Shown piece after piece: positions 1 through 64,000 of a DNA stretch of 64,000 bases. Made by a program: the position numbers and the translations under genes. Location of the stretch: positions 92,834,974-92,898,973 of the forward strand of contig CM068838.1 in assembly GCA_028554795.2 (NCBI GenBank), read 5' to 3'. The DNA comes from Sinohyriopsis cumingii. Lineage: Eukaryota > Mollusca > Bivalvia > Unionida > Unionidae. The notes under the pieces are model-generated. The model was not told the origin of the DNA. It searched no databases and was given only the letters and a program-made list of their open reading frames with translations. The stretch's first letter is position 1. Each line of letters starts with the position of its first letter.

Positions 1-699
1 CCATTAATATTACTATATAACACATGCACACAGATTTTACGTGATGGTCCAGGGGCACTTCCCTGTCTTATATGTGGCATTGGAGTCGAATCTTGCAATC
101 ACCTTTACATGTCCTGTGGATCTGTTCGTGAATAAAGTAAAGCGCGCAGAAATAAACCAAAACCACATACACCTGTGGCTGAACAAAAATATCAGAAATC
201 AATAAAAGGATAAATAGTTGAAATAATAACCAGGATTGATAGATTTCACTTTCTGTCCCTGATAAAATAAAACGAAAATATGGACAGACTTCCATAATAG
301 AGAGACGCCTTTTCCCCTCCCTAGTATAAGCATACCCAATATTCCTCAGCTGTAACAGATCGCACGGCAGTATGGAATACACAACCAAGTCGCATGATAC
401 TTTAATTACTGCGATCAATATTTGATCTGATTCAAACTGTTGCAACTTCAACAAAAACATCAGCAGCAAAAATCATCAGTGAAACAGAACTACAGCAGCT
501 AAAACAATTTGTACGTAAAATTAATATCCACATAACAAGGGGTGCAAGAAAAGCTGGCAGCTCGCAGTGTTAGATGAGTATGAACGAAACCATCTTCGTC
601 GTCGTGCCTTTTTTACCGCTACTGAAGCAACTGTGTATTATCGTGCAAAAACCCAACAATCACAAGGACCCGAATTCAAATTGGAAAAACGTAGTGGTG
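1..699. other. No gene recognised
   Basis: AT-rich sequence with only short chance frames. A short plus-strand stretch near 545-670 reads as a charged peptide without stops. It may be the decayed front of the polymerase relic that follows, but I could not match it to a family. Confidence 0.4.
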
Positions 700-2030
700 A
701 GTTAAGAACATAACGTAGGCATTATCCCACTCACCTACAAACCAGGGAAAGACGCCCGAAATCTATTAAAAATATGATACCTATAATTGTAACGGTGTAA
801 AAAACATTTGGTCACGCTGGGGATAACGCAGATATTGTTTTCAATACACAAATCCACCGTGATAAGGGTGGATTTATAACTACTACACCATGGATTCACA
901 GTGGTGAAATTGGCAGAGGCATTCAAAAGATTCTCGAATCGTTGGAGAAATACTCTAATGCAGGAGTGGGATGGACTCTCGAAAGATATGACCAGGCTGA
1001 AGTCCATCTCTCACCAGTCAATCACTGTCAACCGTTTCGTTGATCCAGTTTCATAACCATGGCCAGTTATGAATACAAAAACGTTGACTACCGTTGTAGT
1101 GAGTGGTCAATTTGGTCAGCTTTATATCCATCTAGTTTTAACCAAAACTGCCCCGATAATACCCGCAACACCTAGATTAACTCAACTTTGGTGATATTGA
1201 ATTTCAGGTGCAGGTTACCGAAACGGTACCGAACACATTTGAAACACTTAATCCAGGTATCACTGTCACTGTGTTTTCTTATGATAAAGGTTCTTTTTTT
1301 ATCCAGTTATGCAGTTTATCGATTCATGACAATGTATGAGTTCGACCTTACATAAGTTAGTAAACAATCTAACCGGGGAAAACTTGAAATCACTCGTTGA
1401 TACTGTCCAACCAATAGGGGCTTTATAGCGAGAAAAGGTGTATATCCGTACGAGTATATGAACGATTGGAACAAATGTGCTGAAACTCAGTTGCCACCGA
1501 CCGAATCGTTTTTTTTTTCATAATTGTCACGTGAAGGTATTTAAGAAGATTTGCGAACATGCAAAAATAATTTGGGCCGTATTCGAAATCGAGAACCTCG
1601 GTGACTATTATAGTCAGAATCTGAGCACGGAAGCTTGCTGATGTGTTTAAGAAATAGTGTGACACTGTTATGCACATATACAAGCTCGATCCCTTCCATT
1701 AATTATCGTCACCGGGTATGCGCTGGGATGCATTATTGTCCAAAACTACAATCGAGCTGGAATTTCTCACTAACACTGATCAGCATCTGTTTATCGAACG
1801 TTCACTTAATGGCGGAATATCACTGTCAGGTCACAGGAACGCTCGTGCCAGTGACCCAAACGTTCACAGGTATGACCCCGTTAATCCCAATAGTTACATC
1901 ATGTATCAAAATACGAATAACCTTTATGAATGGGTAATAACGCAATCACTTCCGATTGGTGGGTTTCAGTGGATCTATCCTGCACACATTCATCTATAAA
2001 ACACGTGCACGATTGCAACATCTGTGGTAG
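700..2030 (+). mobile_element. Old Polinton-type DNA polymerase B relic
   Basis: Short plus-strand stretches in changing frames resemble the N-terminal and exonuclease-to-palm part of protein-primed family-B polymerases of Polintons/Mavericks. Recognisable blocks are EKYSNAGVGWTLERYDQAEV near 945, ITVTVFSYDKG near 1265, KGVYPYEYMNDWNK near 1437, and the segment at 1718-1999 with a WDALLSKTTIELEFLT block, GGISLSGHRNARAS and a LYEW...LPIGGFQW block typical of this family. The sequence is much more decayed than the two Polintons later in the window and is not closely similar to them, so it is probably an older insertion from a different lineage. No capsid or integrase genes were seen beside it. 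It is broken many times. Confidence 0.7.
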
Positions 2031-2389
2031 CCTTTGATACGTTATTGAAGTTTATCTGGAATATACTGTGTATTTACATGACGCACACAGCAAGTATCCG
2101 CTGGCACTAAATAATTTATTAAATAATTGTTGAACCCCTGGACAATGTATCGGGTAAGAAAATCAAATCATATTCTTTTGGAAATTAGGAGGTTTGATGT
2201 ACAAAAGGAAATTCTTAATAGTGCACCAGTTTTTTCGGCTCCATAATTCAACCGACCGTATAGAATGCAAGTCATGTAAGGGACGGAGTAGTAATGATTC
2301 AAGAAAACATAAAAATGGTGTGGATCATTCATTGTGCTATGTTTCTAAAAAATATAAGCACCAGATACATTATTCCACAGTCAAAAAGG

Positions 2390-2605
2390 AACGTTAGGCA
2401 CTACTTTGAAGTGTATATTAGCTCAACTCCTTCTCCGATTATTGTATCCAGTGGTCACAACCCCCTTACGTTCATTATCACAATTAAAAACACAAATCAG
2501 AGACTGTTGCGATAGAGTTTTATGTTGCCAGAATACAACAGTGACATTAGACACATCGTGGAAAAAGGCAACATGATTGCAGATGCACTTTCACGTGTAT
2601 AGAAA
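2390..2605 (+). mobile_element. Ty3/Gypsy LTR retrotransposon scrap (RNase H end)
   Basis: Near 2525-2600 the plus strand reads LPEYNSDIRHIVEKGNMIAD followed by ALSRV. This matches the end of the RNase H domain in Ty3/Gypsy polyproteins (the EYxxDIRHxxGKxNxxADALSR block). A weaker upstream block near 2450-2515 resembles the HxPLTF region. No LTR, primer-binding site, integrase or protease is visible. It is a short, old, broken fragment next to the polymerase relic. Confidence 0.55.
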
Positions 2606-2841
2606 CACTGTATGGCTTCGGGTATGTTTAGTGTCATTCATATGATATTAACTAACAATTTTATTAGCACATGTATGTTCCATTAAAGATGTATAAGAAA
2701 GCTGTTTTACCATAAATCTTTCTTTATTATTATATGCATCAATAATTTGTATAGTTTTTATCCATGATTATAGATCATTGATTTAGATACAGAATATAAT
2801 ATAACTTGTTTGTGTCCATGAGAGTAGATGCTGTTTTAAGA

Positions 2842-3068
2842 TAGTTATTGTGGTTGTAGAGGCTATACATGGTGGCCAGTATAACTGGTGGAGGAAGAAC
2901 CCTAAAAACACCGGGAAAAACCACCGACACACGAGATGCCACTGGCACGCTTTCTCACGCAATCACGTTAGCCGATCCTGAGACTCGAACCAACGCAGAC
3001 AGAGGTGAGATGGCAGTGATCTGGAACGGGGACCTCCATAGACCAATCGGCCACTTGGGGCTCTTGTT
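2842..3068 (-). mobile_element. tRNA-derived SINE copy 1
   Basis: Minus-strand copy of the window's SINE family. The tRNA-like head lies at the right end (B-box-like GGTTCGAGTCTCAGG on the minus strand near 2975-2990). The body has the shared segment GGTGGTTTTTCCCGG and a GGCCACCATGTATAGCC block near the left end. The (AAC)n tail is nearly lost. It is more diverged than the copies near 14.3 and 42.8 kb. Confidence 0.8.
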
Positions 3069-3200
3069 ATAATATAGAGCTTTAATAGTGTTTTTATTTG
3101 GGTTGATGTTCTAAATAATAAACCTGTTTACAGTTTGGGTTAATTTCTATTGGACGATTACATCAGGTGGGTTGTGTTGCGAAATAAGTCATGTATAAGG

Positions 3201-3705
3201 TTTTCTGACAGCAATAATAACGTTGTTACAGCATACATTTCTGACAGTAATAATAACGTTGTTACAAGATACATTTCTTACAGTAATAATAACGTTGTTA
3301 CAGCATACATTTCTGACAGTAATAATAACGTTGTTACAAGATACATTTCTTACAGTAATAATAACGTTGTTACAACATCCATTTCTGACAGTAATAATAA
3401 CGTTGTTACAAGATACATTTCTTACAGTAATAATAACGTTGTTACAGCATACATTTCTGACAGTAATAATAACGTTGTTACAAGATACATTTCTTACAGT
3501 AATAATAACGTTGTTACAGCATACATTTCTGACAGTAATAATAACGTTGTTACAAGATACATTTCTTACAGTAATAATAACGTTGTTACAACATCCATTT
3601 CTGACAGTAATAATAACGTTGTTACAAGATAATTTCTTACAGTAATAATAACGTTGTTACAACATCCATTTCTGACAGTAATAATAACGTTGTTACAAGA
3701 TACAT
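3201..3705. repeat. 36-bp minisatellite, about 14 units
   Basis: Tandem 36-bp units built on AATAATAACGTTGTTACA. Two slightly different units alternate (GACAG/GCATACA-type and TACAG/AGATACA-type), giving a 72-bp higher-order period. Because 36 is a multiple of 3, long frames run through it without coding meaning. The core AACGTT is palindromic. Confidence 0.95.
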
Positions 3706-4381
3706 TTTGATAATATTGTTCACTTCATTGTCGTTATTTTCATACTTTCCATTTCACTGAAATTTACCTTTATCTGACCGTCATAGTATTTAGACAAACA
3801 CTGTATGCATTGTTGTTGCTGTTAAGTTTAATTATAGTGTCGTGCGCACAATTGTGCATGTGGCACTTTTTTCTGACTGCACCGCAGTCTGCTAGTTGTT
3901 CCTGTGGAAGGGGATGGTGCCACCTCCCCCAGGCTTTAATGGATTCAAGGAACCCTGATAGTTTGGCCTCAATCTGTGGGTCCATAAAGGTCCCTACAGT
4001 TGAATGGTTGGTTGTCATTAGTGGGAAGGAGAGCTCGGGAACGGTCCTGCTTGCTTTGCATCGCTGGTTTCTTGTTGCAGTTGCCTGGTGTTTGTTGCAA
4101 TTTTGTTTCTTTTTTCTGTTTTTTTTTTTCGATTTTTTTTTCTTTTTTTCTTCTTCAAAATGTTCTAAAAGGAGGGGGATGTTCTATGCTGTTTATAGAG
4201 GTTCTTAGTAGAAATCATGTATGAAGAGAGATTTTCAAGGTTATTATGGTATTAAAATTCGAGGTGTTTAGGGTGTGTTTCCTACTTTATGTTATTTATA
4301 AGTTTTTAGATATTACCTCTTTAAGTTATTTATTAATTAATGTTTTTAGAGACTGAATGTCATTTATACTTTATTTAGCAA
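3706..4381. other. No gene supported
   Basis: Frames here include an apparent hydrophobic protein whose end is a poly-T tract near 4110-4155, which argues against a real gene. The segment may include the 3' flank or UTR of the minus-strand LINE that starts at 4682, but no boundary was found. Confidence 0.4.
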
Positions 4382-4513
4382 GAGACCGGAGTCCTAGCCG
4401 ATTACACGGTTCGCTAAGGACATCTAGGACCGGAATCATAGCTGATTACTCGGTTCGTTAAGGACATCTAGGACCGGAATCCTAGCTGATTACTCGGTTC
4501 GTTAAGGACATCT
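4382..4513. repeat. 44-bp tandem repeat, three units
   Basis: Three units of about 44 bp built on AGGACCGGAATCCTAGCTGA and TTACTCGGTTCGTTAAGGAC. They lie downstream of the LINE coding region on its strand, so they could be a 3'-UTR repeat of that element. That is inference. Confidence 0.85.
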
Positions 4514-4681
4514 AGGACATCCGATTTTGCGGTTTCCTTAGGTTTTTTTTATAGGTGTTTCGTAAGTGAATTATTTATTAATACTTTTATAAAATTCAAT
4601 GATATGTTATGGGTTTTTATGTGGTGGCTTCTAAATTTATTTAGCTAGTTACTGGGTCTTTTGGTTTTGTGGGGATAGTAA

Positions 4682-6640
4682 TTATGTTTTGTTCCTAAAT
4701 CCTGCTGAGTCTATGAAATGATTTATATTTTGATATGCTGATTGTTTAGTTTTATTAGAGTCCATAAGTAACTCTGGGTATGTGTGTGGTGATCCAATCT
4801 CTTTTTGGTTTTTGATAAATATTTTCCAAGCGGGTTGATATTTTGGGCATATATTGAATACGTGGTGTAGATCTTCGGTGGTGTGGCAGTTAAAGCAGTT
4901 AATGGTTGCTGGTTTGGGTCCTATAAACCTTCCAAAACTGCTTGCTAGTTTAGTTTTTCCAGTTATTATCCTGTTTATGGTTTTCTGTTCTAAATAGGTA
5001 CCCTTAGGTAGCTGTATGTTTCTATCTACGTTGTTTTGGGTTTCATGGTGCTTTTTACCTTTTGTGGAGAGTTCCAAAAATCTTGCCATGTTTGGTCTAT
5101 ATATGTTTGTGCGAAGCTAGTTGCATCTGTAGAGCTATAGTTAAGCTTGATAGAGTTTTGATCTCGTAGTTTGGTTTTTGCAACTTTGTCTGCTGTTTCG
5201 TTGCCATAGATTCCAATGTGCGACGGTATCCACATGAGCTCGACTAATTGATGTGCTGTGGTGATATCGTCGATTTATTGGCATGATCTGTCGAGGAATT
5301 GTTCCCTAGAGTGTGTATTGCGATTTTGGATCGATTTGATAACGCTTAGGGAATCGCTTATAATGACTGCTTTAGGTATTTGGTTGTCTTTGATCCATTG
5401 TAGTGTTTCAAGTATAGCCCAGAATTCAGTGGTGTAAATGGAGCAATAGTCAGGTAATCTGGATCCCGTTTGTATATTGAATTCAGGGATGACTATTGCT
5501 GCTGCTGTTCTTGGTGGGTTGTTCGTTTTTGATCCATCGGTATATATTTTAACATAGTTCGGGTATTTTGGGTTGATTTCGTTTACCAGTACAGGTTTTA
5601 ATAAGTTTTCTTGTCCTTCTTTATTGCCTAATTTGGTAGCTTCAATGTTAATCCTTGGTGGTTTTTGTAACCATGGTGATTTGTTCTGGTCTGCATTGTT
5701 TGTTACCTGTTTTTTTAGTAGAGGTATCCTTTCTCTTAGTTCAAGGATTACTTTGCCACTTGGCGTGATGGGTATGATTTTGGGTTTGAAGACAACTTTA
5801 CACTTATTTATAGCTATTTTGGTGGGATGGTTGTCTGGGTGGGTATCTAATCGAATGGAGTAACGGAGGAGCAGTTCTTGCCTACGTAATTTTAAGGGTA
5901 GTTCTCCTGTTAGTGTTTGTAGTTCTTCTAATGATGTTGAGGGGAGTGTTCCTGTGCATAATAGTAAGGCTTTTCTCTGGATAGTGTCAAGGTTTTGTAG
6001 TACAGGTTGCTTAGCCGAGTTATATGCTTGGCAAACGTAATCCAGTTTTGATCTAATTAGGCTTTTATATATCGTGAGGAGGGTTTCCTGGTTGGATCCC
6101 CAGTCAGTCCCTGTGATGTTCCTGAGTAAATTGAGATCTTTGTTACAATTCTGGGTGAGTTGTTCAATGTGCTGTTTCGATGTGAGGTGGTTGTCAAAGA
6201 ACATTCCTAGGAATTTTTTTACTGTTACGTATTTGATTAATTGATTTTGTATATAGAATTTTGGATAGACTAGGTTGTTATTTCGTTTGGGGGTGAATAT
6301 GATTGCCACAGTTTTTTTCATGAGATATTTTGAAACCCCATTTGTCCTCCCATCTCCCTATGTTGTCTAGGCTCTGCTGGATTTCTTTAACTACTGTGTT
6401 ATTGGCAGGATTTCCATTCCTCTATATGCCACTATCATCTGCAAACTGTGACAAATTTATTTTTGCGGAGACTGCATTGAGGTCAGGGTCGTTTACCATT
6501 AGGTTAAATAGTAAGGGACTTATTACACTGCCTTGCGGTGTTCCATTTTCAAGTTAAAATTCTTCCGAATGGGTGTTGCCTATTCTTGTGGTAATTTTCC
6601 GGCCTGTGAGGAAATCGCCAATCCAGTTGAAACACTATGC
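4682..6640 (-). mobile_element. 5'-truncated LINE with RT and RNase H
   Basis: Non-LTR retrotransposon on the minus strand, read in several frames. The RT palm shows NGTPQGSVISPLLFNLMVND near 6480-6545 and FADDS near 6440. The thumb/connection runs 5800-6321 (LLTIYKSLIRSKLDYVCQAY). RNase H follows at about 5290-5560 with YTDGS, TTEFWAI and ISDSLSVI carrying the expected D, E and D, then WIPSHIGIYGNETAD near 5190-5235. The C-terminal tail at 4682-5089 has a CxxC-H-C knuckle (CFNCHTTEDLHHVFNIC). RT plus a downstream RNase H points to the I/Jockey-related group. The endonuclease and ORF1 are absent. Frame changes separate the 4682-5089, 5026-5235 and 5275-6321 pieces, and the RT above 6330 is also interrupted, so it is dead. 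Confidence 0.85.
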
Positions 6641-7138
6641 ATAATAATGATTCTGATAATACAAATGTTTGTCTGGTCGGTCTTGCGATCTCGTCTTAGT
6701 CCTCACGTGTATAGCTCTCTCCAGTGCAATCCGTCTGGAGCTATGGAACGTGTTAAACTCGTAGTTTTACTTACCTTTTTCTCGAGTTATTGTCTTCAAG
6801 ATAATAATTACGCTTCAATGCTTCATTATATTTTACATGTGTTCTTGTGTCTCTCTCTGTCTGTTTATCGATCTATCGATAGATAGATAGATATATAGAT
6901 AGGTAAATATATAGATAGATACATAAATAGATTAGTAGATAGATAGATTAGTAGATAGGGTAGATGGATGGATGGATAGATGGACAGATATATAGACAGA
7001 TAGATAGATAGATATCTAAGTTTTTAAATATCTTCTGGTCGGTGACGTCTATACCTAACTTTACTTATTACTCGATACTTTTTACTTCACCTTACACATT
7101 TAATGTCATTTACTGCATATCTGCACGCACACGCACAC

Positions 7139-7140
<2 letters not shown>
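6641..7140. repeat. GATA/GATG-rich simple sequence and flank
   Basis: From about 6860 to 7015 there is an impure tetranucleotide tract (GATA with GATG and GACA variants). Sequence on either side has no recognisable coding content. Confidence 0.7.

Positions 7141-7200
<60 letters not shown>
7141..7200. repeat. (TA)n microsatellite
   Basis: Uninterrupted alternating AT of 60 bases, preceded by a short CACACG run. Apparent Ile-Tyr repeat proteins across it are artefacts. Confidence 0.97.
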
Positions 7201-7202
<2 letters not shown>

Positions 7203-8360
7203 TTATTAGTGAGATTCGATCGACTGCAATTTGGATATATTTAGGTATTTTCGTTTACAATCTAAGACCAATAGAACATAATTTCGATATAACCGTCGCG
7301 CACACTTCAAAAATACCCTCCAGTATGATAACAACGTTGAGTAGGATAATCACAACGACCAAACTATGACCACCTTTTTTTGGTTCATATTTCCGTAACT
7401 GCATCTTCCATTTTCATTGATGAATTGAACATATTTTCCCCATACCAATATGTCACTGCGTTTGTTTGGCAATAGGTCATGTTATCTTCCTTAGCACACG
7501 TATGTGTTTGTCAGTCACAGCTGAATGAGATCCACCCCGTATATGCATGAGCTTCAAAATCAGTAAAATAGCGTGCATTACCGCGCTGTGCTCAGATTTC
7601 ATTTATACAATGAACGGCATGTAAAGTATTAAAGAAAACGTTAAGATCACATTTTGTTTCAACTGTTATTCCGATTACTATGACTCTACGGTCTTAAAGT
7701 AAGTAAAAGAAAGCAGCGAAAACCAAAGAGGTTTGTGAAACTTCAAAAATTAATGATTTAATTATCTAAAACATAAAATGAAAGAGGAACTTAATTTTTT
7801 TTAATTTGAATCCCAAATAATCATAAAACGTTCTATTAGAAGTCGACGCGAACAGAGTATTTCGAATGAGTTGCATGTCCTCGAATGTGTTGATGCACCA
7901 ATATTCTTAAATTTGCTAAAGTATCATCAGTTTTGTCGTATCACAATGGCATTACCTGATATTCCTTTCAGGGAATTTGCAATAATCCGAGAATAATAGT
8001 TAAGTCCAAAATCAATGAGCACTTTGAAATTCCAATGAAGAATCCGAACAAACAAGTACTCTCAAAGTATATCTAAACACAACATTAAATACATCTGCAT
8101 ACTGATTTTGAAACAAGAATATTGTTAAGTGTAATGATTTATTTGTCCAGTTCTTATATACAAATTACAGCTCTACATCGGTAATATTGTTTTCCTCGAT
8201 CTACGCCACAATACCTCCCTACGATGCAACAGAACTCACCTGATCAAATCAACCAATATAAAATAATCCAAACTTAGGGATTTTTTCATCATTAATATTT
8301 GTTTTACAACTTGTAAAAACCTTTAGCTCATTGTAATATACAGTCTTGCACTAAAATGTA

Positions 8361-8364
<4 letters not shown>
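7201..8364. other. Intergenic or intronic AT-rich DNA, no feature seen
   Basis: No frame of note, no RNA gene and no repeat recognised on either strand. Confidence 0.5.

Positions 8365-8441
<77 letters not shown>
8365..8441. repeat. (TA)n microsatellite
   Basis: About 77 bases of alternating AT in AT-rich non-coding DNA. Confidence 0.97.
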
Positions 8442-8445
<4 letters not shown>

Positions 8446-9062
8446 ACACTATGACGTAAGAGAACGATTAAATATGTATTTTAAGTATAGGATATAAAGC
8501 GTATCGATCAAGTGTTCAAATGAAGGGCCATCATGCTTATACGACGTAGAATACACTCATACGCTCCGGCATCCTGTACCACATAATCATGGACACAATC
8601 ATTTTCAAAACTCAGTCCGCAATCTATATTCACATTATTGAAATTTTACTACAGATGAAGGGAAAATAATATTTTGCATCAGTACAGCTCTTTTATAAGA
8701 AGAGCACAGAACGGTAATAAATCTTGCTGGAATAAACTCGTTAGCAATACGTTATAAACATGAACATGGCTGAAGAACCGTACATGTCTTGTTCCGCCTT
8801 CATTATGAAGTGTCATGTCATAAAGGATACTTAAGATAAATACATTATAAGTATGAGCACAAGAAAGCTATACATGGAGGACTTTATTTACGTAAACATT
8901 CTAAAAATACATATCATAAATATAAAAAGTACACAAATCCAATTTGGCATAAATATAAAAATGAGAAACCATGACGAGCGTTTTAAAAAGTGGATAGCCT
9001 TTATTTTTTCATTAGTTTGGGAGAGTGTGCAAATGTTGAGTCCTTTCTTGCTTTCCGATTTG

Positions 9063-9065
<3 letters not shown>
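8442..9065. other. No feature seen
   Basis: AT-rich sequence between two (TA)n tracts. The minus-strand frame near 8888-9232 is created by the microsatellite. Confidence 0.5.

Positions 9066-9118
<53 letters not shown>
9066..9118. repeat. (TA)n microsatellite
   Basis: About 53 bases of alternating AT. Confidence 0.97.
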
Positions 9119-9122
<4 letters not shown>

Positions 9123-9511
9123 CTCTGTTGATGTGTCAAGTTAATAGGTCCGTAAAATGACATACCCAGTCTTTGCAGAAATTGAACATATATCTTAGAC
9201 CGAGTGCTAAGGTGACCATTTATGCAGCACAAGAAACAAGAAATGTCATTTACAAAAAGTGTTCATTACCCAATATTTATACAAAAGAAAAGGCTAGAAA
9301 TTTAATATGCAGGAAGTATTTATCAACCATAGAATGATAATGTAAAATACGCAAAAATGTAGATCGAAACAAAGAGGGTCTCTCGAAGATGCAAAATATA
9401 AAAAAGTACATGAGCTGGAAGTTTCAGTATTAATGGTACAATTTATATTCTTACACAGTAAAGAAAATGGTAGAGTGTTTGTACACAGTATAGAAAATGT
9501 TTCATGGTCTA

Positions 9512-10137
9512 TTACTACATAGTATACTGATGCTCCTTGCATTCTATTTCTACACAGTATACTGTAGCCCCTTGCATTCTATTTCTACATAGTATACTGT
9601 AGCCCCTTGCATTCTATTTGGACATAGTATACTGTAGCCCCTTGCATTCTATTTGGACATAGTATACTGTAGCCCCTTGCATTCTATTTCTACATTGTGT
9701 ACTGTAGCCCCTTGCATTCTATTACTACATAGTATACTGTAGCCCCTTGCATTCTATTACTACATAGTATACTGTAGCCCCTTGCATTCTATTACTACAT
9801 AGTATACTGTAGCCCCTTGCATTCTATTACTACATAGTATACTGTAGCCCCTTGCATTCTATTACTACATAGTATACTGTAGCCCCTTGCATTCTATTAC
9901 TACATAGTATACTGTAGCCCCTTGCATTCTATTTCTACATAGTATACTGTAGCTCCTTGCACTCTATTACTACATAGTATACTGTAGCCCCTTGCATTCT
10001 ATTTCTACATTGTATACTGTAGCCCCTTGCATTTTATTTCTACATAGTATACTATAGCCCCTTGCTTTCTATTACTACATAGTATAATGTTGCCCCTTGC
10101 ATTCTATTACTACATAGTATACTGTAGCCCCTTGCAT
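9512..10137. repeat. 35-bp minisatellite, about 18 units
   Basis: Tandem units of about 35 bp built on CTACATAGTATACTGTAGCC followed by CCTTGCATTCTATTA. GTATAC and the surrounding TACAT/AGTATACTGTA are dyad-like. Units are well conserved in the middle and drift at both edges, as expected of an array growing from the centre. More diverged units probably extend leftward to about 9455. Confidence 0.95.
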
Positions 10138-10578
10138 AAGATGTACATGTTCGTTATTCCTACTAGACAAACTATCTAGTTTTCTTTCATTTATCATTGC
10201 TACCTTATAAAACATCAAGACTGAATTATGTAATGGATGATAAGAATCAAATTATTATTTTACATTTAACATACCGAATATTTGTTTTGTGTATAATATA
10301 GCCCACTAGGGTACAGATTCAGTTCTTTGTTTACATCAACACTGTAATCCCACCTAAAATAGAAAATCAATAAAGAAAATGTCCCGTAACAATTTATTTT
10401 TCCCAAATGACATCTTGACTGTTGCTTAATAACGTGTACTTCGAAGAAAATAGAAATGTATCTAAAAGAAACAAATAGTAACGAAGATACTGAAAATATA
10501 GCATCACAACCCAGCTCAGAAATGAATTAGAAGACAATAATACGAGCGTGTCTCTGGTACGACTGACATACAGAATGG
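10138..10578. other. No feature seen
   Basis: AT-rich non-coding sequence between the minisatellite and a SINE. Confidence 0.5.
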
Positions 10579-10814
10579 CACTAATGTTGTTGTTGTTGTA
10601 GGGCTTAACGCCATTTTCAGCACAAGATAGGTTATACACGGCGGCCAGTATTATGGTGGAGAAAGAACCCGGGAAAACCTTGGAAAAAACTACCGATCCA
10701 AGAGAAGCTACTGGCAAGCTTTCTCACATACCCACATTGGCCGAACCCGAGACTCGTACCCATGCTGTGATTCATAACGGTGAGCACTTTATACCACTCA
10801 GCCACTCAGGACAC
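10579..10814 (-). mobile_element. tRNA-derived SINE copy 2
   Basis: Minus-strand copy. On the plus strand it starts with the tail complement (TTGTTGTTGTTGTAGG), then the TAACGCCATTTTCAGCACAA block, and ends with the tRNA-like head. Flanks share AATGGCA (left near 10574, right near 10817), a likely short target-site duplication. Confidence 0.88.
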
Positions 10815-10979
10815 CCAAAATGGCATTTAAATATGCTAAAACACTGGTAATTTATGACAGTGGTCCTAATATCGATTTCAATATAAATATCTAAACTCGA
10901 TAGACTTGATCCATCATTGCTTAAAGCTTTAATTCATGATACGGCCGTGTCCTGTTTATAGCTGCTGAGTGTTGAAACC

Positions 10980-12130
10980 AACAATAACAAGAGTTTAAAA
11001 TTAGTAAATATGGGGGCCATTTGGATGTCAGATGGACATCGTTGTCACTTAGTTCCGCGATGTACCCTAGCAAGTCTTCTGGTGATAACCCTATGAAACA
11101 GTAAAGATGACCAGATGTTGTTAAGAAGACCGCCAGACAGACACACTTATTTTAATGCGGAACAAAGTGGATATCGTAAGAAATCTTCTCGTGAAAACAG
11201 TTTGTTCATATGATTTTGCGCTTAGGATGCGTTGCATGATTAAAAAAGTACCGTTATTACATCCATACCGGATGTCAGATCAACATTTTCATTTAGAATC
11301 AATTAGACATCACAAGAAGTCTTTTGGCGAAGACTTAATGTCGATATGACCATACTGTTAGGAGGAGTAGCGTTGGCAAGATCTCCAAGGTGATCACCGT
11401 CACCGCCAAACTGGATGTCAGGTCAGCACATTTTCAACTGGGACCAAACAGACATCAGAGAAATCTTCCAGCGAAAGTCATATGACGATATGTCCGCCCT
11501 GTTAGGAGTAGAGTATTAACTCTAACAGTATTATAACGCTAGTTAACATAGTGACCTTTTGGATGTCCGATCGGCATCTTCTTTTGTCTAGGACCTACTA
11601 GACATAATAAAAACTGTTAGTGAGAACCTGAAGTTGATATGACATTTCATTCAGGAGAAGTAGCAATAACGCTGCGGTGGCCATATTTTTTATGTAACAG
11701 CGGTCCCAGCTAGTTTAATGACCAACTAAAAACAAAACGTATATGGGAAGAAATCTCATATAGAGGCGCCTTTACACTCAGCCGGACACTCGATAACAAA
11801 ATCATTAAAAATGGGTGGAGTATGGTTTGTCAGATCCCACTATATGAAATCTTTTTAGTGAAACCCAATGTAGATATCACTATCCATTCATGGCGAGCAA
11901 CGTTAGTAAGATTTTTATGATGGTAGCTTTGACTCAATATCAGATTTCCGAACGGCAACATTTTACCATAGGACCATATAGACCATAACATAAATGTGTG
12001 TGGAATGTTTGATGGAAATCCATCATGTAGTTTATGAGTTAATAGTGATAACAGTCCTGTGCTAACGAAAGGATGGAAGACAGACAATATGCCTTCATAA
12101 AAACTCTTCTGTTCAATGACAAGTAGAGCT
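10980..12130. repeat. Degenerate repeat family, units of about 140-260 bp
   Basis: A GGATGTCAGATCAACATTTT-like block recurs near 11025, 11271, 11412 and 11564, with a weaker trace near 11825. Each is followed by a block like AGACATCACAAGAAGTCTT and then one like GTCGATATGACC...TGTTAGGAG. The same phrases appear more loosely near 13080-13250. Spacing is irregular and divergence is high. It could be an old satellite or a decayed tandem element; no coding potential is apparent. Confidence 0.6.
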
Positions 12131-12563
12131 AACAATGAAGTTAACAAAACGACAAAATAGTTTTAGTCTAAACAGCATATATTAGAGTACCAGAAATATC
12201 AAAATGGAAGTACACGCAGATAACAACCAAGTTGTTTGACTCTTTAACGAACTGAGCCTGGAAATGTGAGCTAAACACAAAGGATAACCAAAATCAGTGT
12301 GTAACGTACAACATAGGATAACAGTGGCTTCATTTTCAATGTAAGGAATATTACTTTACACACCACATCTAAATACCATATTATGTCCCTTAATGAGCAT
12401 ACACTGTCACAGAAATAGCATAAATGCATCCTCTAACCTAGCCATGAATCCAAAAGCAAGTAAATGAAAATGCTGTATATCTCTCAAAAACGGCATTTGA
12501 ATAACAAAACCTGTACTAAACGGACGCATAGGTAGGCATAATCAATTCATCTACCGGAATATC

Positions 12564-12823
12564 ACTAACTGATGTGAAATTACTGGGTTATGGTATTTAC
12601 ACTAATTGATGTGAAATTACTGGGTTATGGTATTTACACTAATTGATGTGAAATTACTGGGTTATGGTATTTACACTAATTGATGTGAAATTACTGGGTT
12701 ATGGTATTTACACTAATTGATGTGAAATTACTGGGTTATGGTATTTACACTAATTGATGTGAAATTACTGGGTTATGGTATTTACACTAATTGATGTGAA
12801 ATTACTGGGTTATGGTATTTACA
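12564..12823. repeat. 37-bp minisatellite, seven units
   Basis: Seven nearly identical units of 37 bp built on ACTAATTGATGTGAAATTAC and TGGGTTATGGTATTTAC. The first unit has one difference. The near-perfect identity suggests a recent expansion. Confidence 0.96.
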
Positions 12824-14282
12824 CAAATTAGAGACTAAATGTTAGGACAGTACGCCTCATAGGTCACGATAAGTGATCCTAAGAATGTGAAAGCAAATTT
12901 GTGACTGTAAGGTGTAATGTGAGGAAACAGGCACTTCATGGCCTGAATGTCATGCTCACAAACAGCTAACGTATTGTCCCTCAAATATACTCGTGCTCTA
13001 CGAAAGCCAATGAACCCGTGATAATACCCCTTTTAATTTTAACTGCTGAGCACTGGAACCATGTCCGGTGTTTTGTTTTTAGCGATATCAAGATTTTCAA
13101 GACAGCCGCCGTTGCAGCCATACTGCGAGAACTATTGGAACCATATACTTTCATTTAGGGCCAATTATATATCGTGTGATTTGGTGAAAATCCCATTGCA
13201 ATAAAAACATCTATTCAAAACGAGTAGTGATAACAATATTGTCAATATGGCCTCAGCGACGGTTATATCGGACATCTGAATGCATCGGCGTGGAATGGGA
13301 TTCTGCCCCTGCCCTACCCCCTCCCCGATTCTGGGTCCCTTAACCAATAACAAAATGTGGTATGATGGGCATTTATGAAATTTCCGCTGTTTAGGGGGTT
13401 GTTTATGCGGTTGTAACGCCACTGTATGAGAGGCACCACTCTCATTTAGAACCAGATTGACATTGGGGTGAATGTGTGTGTAGTTTGATAGCAATCCTCC
13501 AAGTTGTTCAGAATTAGAGCCAGACCCAAACTTGTGCTAACGGGCAGACAGACGACCAGTCGGCAACAAATTATTCCAGACGACGAACTACCCTACGAGC
13601 AGTAGATAGAAATGTGTCACACTCGAACGAAGCAATTGATGACAACGAGACCGTCGCCGCTGCCGACATAGAAATGACCAGAATACCTCCCTTTTCCAAC
13701 TCGTCTGGCCACTGTTTCTATATGTTCTGAAGCTCGAAAAATGCGAAAGAATTTCATATAAGACAATGCTTGATTTGGATTGTCAATGAAATTGCATTTT
13801 ATTCAACAAAAATCGAAAGAAAATAAATCCCCCAAAATTTCGATTATCTGTATAGACAAGTCTAAATTTTCGTCCAGGGCTCGGCCATTCAAAGCAAATT
13901 GCATAAAAGAAAATCATATACACAATATATGCAAAGGATTCGATCTATTTCCAGCAGCAGACAACTGTTGCTCAATATACCAAAATTTCGGCATAATTAC
14001 GACTCGTAAGTGCTTCTAGATAAAGATTCTTCTCATCATTTTATGATCACTTATCTTTGAAGCTCTGTAATGTATAACGATGACAGCTGGTCGCAATGTC
14101 GTTTGATATTTTAATTCCAGTATTTCTTTAAAAGCTTCATATGTTAATTAAAGTATTTCTTTACAAGCTTTTTAGAAAAAAAAATAATAGTCAATCTCCA
14201 CCAGTATTTCTTAGACGTTTCCATTTTCTGAACATTGGTTACAATTACGAAGCAAACATATCGCAGATGACCTACACAGTAT
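12824..14282. other. Non-coding, with traces of the 11-12 kb repeat family
   Basis: Contains degenerate phrases shared with the 10980-12130 repeats (near 13080-13250). Minus-strand frames near 13165-13494 have no family resemblance and are rejected as genes. Confidence 0.4.
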
Positions 14283-14527
14283 GGGGTCCCCGAATGGCCG
14301 ACTGGTCTAAAGCGTTCACCGTTCCGGATCACTGCCATCTCACCTGTGTGCGTGGGTTCCAGTCCAAGGCTCGGCTAGTGTGGGTACGTGGAAAAGCCTG
14401 CCAGTAGCTTCTCGTGGGTCGGTGGTTGTTCCCTGAGTTTTCCAGGGATCTTTCTCCACCAGTTATACTGGCCGCCATGTATAGCCTATCTTGTGCTGAA
14501 AAATGGCGTTAAACCCTAGAACAACAA
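14283..14527 (+). mobile_element. tRNA-derived SINE copy 3, full length
   Basis: The most complete copy. A tRNA-like head carries an A-box-like TGGCCGACTGGTC near 14295 and a B-box-like GGGTTCCAGTCCAAG near 14355. A body follows with GTGGGTCGGTGGTTGTTCCC and GGATCTTTCTCCACCAG, then the TAACGCCATTTTT-type block and an ACAACAACAAC tail. The flanks repeat TACACAGTA exactly (left near 14273, right near 14532), a 9-bp target-site duplication. Pol III transcribed, and expected to be moved by a partner LINE. Confidence 0.93.
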
Positions 14528-14924
14528 CAACGTACACAGTAGTGAAAAGCATGAATAATATTTCGATTATGCGACGTACGAGTTTCACTTTTGTGCTTTA
14601 GGTGTCATTTGTTGCAAATAATGGTATCTGCTAACTTATCTTTAAGTTTCCGTATATATATATGGTTTAAGCTACGGTTCATGAATGTTTGCTTATAATT
14701 TTGTTTCTTCTCCCGCAGCAGCTACCCACTTACACCCCATAAAAAGCATGTCTATTTAAAATTCTTCAAAATGTTCACTTGAAATAACGAATATCGTAAG
14801 CCCAGCCACATTGCAAAATAATTATGGCATTTCTTTAAAAAATATGTCATTTATGTCAAAGCGAAAAGCTGGTCAACGGGAAATGATAAATGTACCAATG
14901 AAAGCATGTGAATCTTTGTTAATG
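14528..14924. other. 3' flank of the claudin-like gene
   Basis: Lies just downstream of the stop codon of the minus-strand gene at 14925, so its right part is probably 3' UTR. No canonical AATAAA could be assigned with confidence. Confidence 0.4.
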
Positions 14925-15190
14925 TTAAATAAGTGCTTCTGAGTCAAATTCATCCAGGTTCGTCATAACTGGTTCCTCCATATTGTCAATAGCCACAGCA
15001 TTTACAGTAAGTTTTTTCATCAAGACTAGCAAGGATGCTAGCATTACTGTCGTGGTCAGAAAGGCGCTAAATGAATGCAGAATGACGTTCCAAGGCACTG
15101 GAAATATGTACCCTTCCAATTTAAATGGATTTAAATTTGATATTCTGTGAAGTTCAGCGAACGTAGCCGTGAGCTCCCATTGCAGTACCG
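14925..15190 (-). CDS. Claudin-like four-pass membrane protein, coding exon 3 (last)
   Basis: The last coding exon encodes the end of TM3 and its loop ([16 protein letters not shown]...), then [15 protein letters not shown] leading into a hydrophobic TM4 ([14 protein letters not shown]). A short cytosolic tail rich in acidic residues ends in FDSEALI and a TAA stop at 14927-14925. The exon opens after TTCTTCTGACAG (acceptor AG at 15192-15191) with two bases of a split codon, which fits the single base left over at the end of exon 2. A long (TA)n tract begins only about ten bases upstream of the acceptor, so the usual polypyrimidine tract is very short. Confidence 0.8.
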
Positions 15191-15199
15191 CTGTCAGAA

Positions 15200-16369
<1,170 letters not shown>

Positions 16370-16880
16370 ACATTTCATGCGTACACAATACATGTAAAAC
16401 AGGCATATCCTGTATGCATAATGCAAGTACAGCTTGAACATCTTGCATGTAAAATGCATGTTCTGTATGCATAATTAAGGTATGGCTTAAATGTCCTGTT
16501 TGCACAATGCATGTATAGTTTGCACAGCCTCCATGTACAATACATGTTTAAGTTGCACATCCTGTATGCACTGGTTAAGTATAGCTTTGTATAGAATGCA
16601 CGATTAACTTGCACATCCTGTATGCACTGGTTAAGTATAGCTTTGTATACAATACACGATTAACTTGCACATCCTGTATGCACTGGTTAAGTATAGCTTT
16701 GTATACAATGCACGATTAACTTGCACATCCTGCATCGACAATGCATGTACAGCTTGCAGATCCTGAATTTACAATTCTTCTATAGCTTCCAGATCGTGTA
16801 TTCCTCAGCTTATATAGCTTGCATATCATTTATGTACAAGGCATATACAGCTTGAACATCCTGCCTGCACACTGCATTTC
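16370..16880. repeat. TGCACATCCTG repeat array with a 56-bp core
   Basis: A loose repeat of about 27-28 bp (CTTGCACATCCTGTATGCAC and variants) spans the region. Between 16552 and 16719 it has become three near-identical 56-bp units carrying TGGTTAAGTATAGCTTTGTA. It lies inside intron 2 of the claudin-like gene. Confidence 0.85.
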
Positions 16881-18131
16881 TTCATTTTTCCCTCCAAAGT
16901 ACTAGGTCGTAATAATTTTAATTAAATTAAAATTGTACATACATACAAACACACTGCACATGGTATGTTGAGCTTTTAAATTCACTCAGGTATAGCTTGC
17001 ACATCGCTAATGCGCAAAGCATTATTTCATTTTTTTTCTCCAAAGGATTAGGGCCTAATATTAATTCTAAAGTCAAACTATCAATTTAGTATTGTTGAGG
17101 CATACATACATACATACATACAAAAATTCAACAAATACGCTATTACCGAAGAATACAAAGTGAGAATTGAAAAAAAAACTTTAGTATTGTGAAAGAACTC
17201 CCAAAGTCCCTTAATTTTCCATCACAGGTTCAAAAGAACAAATTATTCCCAAGCAATTTCAGTGGTGTTTAGAATGAATTATAATATTGAAAGTGCTGTT
17301 ATACCAAAAGTCTGGAATAGTATTGGTGTGCTAACAGTCTCGATTCACCACAATAATATAATCCAAAATGCCTATAAATGAATCTGCAATAATGCCAGAA
17401 TAATAACTTAGTTAAAAAATGAATCAATGATCACTTTGTAATTCTAATGAAATTTTTTAAACACAACCAGAAGACTGATTCCGCTCGTCAGATGTTAAAG
17501 TAGGAACGAAAAATTTATGTTTACTTCTCCCTTATATGAGAACCTACGTAACAAACCGCAGACCAGTATGAAATTAAAACTTCATTTCCAGATTATTCTA
17601 AGCTGTAAGAATATCAGGTCTATTACTAAAACTTTATTAAAGAAAATGGAAATCCCTCAGGTAGACCAAGAATTCCCAATGGGGAAACCAATGGCCTGAT
17701 ATCAAATCCCAAATTCATATCTTCAATCATGAACAAAGGTCAATCTTATAATACTAATTACGCATACATACATACATAGATACATGCATATATTACTGAT
17801 AAATTGGTACGTAGAGGGGACAGAAAATATATGATGCGACTGGCATGAATTTAAAAATATTAGCTACTTATATTGCTAGCTAAGGCAAATATCCCTATTG
17901 CATATGTCCCTTTCTCACAAATGTATATATTAAGCGTGGTCACATTTGCTTTTTCTTCAAAAATGTCACAGCAACTTTTGTCCCTTGACGTTTGATATCG
18001 TCCCAGGAATGCAATGGGTCATGCACAATGCTTATAGTAAATGGTCACCATATGGGCAAGCTATGAACAAAGTCTGGTGATTTTCTAATCAGCGATTTTG
18101 GAGAAGACGCAAATGCTGAGAATGGATGAAT
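16881..18131. other. Intron 2 sequence with short (CATA)n tracts
   Basis: Short CATACATA runs occur near 17100 and 17765. No gene, exon or RNA recognised. Confidence 0.5.
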
Positions 18132-18295
18132 GAATAGGCAAGGGATATCGCAATATGAGCCTGATAAATAACGAATAGGCAAGGGATATGGCAATATCAG
18201 CCTGATAAATAACGAATAGGCAAGGGATATGGCAATATCAGCCTGATAAATAACGAATAGGCAAGGGATATCGCAATATCAGACTGATAAATAGT
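18132..18295. repeat. 41-bp tandem repeat, four units
   Basis: Four units of 41 bp built on GAATAGGCAAGGGATATGGC and AATATCAGCCTGATAAATAA, differing at a few bases. They lie in intron 2, some 40 bases past the exon 2 donor. Confidence 0.95.
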
Positions 18296-18335
18296 GGGGC
18301 TTAAAAACTGAATGTAAAGGAAAGAGAATTCTTAC

Positions 18336-18488
18336 TGGCTATTCCCAAACTCCATGCGCAGAAGAGAAAGAAAGGCTCCAGCCATTTCGGTTTCCTGAGT
18401 GAGAATAGAAGCAGGAAAAGGGACAGACTTGAAAATAAGATTGGAACTAGCCCTTCTATGATCCATGTGATAAAATGAAACAGAAAAT
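18336..18488 (-). CDS. Claudin-like four-pass membrane protein, coding exon 2
   Basis: A 153-base exon found from its splice sites: acceptor TTTTATATTTTGCAG just upstream of 18488, and donor GCCA|GTAAGA at 18336/18335. It reads FLFHFITWIIEGLVPILFSS and on through a hydrophobic LSLFLLLFSL (TM2), a short basic turn RKPKW, then LEPFFLFCAWSLGIA (TM3). No stop lies in the chosen frame. It starts with two bases and ends with one base of split codons, which matches both neighbours. It is too short to be found as an ATG-initiated frame. Confidence 0.82.
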
Positions 18489-18939
18489 CTGCAAAATATA
18501 AAAGGAAAATTAGTCTAAAGACTAAACACTAATAAATAATAGGAACACACTGGTTTTCAAATAGCTTGAGAAAACATTATTGTTCTGGTTTATACCAAAC
18601 AGTCATATTATGTCCATTATACGAGTTTTAAAAAAAAATTTCGAGGTAGAACAAAATCAATTTCGAAAGAAAGCTCAAATGTACCCCTACGTACATCTTC
18701 CATCGATTCGTAATAAACGACATCATTGTATACAAGCCTATGAAAATGCTGGTGCTTGGAAACAATGTTTTTATAAGATTTCTATATTATTCAATGACTG
18801 CCATTGTCGATTTTCTGTATTGTACTTACTGACGGTATAAAAGATCATGCCGGAATCTTCGATAACCATGGTATCGCTTAAGTAATTTGACTGATGTCGG
18901 TCACTATCAAGTTATTTATACTATCAGCTACATTAGTAC

Positions 18940-19189
18940 CTTTCTTATATTCATCCTCGGAAACCGGGTACGTTTTGCAACCGTTTTCGTCGCATCGCAC
19001 ATCATACATCAAAGCCATATAGTCCCCTAATCCACTAGTTGCATTTTTCTGCACTCTCCATCCGGGCATTGTGAATGTTATTAATTGAAGCAGCAACGAA
19101 GAACCCAGCAATCCAATCATAACTTTTATCGTCTGAATGTGTCCAATGTCTATGTACATGGTTACTCTCTGTACAGTCGCCCGTAACAT
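18940..19189 (-). CDS. Claudin-like four-pass membrane protein, coding exon 1
   Basis: The first in-frame ATG after an upstream stop is at 19189. The exon encodes a short N-terminus and TM1 (VMIGLLGSSLLLQLITFTM). The first extracellular loop follows, with PGWRV, a possible N-glycosylation site NAT, GLGDYMALMYDVRC and DENGC. The Trp and the two Cys mimic the W...GL...C...C signature of the PMP22/claudin fold; the canonical GLW is GLG here. A donor at 18940 (AAAG|GTACTA) or 18922 (GATA|GTATAA) keeps phase with exon 2. With the first, the three exons give 222 residues, with the second 228, both normal for the family. Likely role: plasma-membrane tetraspan protein. Which donor is used is unresolved. 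Confidence 0.75.
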
Positions 19190-19689
19190 TGTGTCGTAGG
19201 AAGTTATGACCACTTGTGTCAACCTTGTTTACGCTAGAAGAACAACTGCGCGTTATCGCGCATTCACGTCAATACTGTTTGGCGCTCAGCTGTATTAACT
19301 ATTCATTTCTGCACTGAAAATGACTGACGTGCGCATACACTCCTTCGCAGCGTGTACGCCCCGTACTTCAGCAGCTATTGTTAAACGAGTGTAAAGCACT
19401 GTTTGTTATTGTCATTGTTTGTGTACGTTTAGTAATTTGGTGCTACATATTCAGCACAGTGATGTCTGATGTCCATATAAATGTTATTCCGTTGTACGTA
19501 TGGTGAGTGAGTAGTATGTGAGTTGCTTGCAGTGCACGTGCCTAACATGCAACCGCCGATTATATTAAAAGTACCCTGTTCCATTGTTCACTCCTCCAAT
19601 GATTGTCCAGCAGTCAGCTTCATCCTTTCAAAGTTGGCTTTAGCAACTACACTGTGATCGTTTTTATCATTTTGTGAATTGTCCATGCC
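19190..19689 (-). promoter_or_regulatory. Putative upstream/promoter region of the claudin-like gene
   Basis: Sequence upstream of the ATG at 19189 is less AT-rich than its surroundings and holds several CpG sites (GCGCGTTATCGCGCATTCACG near 19250 and further CpGs to 19385). This suits a promoter or first non-coding exon. No TATA box was assigned. Confidence 0.35.
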
Positions 19690-19825
19690 TGACAGATTCG
19701 TTTACTTTTAATTATGTATATATTTCATGTATATATGTTGTAATTATGTATATATTTCATGTATATATGTTGTAGGTTTACTTTTAATTATGTATATATT
19801 TCATATATATATATATGTTGCAGGC
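19690..19825. repeat. AT-rich tandem repeat, three units
   Basis: Units built on TTAATTATGTATATATTTCA and TGTATATATGTTGTA, the last ending in a longer (TA)n run. Confidence 0.8.
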
Positions 19826-19942
19826 CTTCTTCATCTTCTTCTTCTAATTCATTTAGTCATCATTACATCTGATTAAATTACAAGAACCCACAGAGGCGTA
19901 ACTTTTTTATTTCTCAATATACCCGTTAGAGGTATTTCACAA

Positions 19943-20023
<81 letters not shown>

Positions 20024-20046
20024 GAGAGAGAGAGAGAGAGAGAGAG
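19943..20046. repeat. (TA)n followed by (GA)n microsatellite
   Basis: About 76 bases of alternating AT, a short AAAAGG link and then a (GA)n tract. Confidence 0.97.
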
Positions 20047-21239
20047 AAATTACAACTATACATCAAACATAACGTGAAATGCTATCCCTCGATTCTGCCA
20101 GATATTGCTTGCTAATGCTAGGTATAATTTATAATTAATACACATACTACTCTCATGCAGGTTAGACAATTTGTAATTAGTGCTATAGGGTGATTCGAAT
20201 CCAGGTCTGAGGGTAAACGGTACATATTGCATTGCCTGCACGCACCAGCCCATATTCCATCACGGCTAAGCACACGTCACCTAAAACTAATGTATTTTGA
20301 ATTACTGAAACAATTTAGAGAAGTAAGAAAAACAGACTATATACATACAAACGTGTATGAATGGATACGTGTGTTCGTGCCTGCACGTGTGGGTGTCATT
20401 GTTCTAGCTGACTCTCCGCTATTAGGTGCTGCGATTACGTTCAATTTTCCAAGAGTACACATGTATATCTGAATGATATAAACTGAAGAATGCTATGACA
20501 TACATACGTTGCTTCCAACCTTTATTTGAAAGGCCGTTAAAATTACTACTTATACAAAAAATACTGTGTATAGTCGATTTGATTAAGTTACTTAAGCTTG
20601 TAATAGTAAAACCAAATGTAATGTAAAATACGAACCCAACACAAAATATAGGTCATCAAATCAAGGGAAAAAAGTAATCTAATGCTTTCGATTCGCAGCA
20701 ACAAAGATAGCACTGACGGCTACCTGAACATAATTCTATCCCTCAATCTCTCCCCACCTCTATTACACACAAACAGTGTGTAAATTTATATCTGAGACAA
20801 AATTAATAGTAATATACCCAACTTAGTAGTGACACAAATGTTCCGTGTTTAGTGATAAACGTTTGTATCATACTTTAACATTAAAATAAGCACATTTTTC
20901 TTACAACACGTATTAATCTCCTAACGCTTTAAATCTCCCCCTCCTTCTCTTTGGTGTATCTACATAAAGCCACTTTATATATTTACGTAAATTTGGCCTA
21001 AAGACACAATTTTTAAGATAGTTGCGAATTGTAAATAGTAAACAATGCACAAAAAAAAGAAAAAAAAAAAAAGAATGAAATACACGTTAGGAAATAGAAG
21101 TTCAACAGTAAACATATCTTTGGTTTAAAAGGTTATTGATTAACGATCAAATTTTTGTTTCTCAGAAGTCCTATAGCAATTTTGTTTTGTTATCTTAGAA
21201 ATATTGATTAATGGGTAGAATCATTAATATAATTATTAT
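20047..21239. other. No feature seen
   Basis: AT-rich non-coding sequence with an A-rich stretch near 21050-21075. No gene or repeat family recognised. Confidence 0.5.
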
Positions 21240-22145
21240 CATTTGGTCTATATGATACTAAGGTCTTCCTTTGGTCTTTATGATACTAGATCCTTTCTTT
21301 GGCCTTTATAATACAAAGGTCTGCCTTTGGCCTTTATGATACTAATGTTTTCCTTTGGCCTTAATGATACTAATGTTTTATTTTGGCCTTTTTGATAATA
21401 AGGTCTTCCTTTGGCCTTTACGATACTAAGGTCTTCATATGGCCTTTATAATACTAATGTTTTCCTTTCGCCTTTATGATAATAAGATCTTCCTTTGGCC
21501 TTAACGATACTAAAGTCTTCCTTTGGACTTTACGATACTAAGGTCTTCATATGGCCTTTATAATACTAATGTTTTCCTTTCGCCTTTATGATAATAAGAT
21601 CTTCCTTTGGCCTTAACGATACTAAAGTCTTCCTTTGGACTTTACGATACTAAGGTCTTCATATGGCCTTTATAATACTAATGTTTTCCTTTCTCCTTTA
21701 TGATAATAAGATCTTCCGTTGGCCTTAACGATACTAAAGTCTTCCTTTGGACTTTATAATACAAAGGTCTGCCTTTGGCCTTTATGATACTAATGTTTTC
21801 CTTTGGCCTTAATGATACTAATGTTTTATTTGGCCTTTTTGATAATAACGTCTTCCTTTGGCCGTTATGATACAAAGGTCTTCATATGGCCTTTATAATA
21901 CTAATGTTTTCCTTTCGCCTTTATGATAATAAGATCTTCCTTTGGCCTTAACGATACTAAAGTCTTCCTTTGGACTTTATGATAATAAGGTCTTCTTTTG
22001 GCTTTTATCATACTAAGGTCTTCTTTTGGTCTTATGATACTAAGGTCTTCTTTTGGCCTTTACGATACTAAAGTCTTCCTATGGCCTTTATGGTACAAAG
22101 GTCTACATTTGGTCTTTATGATACTAAGGTCTTCCTTTGGCCTTA
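21240..22145. repeat. 28-bp satellite-like array, about 32 units
   Basis: Tandem units of about 28 bp on the theme CTTCCTTTGGCCTTTATGAT followed by ACTAAGGT. Variants (CGCCTTTATGATAATAAGAT, GACTTTACGATACTAAGG) recur in blocks. A 5-unit block of about 140 bp is repeated between about 21400 and 21720, so a higher-order repeat exists within the array. Confidence 0.93.
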
Positions 22146-23147
22146 ATGTTTCCGTCTATTGAAGTGCTTGATTTGGACTTAATGGGACTGACGTTTGAAA
22201 TAACATCCCTTACTGCTTGCAAAGCTCTTGATTCGGCCTTACCGTTAATGGCTATTGAGGTAGCATAATTTAGTGGTTGAAAATATCCAATAATAATAAT
22301 AATAATAATAATAGAGCTGAAATTTGCACCTATTTAATCAATTTTCATTTTCTGTATCTACATCAACTTCAAAGCACAACGAAGTTTAGTTGGATTGTCT
22401 CCAGTGTGCTACAATAAATCTTCCATGGCTGCAGTCTAATTTGACTGTAATATGGTCTAAGGTAACTAATGTGATACCATAGGTGACAAACAGAAGGCAC
22501 AAGCACAAAGACTCATTTATTATGTTTGACTGAATTAAAATTAATTTTTACAAATCAGTGATTGGTTTATTTGTACAAGTTTTATTCAATTATTTAAATT
22601 TGATATAGTTTATGTATTTAATTAAAAAGAATGAAAAAAATGTCATCAGTTATGGACAAAATTACTTCACATTGTGATGAAGTATGTAAGATGCCCACAA
22701 GAAGTTTAAAATAGTATTTCTAATCACTCCAAAAATGGATTTGGGCTGATAAACGCCGATTGCAAATCTAGTTTTTATTTAAGGGTAAGGTGTGAATGTC
22801 GCAGTGGGCGTGGTGTACGTATGATTATAACCAATTAAGAATCTTTTCTATCAAAAAGCTCGTCATTTATTTTGATCTTGTTCCTAAACAAATATCAAGC
22901 ACGTTGTCTAAAGCAAATACCTAAATGAAGTGGCCGCATAAAAAACAGCTGTGCATATCCATTGGCAGCAACATATGATAATGAGCGATTGTATGTACCT
23001 AGTGTGTGTGAGTGTCTGTCTGTGTGTAATGTTAGGATAATTTATCTGTAGCGGTAAGTTCAAGTAGACTGAGCCGTTAATCCTGCTGAATCTTCTGTAG
23101 CCTCTTCCATGAAATATTTTCACTAACAGCTTATAAGTTACTAGCCC
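22146..23147. other. No gene; (AAT)n tract
   Basis: A short (AAT)n run lies near 22287-22312. The rest is AT-rich with no recognised feature. Confidence 0.5.
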
Positions 23148-23208
23148 TCATCCGCCATGTATAACCTATCGTGTGCTGAAAAATGGCGTTAAACCAACAA
23201 CAACAACA
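23148..23208 (+). mobile_element. 5'-truncated SINE copy 4
   Basis: Only the 3' end of the SINE is present: CCGCCATGTATAACCTATCG, the AAAATGGCGTTAAACC block and a (CAA)n tail. It is flanked by a 12-base direct repeat ACTAGCCCTCAT (left near 23140, right near 23218). The clean duplication shows that it inserted already truncated, as happens with LINE-driven retroposition. Confidence 0.92.
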
Positions 23209-23229
23209 ACAACAACAACTAGCCCTCAT

Positions 23230-25799
23230 ACTTTTGCAATTGTGAAAACTCGGAAAAGTCAGACATGCAGTTTACATACATATTGTCTAACTACCCGATG
23301 TTTGGAGTTCAATACATGACATTTACATTAGAATATACTGGAACCCCAATATCGGACTCAGGGCTAATGCCCAACGTCCAATATTAGGAAAGGGATGAGA
23401 GAGTAAATAAGGCAAAATTCATGTTTTAATCTTTTTGGTCATAATTTTACTACACGGTACTTGAAACAATTCAACGCTATACACAGTGCAATTCAGCTTT
23501 GAGCATCGAAAGTGACATAATTGATCAGCAAATGTATAAGCTTCAAAAATGAAACAAAATGAAAACAAGTGCAAATCAACATGTAGCTTATGTTTCGCTT
23601 TTTACTGAGACAGAAATAAGGGCCTCGAACAGCATGGAAATACTTGTTGTGGTTTGAACATTTTTCAACTAATTAGTTTACGATGTGCCAATCGGACTAT
23701 GATTAATGGGGATGGCTTGTTGCAATGTATCACTCGGACTGTATTAAATTAAAGTTTCAGTGCCAATAAAGCAGACACAAATGACGTGAAGACCGACATT
23801 CATGAATTAGTCCGATATGAAAGAAATTTTAAACATACTTAGAGGTGAGATAATAAATTATTATAAAGTATTAACGTAATTATAAATTCTCGTACGTGAT
23901 TTACCAAGAAAAGGAAGCTAATATGCATCCTTGTCAATGAGTTCCTTTGTGAGCTTTAACCTCCTTTGGCGGTAATGTGCTTCCTTGTCAATGCATTCAT
24001 GTGAGCCTCAATCTCCTTTGACAATAATCCCACTCATCACCTATAAAATCTGTAATTTTGCGACACTTTTGTGAGTTAAATTTTTGTGCTGAATTCTTTC
24101 GCCAAATACTATGCTCTTGATAGGGACCATATGTGTTTCGAAGTTCTGTTTTCTCCGTATTGTTTTCCTTGCTTATTATTTTTCGGCGCACCTCTGTTTT
24201 TAAAACGATTTGCTGACTCCATAGAGTATGCTGCTTATCGGGTAAAATCTATACAAACATTTCGCTAGACACAGAAAGCTATCATAAAAATAAGTTAATG
24301 GATTTTGAGATTAAAGCCAAAGGAGATTATGATAACACAAATTCCATGCTGATAAATATTTTCTGAAGCTGACGAATACGGAGTGGCACTTAAAATGCTG
24401 CTGTAACATATGAGACTGATTATAACATGTACATCTAGGCAGGGTAAACATACTTGGTCATTCAGCTCTTGGAAAAAACAAGATCAGATTACTCAGAAAC
24501 GAAGCCTCTCATTCTCTTCACTATTGAGCAGTGGAGAACCATGATACATGTTCTATTACAACGATAGGTAAAATTGGTGATGACATATTTAGGAACACGG
24601 AAAATTAACAAAATGGAGTGAAGAATCTACCACCATGCAAGATCATTTAGAGGATAGTAAGCAGACAGTCAGCTTTATAATAGAATCCTAATTGCATTAA
24701 AATATATTGGCGGCTATAAAGTGAAAAAAGTGTATACTGTTTTCTTCTCGAATCATTTCGAACTTAAACAAAATTGGTTTGAAATCTTGAAAAGGCCGAT
24801 TTCAAACAAACATATCACAACAAATTTGGTTTAGACGACGTTGAAGTAATAAATTTATATAAAGTACACAAAGCACCTGAGAGATTTCCACTTCTGCGTC
24901 GAGGAAATGCTGCTAAACAAACAAAAACCGTTCTAATCACGATCGCAAGAGGAAACTTAAACTCGCAATCAATCAAAGAGTTAGGAAAAGTATTAAAAGG
25001 TCATTTCGGGTTTAAAGTCACGTGGTACTCATGATTTGAGATCCATTTAAGTCCGACAAACATGTCTCGAAAGTGCACATGTTTCACTAAAGGCGGCTGG
25101 AAAATCATAGCTTTTCAAGAACGATTTAAGAAGCCTATTTATTTTCTATGGAGAATCTTTCCATAACGAAACACAGAGTCACTGACTCTTACAACTGAGT
25201 GAGTGATTGCAGATTTGTTGGTTAAACATATTCAAAAGAAATATGATTACACACATACCAAATTTAAGAATATATGATCACTTTCATCAATAAAATTAGA
25301 TTTCATGTCACATTAACTGTATCAAAACAGTCTTACATGTACTAAACATTATAGCACCGATCTCGTGTAGGTTGGGGATCGATACAAGCTATCAAGTGCT
25401 TCAAGGTGAAGGCTTCGTTGCAAGAAACGCACTAAGGTGTTTTCCCTTTTAATATGTAGGGGTGGGTTATATAAGTATGACTAGTTCTAATGCTTGCAAT
25501 GACTACCTGGTCCCTGCTGATTGTTCTGTAGGAAAGAGGACATTATCCTAATATAGGCTTGATCACATGGATCTTGTAAATGACAGCATCATTCCACAAT
25601 TTTTGCCATTTGCTAAACATAATTTGTTTTATATCACTTTTAACATGAATATATTGTATTTTAAAATAGTTGTTTGTAGAGACAGGGCTTTTTTTTAAAT
25701 CAGCGAGGTCTTTTTCGTTACCTTTAATATCGACGTGTCTGGGTAACTAACTGGCCACTATACTGTGAGAGGTACACAGGTCGGTAAGCTTGATGAAAA
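23230..25799. other. No confirmed gene; one unexplained open stretch
   Basis: Mostly AT-rich DNA. From about 24785 to 25030 the plus strand stays open for about 80 codons without an ATG (it includes GLDDVEVINLYKVHKAPERF). The composition looks protein-like and may be a decayed element or exon, but no family was recognised. Confidence 0.35.
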
Positions 25800-25850
25800 C
25801 TAGGGACAATGGAAATTGAACATGGGAAATGGATAGAATACAGACAATAG
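25800..25850. repeat. Polinton copy 1 left terminal inverted repeat
   Basis: CTAGGGACAATGGAAATTGA onward is the reverse complement of the right-end segment ending in CCATTGTCCCTAG at 41656, with about two mismatches in 50 bases. Polintons begin with AG; here AGGGACAAT follows the first two bases. Confidence 0.85.
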
Positions 25851-25862
25851 ACAAGAGACAAA

Positions 25863-25901
25863 GGTCCTTTTCAGGGCCACCCATTTCTCTCCAAAAGAGA
25901 T
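25863..25901 (+). promoter_or_regulatory. Histone-type 3' stem-loop module at the left end
   Basis: Stem GGTCCT, loop TTTC, stem AGGGCC (one G-T wobble), flanked by CAAA and ACCCA as in histone mRNAs. A purine-rich CAAAAGAGAT lies 13 bases downstream. It reads on the plus strand, away from the tip and into the element. No gene of this element lies upstream of it, unlike the other modules. Confidence 0.7.
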
Positions 25902-26119
25902 AGTATTTCAATTGCCAACATCAATTAAAACTAAATAAAAACGTTTTTACCCGTATGGTACGTGTGAATGGTTGAGTGTGTGAGTGTAGATTCTTATTCT
26001 AAAAATCAAAACCAAGAGACACTTAACGTTTCATAGACTGTATATTCTGGTACAAATTTTACAATCCAATTCACAACATAACACATTAAAAAGTTCATAG
26101 TCTTCTACTCTGTCTTTGT

Positions 26120-26533
26120 TCACTCTCTCTGTTTTTTAAATTTCTTCACTTTCACAGTTTTTTCCTCCTCTTCATCCTCACTTTCTTCCCTTCTTCTTTT
26201 TTCCTCCTGTTTCTTCACCTGTCTGCTTTCTTCCTCTCCATAACTCCCCTCTTCTTGCTCCTCTTGTTTCTTAGGGCATTCTGAAGACCAATGTCCTTTT
26301 TCTTGACAGTGATAACAGGTATCTTGACTTTTGTTTCTTCTAACCCCTATTTTGCTTTTTTGACGGTCTGGACACTCTGAAGACCAATGCCCTTTCTTCT
26401 TGTAGATATAGCAAGTATCTCGACTTTTATCTCGAAAGGAAGATGAGTAGTCCCACGGCTTGTCTGAAGAAAATTTTCTGATGACCCCTCACAAAGCTAT
26501 GATGAAAAGTTCGATCTGTGTAGGTTCTTCCAT
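26120..26533 (-). CDS. CCHC zinc-knuckle protein at the left end (antisense to PolB)
   Basis: The minus strand encodes two CCHC knuckles, CYIYKKKGHWSSEC and CYHCQEKGHWSSEC, the first with Tyr in place of the second Cys. A long Glu/Lys/Arg-rich helical tail follows, ending at 26120. Two spaced knuckles suggest single-stranded nucleic-acid binding, as in CNBP or Gag-like proteins. It lies between the left terminus and the polymerase, transcribed towards the terminus. The matching part of copy 2 is outside the window. As part of a fossil element it looks broken near its front. Function in the element is unknown. Confidence 0.65.
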
Positions 26534-26667
26534 CGTTCTGCTCAGTTTGAGAGTGAAATGAATAGTGGAAGGCAAGTCACACACCCTTTATATATACGCT
26601 GGTCTGTCATGGATATAAAGTCACCCATGGTGTTTAACATGTAGTCATTTGACATTTTGCAGTCAAG

Positions 26668-29600
26668 ATGAGACGATTGAATCAATTCGAGAAGAAAGAA
26701 GAAGAAGAAAGTAAGAGGCAAAAAACGTGACCTATCGCCTCGTACCATAGCTGAAGTCTTGGCACAAATTCATGCCAGTGATTTTGAAGATGACATGAGT
26801 GAACCAGAATCCAGACACAGAGAGTCTTTATCACATTCGAGAGACGGAAAAGCGCTCCTCTAGAAAATTTAGAACCACAGCTTACACTTACAGGGTGAAG
26901 TTTAAGGATTTCAAGTCCGACGTACCGTTGGAGAAAGCAGAAGGGTTCATCATTGAGATGTGGGATTCTTTGCTCACCACACTAAAGCGACAATGTCAAG
27001 CCAAAGAAGACGATCGCTTAAGACTTTCCACACAACACGACGGCTTGAAAACCCTTGTTTGGATCGAGTTTAGCGGCCTCGCAGAATTGACCCCTTCCAA
27101 AGTCATGGACAAGATTTAACACGTGGAACAATCCAATGACCAGTTTGACATCACCGATGGAAAAACCATACTGTTCATGACCCACGTCTCTCCTCCTCAA
27201 GGGACCAGACAACGCAAAAAGGTGTTATTGGTGAATGATCTTCGCAGCACCAAAAAGAGTCTCGTCCAAATTAACAACCCTCAAGACCAGATGTGTTTAG
27301 TCCGTGCTATCGTGGTGGGACGAACGTATGCCAGCAAGAACGACACGGTAGAATGGAAAAGAGCCTGGAAAACTATTCAAAAATCGGACCGAGCCAAACA
27401 ACGAAATGAAGCAGAACTCCTGTTACAACTATACCGAACATGGTACCGAACGTCCTAAAGTTAATTTGAATGGAGCCAAAATCATTTCCATGCAAGTGGG
27501 ACAAGTGCAGTTTAAAGATTCGATGAGTTACTTGGCCATGCCTTTGAGTCGAATGCCTAAAACGTTTGGAATGACAGAAATGGCTAAAGGGTACTTTCCT
27601 CACTTTTTCAATACAGAAGCCAATCAACATGCTGTCCTACCCCATTTGCCTGAGGCTCAGGACTACGACCCCGACAACATGCGTACCGAACAACGAGAAG
27701 CTTTCTACGCATAGTACCAGACCCATGCCTCTGACCCTTTCGACTTTCAGGAAGAAATGTTAAAGTATTGTCGTTCCGACGTAGACATTGTACGGCGTTG
27801 CTGTGGAAAATTTCGAGAACTGTTCATGGAACACGGAGGGGTGGATCCTTTGAAAGAAGCTTGCACCATTGCCAAAGCGTGTTCCTTAGTGTACCGGCAA
27901 CGTTTCATTCCTGAAAACACCCTGACTGTCATCAGCCCTCAAACGACCTACTATGTCAAACGTCAATACTCGGTCAAAACCCTACGTTGGTTACATTACT
28001 TGTACGACAAGGAAGACAAATGGATTCAGCATGCCCGCAACGGAGGGGGCGAAAAGACCATCGGAACGCATTCGGTGGATGGCTGGGACTTAGAAAACCC
28101 AAGATCGTGTACGAGTTTAACGGTTGCTTATTTCACGAGTGTCCTGTCTGCTACCCTTATCGTAACACTAAAAATCAGTTTTTACAACGAACCATGGAAG
28201 ACTTGTACCAGGACACTTGTCAGCAACGCCTAAAGTTAGAACAGCAAGGATACCAAGTGGTGGAAATGTGGGAACACGAGTACGATCACCGTTTGAAAAT
28301 CGATCCCGAGTTTAAACGTATCGTGGAAAGTTACCAGTGGGTGGACCCCCTGAACCCGAGGGATAGTTTGTACGGAGGAAGGACTAATGCCACCTGTTTG
28401 CTGTACCAAGCCGACGAAGAGAAAGGAAAAGAAATCAAATACTTGGACGTGTGTTCCCTGTATCCTTACGTGTGCAAATATTGTCGCTTTCCTGCAGGGC
28501 ACCCGCAATTGCTAACGGAACACATCGACCTGAACCACATTCGACAATACGAAGGTTTGATCAAGTGCAAAGTCTTGCCTCCTACGGACTTGTACCATCC
28601 CGTGTTACCTCACCATTGTCAAGGCAAGCTGATGTTTCCCTTGTGCCGTACATGTGCCGAAACGTGCAACCAAGACCAACCTTGTCAGCAAAGCCAGGAA
28701 GAACGCGCCTTGATGGGGACGTGAGTTAGCGTGGAATTGCTCAAAGCTCTGGACATGGGATACCAATTGTTAGAAGTGTACGAAATTTGCCACTTTCCCA
28801 AGACACAACAATACCACAAGGGTGACCCTACTCAGAAAGGCATTTTCGCCGACTACGTGGATGCCTTTTTAAAACTGAAGCAAGAGGCCATTGGCTATCC
28901 TCCCTGGTGTCACACTCCGGAAGACCAAAACAAATTCAAAGACAAATACTGGGAGCAGGAAGGCATCACTTTAGACCACATCGAGAAAAACGAAGGCAGG
29001 CGATCGTTTGCCAAAGTGATGTTAAATTGCTTGTCGGGCAAAATGGCACAACGACCCTGTTTACCCAAGACGGAGTATTTGGCAGAACCTTCCCGCTACG
29101 TCCAGATGATTCACGACAAAACCAAATACATGAAACACGTGGACGTCGTTCGTGAGGATTTGATCTTGGTCAATTACGAAGAAGATCTGGACTTTGTAGA
29201 AGCCGACGAATTTGGAAATGTCATCATTGCGGCTTACGTGACAGCTCATGCTCGCTTAAAATTGTACGAAGCTTTAGAACTGTTAGAAGAACGCGTCCTG
29301 TACTTTGACACGGACAGTTGCATTTACATCCATCACCCGATTCAACAGCACCCTGACATCGAAGGAGACCGTTTAGGAGCCTGGACAGACGAACACCCCG
29401 ACGAGAAAATTTTAAGTTTCGCTAGTGGCGGTCCTAAATATTATGGCTACGAATACCGGGACAAACAAGGAGAAGTGCACACGGAGTGTAAAGTTAACGG
29501 ATTGACTCCGAATTATCGTACCTGTCGAGTGGTGAACTTTGGAGTATTGAAAGAAGCCTTGTATTCTGTAGAGGATGAAAACTTTAAAGTGACCACCCGT

Positions 29601-29774
29601 GAACTGAACAAGATTGTACGTTTACCCACTCACCAAATCGTCAGTCGGCCTCTGGAAAAAGTCTATCAGATCGTGTACCAGAAGCGAGTGCGTCTTCCCA
29701 ATCACTTTACTTTGCCGTATGGACATGTCGGCATTGGTCTGTATATAAAAAGGGACACTGTCCAAGATCAATAG
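26668..29774 (+). CDS. Polinton protein-primed family-B DNA polymerase, copy 1
   Basis: Replicates the element from protein-primed ends. Recognisable order: charged N-terminus; exonuclease region with a GYFPHFFNTEANQ block near 27590; the LLKYCRSDVDI-type block with YCRSDVDIVRRCC near 27768; the palm motif A LDVCSLYPYVCKYCRFPAGH near 28445; a Cys-rich insert (CRTCAETCNQ) near 28650; motif B KVMLNCLSGKM near 29015; motif C YFDTDSCIYI near 29301. These are the Polinton-type pPolB hallmarks, with the catalytic Asp residues of A and C present. It lies first on the plus strand and is followed at 29742 by a TATA box for the next gene. It is broken, with about five or more interruptions. Confidence 0.93.
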
Positions 29775-29806
29775 TTCATTGTGACTACCAAGACCAAGCG
29801 AACAAG
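29742..29806 (+). promoter_or_regulatory. TATA promoter and leader of the BIR gene, copy 1
   Basis: TATATAAAAAGG at 29742-29753 lies inside the 3' end of the polymerase gene. The leader after it (AGTTCATTGTGACTACCAAG, then ACCAAGCGAACAAG and ATG) is conserved base for base in copy 2. Confidence 0.75.
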
Positions 29807-30457
29807 ATGAATACTTTCAGAGAAACACAAAACAAGTTCAGACAGGAACAATTCAAGTTTGGAGACTCTGAAGTGGAATGCAATGCAGAGCCTTGCGATG
29901 TGAGCGATACTGTACGTTGTGACCTCAGTGATGCAGTAAATCATCATGGGAACTTTGTTCTAACTACTACTACTACCATAACCCCTATCATGGAAAGTGA
30001 TGTTGTACGTGTCAAACCTGATGGATGCGAAAGCGATGCTGCTCTTTATCGTGGACACATTACTGGGTTTCATGGTAAATGTGGATGTCAACCTTCACGT
30101 CTACCACCCTACTGATGTCATACAGCCCTGAGCAAACTCCTGTCGATGTCACCTTGTCCTCATCGAAATGAACCTGTGAAAGACGAATATTCGTTCCGTG
30201 TGCGTTTGTCTGAATACTGCAACTTTGAAAATCGTTTTCAATCGTTCAAAGGAAAATGGCCTAAGTATTTGGGAGGACCAACCCCTGAAGAATTAGCCAG
30301 AGCCGGATTGTTCTACTTGGGCGAAGGGGATAAGGTCAAGTGCTTCAGTTGCGGTGTGTCACTTCACCACTGGGAACCAGAAGATTCGGCCTACGTTGAA
30401 CATGCTCGATGGTCTCCCAGTTGTCACTATTTACCTTTAGTAGGACGATATCAGTAA
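29807..30457 (+). CDS. Cys-rich BIR-domain (IAP-like) protein, copy 1
   Basis: The C-terminal half (30146-30457) is a BIR domain: YCNFENRFQSFKGKWPKYLG, then ARAGLFYLGEGDKVKCFSC, then GVSLHHWEPEDSAYVEHARW with SPSC. The zinc ligands Cys-x2-Cys...His-x6-Cys and the conserved Gly/Asp are visible. BIR proteins of the IAP family block caspases or modulate NF-kB signalling; viral versions protect the host cell from apoptosis. No RING is present. The N-terminal half contains Cys and acidic residues and ends CGCQPSRLPPY. A broken copy. The complete Cys-rich front is seen better in copy 2. Confidence 0.85.
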
Positions 30458-30464
30458 TCCCTGA

Positions 30465-30955
30465 ATGGATACTTTACAAGAGAACATTCGTGGTTTGCCT
30501 GTGGAGTTGAGAGAACGCATTTACCGAGAACTGGTCAAAATACAAGTGAAACGTAAAGAACAATTGCATCCGTTACGTCACCAGTGTTTGAACCACTGGT
30601 ACCTGAATGCTATAAAAGAACTGATTCGCAAGAAATTGTTCCAGTGGTCAGACATTGTTCAACACTTTGAGGTCGCAAATGATCGACATGTTCATAATTT
30701 TGGTTACTTCGAGGTTCACCTAGTGTAACGAATTGAGGAAGAAGAGTTAAAGGATTACCAACATATTTTACGTAGAATCTACTTAGTGGAAGAGGAAACT
30801 TCTAAACGAACTCTGAACTGTAGGTTACAGTATGCAACATTTAAATTTCCTACTGGAGTAAAATCATCTCTGGCTAGAAAGTACATTTATTGCATTCGGA
30901 AAAAAGAGAATATAAAAACAGGCTGCCATGCCACAGCTTATATCACAAGTGATTG
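30465..30955 (+). CDS. Unknown LPxEL helical protein, copy 1
   Basis: Begins MDTLQENIRGLPVELRERIY and continues with basic helices (LNHWYLNAIKELIRKKLFQW, SDIVQHFEV) and a KDYQHILRRIYL segment. The LP-x-EL-x-x-x-IY start recalls F-box-like or small helical adaptor openings, but the match is too short to assign. It follows the BIR gene directly and overlaps the start of the next gene. A related sequence occurs twice in copy 2. Broken here. I do not recognise the family. Confidence 0.6.
30911..30918 (+). promoter_or_regulatory. TATA box
   Basis: TATAAAAA, conserved in copy 2 near 60075-60082, just before the MPQLISQ gene. Confidence 0.55.
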
Positions 30956-31146
30956 AACAGATTCCGTGGAAGGAACTCAATGACAGTATTCAAACCGTGG
31001 AAGATTACCAACACTTAGTACGACAACTGTATCCACTGAATTTGGGTCGACGCACAGTGTGTGTCTTGGTGACTTGTTTTCTAGGATTTCATTTACCAAC
31101 CGATTCCTTGTGGACTCTTTACGAACAGTACTTACCACCCAATTAA
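30928..31146 (+). CDS. Unknown small helical protein, copy 1
   Basis: About 72 residues: MPQLISQVIEQIPWKELNDS, then VEDYQHLVRQLYPLNLGRR and CFLGFHLPTDSLWTLYEQYL. Predicted all-helical. The alternation of hydrophobic blocks would suit a small death-fold or helical-bundle protein, which would fit beside a BIR gene, but this is speculation. Conserved in copy 2 at 59836-60067. It overlaps the gene before it by 28 bases and sits just ahead of the membrane-protein gene. Confidence 0.55.
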   Translation: MPQLISQVIEQIPWKELNDSIQTVEDYQHLVRQLYPLNLGRRTVCVLVTCFLGFHLPTDSLWTLYEQYLPPN

Positions 31147-31148
31147 AC

Positions 31149-31685
31149 ATGAAAGTGGTGCCTTTAATTGTTCACGAGAGACTCAATTTACTCAAAGCCT
31201 TGCGTTTTCATCTGGATACTTCTCGACCTCTACGGGAAAAAAAGATACGTCAACTTTTAGCTACCGAAGACGTGTATGACGACGTGTGTGTAGCTTGTGA
31301 CTTACACCCCCATTGGACAGATGTACGTGACTGGAAAAAATGGGGTTTTGAGGCTTGCACCCAAGAAGTGGCACCAAATAGTCCACGAGAGAGTTGTGAT
31401 CCTTCCTTCCAATGTCCAAAGAAAAAAGTCACTTTTCAACCTGTGTTAGTGACAGTACTAGAAGAACCAGTCACCCAGAACAGGACTGTCATGGACATTA
31501 ATGAAAAACCCTTTCGGGAGGACACTTGTGTGACCTTACCCCCTATAGAACTGGTCAGAACATTACCCAAAACATGTTGTACAGAAACTTGTTTCTATTC
31601 CATTTTGATCATTTTAATGTGCATTTTATCGTTGTACTTAAGACTTTGGCTTTTATTTATTTTTGTCTTTCGTGTTTATTTTTAA
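31149..31685 (+). CDS. C-terminally anchored membrane protein, copy 1
   Basis: Starts MKVVPLIVHERLNLLKALRF. A middle part has DVYDDVCVACDLHPHW and a Lys/Pro stretch (CPKKKVTFQPVLVTV). It ends in CCTETCFYSILIILMCILSL and a further hydrophobic run to FRVYF, i.e. one or two membrane spans at the very C-terminus. This suggests a tail-anchored protein, possibly of the virion or an ER/mitochondrial membrane. A short DVYDDVCVACD motif could bind metal. AATAAA follows at 31692. Conserved in copy 2. No family recognised. Confidence 0.6.
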   Translation: MKVVPLIVHERLNLLKALRFHLDTSRPLREKKIRQLLATEDVYDDVCVACDLHPHWTDVRDWKKWGFEACTQEVAPNSPRESCDPSFQCPKKKVTFQPVLVTVLEEPVTQNRTVMDINEKPFREDTCVTLPPIELVRTLPKTCCTETCFYSILIILMCILSLYLRLWLLFIFVFRVYF

Positions 31686-31691
31686 AACATC

Positions 31692-31721
31692 AATAAACGT
31701 GTGCTGATAAAAGTATAAAAA
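31692..31721 (+). promoter_or_regulatory. Poly(A) signal and TATA box back to back
   Basis: AATAAA at 31692-31697 ends the membrane-protein gene and TATAAAAA at 31714-31721 starts the ATPase gene. Both are kept in copy 2 (59323-59328 and 59298-59305). The use of AATAAA here contrasts with the histone-type ends of genes A-C. Confidence 0.75.
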
Positions 31722-31767
31722 CTCTTGTCTTGTCTGTTTTCGTGTCACAAGTGACATTCCTGACACT

Positions 31768-32070
31768 ATGGCTACCTATGCTGTCTCTTTTCCCTCTTCC
31801 TCCACTTTCAAAGTCATCGACGAACACTTAGATCGTGCCAGTTGGGAGGCTTTATATCTTCGCCATCTCTTTAACATGCTCATTGCTGGACCTAGCGGTT
31901 CAGGCAAAACCGAATTTGTCAAACGTTTGATCGAACATAAACATCATTTGATCCATCGTCCACCTCAACGCATCGTGTGGTGTTACAAAGAGTGGTAATC
32001 GGTGTAGAGCCTTTTGCGAGAAAGTCAAGGCGATTCCATTGTGTTTGTGGAAGGCATTCCTAACGAAAAA
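31768..32070 (+). CDS. Packaging ATPase fragment, copy 1
   Basis: Only the front of the FtsK/HerA (A32-like) packaging ATPase is recognisable, including the Walker A segment MLIAGPSGSGKTEFVKRLIE near 31878. In intact elements this enzyme pumps DNA into capsids. Copy 2 carries the fuller version. Broken. Confidence 0.85.
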
Positions 32071-32461
32071 TAAAAGCCCACAAAAAACTAGTCGCAAGAG
32101 AGGCACTTCAACCAGAACGCAACCTTACATTCGCAAACCACAGGCTGCAACGACGGTGACTGCGTCTCCGGTATCCTCAGGTTCATCCACTTCTCCGTCG
32201 ATGGCCGCATGGAGACCCGTGTCTCCAAGAACTTCTCCAGTGGCGGGACCCTCCTTTTTAGTGACAGTGGCAGATACTCACAAAGTACCTGCTCCCAAAA
32301 TCAAAGTCCAAGAGAGATCGGGCATGTTACAGAGTTTACTGGATTTGTCCAAGCAAGAACTGGCTCGATGTAGTCCGTTGCGAACCCCTGCACGACGTAT
32401 GTTGCCTGTCCTCAAGCTGATACGACGTAAAGACAATCAGTGCCGACGCATTTCAGTATAA
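32039..32461 (+). CDS. Basic core-like protein, C-terminal part, copy 1
   Basis: Reads KSPQKTSRKRGTSTRTQPYI, then a Ser/Pro-rich middle, then KVQERSGMLQSLLDLSKQEL and a basic end (RRMLPVLKLIRRKDNQCRR). Arg/Lys/Ser/Pro-rich composition suits a DNA-condensing virion protein like adenoviral core proteins. Homologous to 57473-58117 in copy 2, with the front missing. Confidence 0.6.
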   Translation: MCLWKAFLTKNKSPQKTSRKRGTSTRTQPYIRKPQAATTVTASPVSSGSSTSPSMAAWRPVSPRTSPVAGPSFLVTVADTHKVPAPKIKVQERSGMLQSLLDLSKQELARCSPLRTPARRMLPVLKLIRRKDNQCRRISV

Positions 32462-32465
32462 AAAA
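32457..32465 (+). promoter_or_regulatory. TATA box
   Basis: TATAAAAAA immediately at the end of the basic protein gene, conserved in copy 2 (57469-57477). It precedes the pX-like gene. Confidence 0.6.
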
Positions 32466-32776
32466 GGCCTGCGACAAAAGTAAGGGTATCAGTAAACTCC
32501 CAAAATATGTCAAAGAAGTGCACGCCGTCACTAGCGTTATTCTCCTTTCCGACAAAGCGCTTAACCAAGCGTCAACGTTACCCTAAGAAAAGATACAGTC
32601 GTTGAAAGAAAAAGAGGAGTCACCAAAGGGGAGGATTCCTTGGCGATTTTGGAAAAAACATTGTCACCTTTATGACAAAGGGATAGTCCAAAGAAAAAAA
32701 TAGATAAAAGGACGTGTGCTAAGTCATCGACGTTAGTGTATTTTTGGTGAATGTCCCGGAACCAACAAGCAAAGAT

Positions 32777-33010
32777 GTCACCCCCCAGAAAACATTCCTC
32801 TTCTAATCCCAAAGGAAAGAAAAGGAAAAGACTGCCTCCAAAGAAGTCATCGATACCGTGTGAGAATGTTGTTTGAACGTCTTGAAAGGTACGATCCCTT
32901 TGTCCAAACACCAGAAACAATGCTTAGGCAAACATCGTCACGTTCTTCGCCAAATGGTTCAAAAGAAAATCCCATTCGCCAAAAGCTCAGCACCACCACT
33001 ACTACTGCTA
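32777..33010 (+). CDS. pX-like basic virion protein relic, copy 1
   Basis: Starts SPPRKHSSSNPKGKKRKRL and contains MNVLKGTIPLSKHQKQCLGK and HRHVLRQMVQKKIP. The same block in copy 2 continues into a Gly/Leu-rich hydrophobic end. This gene recurs in many Polintons and resembles adenoviral pX/mu in being small and basic with a hydrophobic tail. Broken. Confidence 0.6.
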
Positions 33011-33305
33011 GTGACCAAGACAAAAAAGGAGAAGAAGAAAGGTTTCAAACTCCACCAGAAAAAGTACGCAAGTTAACAACACCACCTACCTCAAGTATTG
33101 GATGGATTATAAAGATGATGACCACCCCTTCTTCATCAGAAGTGAAAAAGAAGGTGAAAACAGAAGTGAAACAAGCACCGATATCCCCTATTCAGACATT
33201 CTCCTCCTCGACACCTATCGCTGGTCGCACACGCAAAGCATTACAAACCAAGACAATACCACACGAGAAAAAGAGTAGCATCATCAAAGAGTGGGTGCCT
33301 TACTA
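32990..33305 (+). CDS. Conserved Polinton Pro/Lys-rich protein, copy 1 remnant
   Basis: C-terminal part of the gene seen whole at 56277-56970 in copy 2. It is rich in Pro, Thr and Lys (SSEVKKKVKTEVKQAPISPI) and ends STPIAGRTRKALQTK...IIKEWVPY, closely matching copy 2. Low-complexity linker; role unknown. It lies directly before the integrase. Confidence 0.6.
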
Positions 33306-33317
33306 ACAATAACAAAA

Positions 33318-34366
33318 ATGGAAAAGGTGTTAGCCAGCATTTACTACGATCCATCCCATCCTGCAGGTTACGGAGGAGTTCAAAAATTGTATCGTGCTGC
33401 CAAAACTCGACTGAAAAGTCTCCGTTTACCTCAAGTGCAACGATGGTTACAAGAACAAGCTACCTACACTTTACACAAACCCATTTGACGCAAGTTTGCC
33501 AGAAGTCGCACCCGAGTGGAAGGCATCGATCATCAATGGCAAGCCGATTTAGCCGATGTCTCTCATTTGGCCAGCTACAATCGTGCCCTTGACTTCCAAA
33601 TCGAGCAGCGAGTTAGTGCGAGCCCTGCAACGAGTGTTGAAACAAAGCGGTCGTCACCCTCTTCGATGGCAAACGGACAAAGGCACCGAATTTCTGAACC
33701 AAGCTTTCCAAAAAGAATTAAAGAAACGTGACATTCATTTTTTTACCACCGAGAATCCCGAAACCAAAGCCAGCATCGTGGAACGTTTTCAACGCACTTT
33801 GAAAGAACGCATGTGGAAATATTTTACGCATCACCACACTCTGAAGTACATCGACATCTTACTGCACCTGGTGCAAACGTACAACCAATCTTACCATCGA
33901 AGCATCGGACGTGCCCCGCAAGAAGTGACTCCCGAGAACGAAGTGTTGGTGTTTGAGCGTCTGTTTGGTACGTCCCCGACGAGGGCTGTCCCCAAGAAAA
34001 GTGGAGAGTTGACCGTAGGAGATTGGGTGCGCATTGGCAAAACGAAACGCACTTTCGACAAAGGTTACTACCTAACTGGACGACCGAATTGTTTCGTGTC
34101 ACTGGACGAGTGCATGGCCGTCATCCTGTCGTCTTTAAATTGGAAGACATGAACGGAGAAATGTTAAAAGGAACGTTTTTTTTGCCTGAGTTACAACGTG
34201 TCACCAAAAAAGACGACGTGTACGACATCGAAAGCATTCTCGAACGCAGAATCCGTAAAGTAGGCAAACGACGTGTCAAAGAAGTCAAAGTACGTTGGAA
34301 AGGATATAAACCCAGTTTTGATTCTTGGATCGACGCTTCGCAAGTCATCGACTATAAAAAAGAAGT
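33318..34366 (+). CDS. Polinton retroviral-type integrase with chromodomain, copy 1
   Basis: Inserts the element into chromosomes. Order: N-terminal KVLASIYYDPSHPAGYGGVQ with a PQVQRWLQEQATYTLHKP helix region; DDE core with HQWQADLADV (first D), RWQTDKGTEFLNQAF (second D) and NPETKASIVERFQRTLKERM (E); then NQSYHRSIGRAPQEV and GDWVRIGKTKRTFDKGY (SH3-like); then a C-terminal chromodomain YDIESILERRIRKVGKRRVK with VRWKGYKPSFDSWIDASQVI. Aromatic residues of the chromodomain cage are partly visible (Y, W, W), suggesting methyl-histone targeting. Broken with a few interruptions. Confidence 0.92.
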
Positions 34367-34373
34367 GACCATC

Positions 34374-34571
34374 ATGCCCTTTCACACAGACTCAGCTAGT
34401 GCTACCACTTCTCCTTCACCCAGTTCTTCTCTGCAAGATTTACAAAAGCAACTCTTGTGGGTGTGGTGTGGAGAACGTGTGCCTAAAACGCAAATCGTCT
34501 TTTTCTGTCAGTCGCCACTCCAACAACAAAAATCCTATTTTGGGCGGAGACACTCCTCTGACTTCCAGTAA
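34374..34571 (+). CDS. Two-pass membrane protein relic, copy 1
   Basis: Reads MPFHTDSASATTSPSPSSSL, then QKQLLWVWCGERVPKTQIVF; the membrane region seen in copy 2 is absent here. It starts right after the integrase. Copy 2 holds the form with both membrane segments. Broken. Confidence 0.55.
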   Translation: MPFHTDSASATTSPSPSSSLQDLQKQLLWVWCGERVPKTQIVFFCQSPLQQQKSYFGRRHSSDFQ

Positions 34572-34593
34572 CCCCTCGGACAGCCACAGAATT

Positions 34594-35517
34594 ATGAGCT
34601 ACCATAAACAATTTTACTTAACCTTACCCAGTGACAGTTCCATGGAGGTGTTTCCCAAAAACACTTTGTGCTGTTACAAGGCCAAATTACTTCCAGCCAT
34701 CCAATTAGATCACGAAGCCCATCGGGAAGTGGCTTTGGTAGAAATCATTCACCCGACCGAAGTCCTCAATGTCCTTCCCAATCAAAACTTTTTTTCAGTG
34801 GAAGTTCATGACGAGCAAATGCAACAGTACTTGAATACCCATGTAAAATATGATAAGAAAACACATAACTCAGAAACTCAAAAGGCGACCTATCACTTGA
34901 TCATTCCCCCAGGCTATTATTTTAGTGGTCAACATTTGGTGAGCACCATTGCGTCCAGGTTTAATGTCGTGCTTCTTAAAGCGTTGGAGAGTGTCAGAAA
35001 AAGTGTCATCCTTGAGTACCATAAAGCACCTCGTCGCCTCCTGATGAAATTTACTGGGTGAACAAAAGTGTTGTCTATTTTATTTTGTCCTGACTTGTTT
35101 GACATGTTGGATGGGGACATGGAGATGAGGATGAAAATGATCAAGAAAAACGAATTACCAGTCATTTCCGACAATGATTCTTTTGCCAAGTTCTTTCGTT
35201 CCCCGGTAGAATTGAACCATGGACTGATTTTGATTTTTGTGTACTCTGATGTGGTGGAGAATAACGTGGTGGGACACACCTCGGTACCGTTACTGCGTGT
35301 CATTCCTTTCAAAGTGAATTCTGCCACGGTCGCTGACGAGGAAGGTGGAAACACTTATCACGTACACCGCGAATTTGTACATCCTTACTATTTGCCCGTC
35401 AGCAAGTCTTATTTGGACACTGTCAAAATTGCTATAAAAGGAGATCTGGGACAAAAATATTTCATTCACCAAAGGGAAAGTCACGGTGAAACGCCATTTT
35501 CTAAAATGGTTTTCTAA
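34594..35517 (+). CDS. Penton-like minor capsid protein, copy 1
   Basis: Begins MSYHKQFYLTLPSDSSMEVF with PKNTLCCYKAKLLPAIQLD, then EVALVEIIHPTEVLNVLPNQ. This is the opening typical of Polinton minor capsid (single jelly-roll, penton base-like) proteins. Later blocks: IIPPGYYFSGQHLVSTIASR and HREFVHPYYLPVSKSYLDTV. It would fill the five-fold vertices of the capsid. Copy 2 has the same protein as one run of 309 residues. Broken here. Confidence 0.85.
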
Positions 35518-35530
35518 CGATTCGTAAGTC

Positions 35531-35976
35531 ATGAATCCAGTGTACCGAGGTGTTGCTCGACAGCGATGACACGGTTTAGGAGATATGTTAAAATCAACTT
35601 TTCGTTCGGTGGCCGCGGTGTTGAAACCGATGGTGACACGCGGATGCACGCCTTGAAAGATGCGGCATTGACACACGGTAAAGAATTTCTACAAAATGTC
35701 ATCGACAAACGAAACTCTAAAGAAGCCTTCTTGAGAGCAGGCAAAAATGTCTTGTTGCAAACGGTTAAAGACCTTTTGGGTCGACGGGAAACACCTATAA
35801 ATGCCCTGAACGCTACCGATTCAGGCATTTCCGCTTCCCTGAAGCCACAGAAAGGACAAGGCAGAAAAAGACGAAGAAGAAAACCCCATTCACAAGACTT
35901 CACACTTCTAAAGCTAGAAAGGCAAAAAAAGAAGAACTCCTCGAGTCTTAGACGTTTTCGATTATTAAAGTATTAA
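35531..35976 (+). CDS. Basic core/pVI-like protein, copy 1
   Basis: Starts with MNPVYRG. The middle is a long helix ALKDAALTHGKEFLQNVIDK with AFLRAGKNVLLQTVKDLLGR, then GRKRRRRK and a Lys/Arg-rich end SLRRFRLLKY. The order of an amphipathic helix and a basic end between penton and major capsid genes is standard in Polintons, where it is compared with adenoviral pVI/pVII. It probably links DNA to capsid. Broken. Confidence 0.65.
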
Positions 35977-35991
35977 GAAACAGAACAAATT

Positions 35992-37254
35992 ATGCACCGA
36001 CAGTCTTGCGCCTGTTCCAGGTCGGAACTGGATCTGTTTGCCATGCCACCTACCATGATGACGATGCAAGAATCCCAATGGGTTGAATTTCATCCCGTCT
36101 CCTTATTGGCCGATTCCGCTCCCATCGTGTTTGAAATCAAAGGACAGCCCGAGGATTACATCGATCTGAACAGCAGTTTCTTGTATTTGAAAGTCAAAGT
36201 TCTAGATAAAACTGGAGGTGCTATAGACGGTGACGAGAAAGTAGCTCCCATCAACATTTTCATGCATTCCTTGTTCAGTGGAGTGGACTTGTACTTGAAT
36301 AACAAACTAGTCAGTAGCAGCATGGATACTTACCCGTATCGTGCCTACCTGGAAAATCTCTTGACGTACGGAATAGATGCCAAGAAAACTCATCTCAATG
36401 CCTGTGTGGTATGGAAACCTGACGATGCGGGGTAGTTTGAGGAAACCGAAATTAATACAACCAAAGCACACAATGAGGGATTTGCAGAACGAAGAGACAA
36501 AATGAAAGAGGGAAAGAGTTTAGAACTGATGGATCTTTTGCATTTGGACATGCGGTTGCAAGAAAAGTATTTGCTGAACGAGGTGAATGTCCGCTTGAGA
36601 CTGAATTGCAGCACTATCGCTTTCCAATTAGTGGCTGATAGTACCGATTACAAAACCATCATCCAAGAAGCCAGACTCTATGTACGACGCGTGGAACTGT
36701 TACCTAAAGTGGGAAACGACATCAGTCACACTTTGAGCAGAGCGACCGCCAAGTATCCAATACGACGTATGGAAGTGAACATTCCCACTGGACAACGATC
36801 CATGATCGAAGATCATCTGTTCCAAGGACAGTTACCCAAACGTTTAATCCTTGGTATGGTGGAGAATACAGCCTTCAATGGAGTCCACAATCAAAACCCT
36901 TTCCACTTTTAACAGTTTGGCGTGTCGAAGATTGACGTCAGTTGCAATGGCAAGACCTTGTGTACCCGACCTTTCGAGCCTGACTTTGACAAAAAGAATT
37001 ACTTGAGGTCGTACTTGTCCCTGTACGAAGCCACGGGACAGTTAGGAACCAACACCAGTCATGGCATTACGTACGAGGATTATGCAGGAGGCTATGCTTT
37101 GTGTGCTTTTGATTTCACTCCAGACCAAGGCAGCGAGGAGGGACATTTCCACCCTATAAAATCCGGCCAGATTCGTGTGGAAATTCAGTTTGCTTCAAAT
37201 CTAACAGAGACGGTGAACGTCATCTTGTATGCAGAATTTGACAATATGATATAA
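35992..37254 (+). CDS. Major capsid protein (double jelly-roll), copy 1
   Basis: Forms the trimeric capsomers. Blocks seen: SCACSRSELDLFAMPPTMMT; PIVFEIKGQPEDYIDLNSSF; LYLKVKVLDK; FMHSLFSGVDLYLNNKLVSS; DTYPYRAYLENLLTYG; VELLPKVGNDISHTL; PFEPDFDKKNYLRSYLSLYE; GYALCAFDFTPDQGSEEGHF; and RVEIQFASNLTETVNVILYA at the end. These match Polinton/adintovirus major capsid proteins, with the DLYLNxxLV and YPYRAYxExLL region most telling. The end of the gene is part of a 345-bp tandem duplication. Broken. Confidence 0.9.
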
Positions 37255-37694
37255 ATCAACAGTTTGAGAGAAGTCATTCTAGACTATTAGAAGTCGTGGA
37301 AGACTGTTATCCCTCTTTACCTAGTGGAGAAATTTTGGACATGGAATGTGAGGTCGTACTTGTCCCTGTACGAAACCACGGGACAGTTAGGAACCAACAC
37401 CAGTCATGGCATTACGTACGAGGATTATGCAGGAGGCTATGCTTTGTGTGCTTTTGATTTCACTCCAGACTAAGGCAGCGACGAGGGACATTTCCACCCT
37501 ATAAAATCCGGCCAGATTCGTGTGGAAATTCAGTTTGCTTCAAATCTAACAGAGACGGTGAACGTCATCTTGTATGCAGAATTTGACAATATGATATAAA
37601 TCAACAGTTTGAGAGAAGTCATTCTAGACTATTAGAAGTCGTGGAAGACTGTTATCCCTCTTTACCTAGTGGAGAAACTTTGGACATGGAATGT
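37005..37694. repeat. 345-bp direct tandem duplication
   Basis: 37005-37349 and 37350-37694 are almost identical. The unit covers the last part of the major capsid gene and the first bases of the next gene. GAGG occurs at both junctions, a possible microhomology. Copy 2 has the unit once, so the duplication arose in copy 1 after the two diverged, and recently judging by identity. Confidence 0.93.
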
Positions 37695-38171
37695 GAGGAG
37701 ACCATAAAAGAAGAATCCCAGGACAAAGGTGCAGAAGTCATGATGAAGTCCCGATGGCCAGAACAAGAAGCATATTTAGTCTCCTGTTTTGCTACAGTCC
37801 TGGGAGATAAAATTAAGGAATTGATCAAGAAAGGTTGCTATGGATGTCAAAACGATCATCCTAGCCAAATTCAACACGATAAATGTGTGATGCTTTGTCA
37901 AGAAGAGAAATTGGACGAGTATCTGGAAAAAGCCTGGAGTCCCATCGAGATAGAATTCGTGTTTGATCAATGGTATAAAGGCTTGCGTAAATATTCTTCC
38001 CCTCTATTAACGCCTCTGGAGATCCGTCGCATAGAAACTCTCGTGAACCAGGGTCCGAAGTCGGGAGTTCGTACCCCTTTATTTGTCAGACATTTTCCAA
38101 GAGAAAATCAGGATCGAATTGATCACTTATTATTACCTGTGAAGAAAAGAAAACCCACAAAAAATGGATAA
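37641..38171 (+). CDS. Conserved Polinton Cys/His protein, copy 1
   Basis: Acidic front (GETLDMECEETIKEESQDKG), then RWPEQEAYLVSCFATVLGDK and a conserved GCYGCQNDHPSQIQHDKCVM, a C-x2-C...H...H...C pattern that could bind zinc. The C-terminal half (FVFDQWYKGLRKYSSPLLTP) ends in basic PVKKRKPTKNG. The same order between major capsid and protease recurs in Polintons of other animals. Function unknown. It overlaps the protease start by a few bases. Confidence 0.7.
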   Translation: MEDCYPSLPSGETLDMECEETIKEESQDKGAEVMMKSRWPEQEAYLVSCFATVLGDKIKELIKKGCYGCQNDHPSQIQHDKCVMLCQEEKLDEYLEKAWSPIEIEFVFDQWYKGLRKYSSPLLTPLEIRRIETLVNQGPKSGVRTPLFVRHFPRENQDRIDHLLLPVKKRKPTKNG

Positions 38172-38637
38172 CTGGGAACTTTATTACCTTTTGAACCACA
38201 GTTAGTACACTGCTTCTTGGAATCCTGTCGTATGTGCTAAAGATGAACTCCCTCGTCGCAAACCTCAAGACCATCAAGCTTACGTGATCAACACGGACGA
38301 CAGTCATCTCCCAGGAACCCACTGGGTAGCCGTCTACTTTCCTCAAGAAGGATGTGTGGAATATTTCGATTCATATGGATTGCCTCCTTTGGAAGACGAT
38401 ATCACTGACTTTATGAGAAGAAATTCTCAGACCACACGATTCAATAATGTGAAATTACAAGGCACATATTCCTTGGTGTGTGGACAATATTGTGTGCATG
38501 TTCTGCATCATCGCAGTCTGGGATATTCTTTAGAACATTTAGTGACTTATTCTGATCGTCATTCTTCTAGAAACGATGAGAAAGTAGATCGATGGTTTTG
38601 TGACCACTATGCTTATCTTTTGTCTTTAGCTAGGTAA
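38167..38637 (+). CDS. Adenain-type cysteine protease, copy 1
   Basis: C5-family maturation protease. The catalytic His lies in LPGTHWVAVYFPQEG, the acidic partner in VEYFDSYGLPP, and the Gln/Cys in LVCGQYCVHVLHH. The C-terminus (KVDRWFCDHYAYLLSLAR) is also typical. It would cut capsid and core precursors. An AATAAA-type signal follows (AATAAAAATG near 38809). Broken near its front. Confidence 0.88.
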
Positions 38638-38943
38638 CTTAGTGTACATCAATGGCCCAATGACTTCCAACAGTGGAAATCATAATTTCATTCACAACGT
38701 TGTCAGCCATGTCCCATAAATTGTTAGTAATTAGAAAAACATTTTGTAAGTTAAAGTGAATGGTTAATGTTAAAATTGTATTGTTACTTGTTAGTGTAAA
38801 GTGATTTGAATAAAAATGTTGTGATTTGAAAACAAATGCTTTTGTGATTTGTTTCGCTATAGGTATCATGATTCATGCTCTTTGACTTCTTTCTATCCCT
38901 CACATGACACTAATTTAGCGTTCCGACTAGAAAACCGTGTAGG

Positions 38944-38982
38944 GATGTTTTCCTTCACGTCCGCGCTTTGACCATAAAAACA
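38944..38982 (+). promoter_or_regulatory. Shared promoter element of gene A, copy 1
   Basis: GATGTTTTCCTTCACGTCCG plus CGCTTT at 38944-38969, followed by a TATA-like CATAAAAAC. The same block precedes genes B and C and their counterparts in copy 2. Confidence 0.75.
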
Positions 38983-39031
38983 GGTCAGTCTCCAGTCTGA
39001 CCATCCATTGTCGACTCATCCTCCTACGAAG

Positions 39032-39346
39032 ATGTGCTCAAGATTATCCAAGGTGAACGAAGCCTACGTGAATATACATCGTGTCAGACAAAGTCTGATA
39101 CCAAAGCCTGAAGAGATAGAGAATGTTAGAATATTTAAGGTCACTGAAGACCTGATAGAAGAGCTCTTCAGAGAAGAAACTAACAGGGAGAAAGAAGAAT
39201 GGGCAGAGAAGTACAGACTTCAGAAACAGCAGAGAAAACAGAGTGACAGAAACAGCAAACTGAACCTGACAGAGGATTTGTCGACTGTCGTGTCGACACC
39301 AAAGAGTTCTTCTTCTCTTTCCGAAGAAGCAGACCTTATCTTCTGA
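39032..39346 (+). CDS. Gene A: small charged helical protein, copy 1
   Basis: MCSRLSKVNEAYVNIHRVRQ, then SLIPKPEEIENVRIFKVTED and a Glu/Arg/Lys-rich helix (LFREETNREKEEWAEKYRLQ), then a Ser-rich acidic end (SSSLSEEADLIF). Probably a coiled coil in the middle. No family recognised. The copy 2 counterpart is longer at the end. It is bounded by the shared promoter element and a histone-type stem-loop about 80 bases after its stop, and has no AATAAA of its own in the expected place. The start is the first ATG after the TATA-like box. Confidence 0.65.
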   Translation: MCSRLSKVNEAYVNIHRVRQSLIPKPEEIENVRIFKVTEDLIEELFREETNREKEEWAEKYRLQKQQRKQSDRNSKLNLTEDLSTVVSTPKSSSSLSEEADLIF

Positions 39347-39425
39347 GAAAGCCTGTCGTCAGAGGAGGCCGCAATCTTAGAACCTAAAAAGATTGCCATA
39401 GCTCCTCGTTCACACAACAAAAACC

Positions 39426-39464
39426 AGCCCTTTTCAGGGCTACACCATACTCTAGAAAAGAAAT
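39426..39464 (+). terminator. Histone-type 3' stem-loop module of gene A, copy 1
   Basis: Perfect 6-bp stem AGCCCT / AGGGCT with loop TTTC (39426-39441), ACACCA after it and AGAAAAGAAAT starting 12 bases later. This is the order SLBP stem-loop, cleavage region, U7-type element found in replication-dependent histone mRNAs. Confidence 0.8.
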
Positions 39465-39614
39465 AACAATCCATTGCCTATAATAAGTTAGAAAAAAATA
39501 GAAGTGCGTTAATAAGCACATGAATTCTTTATCTTGGTTAAAAATGTGTGTATAAGCATTTTCTTTAAGTGGTTAATGAATTTTTTTTATAATAGTGATG
39601 GGTAGTAAAAAGTG

Positions 39615-39665
39615 AGTGTTTCTTTTAGGTCCGCGCGTTTTTAGATAATGATCTAGGTAATATAA
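39615..39665 (+). promoter_or_regulatory. Second promoter-like block between genes A and B, copy 1
   Basis: GTGTTTCTTTTAGGTCCGCG followed by CGTTTTT, a GATCTAGGTAATATAAGT segment with a TATA-like box, and then the shared element. It is a variant of the shared element (GTCCGCG core) and is kept in copy 2 near 50005-50062. Confidence 0.6.
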
Positions 39666-39681
39666 GTTTTGGGTCTTAGGG

Positions 39682-39719
39682 TATGTTTTCCTTCACGTCC
39701 GTGCTTTTCATATAAATAC
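39682..39719 (+). promoter_or_regulatory. Shared promoter element of gene B, copy 1
   Basis: TATGTTTTCCTTCACGTCCG plus TGCTTTT, followed directly by CATATAAATAC. Confidence 0.75.
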
Positions 39720-39804
39720 GAAAACACTCGGCAATCTAGCTACCCTTGTTGATTGATCAACAGTAAATATTATCAGCAGGCTAGCAAAACTTTTATAACT
39801 CCAG

Positions 39805-40263
39805 ATGCATCTGGAATATGCCAGACGCCTACTTAATGAACTGGCAGCGGAGACCATCGTCGAAGAAGGTAGGATAAAAGAGGAGGAGGAGCAAAATAGG
39901 AAAAAAGAAGAGGAGGAAAAGAACATAGGAATCAGGTCTTACCCTATGATGAGACATGTGTGTGGAGTGAAACCACTGTCACCTCCAGAGCCAGTACTTC
40001 CAGTACCACAACGTGAGCAGCAACAAGCACAAGCAGCAGTACCACAGCCTGTAGTAGCAGTTCCACAAAGGTTACATCCACGGCTGTGGCACAGAAGACA
40101 AAGAAGGGAGCGGGAACAAGTATTCCGAATCCCAGAGATAGAAGATTGGGGTACAGAGGCTACTCATCAAGCCTCTGCACTCCCAACCACTACTATAAAT
40201 TGGGAAGGGGATTGGATTAGACGTTGTGTCTGTGCTGCCAGGTCTGGAAGGTGCCACCATTAA
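39805..40263 (+). CDS. Gene B: small charged protein, copy 1
   Basis: MHLEYARRLLNELAAETIVE, then a strongly charged helix (EEEEQNRKKEEEEKN), a Pro/Gln/Val-rich linker (PEPVLPVPQREQQQAQAAVP) and FRIPEIEDWGTEATHQASAL before a Trp/Arg end. The front helix and the RIPExEDWxxEATHxASALP block are shared with copy 2; the linker is not, so it evolves fast. No family recognised. The promoter element lies about 90 bases upstream and the stem-loop 30 bases downstream of the stop. Confidence 0.6.
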   Translation: MHLEYARRLLNELAAETIVEEGRIKEEEEQNRKKEEEEKNIGIRSYPMMRHVCGVKPLSPPEPVLPVPQREQQQAQAAVPQPVVAVPQRLHPRLWHRRQRREREQVFRIPEIEDWGTEATHQASALPTTTINWEGDWIRRCVCAARSGRCHH

Positions 40264-40292
40264 CCAGGTGACCCTGGAGTTCTAACAAAAAC

Positions 40293-40331
40293 AGCCCTTT
40301 TCATGGCTAAACAAAACTCCAGAAAAGAGAT
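40293..40331 (+). terminator. Histone-type 3' stem-loop module of gene B, copy 1
   Basis: AGCCCT, TTTC, ATGGCT at 40293-40308 (one mismatch in the stem), then AGAAAAGAGAT 12 bases later. CAAAAAC precedes the stem. Confidence 0.7.
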
Positions 40332-40444
40332 ACTATTCATTTTGCCATTAATATAATGTGGAGTAGTGTGAATATAAACACTCGCTCCTTTCTGGGATGA
40401 TTGTGTGTGTGTGTGTGTGTGTGTGTTTGTGTTTGTAAGCAATA

Positions 40445-40825
40445 AAGTAAGTCTGTGTGGATAGTAGATTATTGGGGTTTGTAAGCTCTGAAGTACGTAT
40501 GTGTGAATAGTAGAGTGTGTGGTTATTAAACCTTCCCTACTGTGTGGATGGTATGTTTGGGTTTTGTTTTTATTTATTTGCTGCTTAGCGTGTGTGGATA
40601 GTAGATTATTGTTATGTTCTTGATGCTTCGGGGTATTTGGATAGTATAGTATGGGCTTGATTGTGATGCTTCCCGTGTGTGGATAGTATATTTTGGTTAT
40701 GTTTATGCTGCTTCGATGTATGAATAGTATATTATGGCTTTGATTTTACTGCTTCGCGTGTGTGGATAGTATATTATGGTTATGTTATTTGTGTAGTCAT
40801 TACTGTGTGGATAGTAGATAATATG
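40445..40825. repeat. GTGTGGATAGTA motif array between genes B and C, copy 1
   Basis: Nine or so copies of GTGTGGATAGTAKATTATGG, spaced about 40-50 bases apart with unlike sequence between. Preceded by a (GT)n tract near 40402. Copy 2 has a shorter array of the same motif at the same place. An iteron-like or enhancer-like arrangement. Confidence 0.85.
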
Positions 40826-40842
40826 AGAAGAAAAAAGTAGGG

Positions 40843-40880
40843 GATGTTTTCCTTCACGTCCGTGCTTTTCAAATAAGAAC
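40843..40880 (+). promoter_or_regulatory. Shared promoter element of gene C, copy 1
   Basis: GATGTTTTCCTTCACGTCCG plus TGCTTTTCAAATAAGAA at the end of the GTGTGGATAGTA array. Confidence 0.75.
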
Positions 40881-40930
40881 GGATAGCATTCGCCGTTCGC
40901 GACATTCTACGGAATAACTGAAAGAAGAAG

Positions 40931-41427
40931 ATGGCAGCAGCTTCAAACCTGTTCAACAATTTAAAGGAAACATAATATTGGATGATAAATAGTGAATATG
41001 TATTGGAAAGAATTGAAAGAGAATGGAGGATAAGAAAAAGCCTGGACTTTGCTAACAAACTAAAAGAAGCCAGCGAGAAGATAGAGGAGATTATAGAAGA
41101 AGAAGTGAAGAAGTTTAGAGGGTTCATTAATCCACCCTATGTCAGAGTTGGAACTTTAAAAGAGGCTCTGTATAACATTATAGAAGTAAGGTGTTTTTTG
41201 GAAGGCATGGTGAAATGGTCAGATTGGCCATTTGTCAAAAGAGGCCTGGACAAGCTGAAGAACTTATGAGAAAAGTGATGGAGGAAGAAGTAAAGAAGAT
41301 TAAAGACAAGTGGAGCAAAGAAAGAAAGGATAAGGAAAACTTAAAGAAAAAAGAGGCCTTTGAAAAACTAAATAACAGTTGGATCAGGATACAGGAGAAG
41401 TTTAGTTCTATGGGTAATCCTGACTGA
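40931..41427 (+). CDS. Gene C: coiled-coil charged protein, copy 1
   Basis: Front MAAASNLFNNLKET, then YVLERIEREWRIRKSLDFAN, KIEEIIEEEVKKFRGFINPP, YVRVGTLKEALYNIIEVRCF, and at the end EEEVKKIKDKWSKERKDKEN with AFEKLNNSWIRIQEKFSSMG. Predicted almost wholly helical with coiled coils and balanced Glu/Lys. It aligns with 48564-49086 in copy 2. It ends about 100 bases before a perfect stem-loop. Unknown function; composition would suit a structural or nucleic-acid associated protein. Broken. Confidence 0.6.
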
Positions 41428-41527
41428 TTACCAGAAAATGAAAAGAGCAAGAAAGGATATTTGGGAAAGATAAGGGGATGCATGAAGAAGTGGAGGAAAT
41501 AGAAGAAGAAGAAGAAGAAACCCAAAA

Positions 41528-41570
41528 GGCCCTTTTCAGGGCCATTCATATGCCTCGAAAAGAAATTGAC
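41528..41570 (+). terminator. Histone-type 3' stem-loop module of gene C, copy 1
   Basis: CCAAAA, stem GGCCCT, loop TTTC, stem AGGGCC (41528-41543), CATTCA, then GAAAAGAAATTG from 41557, 13 bases after the stem. This is the closest of all to the metazoan histone consensus, including the flanking A-rich bases. Confidence 0.82.
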
Positions 41571-41605
41571 TTTCTTGCCTATCTTTTTTTTAAAATGTCT
41601 CTGGT

Positions 41606-41885
41606 CTCTTGTCTGTGTTCTATCCATTTCCCATGTTCAATTTCCATTGTCCCTAGACAGTCCTACCATGTTAAATTTCCCCATGTTAAACTCCCCTTGT
41701 CGCTATAGTGTCGGTCCTGTATTCCCCATGTTCAATTCCCCTTGTCGCTATAGTGCCGGTCCTGTATTCCCCATATTAAATTCCCCTTGTCGCTATAATG
41801 CATACCCTGTGTTCCCGATGTTAAATTCCCATTGTCGCCAAAGTGCTGGGACCCTATTTTAACATTAAAGTCCCCTTGTCGCTGA
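41606..41885. repeat. Right terminal and subterminal repeats, copy 1
   Basis: 41606-41656 is the inverted partner of the left terminus. Beyond it, to about 41885, lie about four tandem units of about 50 bases on the theme TTCCCCATGTTAAATTCCCC and TTGTCGCTATAGTGCCGGTC. The same theme in reverse complement flanks the right end of copy 2. Confidence 0.8.
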
Positions 41886-42149
41886 ATCGTGCCTATACAC
41901 TACTTTCATTTATGTATTGACTAAAGTACTGTCAGAGCAGAGATTTTAAAATGTGTCTGTGTTAGATTCATTTCGGGGCAAGGTATTTTACCCTGATTTT
42001 TTGACAGTAAATATCGAAGCACAGTCGGGCAGGCGAACGTGTGTAGTGTGATTTCCACTAATGAAGGCTGCAGCAGCCTTTTCCTCGTCCTTAGAGCCCT
42101 TAATGTAAATTCGCATGTAGTTTTTAAATTCTTAAATTTAGAGAAAGGT
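41886..42149. other. No feature seen
   Basis: Short spacer between the Polinton end and a LINE fragment. Confidence 0.4.
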
Positions 42150-43075
42150 TCCTTACAAGAGTTATAAATAATGAGGATTTGTTTCGAATTGTCTTCCTCC
42201 GTGCACCATGAAAACTTTTTTGGGTTGTTTAATTAGTCTGGGAGGCGTTAGAGGAACAAAACGTTTGGATCTTTGAAAGCTGAATGTTTGTATATCTGAA
42301 CGAATTTCTAATGGAAAAGGTCTATATGGTATTTTTAGCTTGGTATAATGATTTGTATCTGGTTTGGGAAACAGATGCAATGGCAGGGTTCAAAGGGTCG
42401 TATCTTAATCTCAATGGATACTGTACTGATGTTTCTCTCCGATGAGATACAGGTGGTTCATTCACTTCAAAGGTTTTGACAAGGGGATTCCCAAATGGCT
42501 TAAAACCAAATCGCATTGCTTGGTGGTGAATTGGGTCAACCATCTTTAATTAAGGCTTTGTGACTGACCCAAAACAAAGCATCCATAGCCCAGCTTGGAC
42601 AAAATCAAGGTTCTATATAGGTTAAGAACGACTTTCCATAAACACCCCAGTCAGTGTGTTTTACTACTTTTAGTAAATCGCGGCTTTTCAAGCATTTAGC
42701 TTTCAACATCTTCATACGTGGAATGAATCTGAATTTTATGTTGTTGTTATTGTTGTAGGGTTTAACGCCATTTATCAGCACAAGATAGGCTATACATGGC
42801 GGCCAGTATAATTGGTGGAGGAAGAACGCTGGAAAACCCCGGGAAGAACCACCGACCCACTAGAAGCTACTGGCAGGCTTTCTCACGTACCAACGTTAGC
42901 CGAGGCTGAGACTCGAACTCACGCAGACAGAGATGAGATGGCAGTGATCCGTAATGGCGAGCGCTTTAGACCACTCGGCCACTCGGGTCCCCGAATTTGC
43001 TGTCGAAGACAATGTGTTGCGCATCAACAAGTAGAGGTTTTACACACACCGTAGCTGACAGAAGTGCATGCATAT
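42150..43075 (-). mobile_element. Jockey-like LINE fragment split by a SINE
   Basis: The minus strand encodes the RT thumb region of a Jockey/CR1-type LINE: LVDAQHIVFDSKF right of the SINE, and left of it FRFIPRMKMLKAKCLKSRDL, LLKVVKHTDWGVYGKSFLT, then MVDPIHHQAMRFGFKPFGNP, NEPPVSHRRETSVQYPLRLR and YDPLNPA. The order and wording match the ...SKLxFxPHIKxLKxKC... to ...LDPIHHQGLRLxLGAFRTSP... stretch of this clade. The RT core, endonuclease and 3' end are missing. Several stops and frame changes make it dead. It is a different clade from the RNase H LINE at 4.7 kb. Confidence 0.82.
42745..42990 (-). mobile_element. tRNA-derived SINE copy 5, nested in the LINE
   Basis: Full-length minus-strand copy with the (AAC)n tail at the left (TGTTGTTGTTATTGTTG) and the tRNA-like head at the right. 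GAATTT flanks it on both sides (left near 42736, right near 42991). The interrupted protein reading of the LINE continues across it, which fixes the boundaries and shows that the SINE is younger than the LINE. Confidence 0.93.
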
Positions 43076-44347
43076 CGTTTATGATTTTGATAATTTAAAA
43101 CCAAAGACAGTGGCCCAATATCGAATATTATTTATATTTTGTCGCAATGTTCTTTCATTTGTTCGCAAATATGTCGATCAAAAACATGTTAAGGCATCAT
43201 CAACATATAGGTAGCAATCCACACCAGGAGCCATACATTTGGTAATTTATTCATTCTGATGATGAAACGCGTAACAGATCATTACACTCTTAAGATAACA
43301 ACACACGAAAATACACTGAATTTCCAACCAAATCATCAAGCTATTTATAATGAAGGTGTATAAAAGTGTTGAAGTACGGGAGGGGGGAATCCAACGGGGA
43401 TTCTGCAATTAATTTGGAAGCAAATATCTGGTCGTGTAAAGACATGAAAAAAGTGTCTCTTGGCGAATGTAAAGAAAACCATTCTTAAGCTGGAATGTAA
43501 CTTTATTCGAGTGGATAAAAACACAATTTTTTTTTAAAAACGTGTCGAAACGTCTTGTGCTTGCAAGAATACATATTTTAATTCAGCTAATATATGAAAA
43601 TGGCGTAGAAGAGTTTATGATATTCTTCCGAGTATCCGATGATGCGTAAAGCCTGCTTCACATTGCACTCATCCCCTTCATATTTATTGTGACGTGAACA
43701 GTCAAAGATTAAAGTGACCTAACAGGTGCATCCATTATTCATGATGGGATATAACATGAGTAAAGAGGTTTCGTTTTGACGTTGTAAAAACCTGGAAAGT
43801 TGACAGCTTGAGGATGTTTCTTTTTAACGAAAAGTAGGCATTCGACAGAGATGGCCAAAAGGAATTAGTTACTCGAGTAGTTATAGCAAGTGAACTAGAG
43901 TTACTAAGTATTACCAATTCAGAAAGAAGTTTACAGGGAACAGAGTATATCGTCACTTCTGAAGACAAATATGGGTTTGTACTATGCTACTGAAAAGAAA
44001 GAGTGGGCTGGTGAGATAGAAGTAATGAAAGTGTGGTACAACATCATGTACTGGGATATTGCAAACGTTTTTTTTAAAAGTTGACAGGACAGCTGGATGA
44101 ACTTTTAAACACGCTTATGGGCGATTACAGGAAAGGCAAGACATAATTATATATCAAATTGACTACAGGAACTCTTGTATCACCTAATAGAGATCTATTT
44201 TCCTGCTGCTCTCTGTCCGCCATCTCAACATCTATATTCAGAGTCACACCAGGTGTTGTTAGAAGTGCGTACATTACATATCTTGCTGGATAAGTTGAAC
44301 TGAATGTATACTTCCTATCTGCTAATCTGTATTTCCCTTCTTGATGG

Positions 44348-44379
<32 letters not shown>

Positions 44380-45330
44380 AATGAATGGAGATGGATAGGA
44401 AAAAAAACCCCCCAAAAAACTATCATACATGCCGCCATCATGACTTCATCTACGAAATTTGAGAATAAATGTATATTATGTTGCCTATTCTTGATTCCAC
44501 TAGAAACCCAATGCATTTTACTGATAGCAAGAAAATAAGTTGTACTTTCAGGAACACGGTTTCCCCAAAATTAGTACAGGCCCACTGAAGGGTACGTTTT
44601 GTGAATAATGTTATCTTTATTTAGAAATCGATTTACATTGGTATCAATTTATTTTTTAGATTCGGACGTACTTGTACCCATGTGCCCGCTATTCTCTTCA
44701 AGATAGATGCTATGTTATATGGTGGTGCTCACAGAACCAAGTAGCACGACCGTGGAATCAAACTGGAACAAACCAAAATATAAACGTGGAGTCACGCAAC
44801 CAGTTAGAGTAAAGGACATGGAGATAAGCAAACGTATTCTGAAATAACATAAAAGAGAAACGATAAATAAAATTGCAAATAGTTCACACGCATATGTGAG
44901 ATGTCTGGTTATTCCATCCCTTCCAACATTAGATATAAAACAAACAACCTGATTACAGAGTTTGGATAAGCCTGTCAAAAGTAACCAGACAAGTTCACTC
45001 TTCAGATTGCACCTGTCCAGCAAGGTAAGTTTCATCTTAAATCTTGAACTTAAATTCTTCACTTGAGAGGTAGATAATCAATAAAATTATTTAACATGCG
45101 AAATTCGTGCAATTATGATTACAGCAACATCTGTTCGTATTGTCCCTTTATGTTTTTAAAATCAACGAGGATTTTATATCTTTGTGTTGATTCCTTGAAT
45201 TACCTCCCTAATCTCGACCAATTAAACAAAAACCGGGGAATAAGAATAACAGTAAAGGGTCAATACATATGTGATACTTCATACTATCTGATATTCTTAT
45301 AAAAAAATCGAGACTGCTTAAAAATCAACA
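43076..45330. other. No gene recognised; (GA)n tract
   Basis: AT-rich sequence with a (GA)n run near 44347-44379. Frames of 60-115 codons on both strands have no family resemblance. Upstream exons of the SWIM/YqaJ gene could lie here but none was identified. Confidence 0.4.
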
Positions 45331-45354
45331 TATAATATTTATTTTTTTGCACAG

Positions 45355-46545
45355 GCAAGGAGAGTCATGCACTCACATTCCTTCTTTGTTGTATGCCCTT
45401 ACTGACATCACAGAGAAAAGGAAGGCAAGTGAACTTTCAGCTACATCGTTAGAGTGTAAATGGAAAACACCACGGCATCGGAAACTTATCCCGAAGAAGG
45501 CAAAGGAAATGAAGCTAAAAAATGCTCCGGCACTCTCGTAAATTCATCATACAAAGAGTATTGCCTATCTGGAGATGGCAGTCCACTATAAAGGGAAGAA
45601 TTCCAGAAACAGTTGCTTGCTGTAAACCCTTTAGCAGGATATCATTAACATTTCCCCCAGCCAGATATTCCAGAGGAGGTACAAAAGGAATGTTGCATGC
45701 CACTCCCAGATATTATGTTCAGAGAAACTGGATCTAAACGACAAAATGTGTACAGAAAAAATTTATGACTATATTTCAAGTCAAGGCTTTAATTCTGCGA
45801 AGATAGAGGAGCACACTACAGGACAGAGGCAGCATATTGTTTGGGAAAAGGTGCGGAAGAACAGAATTGCAGCCTCAAAATTTGGTAGTGTTATGGCTAG
45901 GAAAGAAAAAAAAACACAACCAGATAATCTTTTGAAGTGCTATAATAAGGACCCATGTTCCAAATTATTTGAATGGGGAAAGAAAAATGAAAAGGCATTA
46001 CTTACCTATGTACAATTTAGTAATAAAAATGAACATAAAATCAGTACAAAAGACTGTGGTCTTATTGTATCAATTGATTATCCTTTTTTAGCAGATAGTC
46101 CAAATTCCCTGGTCCATTGCGAACATTGTAAAGAAACGAATGGCAATGTTACAGTGAAATGCCCCTTGAAATACAGGCATTTGACACCCCTCGAAGCAGC
46201 ATAGAAAAGTGATTTCTTCTGTGGTGTTAGAAATGGCGAGATATAATTAAGGTTCAATCACACTTATTACTACCAGGTACAAGGACAGTTAGCCTTCACT
46301 AATAGCAAGTGGTGTCACTTTGTTGCATGGACACCCTAAGGTATACATGTGGAGAGGATTTGGTTTGACAACAAACTCTGGAAGGAGAGAATGTTGCCCA
46401 AGTTGAAGACCTTTTTCGTCAAAAGCATTCTGCCAGAAATCATCTCAAAGAGAACTAAGACGCCTTCCTCTTTACCCACAACAATAAATTCAGTAATCAA
46501 GACTGACTCCATTCATTGTTTGGACAATTTTAAACTACTGTGATC
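45355..46545 (+). pseudogene. SWIM zinc finger plus YqaJ-type nuclease gene, broken
   Basis: A strong acceptor TTATTTTTTTGCACAG ends at 45354. The exon opens with GESCTHIPSLLYAL, the second half of a SWIM-type zinc finger (CxH pair). After a linker comes a YqaJ exonuclease fold: GQRQHIVWEKVRKNRIAASK, PDNLLKCYNKDP, FEWGKKNEKALLTYVQ, DCGLIVSIDYPFLADSPNSL (catalytic Asp region), CPLKYRHLTP, YYYQVQGQLAFTNSKWCHFV, then LPKLKTFFVKSILPEI. Such proteins occur in animal genomes as single genes and as cargo of ISL2EU-type DNA transposons. Stops and frame changes separate the blocks (after 45541, and between 46204 and 46349), so it is a pseudogene. No transposase or terminal repeats were seen. Confidence 0.75.
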
Positions 46546-48095
<1,550 letters not shown>

Positions 48096-48345
48096 ATGAT
48101 AGTAGTGAAGTGGGGCGATAGGGGGTCTAGGGGTCTTACCATTAAAAACAGGGTCCCGGTACTATGGGGTCTATGTAAAAATTTCACATGGGGAGCACAG
48201 GATATGGAATATAGGGTCTATGGGAATTTAACATGGGGAATGGGTCTGTTGAGGGTCAAGGGGAATTTAACATGGGGAAATTGAACATGGTGGGTCTGTA
48301 TAGCGTCAAGGGAACAATTAACACGGGGAGATGGATATAACACAC
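48096..48345. repeat. Right terminal/subterminal repeats, copy 2
   Basis: Irregular tandem units on the theme GGGAATTTAACATGGGGAAA with GGGTCTGTATAGCGTCAAGG, the reverse complement of the copy 1 subterminal theme. A (CA)n tract follows at 48340-48360. The element's exact tip is not resolved. Confidence 0.75.
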
Positions 48346-48398
48346 ACACACACACACACAATAGACATTTGTTTTTTAAAAGATTAGGCAAGAAAGTC

Positions 48399-48438
48399 AA
48401 GGTCTTTTCGAGGCATGGGAGTGGCGCTGAAAAGGGCC
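48399..48438 (-). terminator. Histone-type 3' stem-loop module of gene C, copy 2
   Basis: On the minus strand: CAAA, GGCCCT, TTTC, AGCGCC (one stem mismatch), then GAAAAGACC 12 bases later and the TTGCCTA phrase seen after other modules. Confidence 0.68.
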
Positions 48439-48527
48439 TTTGGGTTTCTTCTTGTTCTTTTTTATTTTCTCCAGTTCTTTATCCAGTTCCTGACTTTTTC
48501 TACTATTCCTTTCTTCTTCTTCTTCTT

Positions 48528-48558
<31 letters not shown>

Positions 48559-48563
48559 TCATT

Positions 48564-49086
48564 TTACGGTATCCAGTCAGGATGACCCAAAGTTCTGAAC
48601 TTGGTCTGTATTTTTATCCAATTGTTGTTAAGCCGCTCAAACTCTTCCTTTTTCTTTTTGTTTTCTTTTTCTTTTCTTTCTACAGTCCAAATGTCTTTTA
48701 TCTTCTTGACTTGTTCTCTCATCACTTTCTTCATCATCTCCTCTGCTTTCATCAGTTGGTTTAAGCCCCATTTCACATAGGACCACTCAGTCCACTCCAA
48801 AATATCTGTTAAAAAAACACCTGACTTCAATAGCATAATCAAGGGCCTCTTTCAGTTTACCCACTTTCACATAGTCAAGTTGTATGAAGCCTCTTAACTT
48901 TTTAACCTCCTCTTCAATCATGTCTCCAATCAGATCCCTGGCAAGTTTTAGACTCGTCACTTGACTTTTGACAAAGTCCTTCGTAACTTCATGCATCCAC
49001 TCTTTCTCTAGCCTTTCCACCACATAGGCTGCATCTGTCATCCAGTACCAACTCTCCTTTAGCTCACTAAATAGTTCGATACTCAT
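48564..49086 (-). CDS. Gene C: coiled-coil charged protein, copy 2
   Basis: Begins MSIELFSELKESWYWMTDAA, then YVVERLEKEWMHEVTKDFVK, MIEEEVKKLRGFIQLDYVKV, GKLKEALDYAIEVRCFF, and at the end MKKVMREQVKKIKDIWTVER with FERLNNNWIKIQTKFRTLGH. The same helical layout as copy 1 at clearly lower similarity than the capsid genes. Broken. Confidence 0.6.
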
Positions 49087-49133
49087 TTTCTTGGGTTCTT
49101 CCGTAGAATGGTGCGAACTACGTACCTTGTGGA

Positions 49134-49170
49134 TTCTTATATAAAAAGCGCGGACGTGAAGGAAAACATC
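49134..49170 (-). promoter_or_regulatory. Shared promoter element of gene C, copy 2
   Basis: Minus strand: GATGTTTTCCTTCACGTCCG, CGCTTTTTATATAAG; a clear TATATAA follows the element. Confidence 0.8.
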
Positions 49171-49189
49171 CCCTATTTTTCTCATCTCA

Positions 49190-49400
49190 TATTATCTACT
49201 ATCCACACAAAGTTGATCAGCCATATAATCTAACCTCATTATATACTATCCACACACACGCAACGCAGACAAATCCAACCCAAACTATACTATCCACACA
49301 CGCCAAGCAACAAAAACATATCCATAATCTACTATCCACACAAACGTACTTGAGCACTTACAAAACCCAACAATCTACCATATACACAAAGGTTCTTTTA
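49190..49400. repeat. GTGTGGATAGTA motif array, copy 2
   Basis: About five copies of the complement TACTATCCACAC (near 49197, 49242, 49287, 49329 and a weaker one near 49377), spaced about 40-50 bases, at the same place as in copy 1. Confidence 0.8.
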
Positions 49401-49506
49401 GTGCTTACAAACACACATACACAAATACAATCACACCAGGAGAAAAGAGTGAGTGTTTATATTCACACTACTCTACATACACACACACACTGGCAAATTT
49501 ATTACT

Positions 49507-49544
49507 ATTTCTTTTCTAGAGCATGGGTAGCCCTGAAAAGGGCT
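49507..49544 (-). terminator. Histone-type 3' stem-loop module of gene B, copy 2
   Basis: Perfect stem AGCCCT / AGGGCT with TTTC loop on the minus strand (49544-49529), AGAAAAGAAAT 11 bases later. Confidence 0.8.
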
Positions 49545-49605
49545 GTTTTTTTTTTTTCAACTCCACAGACACCTGCTAGTGGTTGCACCTCCCTGGCCTG
49601 GCACC

Positions 49606-49896
49606 TCAAACGCATCTCCTACTCCAGTCTCCCTTCACTCTTTTCGCTGGGAGTGCAGATGCGGGATGAGTGGCTTCAGAATCCCAATCTTCTGTCTCTG
49701 GGATTCTGAAATTTCCTTGTTGTGGCTGTGGTACAGCCATTCCTCTCTCCTTTTCCTCCTCTTCTTTTTTTCTTTTCTCCTCCTCTTTCATCCTTCCTTC
49801 TTCCACTATAGCCTCTGCGGCCAGCTCATTCAGTATGAGCCTGGCATATTCCAGGTACACATGGAGTTCAAGAAGTTTCGCTAGCCTTCTGCTCAT
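49606..49896 (-). CDS. Gene B: small charged protein, copy 2
   Basis: MSRRLAKLLELHVYLEYARL, ILNELAAEAIVEEGRMKEEE, a Lys/Glu helix, then a short linker and FRIPETEDWDSEATHPASAL. Compared with copy 1 the Pro/Gln linker is much shorter, while both ends are conserved. The MSRRLAKL front resembles the MCSRLSKV front of gene A, hinting that A and B arose by duplication. Looks whole here. Confidence 0.65.
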   Translation of the reverse strand: MSRRLAKLLELHVYLEYARLILNELAAEAIVEEGRMKEEEKRKKEEEEKERGMAVPQPQQGNFRIPETEDWDSEATHPASALPAKRVKGDWSRRCV

Positions 49897-49947
49897 TTTG
49901 TAGTGTTGATCAATCAACAAGGGTAGCTAGACTGCCGAGCGGTTTTT

Positions 49948-49983
49948 AATTTATACGAAAAACGCGGACGTGAAGAAAAACAT
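49948..49983 (-). promoter_or_regulatory. Shared promoter element of gene B, copy 2
   Basis: Minus strand: GATGTTTTTCTTCACGTCCG, CGTTTTTCGTATAAATT. Confidence 0.75.
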
Positions 49984-50004
49984 CCCCCTAAGACCCAACA
50001 CTTA

Positions 50005-50062
50005 TATTACCTAGATCATGACCAAAAAACGCGCGGACCTAAAAGAAACACTCACTCACTTT
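50005..50062 (-). promoter_or_regulatory. Second promoter-like block between genes A and B, copy 2
   Basis: Minus strand: GTGTTTCTTTTAGGTCCGCG, CGTTTTTTGGTCATGATCTA, then GGTAATATAAGTG. Nearly the same as in copy 1, which shows selection or recent common origin. Confidence 0.6.
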
Positions 50063-50213
50063 TGAAACTAACCATCACTACTCTAAAAAAATTTAACAAG
50101 CCACTTAAAGAAAATACTTATACATACACACTAACTTTCCAAGCAAGATAAATAATTCATGTGCTTATACACGCACTTCTATTTTTTGAACTTATTATAG
50201 GCAATCGATTGTT

Positions 50214-50252
50214 ATTTCTTTACTAGAGGTTGGGGTAGCCCTGAAAAGGGCT
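50214..50252 (-). terminator. Histone-type 3' stem-loop module of gene A, copy 2
   Basis: Perfect AGCCCT / TTTC / AGGGCT on the minus strand (50252-50237), CAAAAAAC before, AGTAAAGAAAT 12 bases after. Confidence 0.8.
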
Positions 50253-50275
50253 GTTTTTTGTGTGTGAACTTGAAG

Positions 50276-50632
50276 CTAGGGCAATCTTTTAGGTTCTAAG
50301 ATTGCGGCCTCCTCTGACGATAGGCTTTCTCCCAGGATAAGGTCTGCTTCTTCGGAAGAGAAGAAGAACTCTTTGGTATCGATACGACAGTCTACAAAGC
50401 CCCTGTCAGGTTCAGGTTGTTGCTGCTGCTGATGCTCTCTCTGAAGTCTGTACTTCTCTTTCCATTCTTCTTTCTCCCTGTTAATTTCTTCTCTGAAGAG
50501 CTCTTCTGTCAGGTCTTCAGTGACTTTTAACATTCTCACATTCTCTATCTCTTCAGGCTTCGGTATCAGACTGTGTCTGACCCTATGCAAATTCACGTAG
50601 GCTTCGTTTAGCTTAGCTAGTCTGGAGCACAT
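50276..50632 (-). CDS. Gene A: small charged helical protein, copy 2
   Basis: MCSRLAKLNEAYVNLHRVRH, SLIPKPEEIENVRMLKVTED, LFREEINREKEEWKEKYRLQ, a Gln run, then EEADLILGESLSSEEAAILE with a basic end. About 118 residues, and looks whole. Its stop is about 25 bases before the stem-loop, the short 3' UTR usual for histone-type mRNAs. Confidence 0.68.
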   Translation of the reverse strand: MCSRLAKLNEAYVNLHRVRHSLIPKPEEIENVRMLKVTEDLTEELFREEINREKEEWKEKYRLQREHQQQQQPEPDRGFVDCRIDTKEFFFSSEEADLILGESLSSEEAAILEPKRLP

Positions 50633-50682
50633 CTTCGTAGGAGGATAAGTCGACAATGGATGGTCTGACTGGAGACTACCCC

Positions 50683-50720
50683 GGTTTTATAGTCAAAGGG
50701 ACGACGTGAAGGAAAACATC
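50683..50720 (-). promoter_or_regulatory. Shared promoter element of gene A, copy 2
   Basis: Minus strand: GATGTTTTCCTTCACGTCGT then CCCTTTGACTATAAAACC, TATA box included. Confidence 0.75.
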
Positions 50721-50962
50721 CATACACGGTTTTCGAGTCGGAACGTTCAATGAGTGTCATGGGAGGGATAGTAAGAAGTCAAAGAGCATGAATCAGGATA
50801 ACTATAGCAAAACAAACCACAAAGACATTTTTTCTTCAAAACACATTTTATATTCAAAGTCACTTAACACTAACAAATAACCACAAAATTCCAAGAATAA
50901 CTATCTAATTTAACTAACAAACATTTTTTTGTCAAATAACAAACATTTATTTAACTAACACA

Positions 50963-51523
50963 TTATTTTGGACAAGGCTGACGACGTTGTGAATGAAATT
51001 GTGATTTCCACTGTTGAAAGTTATTAGGCCATTGATGGACACTACGTTTCCTAGCTTGAGACAAAAGATAAGTATAATGGTCACAGAACCATCGATCTAC
51101 TTTCACATCGTTTCTAGAAGAAGAACGAGGATCAAAATGTGTTACTAAATGTTCTAAGGAATAGCCCAGGTTGCGATGATGCAGAAAATACACACAATAT
51201 TGTCCACACACCAAGGAATCTGTGCCTTGTGATTTCACATTATTGAATCGTGTGGTCTGAGCATTTCTTCTCATAAAGTCAATGATATCGTCTTCCATAG
51301 GAGGCAATCCATAGGAATCAAAATATTCCACACATCCTTCTTGAGGAAAGTAGACGGCTACCCAGTGTGTTCCTGGGAGATGACTGTCGTCCGTGTTGAT
51401 CACATAAGCTTGATGGTCTTGAGGTTTGCGATGAGGGAGTTCATCTTTAGCACATATGACAGGATTCCAAGAAGCAGTAAAGGAACTGTGGTTCAAAAGA
51501 TAATAAAGTTCCCAGGTATCCAT
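50963..51523 (-). CDS. Adenain-type cysteine protease, copy 2
   Basis: MDTWELYYLLNHSSFTASWN at the front, catalytic His in LPGTHWVAVYFPQEG, acidic VEYFDSYGLPPMEDD, Gln/Cys in SLVCGQYCVYFLHH, and a basic tail. About 186 residues, near the usual length of adenoviral-type proteases. Looks whole. It lies between the Cys/His protein and the gene A module. Confidence 0.9.
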   Translation of the reverse strand: MDTWELYYLLNHSSFTASWNPVICAKDELPHRKPQDHQAYVINTDDSHLPGTHWVAVYFPQEGCVEYFDSYGLPPMEDDIIDFMRRNAQTTRFNNVKSQGTDSLVCGQYCVYFLHHRNLGYSLEHLVTHFDPRSSSRNDVKVDRWFCDHYTYLLSQARKRSVHQWPNNFQQWKSQFHSQRRQPCPK

Positions 51524-51529
51524 TTATTT

Positions 51530-52050
51530 GTGTGTTTTTTTTTTCTTCTTCACAGGTAATGATAAGTGATCAATTCGATCCTGACTTTCTCTTGGAAAAT
51601 GTCTGACAAGTAAAAGGCGTTTAGCTCCGACTTCTTACTCTGGTCAAAGAGAGATTCGATGCGACCCCACTCCAGAGACGTTAATGTAGGAGAAGAATGT
51701 TTATCCAAGCCTTTATACCACTCATTCAACACGAATTCTATCTCGATGAGACCCCAATCTTTGTCCAGTTACTCGTCCAATTTTTCTTCTTGACTCAACA
51801 TCAGACATTTATGGTGTTGAATTTGACTGGGATGATCGTTGTGACATCCATAACAATATTTCTTGATCAATTCCTTCATTTTATCTGCTAGGACTGTAGC
51901 AAAACAGTAGACTAAATGGGCTTCTTGTTCTGGCCATCTCGACTTCATCATAACTTCGTCGTCTTTGTCTTGGGATTTTTCTTCCACGGTCTCCTCACAT
52001 TCCATGTCCAAAGTTTCTCCATTAGGTAAAGAGGGATAACAGTCTTCCAT
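51530..52050 (-). CDS. Conserved Polinton Cys/His protein, copy 2
   Basis: MEDCYPSLPNGETLDMECEE, then RWPEQEAHLVYCFATVLADK and CYGCHNDHPSQIQHHKCLML with the same Cys/His spacing as copy 1; the second half includes EWYKGLDKHSSPTLTSLEWG. Starts on an ATG six bases past the end of the major capsid gene. Broken in the second half. Confidence 0.7.
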
Positions 52051-52055
52051 GACTT

Positions 52056-53347
52056 CTAATAATCTAGAATGACTTCTCTCAAACTGTTGATTTTTATCGT
52101 ATTATCAAATTCTGCATACAGGATGACGTTCACCGTCTCTGTTAGATTTGAAGCAAACTGAATTTCCACACGAATCTGACCGGATTTTATAGGGTGGAAA
52201 TGTCCCTCGTCGCTGCCTTGGTCTGGAGTGAAATCAAAAGCCCACAAAGCGTAGCCTCCTGCATAATCGTCGTACGTAATACTGTGACTGGTGTTGGTTC
52301 CTAACTGATCGGTAGCTTCGTACAGGGACAAGTACGATCTCAAATAATTCTTCGCGGCACCAAATTTAGGTTCGAAAGGTCGGGTACACAAGTCTTGCCA
52401 TCGCGACTGACTTCAATCTTGTAGGGTTGAAACTGGAAAGGATTTTCATTGTAGCCTCCGTTGAAAGCTGCATTGCTTACGATACCAAGGATTAAACGTT
52501 TGGGTAACTGTCCCTGGAACAGATGTTCTTCGATCATAGATCGCTGTCCAGTGGAATGGTGAACGTTTTCACTTCCACACGTCGTATCGGATACTTGGCG
52601 GTCGTTCTCGTCAACGTGTGACTGATGTCGTGTCCCACTTTAGGTAACACTTCCACGCGTCGTACGTAGAGTCTGGCTTCTTGAATGATAGTTTTGTAAG
52701 TGGCATCAGCACCAGCCATCAAATGGAAAGCGGCACTGCTACGATTCAGTCTCAGGCGGACATCCACTCCGTTCAGCAAATACTTTTGTTGCAACCACAT
52801 GTCCAAATGCAAACGATCCATCAATTCTAAACTACGTCCTTGCAGAATTTTCTTACGACGGTCGTTAAACCCCACATTGTAAGGATCGTCATCTGCTGTG
52901 AGGGCTGTGTCGTTAAACGTGGCTACATCTGCCATGTCAGGTTTTCATACCACGCAAACATCCAGATGAGTGGTCTTGGCTTCTTTTCCGTACGTCAAGA
53001 GATTTTCCAGGTAAGCTCGGTAAGGGTAAGTATCCATGTTGCTGCTGACCAGTCTGTTATTCAAGTAAATCCACTTCATTGAATAAGGAATGCATGAAAT
53101 TGTTGACGGGAGCTACACTAGCATCGGCTCCTGGATTGGTGTTGGGCGGTTCGATCACTTTCACTTTCAAGTACAAGTAACTACTATTCAGATCGATGTA
53201 ATCTTCAGGGTGTCCTTTGATTTCAAACTCGATAGGAGCGGAATCCGTCAATGAGGAGACGGATTCTTGCATCGTCATCATAGTGGGTGGCATGGCAAAC
53301 AGATTGAGTTCCGACTTGGAACAGGCGCAAGACTCTCGGTACATCAT
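52056..53347 (-). CDS. Major capsid protein (double jelly-roll), copy 2
   Basis: Blocks: ESCACSKSELNLFAMPPTMM, PIEFEIKGHPEDYIDLNSSY, MHSLFNEVDL, MADVATFNDTALTADDDPYN, EVLPKVGHDISHTLTRTTAK, FEPKFGAAKNYLRSYLSLYE, GYALWAFDFTPDQGSDEGHF and RVEIQFASNLTETVNVILYA. It differs from copy 1 in a middle loop and carries the 345-bp unit only once. Broken by several interruptions. Confidence 0.9.
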
Positions 53348-53360
53348 TTTTTTCTGTTTC

Positions 53361-53812
53361 TCAATACTTTAATAATCGAAAACGTCTAAGTCTCGAACGG
53401 TTTTTCGTTTTTTTTGTCTTTCTAGCTTTAGAAGTGTGAAGTCTGGTAAAAGGGTGTTTTCTTCGTCGTCTCTTTCTGCCTTGTCCTTGCTGTGGCGTCA
53501 GCGAAGCAGGAATGTCTGACTCGGCAGCGTGCAGGGCATTTATAGGTGTTTCTCGTCGCCCCAAAATGTCTTTGCCCGTTTGCAACAAGACATTTTTGCC
53601 TGCCCTCAAGAAGGCTTCTTCAGCGTTTTGCTTGTCGATGATGACATTTTGGAGAAATTCTTTACCGTGTGTCAATGCCGCATCTTTCAAGGCGTGCAAT
53701 CCGCGTGTCACCATCGGTTTCAACATCGGAGCCACCGAACGAAAGGCTAAGTTCAACATATCTCCTAAACGTGTCCTCGCTGTTGAGCAACGCCTCGGTA
53801 CACTGGATACAT
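53361..53812 (-). CDS. Basic core/pVI-like protein, copy 2
   Basis: Starts MYPVYRGVAQQ, the opening found in many Polintons. Helical ALKDAALTHGKEFLQNVIID, AFLRAGKNVLLQTGKDILGR, then GRKRRRRK and a Lys/Arg tail ending SRLRRFRLLKY. Close to copy 1. Broken near the front. Confidence 0.68.
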
Positions 53813-53815
53813 GAC

Positions 53816-54745
53816 TTACGAGTCGTGAGAGAACCGTTTTCGAAAATGGAGTTTCACCGTGACTTTCCCTTTGGTGAATGGAATATTTTGTCCCAGATCT
53901 CCTTTTATAGCAATGTTGACAGTGTCCACATACGACTTGCTGACAGGCAGATAATGAGGATGTACAAATTCGCGGTGTACGTGATAAGTGTTTCCACCTT
54001 TCTCGTCAGCATTCGTGGCAGAATCCACTTTGAAAGGAATGACACCCAGTAACGGTACGGAGTTGTGTCCCACCACGTTATACTCCATTACATCGGAGTA
54101 CACAAAGATCAAATTCAGTCCTTGGTTCAATTCTACCGGGGAACGAAATAACTTGCTAAAAGAATCGTTGTCGGAAATGACTGCTAATTCACTTTTTTGC
54201 TCAACTTTCTTTCTCATCTCCATATCCCCGCCCAACATGCCAAACAATTCAGGACAAAATAAAATAGACATGATTTTACCCCCGTCAAATTTCATCAAGA
54301 AGCGACGAGCTGCTTTGTCGTATTTCATGGTGACACTTTTTCTGACACTTTCCAAAGCTCTAAGAAACACGACATTAAATCTGGAGGTAATGGTGCTGAC
54401 CAAATGTTGACCACTAAAATAATAGCCTGGGGGAACAAACAAGTTGTAGGTCCACTTTTGAGTTTTGTCATCATAGGTTTTATTGTCATATTTTAAAGTA
54501 TTCAAGTACTTTTGCATTTGTTCGTCATGAACTTCCACCGTAACAAAATTTTGATTGGGAAGGACATTGAGGACTTGGGTCGGGAGAATGATTTCTACTA
54601 AAGCCACTTCCCAATGGGCTTCGTGATCTAATTGGATGGCCTGAGGTAATTTGACCGTGTAACAGCACAAAGTGTTCTTGGGAAACACCTCCATGGAACT
54701 TTCACTGGGTAAGGTTAAGTAAAATTGGTTGTTAGTGTGACTCAT
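53816..54745 (-). CDS. Penton-like minor capsid protein, copy 2
   Basis: 309 residues and looks whole. MSHTNNQFYLTLPSESSMEV, HWEVALVEIILPTQVLNVLP, FVPPGYYFSGQHLVSTITSR, then FVYSDVMEYNVVGHNSVPLL and HREFVHPHYLPVSKSYVDTV near the end. Single jelly-roll minor capsid of Polinton type, usual length about 300. Confidence 0.88.
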   Translation of the reverse strand: MSHTNNQFYLTLPSESSMEVFPKNTLCCYTVKLPQAIQLDHEAHWEVALVEIILPTQVLNVLPNQNFVTVEVHDEQMQKYLNTLKYDNKTYDDKTQKWTYNLFVPPGYYFSGQHLVSTITSRFNVVFLRALESVRKSVTMKYDKAARRFLMKFDGGKIMSILFCPELFGMLGGDMEMRKKVEQKSELAVISDNDSFSKLFRSPVELNQGLNLIFVYSDVMEYNVVGHNSVPLLGVIPFKVDSATNADEKGGNTYHVHREFVHPHYLPVSKSYVDTVNIAIKGDLGQNIPFTKGKVTVKLHFRKRFSHDS

Positions 54746-55149
54746 AATTCCAGAGTTCTGTGGCTGTCCGAGGAGTTACTAGAAGTCAGAGGAGTCTCTC
54801 CGCTCAAAATGGGGTTGTTGTTGTTGGAGTGGTGACTGACACTGGCACTGGACACAAGGTTTCCGTTGTTCCCGTTCGAAGAGAATTTCAGGGAGGGATT
54901 GGGAAGCAGGTAACTGATGCAACTGCTTAATAAAATGGTCCACAATTGTTTGTCTCCTTGTTGCAAACTCAGATTGGCAATGGCTGCCCCGATGACAAAA
55001 TACACCACAAAGATTTGGCAGAAAAAGACGATTTGCGTTTTTGGCACACGTTCTCCACACCACACCCACAAGGGTTGTTTTTGTAAATCTTGCAGAGAAG
55101 AACTGGGTGAAGGAGTGGTCGCAGTAGCTGAGTCTGTGTGAAAGGGCAT
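54742..55149 (-). CDS. Two-pass membrane protein, copy 2
   Basis: MPFHTDSATATTPSPSSSLQ front, then QIVFFCQIFVVYFVIGAAIA (TM1), NLSLQQGDKQLWTILLSSCI (TM2) and SYLLPNPSLKFSS, then a Ser/Asn-rich tail. The LWTILLSSC...YLLPNPxLK block recurs in small membrane proteins of other Polintons and adintoviruses, between integrase and penton genes. Looks whole. It ends overlapping the minor capsid start by four bases. Confidence 0.72.
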   Translation of the reverse strand: MPFHTDSATATTPSPSSSLQDLQKQPLWVWCGERVPKTQIVFFCQIFVVYFVIGAAIANLSLQQGDKQLWTILLSSCISYLLPNPSLKFSSNGNNGNLVSSASVSHHSNNNNPILSGETPLTSSNSSDSHRTLEL

Positions 55150-55154
55150 GATGG

Positions 55155-56262
55155 TCACTTCTTTTTATAGTCGATGACTTGCGAAGCGTCGATCCAAGAA
55201 TCGAAACTGGGTGGATATCCTTTCCAACGTACTTTGACTTCTTTGACACGTCGTTTGCCTACTTTACGGGTTCTGCGTTCGAGAATGCTTTCGATGTCGT
55301 ACACGTCGTCTTCTCTTTTGGTGACACGTTGTAACTCGGGCAAATAAAACGTTCCTTTTAACACTTCTCCGTTCATGTCTTCCAATTTATAGACGGTAGG
55401 ATCACGACCATGCACTCGTCCAGTGACACGAAAAATTCGGTACTCCAGTTAGGTAAGTAACCTTTGTCGAAAGTGCGTTTGGTTTTGCCACTGCGCACCC
55501 AATCTCCTACGGCCAACATTCCACTTTTCTTGGCGACAGCCCTCGTCGGGGACGTACCAAACAGGCGACCAGACACCAGCACTTCGTTGTCGGAAGTCAC
55601 CTCTTGCGGGGCACGTCCAATGCTTCGATGGTAAGATTGGTTGTACGCTTGCACCAGATGCGGTAAGATGTCGATGTACTTCGGAGTGTGGTGATGCGTA
55701 AAATATTTCCACATGCGTTCTTTCAAAGTGCGTTGAAAACGTTCCACGATGCTGGCTTTGGTTCCAGGATTCTCGGTGGCAAAAAAATGAATGTCACGTT
55801 TCTTTAATTCTTTTTAGAAAGCTTGGTTCAGAAATTCGGTGCCTTTGTCCGTTTGCCATCTAAGAGAGTTACGACCAGTTTCTTTCAACTCCCGTTGCAG
55901 AGCTTGCACTAACTCGCTGCTCGATTTGAAGTCAAGGGCACGACCCAGGCAAATTTGGAAAAGACGTCGATGACACAAAACAAATATTTGTAGCCACGAT
56001 TGTAGCCGGCCAAATGACAGACATCGGCTAAATCGCCTTGGCATTCATAATCGATGTCTTCCACTCTGGTGCGACTTCTGGAAAACTCGCGTCGAATGGG
56101 TTTGTGTAAAGTGTAAGTAGCTTGTTTTTGTAACCATCGTTGCACTTGAGGTAAACGGAGACTTTTCAGTCGAGTTTTGGCAGCACGATACAATTTTTGA
56201 ATTCCTGCGTAACCTGCAGGGTGGGATGGATCGTAGTAAATGCTGGCTAACACCTTCTCCAT
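55155..56262 (-). CDS. Polinton integrase with chromodomain, copy 2
   Basis: MEKVLASIYYDPSHPAGYAG; CQGDLADVCHLAGYNRGYKY (first D); FCVIDVFSKFAWVVPLTSN; RWQTDKGTEFLNQAF (second D); VERFQRTLKERMWKYF after the E; then NQSYHRSIGRAPQEVTSDNE and a chromodomain YDIESILERRTRKVGKRRVK with VRWKGYPPSFDSWIDASQVI, where Pro replaces the Lys of copy 1. The RVEDIDYECQ context and GYKYLFCVIDVFSKF block mark it as the Polinton integrase. Broken with about three interruptions. Confidence 0.92.
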
Positions 56263-56276
56263 TTTTTGTTTGTTTC

Positions 56277-56970
56277 TTAATAAGGCACCCACTCTTCGAG
56301 GATGCTATTTTGGGCGGGAAGAACGGGTGGTTTGGAAACGGATTTACGTGTCCGATGGGCTACGGGAGTAGAAGTCGAATGTAGTGGCGGAGGTGGCAAT
56401 GGAATGACTTTGGTCTTCTTTTCTTTTTTCACTTCTGGTTTCCCTTCTTTCTTTTTCACTTCTGTCGAAGGAGGAGTGGACATCATCTTTTTAACCCAAG
56501 CTTTCATTTCTTCTCGCTGGGGTGTGGGGGACGGGGTCAACCAGGACGCTGCAATCTTACTAGAAAGGGGAGCTGCTGACGGTGTTTGAAAGACTTCCCG
56601 TATCTCTTCTTCCTCAGGTCTTCGTGGGGTAGCGTCTCTGATGACCCCTGGGGATGGTAGTAGTGGAGGTGGTGATGGTGTGGGGGATGGACTTTTCATC
56701 AAGGTCTTACAACCTTTCAGAGTGGGTAGAGCTGTTTCGTCTAAAGCTTTCTGGTGAAAGAGTTGCAGTCGTTGCAAGAGTTGCCGGTACTTTTGCGATT
56801 TTTATGTTTCGGACAAATCTTGGCGATCCATCAAGGACTGCAATTCGTGTTGTAACTGGGACATCTCGCTCAAATTGGGATTGGGAGGTAAATGCGGGGT
56901 GCGTTGTTCTTGCCAACCATGTTATTCCATCCATCGTTTGTAAGGCACTAAAGCTAGTTTTCGTCCTTCC
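56277..56970 (-). CDS. Conserved Polinton Pro/Lys-rich protein, copy 2
   Basis: Front MEGRKLALVPYKRWME and a helical part (LQHELQSLMDRQDLSET, LLQRLQLFHQKALDETA) with the LVPY and NPNLSEM phrases seen in this gene in other Polintons, then a long Pro/Lys/Ser/Thr-rich stretch ending NSILEEWVPY. Directly precedes the integrase by about 15 bases. Role unknown, possibly virion assembly. Broken near the front. Confidence 0.62.
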
Positions 56971-57020
56971 ATTGAATGTCAAGGGTTACGTCTGAGATCT
57001 TGGGACCTCAGAGGTCCTTT

Positions 57021-57416
57021 TTATCTTGCTCCCACCAGTCCTCCCAACATGGTTCCCAAGACTCCTTTCAGCAATGGGCCTAATAAAAGGGGTAAAATTC
57101 CTCCACGTTGGACTATCTTCTTCTTTTGGCGAAGAGGGATTTTCTTTTGAACCATATGACGAAGGACGTGACGATGTTTGCCTAAGCATTGTTTCTGGTG
57201 TTTGGACAAAGGGATCGTGCCTTTCAAAACGTTCAAACAAGATTCGCACATGGTATTGATGACCTCTTTGGTGGCTGTTTGAATGAGTTTTTTTCGTAGG
57301 GGTGGAGAAGCTTTGGACAGGACAGATAGCATGTCCCCATGTTTGACTAAACGAGGCAGTCCTTTCCTTTTCTTTCCTTGGGGCTTAGAAGAGGGATGTT
57401 TTCTGGAGGGTGACAT
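57021..57416 (-). CDS. pX-like basic virion protein, copy 2
   Basis: MSPSRKHPSSKPQGKKRKGL, a helical LVKHGDMLSVLSKASPPLRK, CESCLNVLKGTIPLSKHQKQ with CLGK (a possible zinc site), HRHVLRHMVQKKIPLRQKKK, then RGGILPLLLGPLLKGVLGTM with LGGLVGAR. The basic-then-Gly/Leu hydrophobic end is the hallmark of this small Polinton protein, compared with adenoviral pX. About 131 residues, looks whole. A TATA box lies about 55 bases upstream. Confidence 0.72.
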   Translation of the reverse strand: MSPSRKHPSSKPQGKKRKGLPRLVKHGDMLSVLSKASPPLRKKLIQTATKEVINTMCESCLNVLKGTIPLSKHQKQCLGKHRHVLRHMVQKKIPLRQKKKIVQRGGILPLLLGPLLKGVLGTMLGGLVGAR

Positions 57417-57468
57417 CTTTGAGTCTTCAGAAGCACCAAAACACTGATACACTAATTTGTCACTGACC

Positions 57469-57477
57469 TTTTTTATA
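57469..57477 (-). promoter_or_regulatory. TATA box of the pX-like gene, copy 2
   Basis: TATAAAAAA on the minus strand, matching the copy 1 site. Confidence 0.6.
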
Positions 57478-58117
57478 CTGGAACGCGTCGCCACTGATTG
57501 TCTTTACGTCGTATTAACTTGAGGACAGGCATGACACGTCGTGCAGGGGTACGTAACGGACTAAATCGAGCCAGTTCTTGCTTGGACAAATACAGTAAAC
57601 TTTGTAACATGCCCGATCTTTCTTGGACTTTGATTTTGTGAGAAGGTACTTTGTGAGCAGTGGCCACTGCCGCTAAAGAGGAGGGTCCTGCCACTGGATA
57701 AGTTCTTGGTGTCATCAAGGGAGAAGTTCTTGGTGTGATCAACGTCTCCAAGTACTTCTCAGTTCTTGGTGTCATCAACGGAGAAGTGAATGAACCTGAG
57801 CCTACCAGAGACGTGGTCACCGTCCTTGCAGGTCGTGGTTTGCGAGTGTAAGGTTGTGTCCTGGCCGAAGTGCCTCTCTTGCGACTAGTTTTCTGTGGGA
57901 TTTTCTTTTTCTGGGGACTTTTTCTATGTTTCTTTTTCTGTGGGCTTTTCTTTTTCCGGGGTGGTGACCGGTAAGAGGAGGGTCCCGCCACTCGAGAAGT
58001 TTGTGGAGACACGGGTCTCCTTGGGGACCTGGTCTTGACACCGTGGCTCTTTTTCTTCTTGGAGCTTCGTTTGGCTTTTTTCTTGGGGAGAACTTTGGTA
58101 GCATTAGGATCCCATCT
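57473..58117 (-). CDS. Basic core-like protein, copy 2
   Basis: Very basic front (KVLPKKKAKRSSKKKKSHGV, then SPPRKKKSPQKKKHRKSPQK), a TSRKRGTSARTQPYTRKPRP block, a repeated Leu/Thr/Pro stretch (LITPRTSPLMTPRTYPVAGP), then KVQERSGMLQSLLYLSKQEL and a basic end (LKLIRRKDNQWRRVPV). SP-K/R repeats resemble DNA-binding SPKK motifs of histone H1-like and protamine-like proteins. Probably condenses element DNA. The front frame overlaps the previous gene. Confidence 0.65.
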   Translation of the reverse strand, partial: RWDPNATKVLPKKKAKRSSKKKKSHGVKTRSPRRPVSPQTSRVAGPSSYRSPPRKKKSPQKKKHRKSPQKKKIPQKTSRKRGTSARTQPYTRKPRPARTVTTSLVGSGSFTSPLMTPRTEKYLETLITPRTSPLMTPRTYPVAGPSSLAAVATAHKVPSHKIKVQERSGMLQSLLYLSKQELARFSPLRTPARRVMPVLKLIRRKDNQWRRVPV

Positions 58118-58435
58118 TCAGAGAGAGCGAATGATGACACCTCCTAGAGTACCGCTCCCTCCATGTTTCAAAATTTGATTTTTGGTTTGAGTGTCGATGA
58201 GGGGATCGGCCAGTTGGGTCAAAGCGACTTTGTTTCGATCAAAAAAGCGTTTGATTTGATGAGGAATCTCAATGATCCCTTGGAGTAACTGACGTGCTGT
58301 CACCGTGAACCATCGTAAGACTTCTCTGAGACTAGCTTCTAAGACACGAGCCCGTATTTGTGGATTTTTTTCGCGACTGATGCCATACAAGGCACGAATC
58401 AATTTGACGGGAAGATGCGACTGAAGGGACGTCAT
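58118..58435 (-). CDS. Small helical protein after the ATPase, copy 2
   Basis: 105 residues: MTSLQSHLPVKLIRALYGIS, then REVLRWFTVTARQLLQGIIE and IPHQIKRFFDRNKVALTQLA, ending GGSGTLGGVIIRSL. Helical and basic. No counterpart is clearly seen in copy 1. Position between ATPase and core gene suggests a virion or assembly role. No family recognised. Looks whole. Confidence 0.6.
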   Translation of the reverse strand: MTSLQSHLPVKLIRALYGISREKNPQIRARVLEASLREVLRWFTVTARQLLQGIIEIPHQIKRFFDRNKVALTQLADPLIDTQTKNQILKHGGSGTLGGVIIRSL

Positions 58436-58494
58436 GTTGAGACTGTGTCAGACAGACAAAAAGTGTCTAAGGTTTTTATAGATTTTTTGTGGGG

Positions 58495-59190
58495 TTAAGT
58501 CGAGGATGGAGACGTGTAGAGGACAGGCCCTCCGTCTTGGCACCAGTGGTAAAACAATTGGGTACGAAATCGCAAATCATCACGGGTAGTGGGTTTCAAA
58601 TCAACGAGTAAATAGGCGTGTGGAGTTTGAGTGGCATTGTCGTACGCCTGAGTGAGCCAAGGCGTTCCTAAGCGTTTGGCTAAGACTTGCGCTTGCGATT
58701 TATCTCGAATGCTTTTAAACAAGACCACGTAATGCGCATTGAGACTGATGGTGCTATGGGCTTTACTTTGTTGAAACAAATTTTGAGTGATGTAAATTAC
58801 ACTGGCATTACGATGATGCCCTTTGCGCGTGAACCACAGTTTAATTTCTTCTTCGTCTTCTCCTAACATGTCGTCGAAAATGACCAGATTGGTTTGACGG
58901 GAGTCAGAGACGATTCCGTCGTCTTCTTTAGGAATGCCTTCCACAAACACGATGGAATCGGCTTGACCTTCTCTCAAGAGGCTGTACGCCGATTGCCACT
59001 CGTTGTAACACAACACGATGCACTGGGGTGGTTGATCGATCAAATGATGTTTATGTTCGATCAAACGTTTGACAAATTCGGTTTTCCCTGAACCGCTAGG
59101 TCCAGCAATGAGCATGTTAAAGGGATGGCGAAGATACAAAGCCTCGCAACTGGCACGATCTAAGTGTTCGTCGATGAGTTTGACAGTGGA

Positions 59191-59230
<40 letters not shown>

Positions 59231-59251
59231 AGAGACAGCAGAGGTAGCCAT
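58495..59251 (-). CDS. FtsK/HerA-type packaging ATPase, copy 2
   Basis: Walker A in MLIAGPSGSGKTEFVKRLIE, a sensor-like QCIVLCYNEWQSAY, Walker B in NLVIFDDMLGEDEEEIKLWF, then GHHRNASVIYITQNLFQQSK (motif III-like Gln/Asn) and HYVVLFKSIRDKSQAQVLAK. The C-terminus has HAYLLVDLKPTTRDDLRFR. About 250 residues, normal for Polinton A32-like packaging ATPases. Looks whole. Its front contains a (TC)n simple repeat that writes a Leu-Ser run, absent in copy 1. Confidence 0.92.
59190..59229. repeat. (GA)n/(TC)n microsatellite in the ATPase front
   Basis: About 40 bases of alternating GA on the plus strand, within the first codons of the copy 2 ATPase. Copy 1 has SFPSSST at the same place, so it is a later expansion. 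Confidence 0.93.
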
Positions 59252-59297
59252 AGTGTCAGGAATGTCACTTGTGACACGAAAACAGACAAGACAAGAG

Positions 59298-59328
59298 TTT
59301 TTATACTTTTTTTCAGGACATGTTTATT
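59298..59328 (-). promoter_or_regulatory. TATA box and poly(A) signal, copy 2
   Basis: TATAAAAA (59305-59298) for the ATPase and AATAAA (59328-59323) for the membrane-protein gene, as in copy 1. Confidence 0.72.
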
Positions 59329-59334
59329 GATGTT

Positions 59335-59845
59335 TTAAACATGAACACGAAAGACAAAAATATATAAAATCCAAAGACTTAAGTACAACGATAAAAGGCA
59401 CATGAAAACCATCAATGTGGCATAGAAACAAGTTTCTGTACAACATGTTTTGGGTAATGTTCTGACCAGTTCTATAGGGGGTAAGGTCACACAAGTGTCC
59501 TCCCGAAAGGGCCTTTCAGGCATGTCCACGACAGTCCTGTCCAGGGTGTCGGATTCTCCTTCTTCTGGCACTGTCACTAACACAGGTTGAAAAGTAACTT
59601 TTTTCCTTGAACAACTCTCGTGCATACTGGGCCACTTCTTGGGTCCAAGCCTCAAAATCCCATTTTGTACAGGCACGGATATCTGTCCAATGGGGGTGTC
59701 AGTCACAACTTACACACACATCGTCATACACGTCTTCGGTAGCTAAAAGATAACGAATCTTTTTTTCCTGTAGAGGTCGAGAAGTATCCAGATGAAAACG
59801 CAAGGCTTTGAGCAAAATGAGTCTTTCGTGACCATTTAAGGCCAT
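59335..59845 (-). CDS. C-terminally anchored membrane protein, copy 2
   Basis: MALNGHERLILLKALRFHLD, DVYDDVCVSCD, SCSRKKVTFQPVLVTVPEEG, PFREDTCVTLPPIELVRTLP, then CCTETCFYATLMVFMCLLSL and a hydrophobic end to FRVHV. The same layout as copy 1. Broken once or twice. Confidence 0.6.
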
Positions 59846-60067
59846 TTGGGTGGTAAGTACTGTTCGTAAAGAGTCCACAAGAAATCGGCTGGTAAACGAA
59901 ATCCCAGAAAACAAGTCACTAAGACAGACACTACGCGTCGTCCCAAATTCAATGGATACAGTTTTTGTACTAAGTGATGGTAATGATCCACGGTTTGAAT
60001 ATTGTCACTGAGTTCCTTCCACGGACCACGGAATCTGTTCAATCAGATGTGATAAAAGCCTTGGCAT
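59836..60067 (-). CDS. Unknown small helical protein, copy 2
   Basis: MPRLLSHLIEQIP at the front, then NIQTVDHYHHLVQKLYPLNL, CFLGFRLPADFLWTLYEQYL. Close to copy 1. Overlaps the following gene's start. Broken. Confidence 0.52.
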
Positions 60068-60530
60068 GGCAGCTTGTTTTTATACTCTCTTTTTTACGGA
60101 AGCAATACACGTACTTTCTACCCAGAGATCTTCGTTCTCCAGTTGGAAATTTAAATGCTCCAAACTGTAACCTACACTTCAGAGTTCGATTAGAAGTTTC
60201 CTCTTTCTCTAAGCAGATTCCACGTAAAATATGTTGGTAATCCTTTAACTTGTCTTCCTCAATTCGTTGCACTAGGTGAATCTCGAAGTAACCAAAATCA
60301 CAAACATGTTGATCATTGGCGACCTGGAAGTATTGAACATGGTCTGACCACTGAAACAATTTCTGACGAATCAGTTCTCTTATAGCATTTAGGTACCAGT
60401 GGTTAAACATCTGGTGACCTAACGGATGCAATTGTTCTTTACGTTACACTTGTATTTTGACCAGTTCTCGGTAAATGCGTTCACTCAACTCCACAGGCAA
60501 AGGACGAATGTTCTCTTGTAAAGTATCCAC
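60039..60530 (-). CDS. Unknown LPxEL helical protein, copy 2
   Basis: Front RPLPVELSERIYRELVKIQV, then MHPLGHQMFNHWYLNAIREL, IRQKLFQWSDHVQYFQVAND, KDYQHILRGICLEKEETSNR and a basic C-terminus. Closely matches copy 1. Broken. Confidence 0.58.
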
Positions 60531-60562
60531 GAATAGGTCAGTCAGTACAATTTACAATCTTC

Positions 60563-60930
60563 TCATAGAGCAAAAGTAATCCACACAATAAGTAATTTCT
60601 GACCACTGCCATTCAGGGTAACGTCCAAGAATGTCACTGAAATATTTTGATGTAAACATTTTAAAGTGATATAATAAGATGAATGCACACTTGACCCAGA
60701 TAAATCTAACACATTGGTTGACTTTTTTTCACTTTCCTCTTGTGAATTTCTCGACACAAAAGTTCTACAGTTACCCATTAAGATTTCACTCTGGCAAGTC
60801 CCTGCCGAACTTCCTTGTAGATCTTCTCTTGCAGTTCTTTAGGTAATGATTCAATATCGTTTTTGAAATGGAGTTTAAATACTGGTCTCGGTGATATCCA
60901 ACATTTGACTCCTAACCAATCTGATTTCTT
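60563..60930 (-). CDS. Second LPxEL-like sequence, only in copy 2
   Basis: Minus-strand FKLHFKNDIESLPKELQEKI followed by YKEVRQGLARVKS, then a frame starting MGNCRTFVSRNSQEESEKKS. The SLPKELQEKIYKEV phrase parallels GLPVELRERIYREL of the neighbouring gene, suggesting a diverged duplicate. Copy 1 has no such segment. It looks broken. Confidence 0.5.
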
Positions 60931-60950
60931 CAACGACATGGTAAGTTACT

Positions 60951-61695
60951 TCAATGTCTCGGTCCCACTAAGGGTAAGTAATGACAATTCGGTGACCATC
61001 GAGCATGTTCTAGGTAGGCCGAATCTTGTGGTTCCCAGTGGTGAAGTGACACACCGCAATTGAAGCACTTGACTTTATCCCCTTCGCCCAAGTAGAACAA
61101 TCCGGCTCTGGCTAATTCTTCGGGGGGTTGGTCCTGCCAGATACTTAGGCCATTTTCCTTTGAACCATTGAAGACGATTTTCAAAGTCGCAGTATTCCGA
61201 CAAACGCACAGGGAACGAATATTCGTCTTTCACAGGTTCGTTTCGATGAGGAAAGGGTGACAGGGACAGGAGTTTGCTCAGGGCTGGATGACATCCGTAG
61301 GGTGGTAGACGTGAAGGTTGACATCCACATTGACCACGAAACCCAATAAAGTGTCCACGATGACCAGGGACATCGATTTTGCATTCATCAGGTTTGACAC
61401 GCACAGCATCACTTTCCATGATAGGAGTAGTGAGAACAAAGTTCCCATAATGCTTTACGGCATCACTAAGGTCACAACGTACAGCATCGCTCACATCGCA
61501 AGACTCACAATCGCACTCGTCTGTCAACTCCGTTACGCAATTACAATGGTAACCGCATGGACACTTGCAGTTTCCTTCCTGACATTTTCCGTCGCAATGC
61601 ATGGGTCTTATCCATCCAATATTAGTTACACAAGGGGAAGATAAAACTTTTTTACAATCCCCAAACTGCAATGTTGTCTCTTTCAAAGGATTCAT
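60951..61695 (-). CDS. Cys-rich BIR-domain (IAP-like) protein, copy 2
   Basis: Front MNPLKETTLQFGDCKKVLSS, then a dense Cys cluster CDGKCQEGNCKCPCGYHCNC and DECDCESCDVSDAVRCD, metallothionein-like in look. A linker CGCQPSRLPPYGCHPALSKL follows, then the BIR: YCDFENRLQWFKGKWPKYLA, LARAGLFYLGEGDKVKCFNC, GVSLHHWEPQDSAYLEHARW with SPNC. All four zinc ligands are visible. The Cys cluster suggests a separate metal-binding domain. It would act in the cytosol on apoptosis or innate signalling if expressed. Broken in the BIR. Confidence 0.85.
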
Positions 61696-61744
61696 CTTGT
61701 TCGCTTGGTCTTGGTAGTCACAATGAACTATCGATCTTGCCTAT

Positions 61745-61765
61745 GGTTCCTTTTTATACTAGTCG
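61745..61765 (-). promoter_or_regulatory. TATA promoter of the BIR gene, copy 2
   Basis: TATAAAAAGG on the minus strand, followed by the leader AGTTCATTGTGACTACCAAG shared with copy 1. Confidence 0.7.
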
Positions 61766-61854
61766 CAATGAAGTCTCAAGCTTGTACATCGTTCCCTTTA
61801 TATGTCTTGTTTTGGAAGGTACCGTCTCTAAGGTGCCGTCATAATTGTACCGTA

Positions 61855-62203
61855 GTGTAATGGGTGGAAAGGCCATAGAAAGATAAGGACAGTGCGGAGA
61901 CCATTGAGTATGTTCCAGAATAGCTCAATCTTTATAGATACATAGATCGATTAGTAACTTCAGGCAACAACTGAAACACTGTACTTCGTATCCCAATCCA
62001 GTCTCAGGTCCCAAGTAGACAAATCCTGTTCGGGCTAAAACATTCGAAGTAAGTAATCCTTCCCTATCCGCAGGCCATTTTTGAAACGTTTCCAATCGAC
62101 GGGCACAATCACAATAGTCAGGCAAGAAGACCGGAAAATAGTGGAGTTTGAACCTGGAGCTCTCATTGGGTTTCTCACTCGATTCTTGCTGTGGCGAAGT
62201 CAT
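61855..62203 (-). CDS. Second BIR-domain gene, only in copy 2
   Basis: MTSPQQESSEKPNESSRFKL, then HYFPVFLPDYCDCARRLETF, QKWPADREGLLTSNVLARTG, FVYLGPETGLGYEVQCFSCC, and further on AILEHTQWSPHCPYL with the distal His/Cys ligands. A single type of BIR, with a long GLGYE insertion, clearly different from the neighbouring BIR, so not a fresh duplicate. Its own TATA-like TATAAAAC lies near 62247. Broken once. Confidence 0.75.
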
Positions 62204-62226
62204 TCTTCTGGTGAGTGACTATCCAC

Positions 62227-64000
62227 TTACAACCAATGTTTTATACCAACATGTCCATACGGCAACGTAAAGTGATTGGGAAGTCGCACTCGCTTCTGGT
62301 ACACGATTTGACAGACTTTTTCCAAGGGTCGACTGACGATGTGGTGGGTGGGTAAACGTACAATCTTGCTTGGCTGATAGGTGGTCACTTTAAAGTGTTC
62401 ATCTTTTCCAGACTGCAAGGCTTCTTTCAATACGCCAAAGTTCACTACTCGACTGGTACGATAATTCAGAGTCAATTCTTTCACTTTACACTCCGTGTGC
62501 ACTTCTCCTTGTTTGTCCCGGTATTGGTAGCCGTAATTTTAAGGATCGCCACTTGCGAAACTTAAAATTTTCTCGTCGAGGTGCTCGTCTGTCCAGGCTT
62601 CTAAATGGTCTCCTTCGATGTCAGGGTGCTGTTGACTCGGGTGATCGATGTAAATGCAACTGTCCGTGTCAAAGTACAGGACGCGTTCCCGAAACAGTTC
62701 TAAAGCTTCGTACAATTTTAAGCGAGCATGAGCTGTCACGTAAGCCCCAATGATGACATTTCCAAATTCGTCGGCTTCTACAAAGTCCAGATCTTCTTCG
62801 TAATTCACTAAGATCAAATCCTCACGAACGACTTCTACGTGTTTCATGAATTTGGTTTTGTCGTGAATCATCTGGAAGTAGCGAGAAGGTTCTCTCAAAT
62901 ACTCCGTCTTGGGTAAACACGGTCGTTGTGCCATTTTACCCCACAAGCAATTTAACATCACTTTGGCAAACGATCGCCTGCCTTCGTTTTTCTCGATGTG
63001 GTCTAAAGTAATGCCTTCTTGTGCCCAGTATTTCTCTTTGAATGTATTTTCGTCTTCAGTATCAAAAAAGCATCATGTAGTCGGCGAAAATGCCTTTCTG
63101 AGTGCGGTCACCCTTGTGGTATTGTTGTGTCTTGGGAAAGTGACAAATTTCGTACACTTCTAACAGTTAGTATCCCACGTCCAGAGCTTTACACAATTCT
63201 ACGCTCACCGACGTCCCCGTCAAGGCACGTTCTTCCTGGGTGTGCTGACAAGACTGGTCTTGGTTGCACGTTTCGGCACAAGTATGGCACAAGGGAAACA
63301 TCAGTTTGTCTTGACAATGGTGAGGTAACACGGGATGGTACAAGTCGGTGGGATGTAAAACTTTGCACTTGATCAAACCTTCGTACTGTCGAATGTTTTT
63401 CAGGTCGATGTGTTGCGTCAGCAATTGCGGATGCCCTGCAGGAAAGTGACAATATTTGCACACGTCGGGATACAGCGAACACACGTCCAAGTATTTGATT
63501 TCTTCCACTTTCTCTTCGTCGGCTTGGTACAGCAAACAGGTGACATTGGTTCTTCCTCCGTACAAACTATCCCTCGGGTTCATGGGGTCCATGAACTGGT
63601 AGCTTTCGACGATGCGTTTAAACTCGGGATCGATTTTCAAACGTTGATCGTACTCGTGTTCCCACATTTCCACCACTTGGTATTCTTCCTGTTCTAACTT
63701 CAAACGTCGCTGACAAGTGGCCTGGTACAAGTCTTCCATGTTTCGATGTAAAAACTGATTTTTAGTGTTACGATCAGGGTAACAGACGGGACATCCGTGA
63801 AATAAGCAACCGGTAAAGTCGTATACGATCTTGGGGTTTTCGAAGTCCCAGCCATCGACCGAATGCGTTCCGATGGTCTTTTCGCCCTCTACCGTTGCGG
63901 GCATGCTGAATCCATTTGTCTTCCTTGTCGCACAAGTAATGTAACCAGCGCAGAGCTTTGACCGAGTACTGACGTTTGACATAGTTGGTCGTTTGAGGAC
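62227..64000 (-). CDS. Polinton protein-primed DNA polymerase B, copy 2 (runs off window)
   Basis: From the right: KTIGTHSVDGWDFENPKIVY and FTGCLFHGCPVCYPDRNTKN; motif A LDVCSLYPDVCKYCHFPAGH; the Cys-rich insert CHTCAETCNQDQSCQ; motif B LNCLWGKMAQRPCL; motif C YFDTDSCIYIDHP; and the C-terminal PTHHIVSRPLEKVCQIVYQK with LPNHFTLPYGHVG. High similarity to copy 1. The 5' part lies outside the window. Broken about three times in the visible part. Confidence 0.93.

Follow-up and report, generated by a model that had tools for sequence, protein, structure and literature searches.

Non-histone genes of Polinton elements in the freshwater mussel Sinohyriopsis cumingii are very probably controlled by histone-type transcription units, with an S-phase-linked promoter and 3' ends formed through SLBP and U7, judging from sequence comparisons centered on a 64,000-nt stretch of the genome (here, the window). 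Such histone-type expression would cover accessory genes near both ends of the element: genes A, B, and C at one end and, at the end with polB, genes D and E. The first three form short units, each of which begins at a promoter element that host histone genes also have (H2B/H1 type; in the window gene B is additionally preceded by one of the H4 type) and ends about 0.4 to 0.5 kb after that element, at a histone 3' stem-loop (SL) plus a histone downstream element (HDE). We propose that the host histone transcription machinery turns these units on at G1/S, that SLBP binds the SL while U7 snRNP pairs with the HDE, and that CPSF73 cleaves between the two. The resulting mRNA would lack poly(A) and be present in S phase only, when the element's own polymerase could exploit host replication conditions. 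The core genes in the window (polB, integrase, ATPase, capsid, and protease) have no histone-type module.

Like known Polinton/Maverick elements and adintoviruses, the element has a type B DNA polymerase and terminal inverted repeats, together with putative integrase, packaging ATPase, adenovirus-type protease, and capsid-like genes assigned by eye or by subthreshold match. Only polB passed the Pfam cutoff (DNA_pol_B_2, 27.1 bits versus a cutoff of 25.8, in the frame at 28725 to 29774), identifying a type B DNA polymerase; the other Polinton gene names rest on visual assignment, as for the integrase and capsid genes, or on subthreshold matches, as for the adenovirus-type protease (Peptidase_C5, 16.1 bits versus a cutoff of 21.3). 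Thirteen relatives of the capsid-like protein were found, 11 of which share 56 to 67% identity with it. In copy 1, the arms of the 61-nt terminal inverted repeat enclose 15,735 nt, a length within the roughly 15 to 20 kb expected of Polinton/Maverick elements. Broken frames are common, with several inside the window: in copy 1 they affect gene C and the 3' end of gene A, and in copy 2 gene C is split over two frames. The last third of gene A in copy 2 is unlike its relatives, so its 3' frame may have shifted. No Pfam family, histone or other, was matched above the cutoff by genes A, B, and C; gene B had one subthreshold match (Alpha_TIF), and a metagenome relative of gene A (P0017) is modeled as two helices with a disordered tail.

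Features of the two Polinton copies in the window (positions count from the first nucleotide of the window; TIR, terminal inverted repeat)
Feature	Position	Strand	Remarks
Left TIR, copy 1	25800..25860	.	61 nt, 95% complementary to 41596-41656
SL, gene E type	25863..25878	+	31.2 bits; AAAAGA at 25893-25898
Gene A promoter element, copy 1	38944..38967	+	host H2B 23/24; host H1 25/27
Gene A, copy 1	39031..39346	+	frame altered near 3' end
SL after gene A, copy 1	39426..39441	+	29.0 bits; AGAAAAGA at 39454-39461
H4-type element upstream of gene B, copy 1	39619..39640	+	host H4 promoter 22/22
H2B/H1-type element of gene B, copy 1	39682..39705	+	
Gene B, copy 1	39805..40263	+	
SL after gene B, copy 1	40293..40308	+	one mismatch; AGAAAAGA at 40321-40328
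H2B/H1-type element of gene C, copy 1	40843..40866	+	
Gene C, copy 1	40931..41513	+	frames interrupted; limits approximate
SL after gene C, copy 1	41528..41543	+	RF00032 35.1 bits; AAAAGA at 41558-41563
Right TIR, copy 1	41596..41656	.	pairs with left arm
SL after gene C, copy 2	48423..48438	-	22.3 bits, one mismatch; GAAAAGA at 48403-48409
Gene C, copy 2	48564..49086	-	two frames; limits approximate
H2B/H1-type element of gene C, copy 2	49147..49170	-	
SL after gene B, copy 2	49529..49544	-	31.3 bits; AGAAAAGA at 49510-49517
Gene B, copy 2	49606..49896	-	
H2B/H1-type element of gene B, copy 2	49961..49984	-	
H4-type element upstream of gene B, copy 2	50027..50048	-	host H4 promoter 22/22
SL after gene A, copy 2	50237..50252	-	27.0 bits; AGTAAAGA at 50217-50224
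Gene A, copy 2	50276..50632	-	118-aa open frame; SL 23 nt past stop
Gene A promoter element, copy 2	50697..50720	-	end degenerate; host H2B match over 18 nt only

The initial annotation had placed an SL behind genes A, B, and C of both copies, and we recovered all six at the positions and on the strands it gave, each with a purine-rich element 11 to 13 nt past the stem. Four of the six stems are perfect over 6 bp, the SLs at 40293 and 48438 having one mismatch each, and the loose TTGCC phrase described downstream is also present, with similar TTGCCA/TTGTCA text downstream of host H2A and H4. A seventh SL had been overlooked; it lies with the tail of gene E, which is all that remains of that gene in copy 1, the body being absent. 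A tail resembling this one occurs at the gene E SL of loci L072 and L056 to L058. Seven SLs in the window compare with a mean of 0.82 and a maximum of 4 in 100 shuffles (pattern search, up to 3 mismatches). With the Rfam histone SL model (RF00032), the match at 41523 to 41568, behind gene C of copy 1, exceeded the gathering threshold of 34 bits, and of the other six SLs five scored below it; the SL at 40293 was absent from the matches at an E value of ≤10.

The comparison with the host's own histone genes, which the initial annotation had proposed, showed that H1, H2A, H2B, H3, and H4 carry the same type of SL as the Polinton genes, all five scoring above the RF00032 threshold in loci L051 and L052. 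The TAGAAAAGA core of the HDE is found in four of the five (H1, H2B, H3, and H4), in most copies of genes A and B that were read, and in all 20 sampled copies of gene A; in the window it is present at gene A of copy 1 and gene B of copy 2 but not at gene B of copy 1 or gene A of copy 2, and some window copies have variants of it. The variant behind gene A of copy 2, AGTAAAGA, is the usual core with one change. The SL follows the stop codon by 27 to 38 nt in one host histone repeat and by 15 to 21 nt in six of nine gene C loci (196, -41, and 82 nt in the other three). Two different proteins occupy position C among these loci. The outer stem pair is A-T in genes A and B and mostly G-C in gene E.

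Upstream, genes A, B, and C share a 24-nt element that, in good copies, agrees with host H2B at 23 to 24 of 24 positions and with host H1 at 22 of 24. The best identities with the host inside the window are 22/22 (H4), 25/27 (H1), and 23/24 (H2B), and two of seven Polinton copies examined (L001/L053, which are one place, and L005) match host H2B at 24/24. These histone-type promoter elements lend independent support, at the sequence level, to the earlier suggestion that expression of the three genes is tied to S phase. The gene A promoter scored 15.5 against the histone repeat versus 10.5 to 12 for the upstream regions of five core genes, which fell within the range of shuffled queries, and the promoter region of genes D and E gave no significant match to the repeat.

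Both signals recur across the genome. Among 20 copies of gene A picked before their DNA was read, all had the SL plus HDE (18 perfect, 2 with one mismatch) and all had the promoter element (without mismatch in 18 copies, with 1 and 3 mismatches in the remaining two). Column identity in gene A copies reached 99.4% in the SL and 98.5% in the spacer plus HDE, compared with 92% upstream and 88.5% to 85.7% downstream; for the promoter element, it was 99.2% versus 70.5% and 81.5% in ungapped flanks. Orthologous genes in related copies of the same genome have retained their SLs, and one SL in the window exceeds the covariance-model threshold; as far as these checks reach, no condition that the initial annotation named as refuting was observed. 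Exact matches numbered 36,897 for SL plus HDE, 24,957 for the promoter element, and 730 for the H4-type promoter, with none in the reversed control of each. A first look at the genome gave 589,472 SL candidates, of which 75 were scored with RF00032 and all 75 exceeded the cutoff; first-look candidates for host histone genes numbered 662. Taken together, the type of signal, its recurrence in 20/20 copies, and its conservation peak uphold the earlier claim of histone 3' end signals, and we infer the processing itself from them.

A competing account that we regard as possible, although the less favored one, is that the genes have dual 3' ends, with SL/HDE processing in S phase and a poly(A) signal downstream, so that they are not strictly bound to S phase. 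AATAAA lies 62 to 76 nt past the SL in 12 of the 20 gene A copies, followed by G/T-rich text (64 to 84% G/T in the stretch 16 to 66 nt further on), which makes use of poly(A) possible; gene B has AATAAA 177 nt (copy 1) and 102 nt (copy 2) after the frame end, and dual 3' ends are reported for H2A.X (PMC7807067). However, the remaining 8 copies of gene A lack AATAAA at that distance, whereas SL and HDE are present in all 20, and host H4 also has AATAAA, 21 and 76 nt past its SL, so the presence of this motif does not show its use. Core genes do not offer a clean poly(A) contrast to the SL genes, because just 4 of the 15 frame ends examined in core genes have AATAAA within 260 nt; none of these 15 ends has an SL.

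It is unlikely that the promoter element is a general host core promoter that says nothing about S phase. Close examination covered histone repeats and Polinton loci only, which leaves room for this view, but a search upstream of five core genes in the same Polinton did not reveal the promoter element, and in the host it, or its H4 form, occurs at H1, H2B, and H4, with no match reported for H3 and H2A. Moreover, 32 of 54 listed promoter places have an exact SL plus HDE 391 to 498 nt downstream on the same strand, indicating that most of those places are SL-ended units; 17 of the 54 have no exact SL plus HDE within 1.5 kb.

We consider it very improbable that the hairpin works at the DNA level or has some other function in RNA (packaging, replication origin, or terminator by the terminal repeats) instead of SLBP/U7 processing. 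Genes C and D, at the ends, do have SLs that adjoin the terminal repeats and face outward, but SLs also follow genes A, B, and E, which are internal, and lie on the same strand as their gene in the loci read. A plain hairpin would have no need of an HDE at a set distance, yet both HDE and spacing are mostly kept, and host histone genes carry the same pair of signals. That the signals are passive relics, inherited from an ancestor that acquired pieces of a host histone gene, is hardly credible even though a single host histone repeat resembles the units at both ends and the copies are closely related, as the signals are conserved above their flanks, sit on several different reading frames (including the two proteins at position C), differ in the outer stem pair by gene, and accompany proteins without a histone Pfam match.

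Histone-type control by SLBP and U7 would involve a host U7 snRNA, for which no match exceeded the threshold and pattern searches gave no convincing hairpin. The best candidate (29.3 bits) pairs poorly with the HDE, and the RF00066 match list is at noise level, as the same loose search was positive in 12 of 14 prokaryote controls.

The Polinton units resemble animal replication-dependent histone genes in their 6-bp stem, T-rich 4-nt loop, and purine-rich HDE about 11 to 14 nt further on, in being short with an SL soon after the stop, and in promoter elements common to host H1, H2B, and H4. Unlike those genes, they encode no recognizable histones (A, B, and C) and reside in a mobile virus-like element with tens of thousands of exact signal copies; unlike known Polinton/Maverick elements, this one has terminal accessory genes with a histone-type promoter plus SL/HDE. 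To our knowledge, the SL/SLBP/U7 route in animals is presented as exclusive to histone genes, and none of the papers in the literature set searched combined "Polinton" and "SLBP." H2A.X and Integrator-processed herpesvirus RNAs are similar in that their 3' ends are reportedly made by host machinery in place of, or in addition to, standard polyadenylation, but the former is a single cellular histone and the latter use other machinery.

In the virus-like element described here, signals of this route occur in enormous numbers, together with matching promoter elements, on genes that do not encode histones. On balance, we lean toward the view that this mobile element has adopted the entire histone expression program, promoter and 3' end, for genes that are not histones. 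If so, a Polinton would have a route for timing gene expression to host DNA replication, with active or transcribed copies expressed only in S phase, and its copies would supply exact SL plus HDE units far in excess of host histone genes. Such copies might compete with histone pre-mRNAs for SLBP and U7 and might seed extra histone locus bodies, raising the question of whether these elements load or disturb host histone mRNA processing, and they would offer thousands of naturally occurring variants from which to learn what SLBP and U7 require.

All six histone-type 3' stem-loops that the initial annotation had placed after genes A, B, and C, the non-histone accessory genes at one Polinton end, are real, and chance hairpins are ruled out as their source by shuffles of the window, in which 0.82 pattern matches were expected vs. 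the 7 observed. The seventh stem-loop adjoins the left terminal repeat of copy 1; copy 2 extends beyond the window end. Assignment to the Rfam histone 3' stem-loop family (RF00032) held in part: one window stem-loop scored above the Rfam threshold, five fell short at 22.3 to 31.3 bits, and the imperfect one had no entry in the list at E ≤ 10. Two other explanations, that the stem-loops serve as simple terminators and that they derive from histone capture, were considered and dropped.

Coordinates of the window and of features within it
Feature	Position	Strand	Remark
Window	C15:92834974-92898973		2.9-Gb genome; two Polinton copies
Seventh stem-loop	25863		
CCHC zinc-knuckle gene, flanked by E and polB	26120-26488	- (opposite to polB)	window frame matches Pfam zf-CCHC
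BIR-like (IAP-type) domain text	30116-30457		by eye
TTTGCCA text	39473-39480		
Imperfect stem-loop	40293		
BIR-like (IAP-type) domain text	60951-61740		by eye

The comparison with the host's own histone gene ends bore out the initial annotation. The host genome carries tandem histone repeats of ~8.27 kb each, and in the two repeats read (L051 and L052), H3, H4, H2B, H2A, and H1 all finish in an above-threshold RF00032 match. The same stem-loop type is found in the Polintons, and the purine-rich histone downstream element (HDE) of these host genes, TAGAAAAGA in H3, H4, H2B, and H1 and CGAAAAGG in H2A, is in its TAGAAAAGA form also that of gene A, in 20/20 sampled copies. Within the window, TAGAAAAGA is present in gene A of copy 1 and gene B of copy 2, with one change in gene A of copy 2 and gene B of copy 1. 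Most copies of C and of D and E, the accessory genes at the polB end, have GAAAAGAG or a text near it, which is lost in the D copy of L002 and in a D/E hybrid of L003. An AAAGAG core is contained in the host H3 HDE and in many C, D, and E copies, and this core is described as pairing with mouse U7 (PMC7026596). A TTTGCCA text ~12 to 15 nt past the HDE is well conserved across gene A copies, and a similar TTGCCA or TTGTCA lies downstream of host H2A and H4.

The first 20 stem-loop loci were picked by stem-loop score and thus form a biased set. The 20 gene A copies were hand-picked down a protein-search ranking (159 matches, with 150 scored of 22,156 first-look candidates) before their DNA was read, skipping the window copy; because they rank high, they represent better-kept copies. 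All 20 have a stem-loop and HDE 3' of the gene (18 perfect and 2 with one mismatch). Column identity is 99.4% in the stem-loop and 98.5% in the spacer plus HDE, vs. 92% in the flank before them and 88.5% falling to 85.7% in the flank after. Stem pairs are formed at 118/120 positions in A and at 51/54 in each of B and E (9 stems each, nearly all from loci chosen for a neighboring stem-loop, the exception being the E stem of L072). The stems of A and 8/9 of those of B have A-T as their outer pair, and 6/9 E stems have G-C, a change on both sides of the stem. In 12/20 gene A copies, AATAAA occurs 62 to 76 nt past the stem-loop, and dual 3' ends of gene A transcripts are therefore possible.

Histone-type signals are also found at the 5' side. 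GATGTTTTCCTTCACGTCCGCGCT or a near variant stands at the start of genes A, B, and C (5 window matches with ≤3 mismatches), although in degenerate form in gene A of copy 2, and text of this type also precedes host H2B (23/24) and host H1 (25/27, over a longer stretch). Upstream of gene B lies a further element that agrees with the host H4 promoter at 22/22 positions. The reported promoter matches score 12 to 22, vs. shuffle maxima of 9 to 13.5 (30 shuffles each). The H2B element is letter-identical in two of the seven Polinton copies examined (L001/L053, which are one place, and L005). All 20 sampled gene A copies carry the promoter element (18 perfect, one with 1 mismatch, and one with 3), with a column identity of 99.2% vs. 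70.5% before and 81.5% after it, gaps not counted. The D/E promoter had no significant match in the host histone repeat. The promoter core, CACGTCCGCG/AGGTCCGCG, resembles the HINFP (HiNF-P) site and is by sequence a candidate for it. HiNF-P is described as recruiting NPAT to H4 promoters (PMC5706932).

Across the genome, exact matches numbered 24,957 for the 24-nt promoter pattern and 730 for the H4-type element (reversed controls, 0) and 36,897 for the combined stem-loop and HDE pattern (control, 0), which the host histone stem-loops of L051 and L052 do not fit by eye. The ~25,000 promoter-element and ~37,000 stem-loop and HDE matches imply thousands of copies of this Polinton family; should most of these be close to complete, they may make up several percent of the genome. 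Among 54 of the 56 promoter places listed in the first 5.02 Mb of contig C1, 37 are followed within 1.5 kb, on the same strand, by an exact stem-loop and HDE match, at a spacing of 391 to 498 nt in 32 cases; by exact match, 17/54 have none within 1.5 kb.

At the polB end, D and E form a divergent pair, both ending in stem-loops, followed after E by the zinc-knuckle gene and then polB. The stem-loop of D adjoins the terminal repeat, pointing outward, and that of gene C is placed likewise at the opposite end. The zinc-knuckle gene also occurs in L056, L057, and L058, and in L058 (858-3698) two copies are arranged head to head, their polB-side ends adjacent. Of D and E, copy 1 retains only the stem-loop of E. 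A stem-loop at L056:3429 has D-type text on its 5' side and E-type text on its 3' side, which looks like recombination at the stem-loop. Position C can be occupied by either of two distinct proteins, and their 3' signals are the same; the frame ends 15 to 21 nt before the stem-loop in 6/9 of these loci and at other distances in 3/9. No stem-loop was found within 260 nt of 15 core-gene frame ends, some of which belong to broken frames (best candidate, 4 mismatches), and AATAAA occurs at only 4 of these 15.

A metagenomic relative of gene A is predicted to have two helices and a disordered tail, and gene C of L017 is predicted to form low-confidence helices (mean pLDDT, 68; three-row alignment), a model with no match among viral models at E ≤ 0.001. 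Both window copies contain BIR-like text, and the one piece tested (61075-61740) had no Pfam match. Relatives in the protein collection number 9 for the gene A product and 13 for the capsid-like protein. IMG/VR scans with the capsid-like protein and its alignment, the protease, an MCP fragment, and stem-loop patterns confirmed no Polinton relative; 13 stem-loop pattern matches there look like chance by their surrounding letters, and two in gut-bacterial MAGs from a genome contig scan were taken as chance by title only.

If these ends are processed as histone ends are, the 5' end of the host U7 snRNA would be complementary to CTAGAAAAGA. RF00066 and pattern searches of the host, with 10 candidate stretches inspected, yielded no convincing U7 hairpin. 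One pattern search gave 175 matches; among the ~100 listed, most were one repeated text, which by eye, through locus L103, resembles integrase-gene text. A 10-bp hairpin at L093 was rejected for its poor HDE pairing and nonstandard Sm-like site.

Among the open-licence PMC matches listed, judged partly by title, we found no earlier report of histone-type 3' signals in Polintons. A known kind of element would here draw on an established host pathway, a use apparently unreported in that literature. Judging from sequence, the terminal Polinton genes are most likely under host histone-type expression, and their expression would accordingly be timed to S phase.
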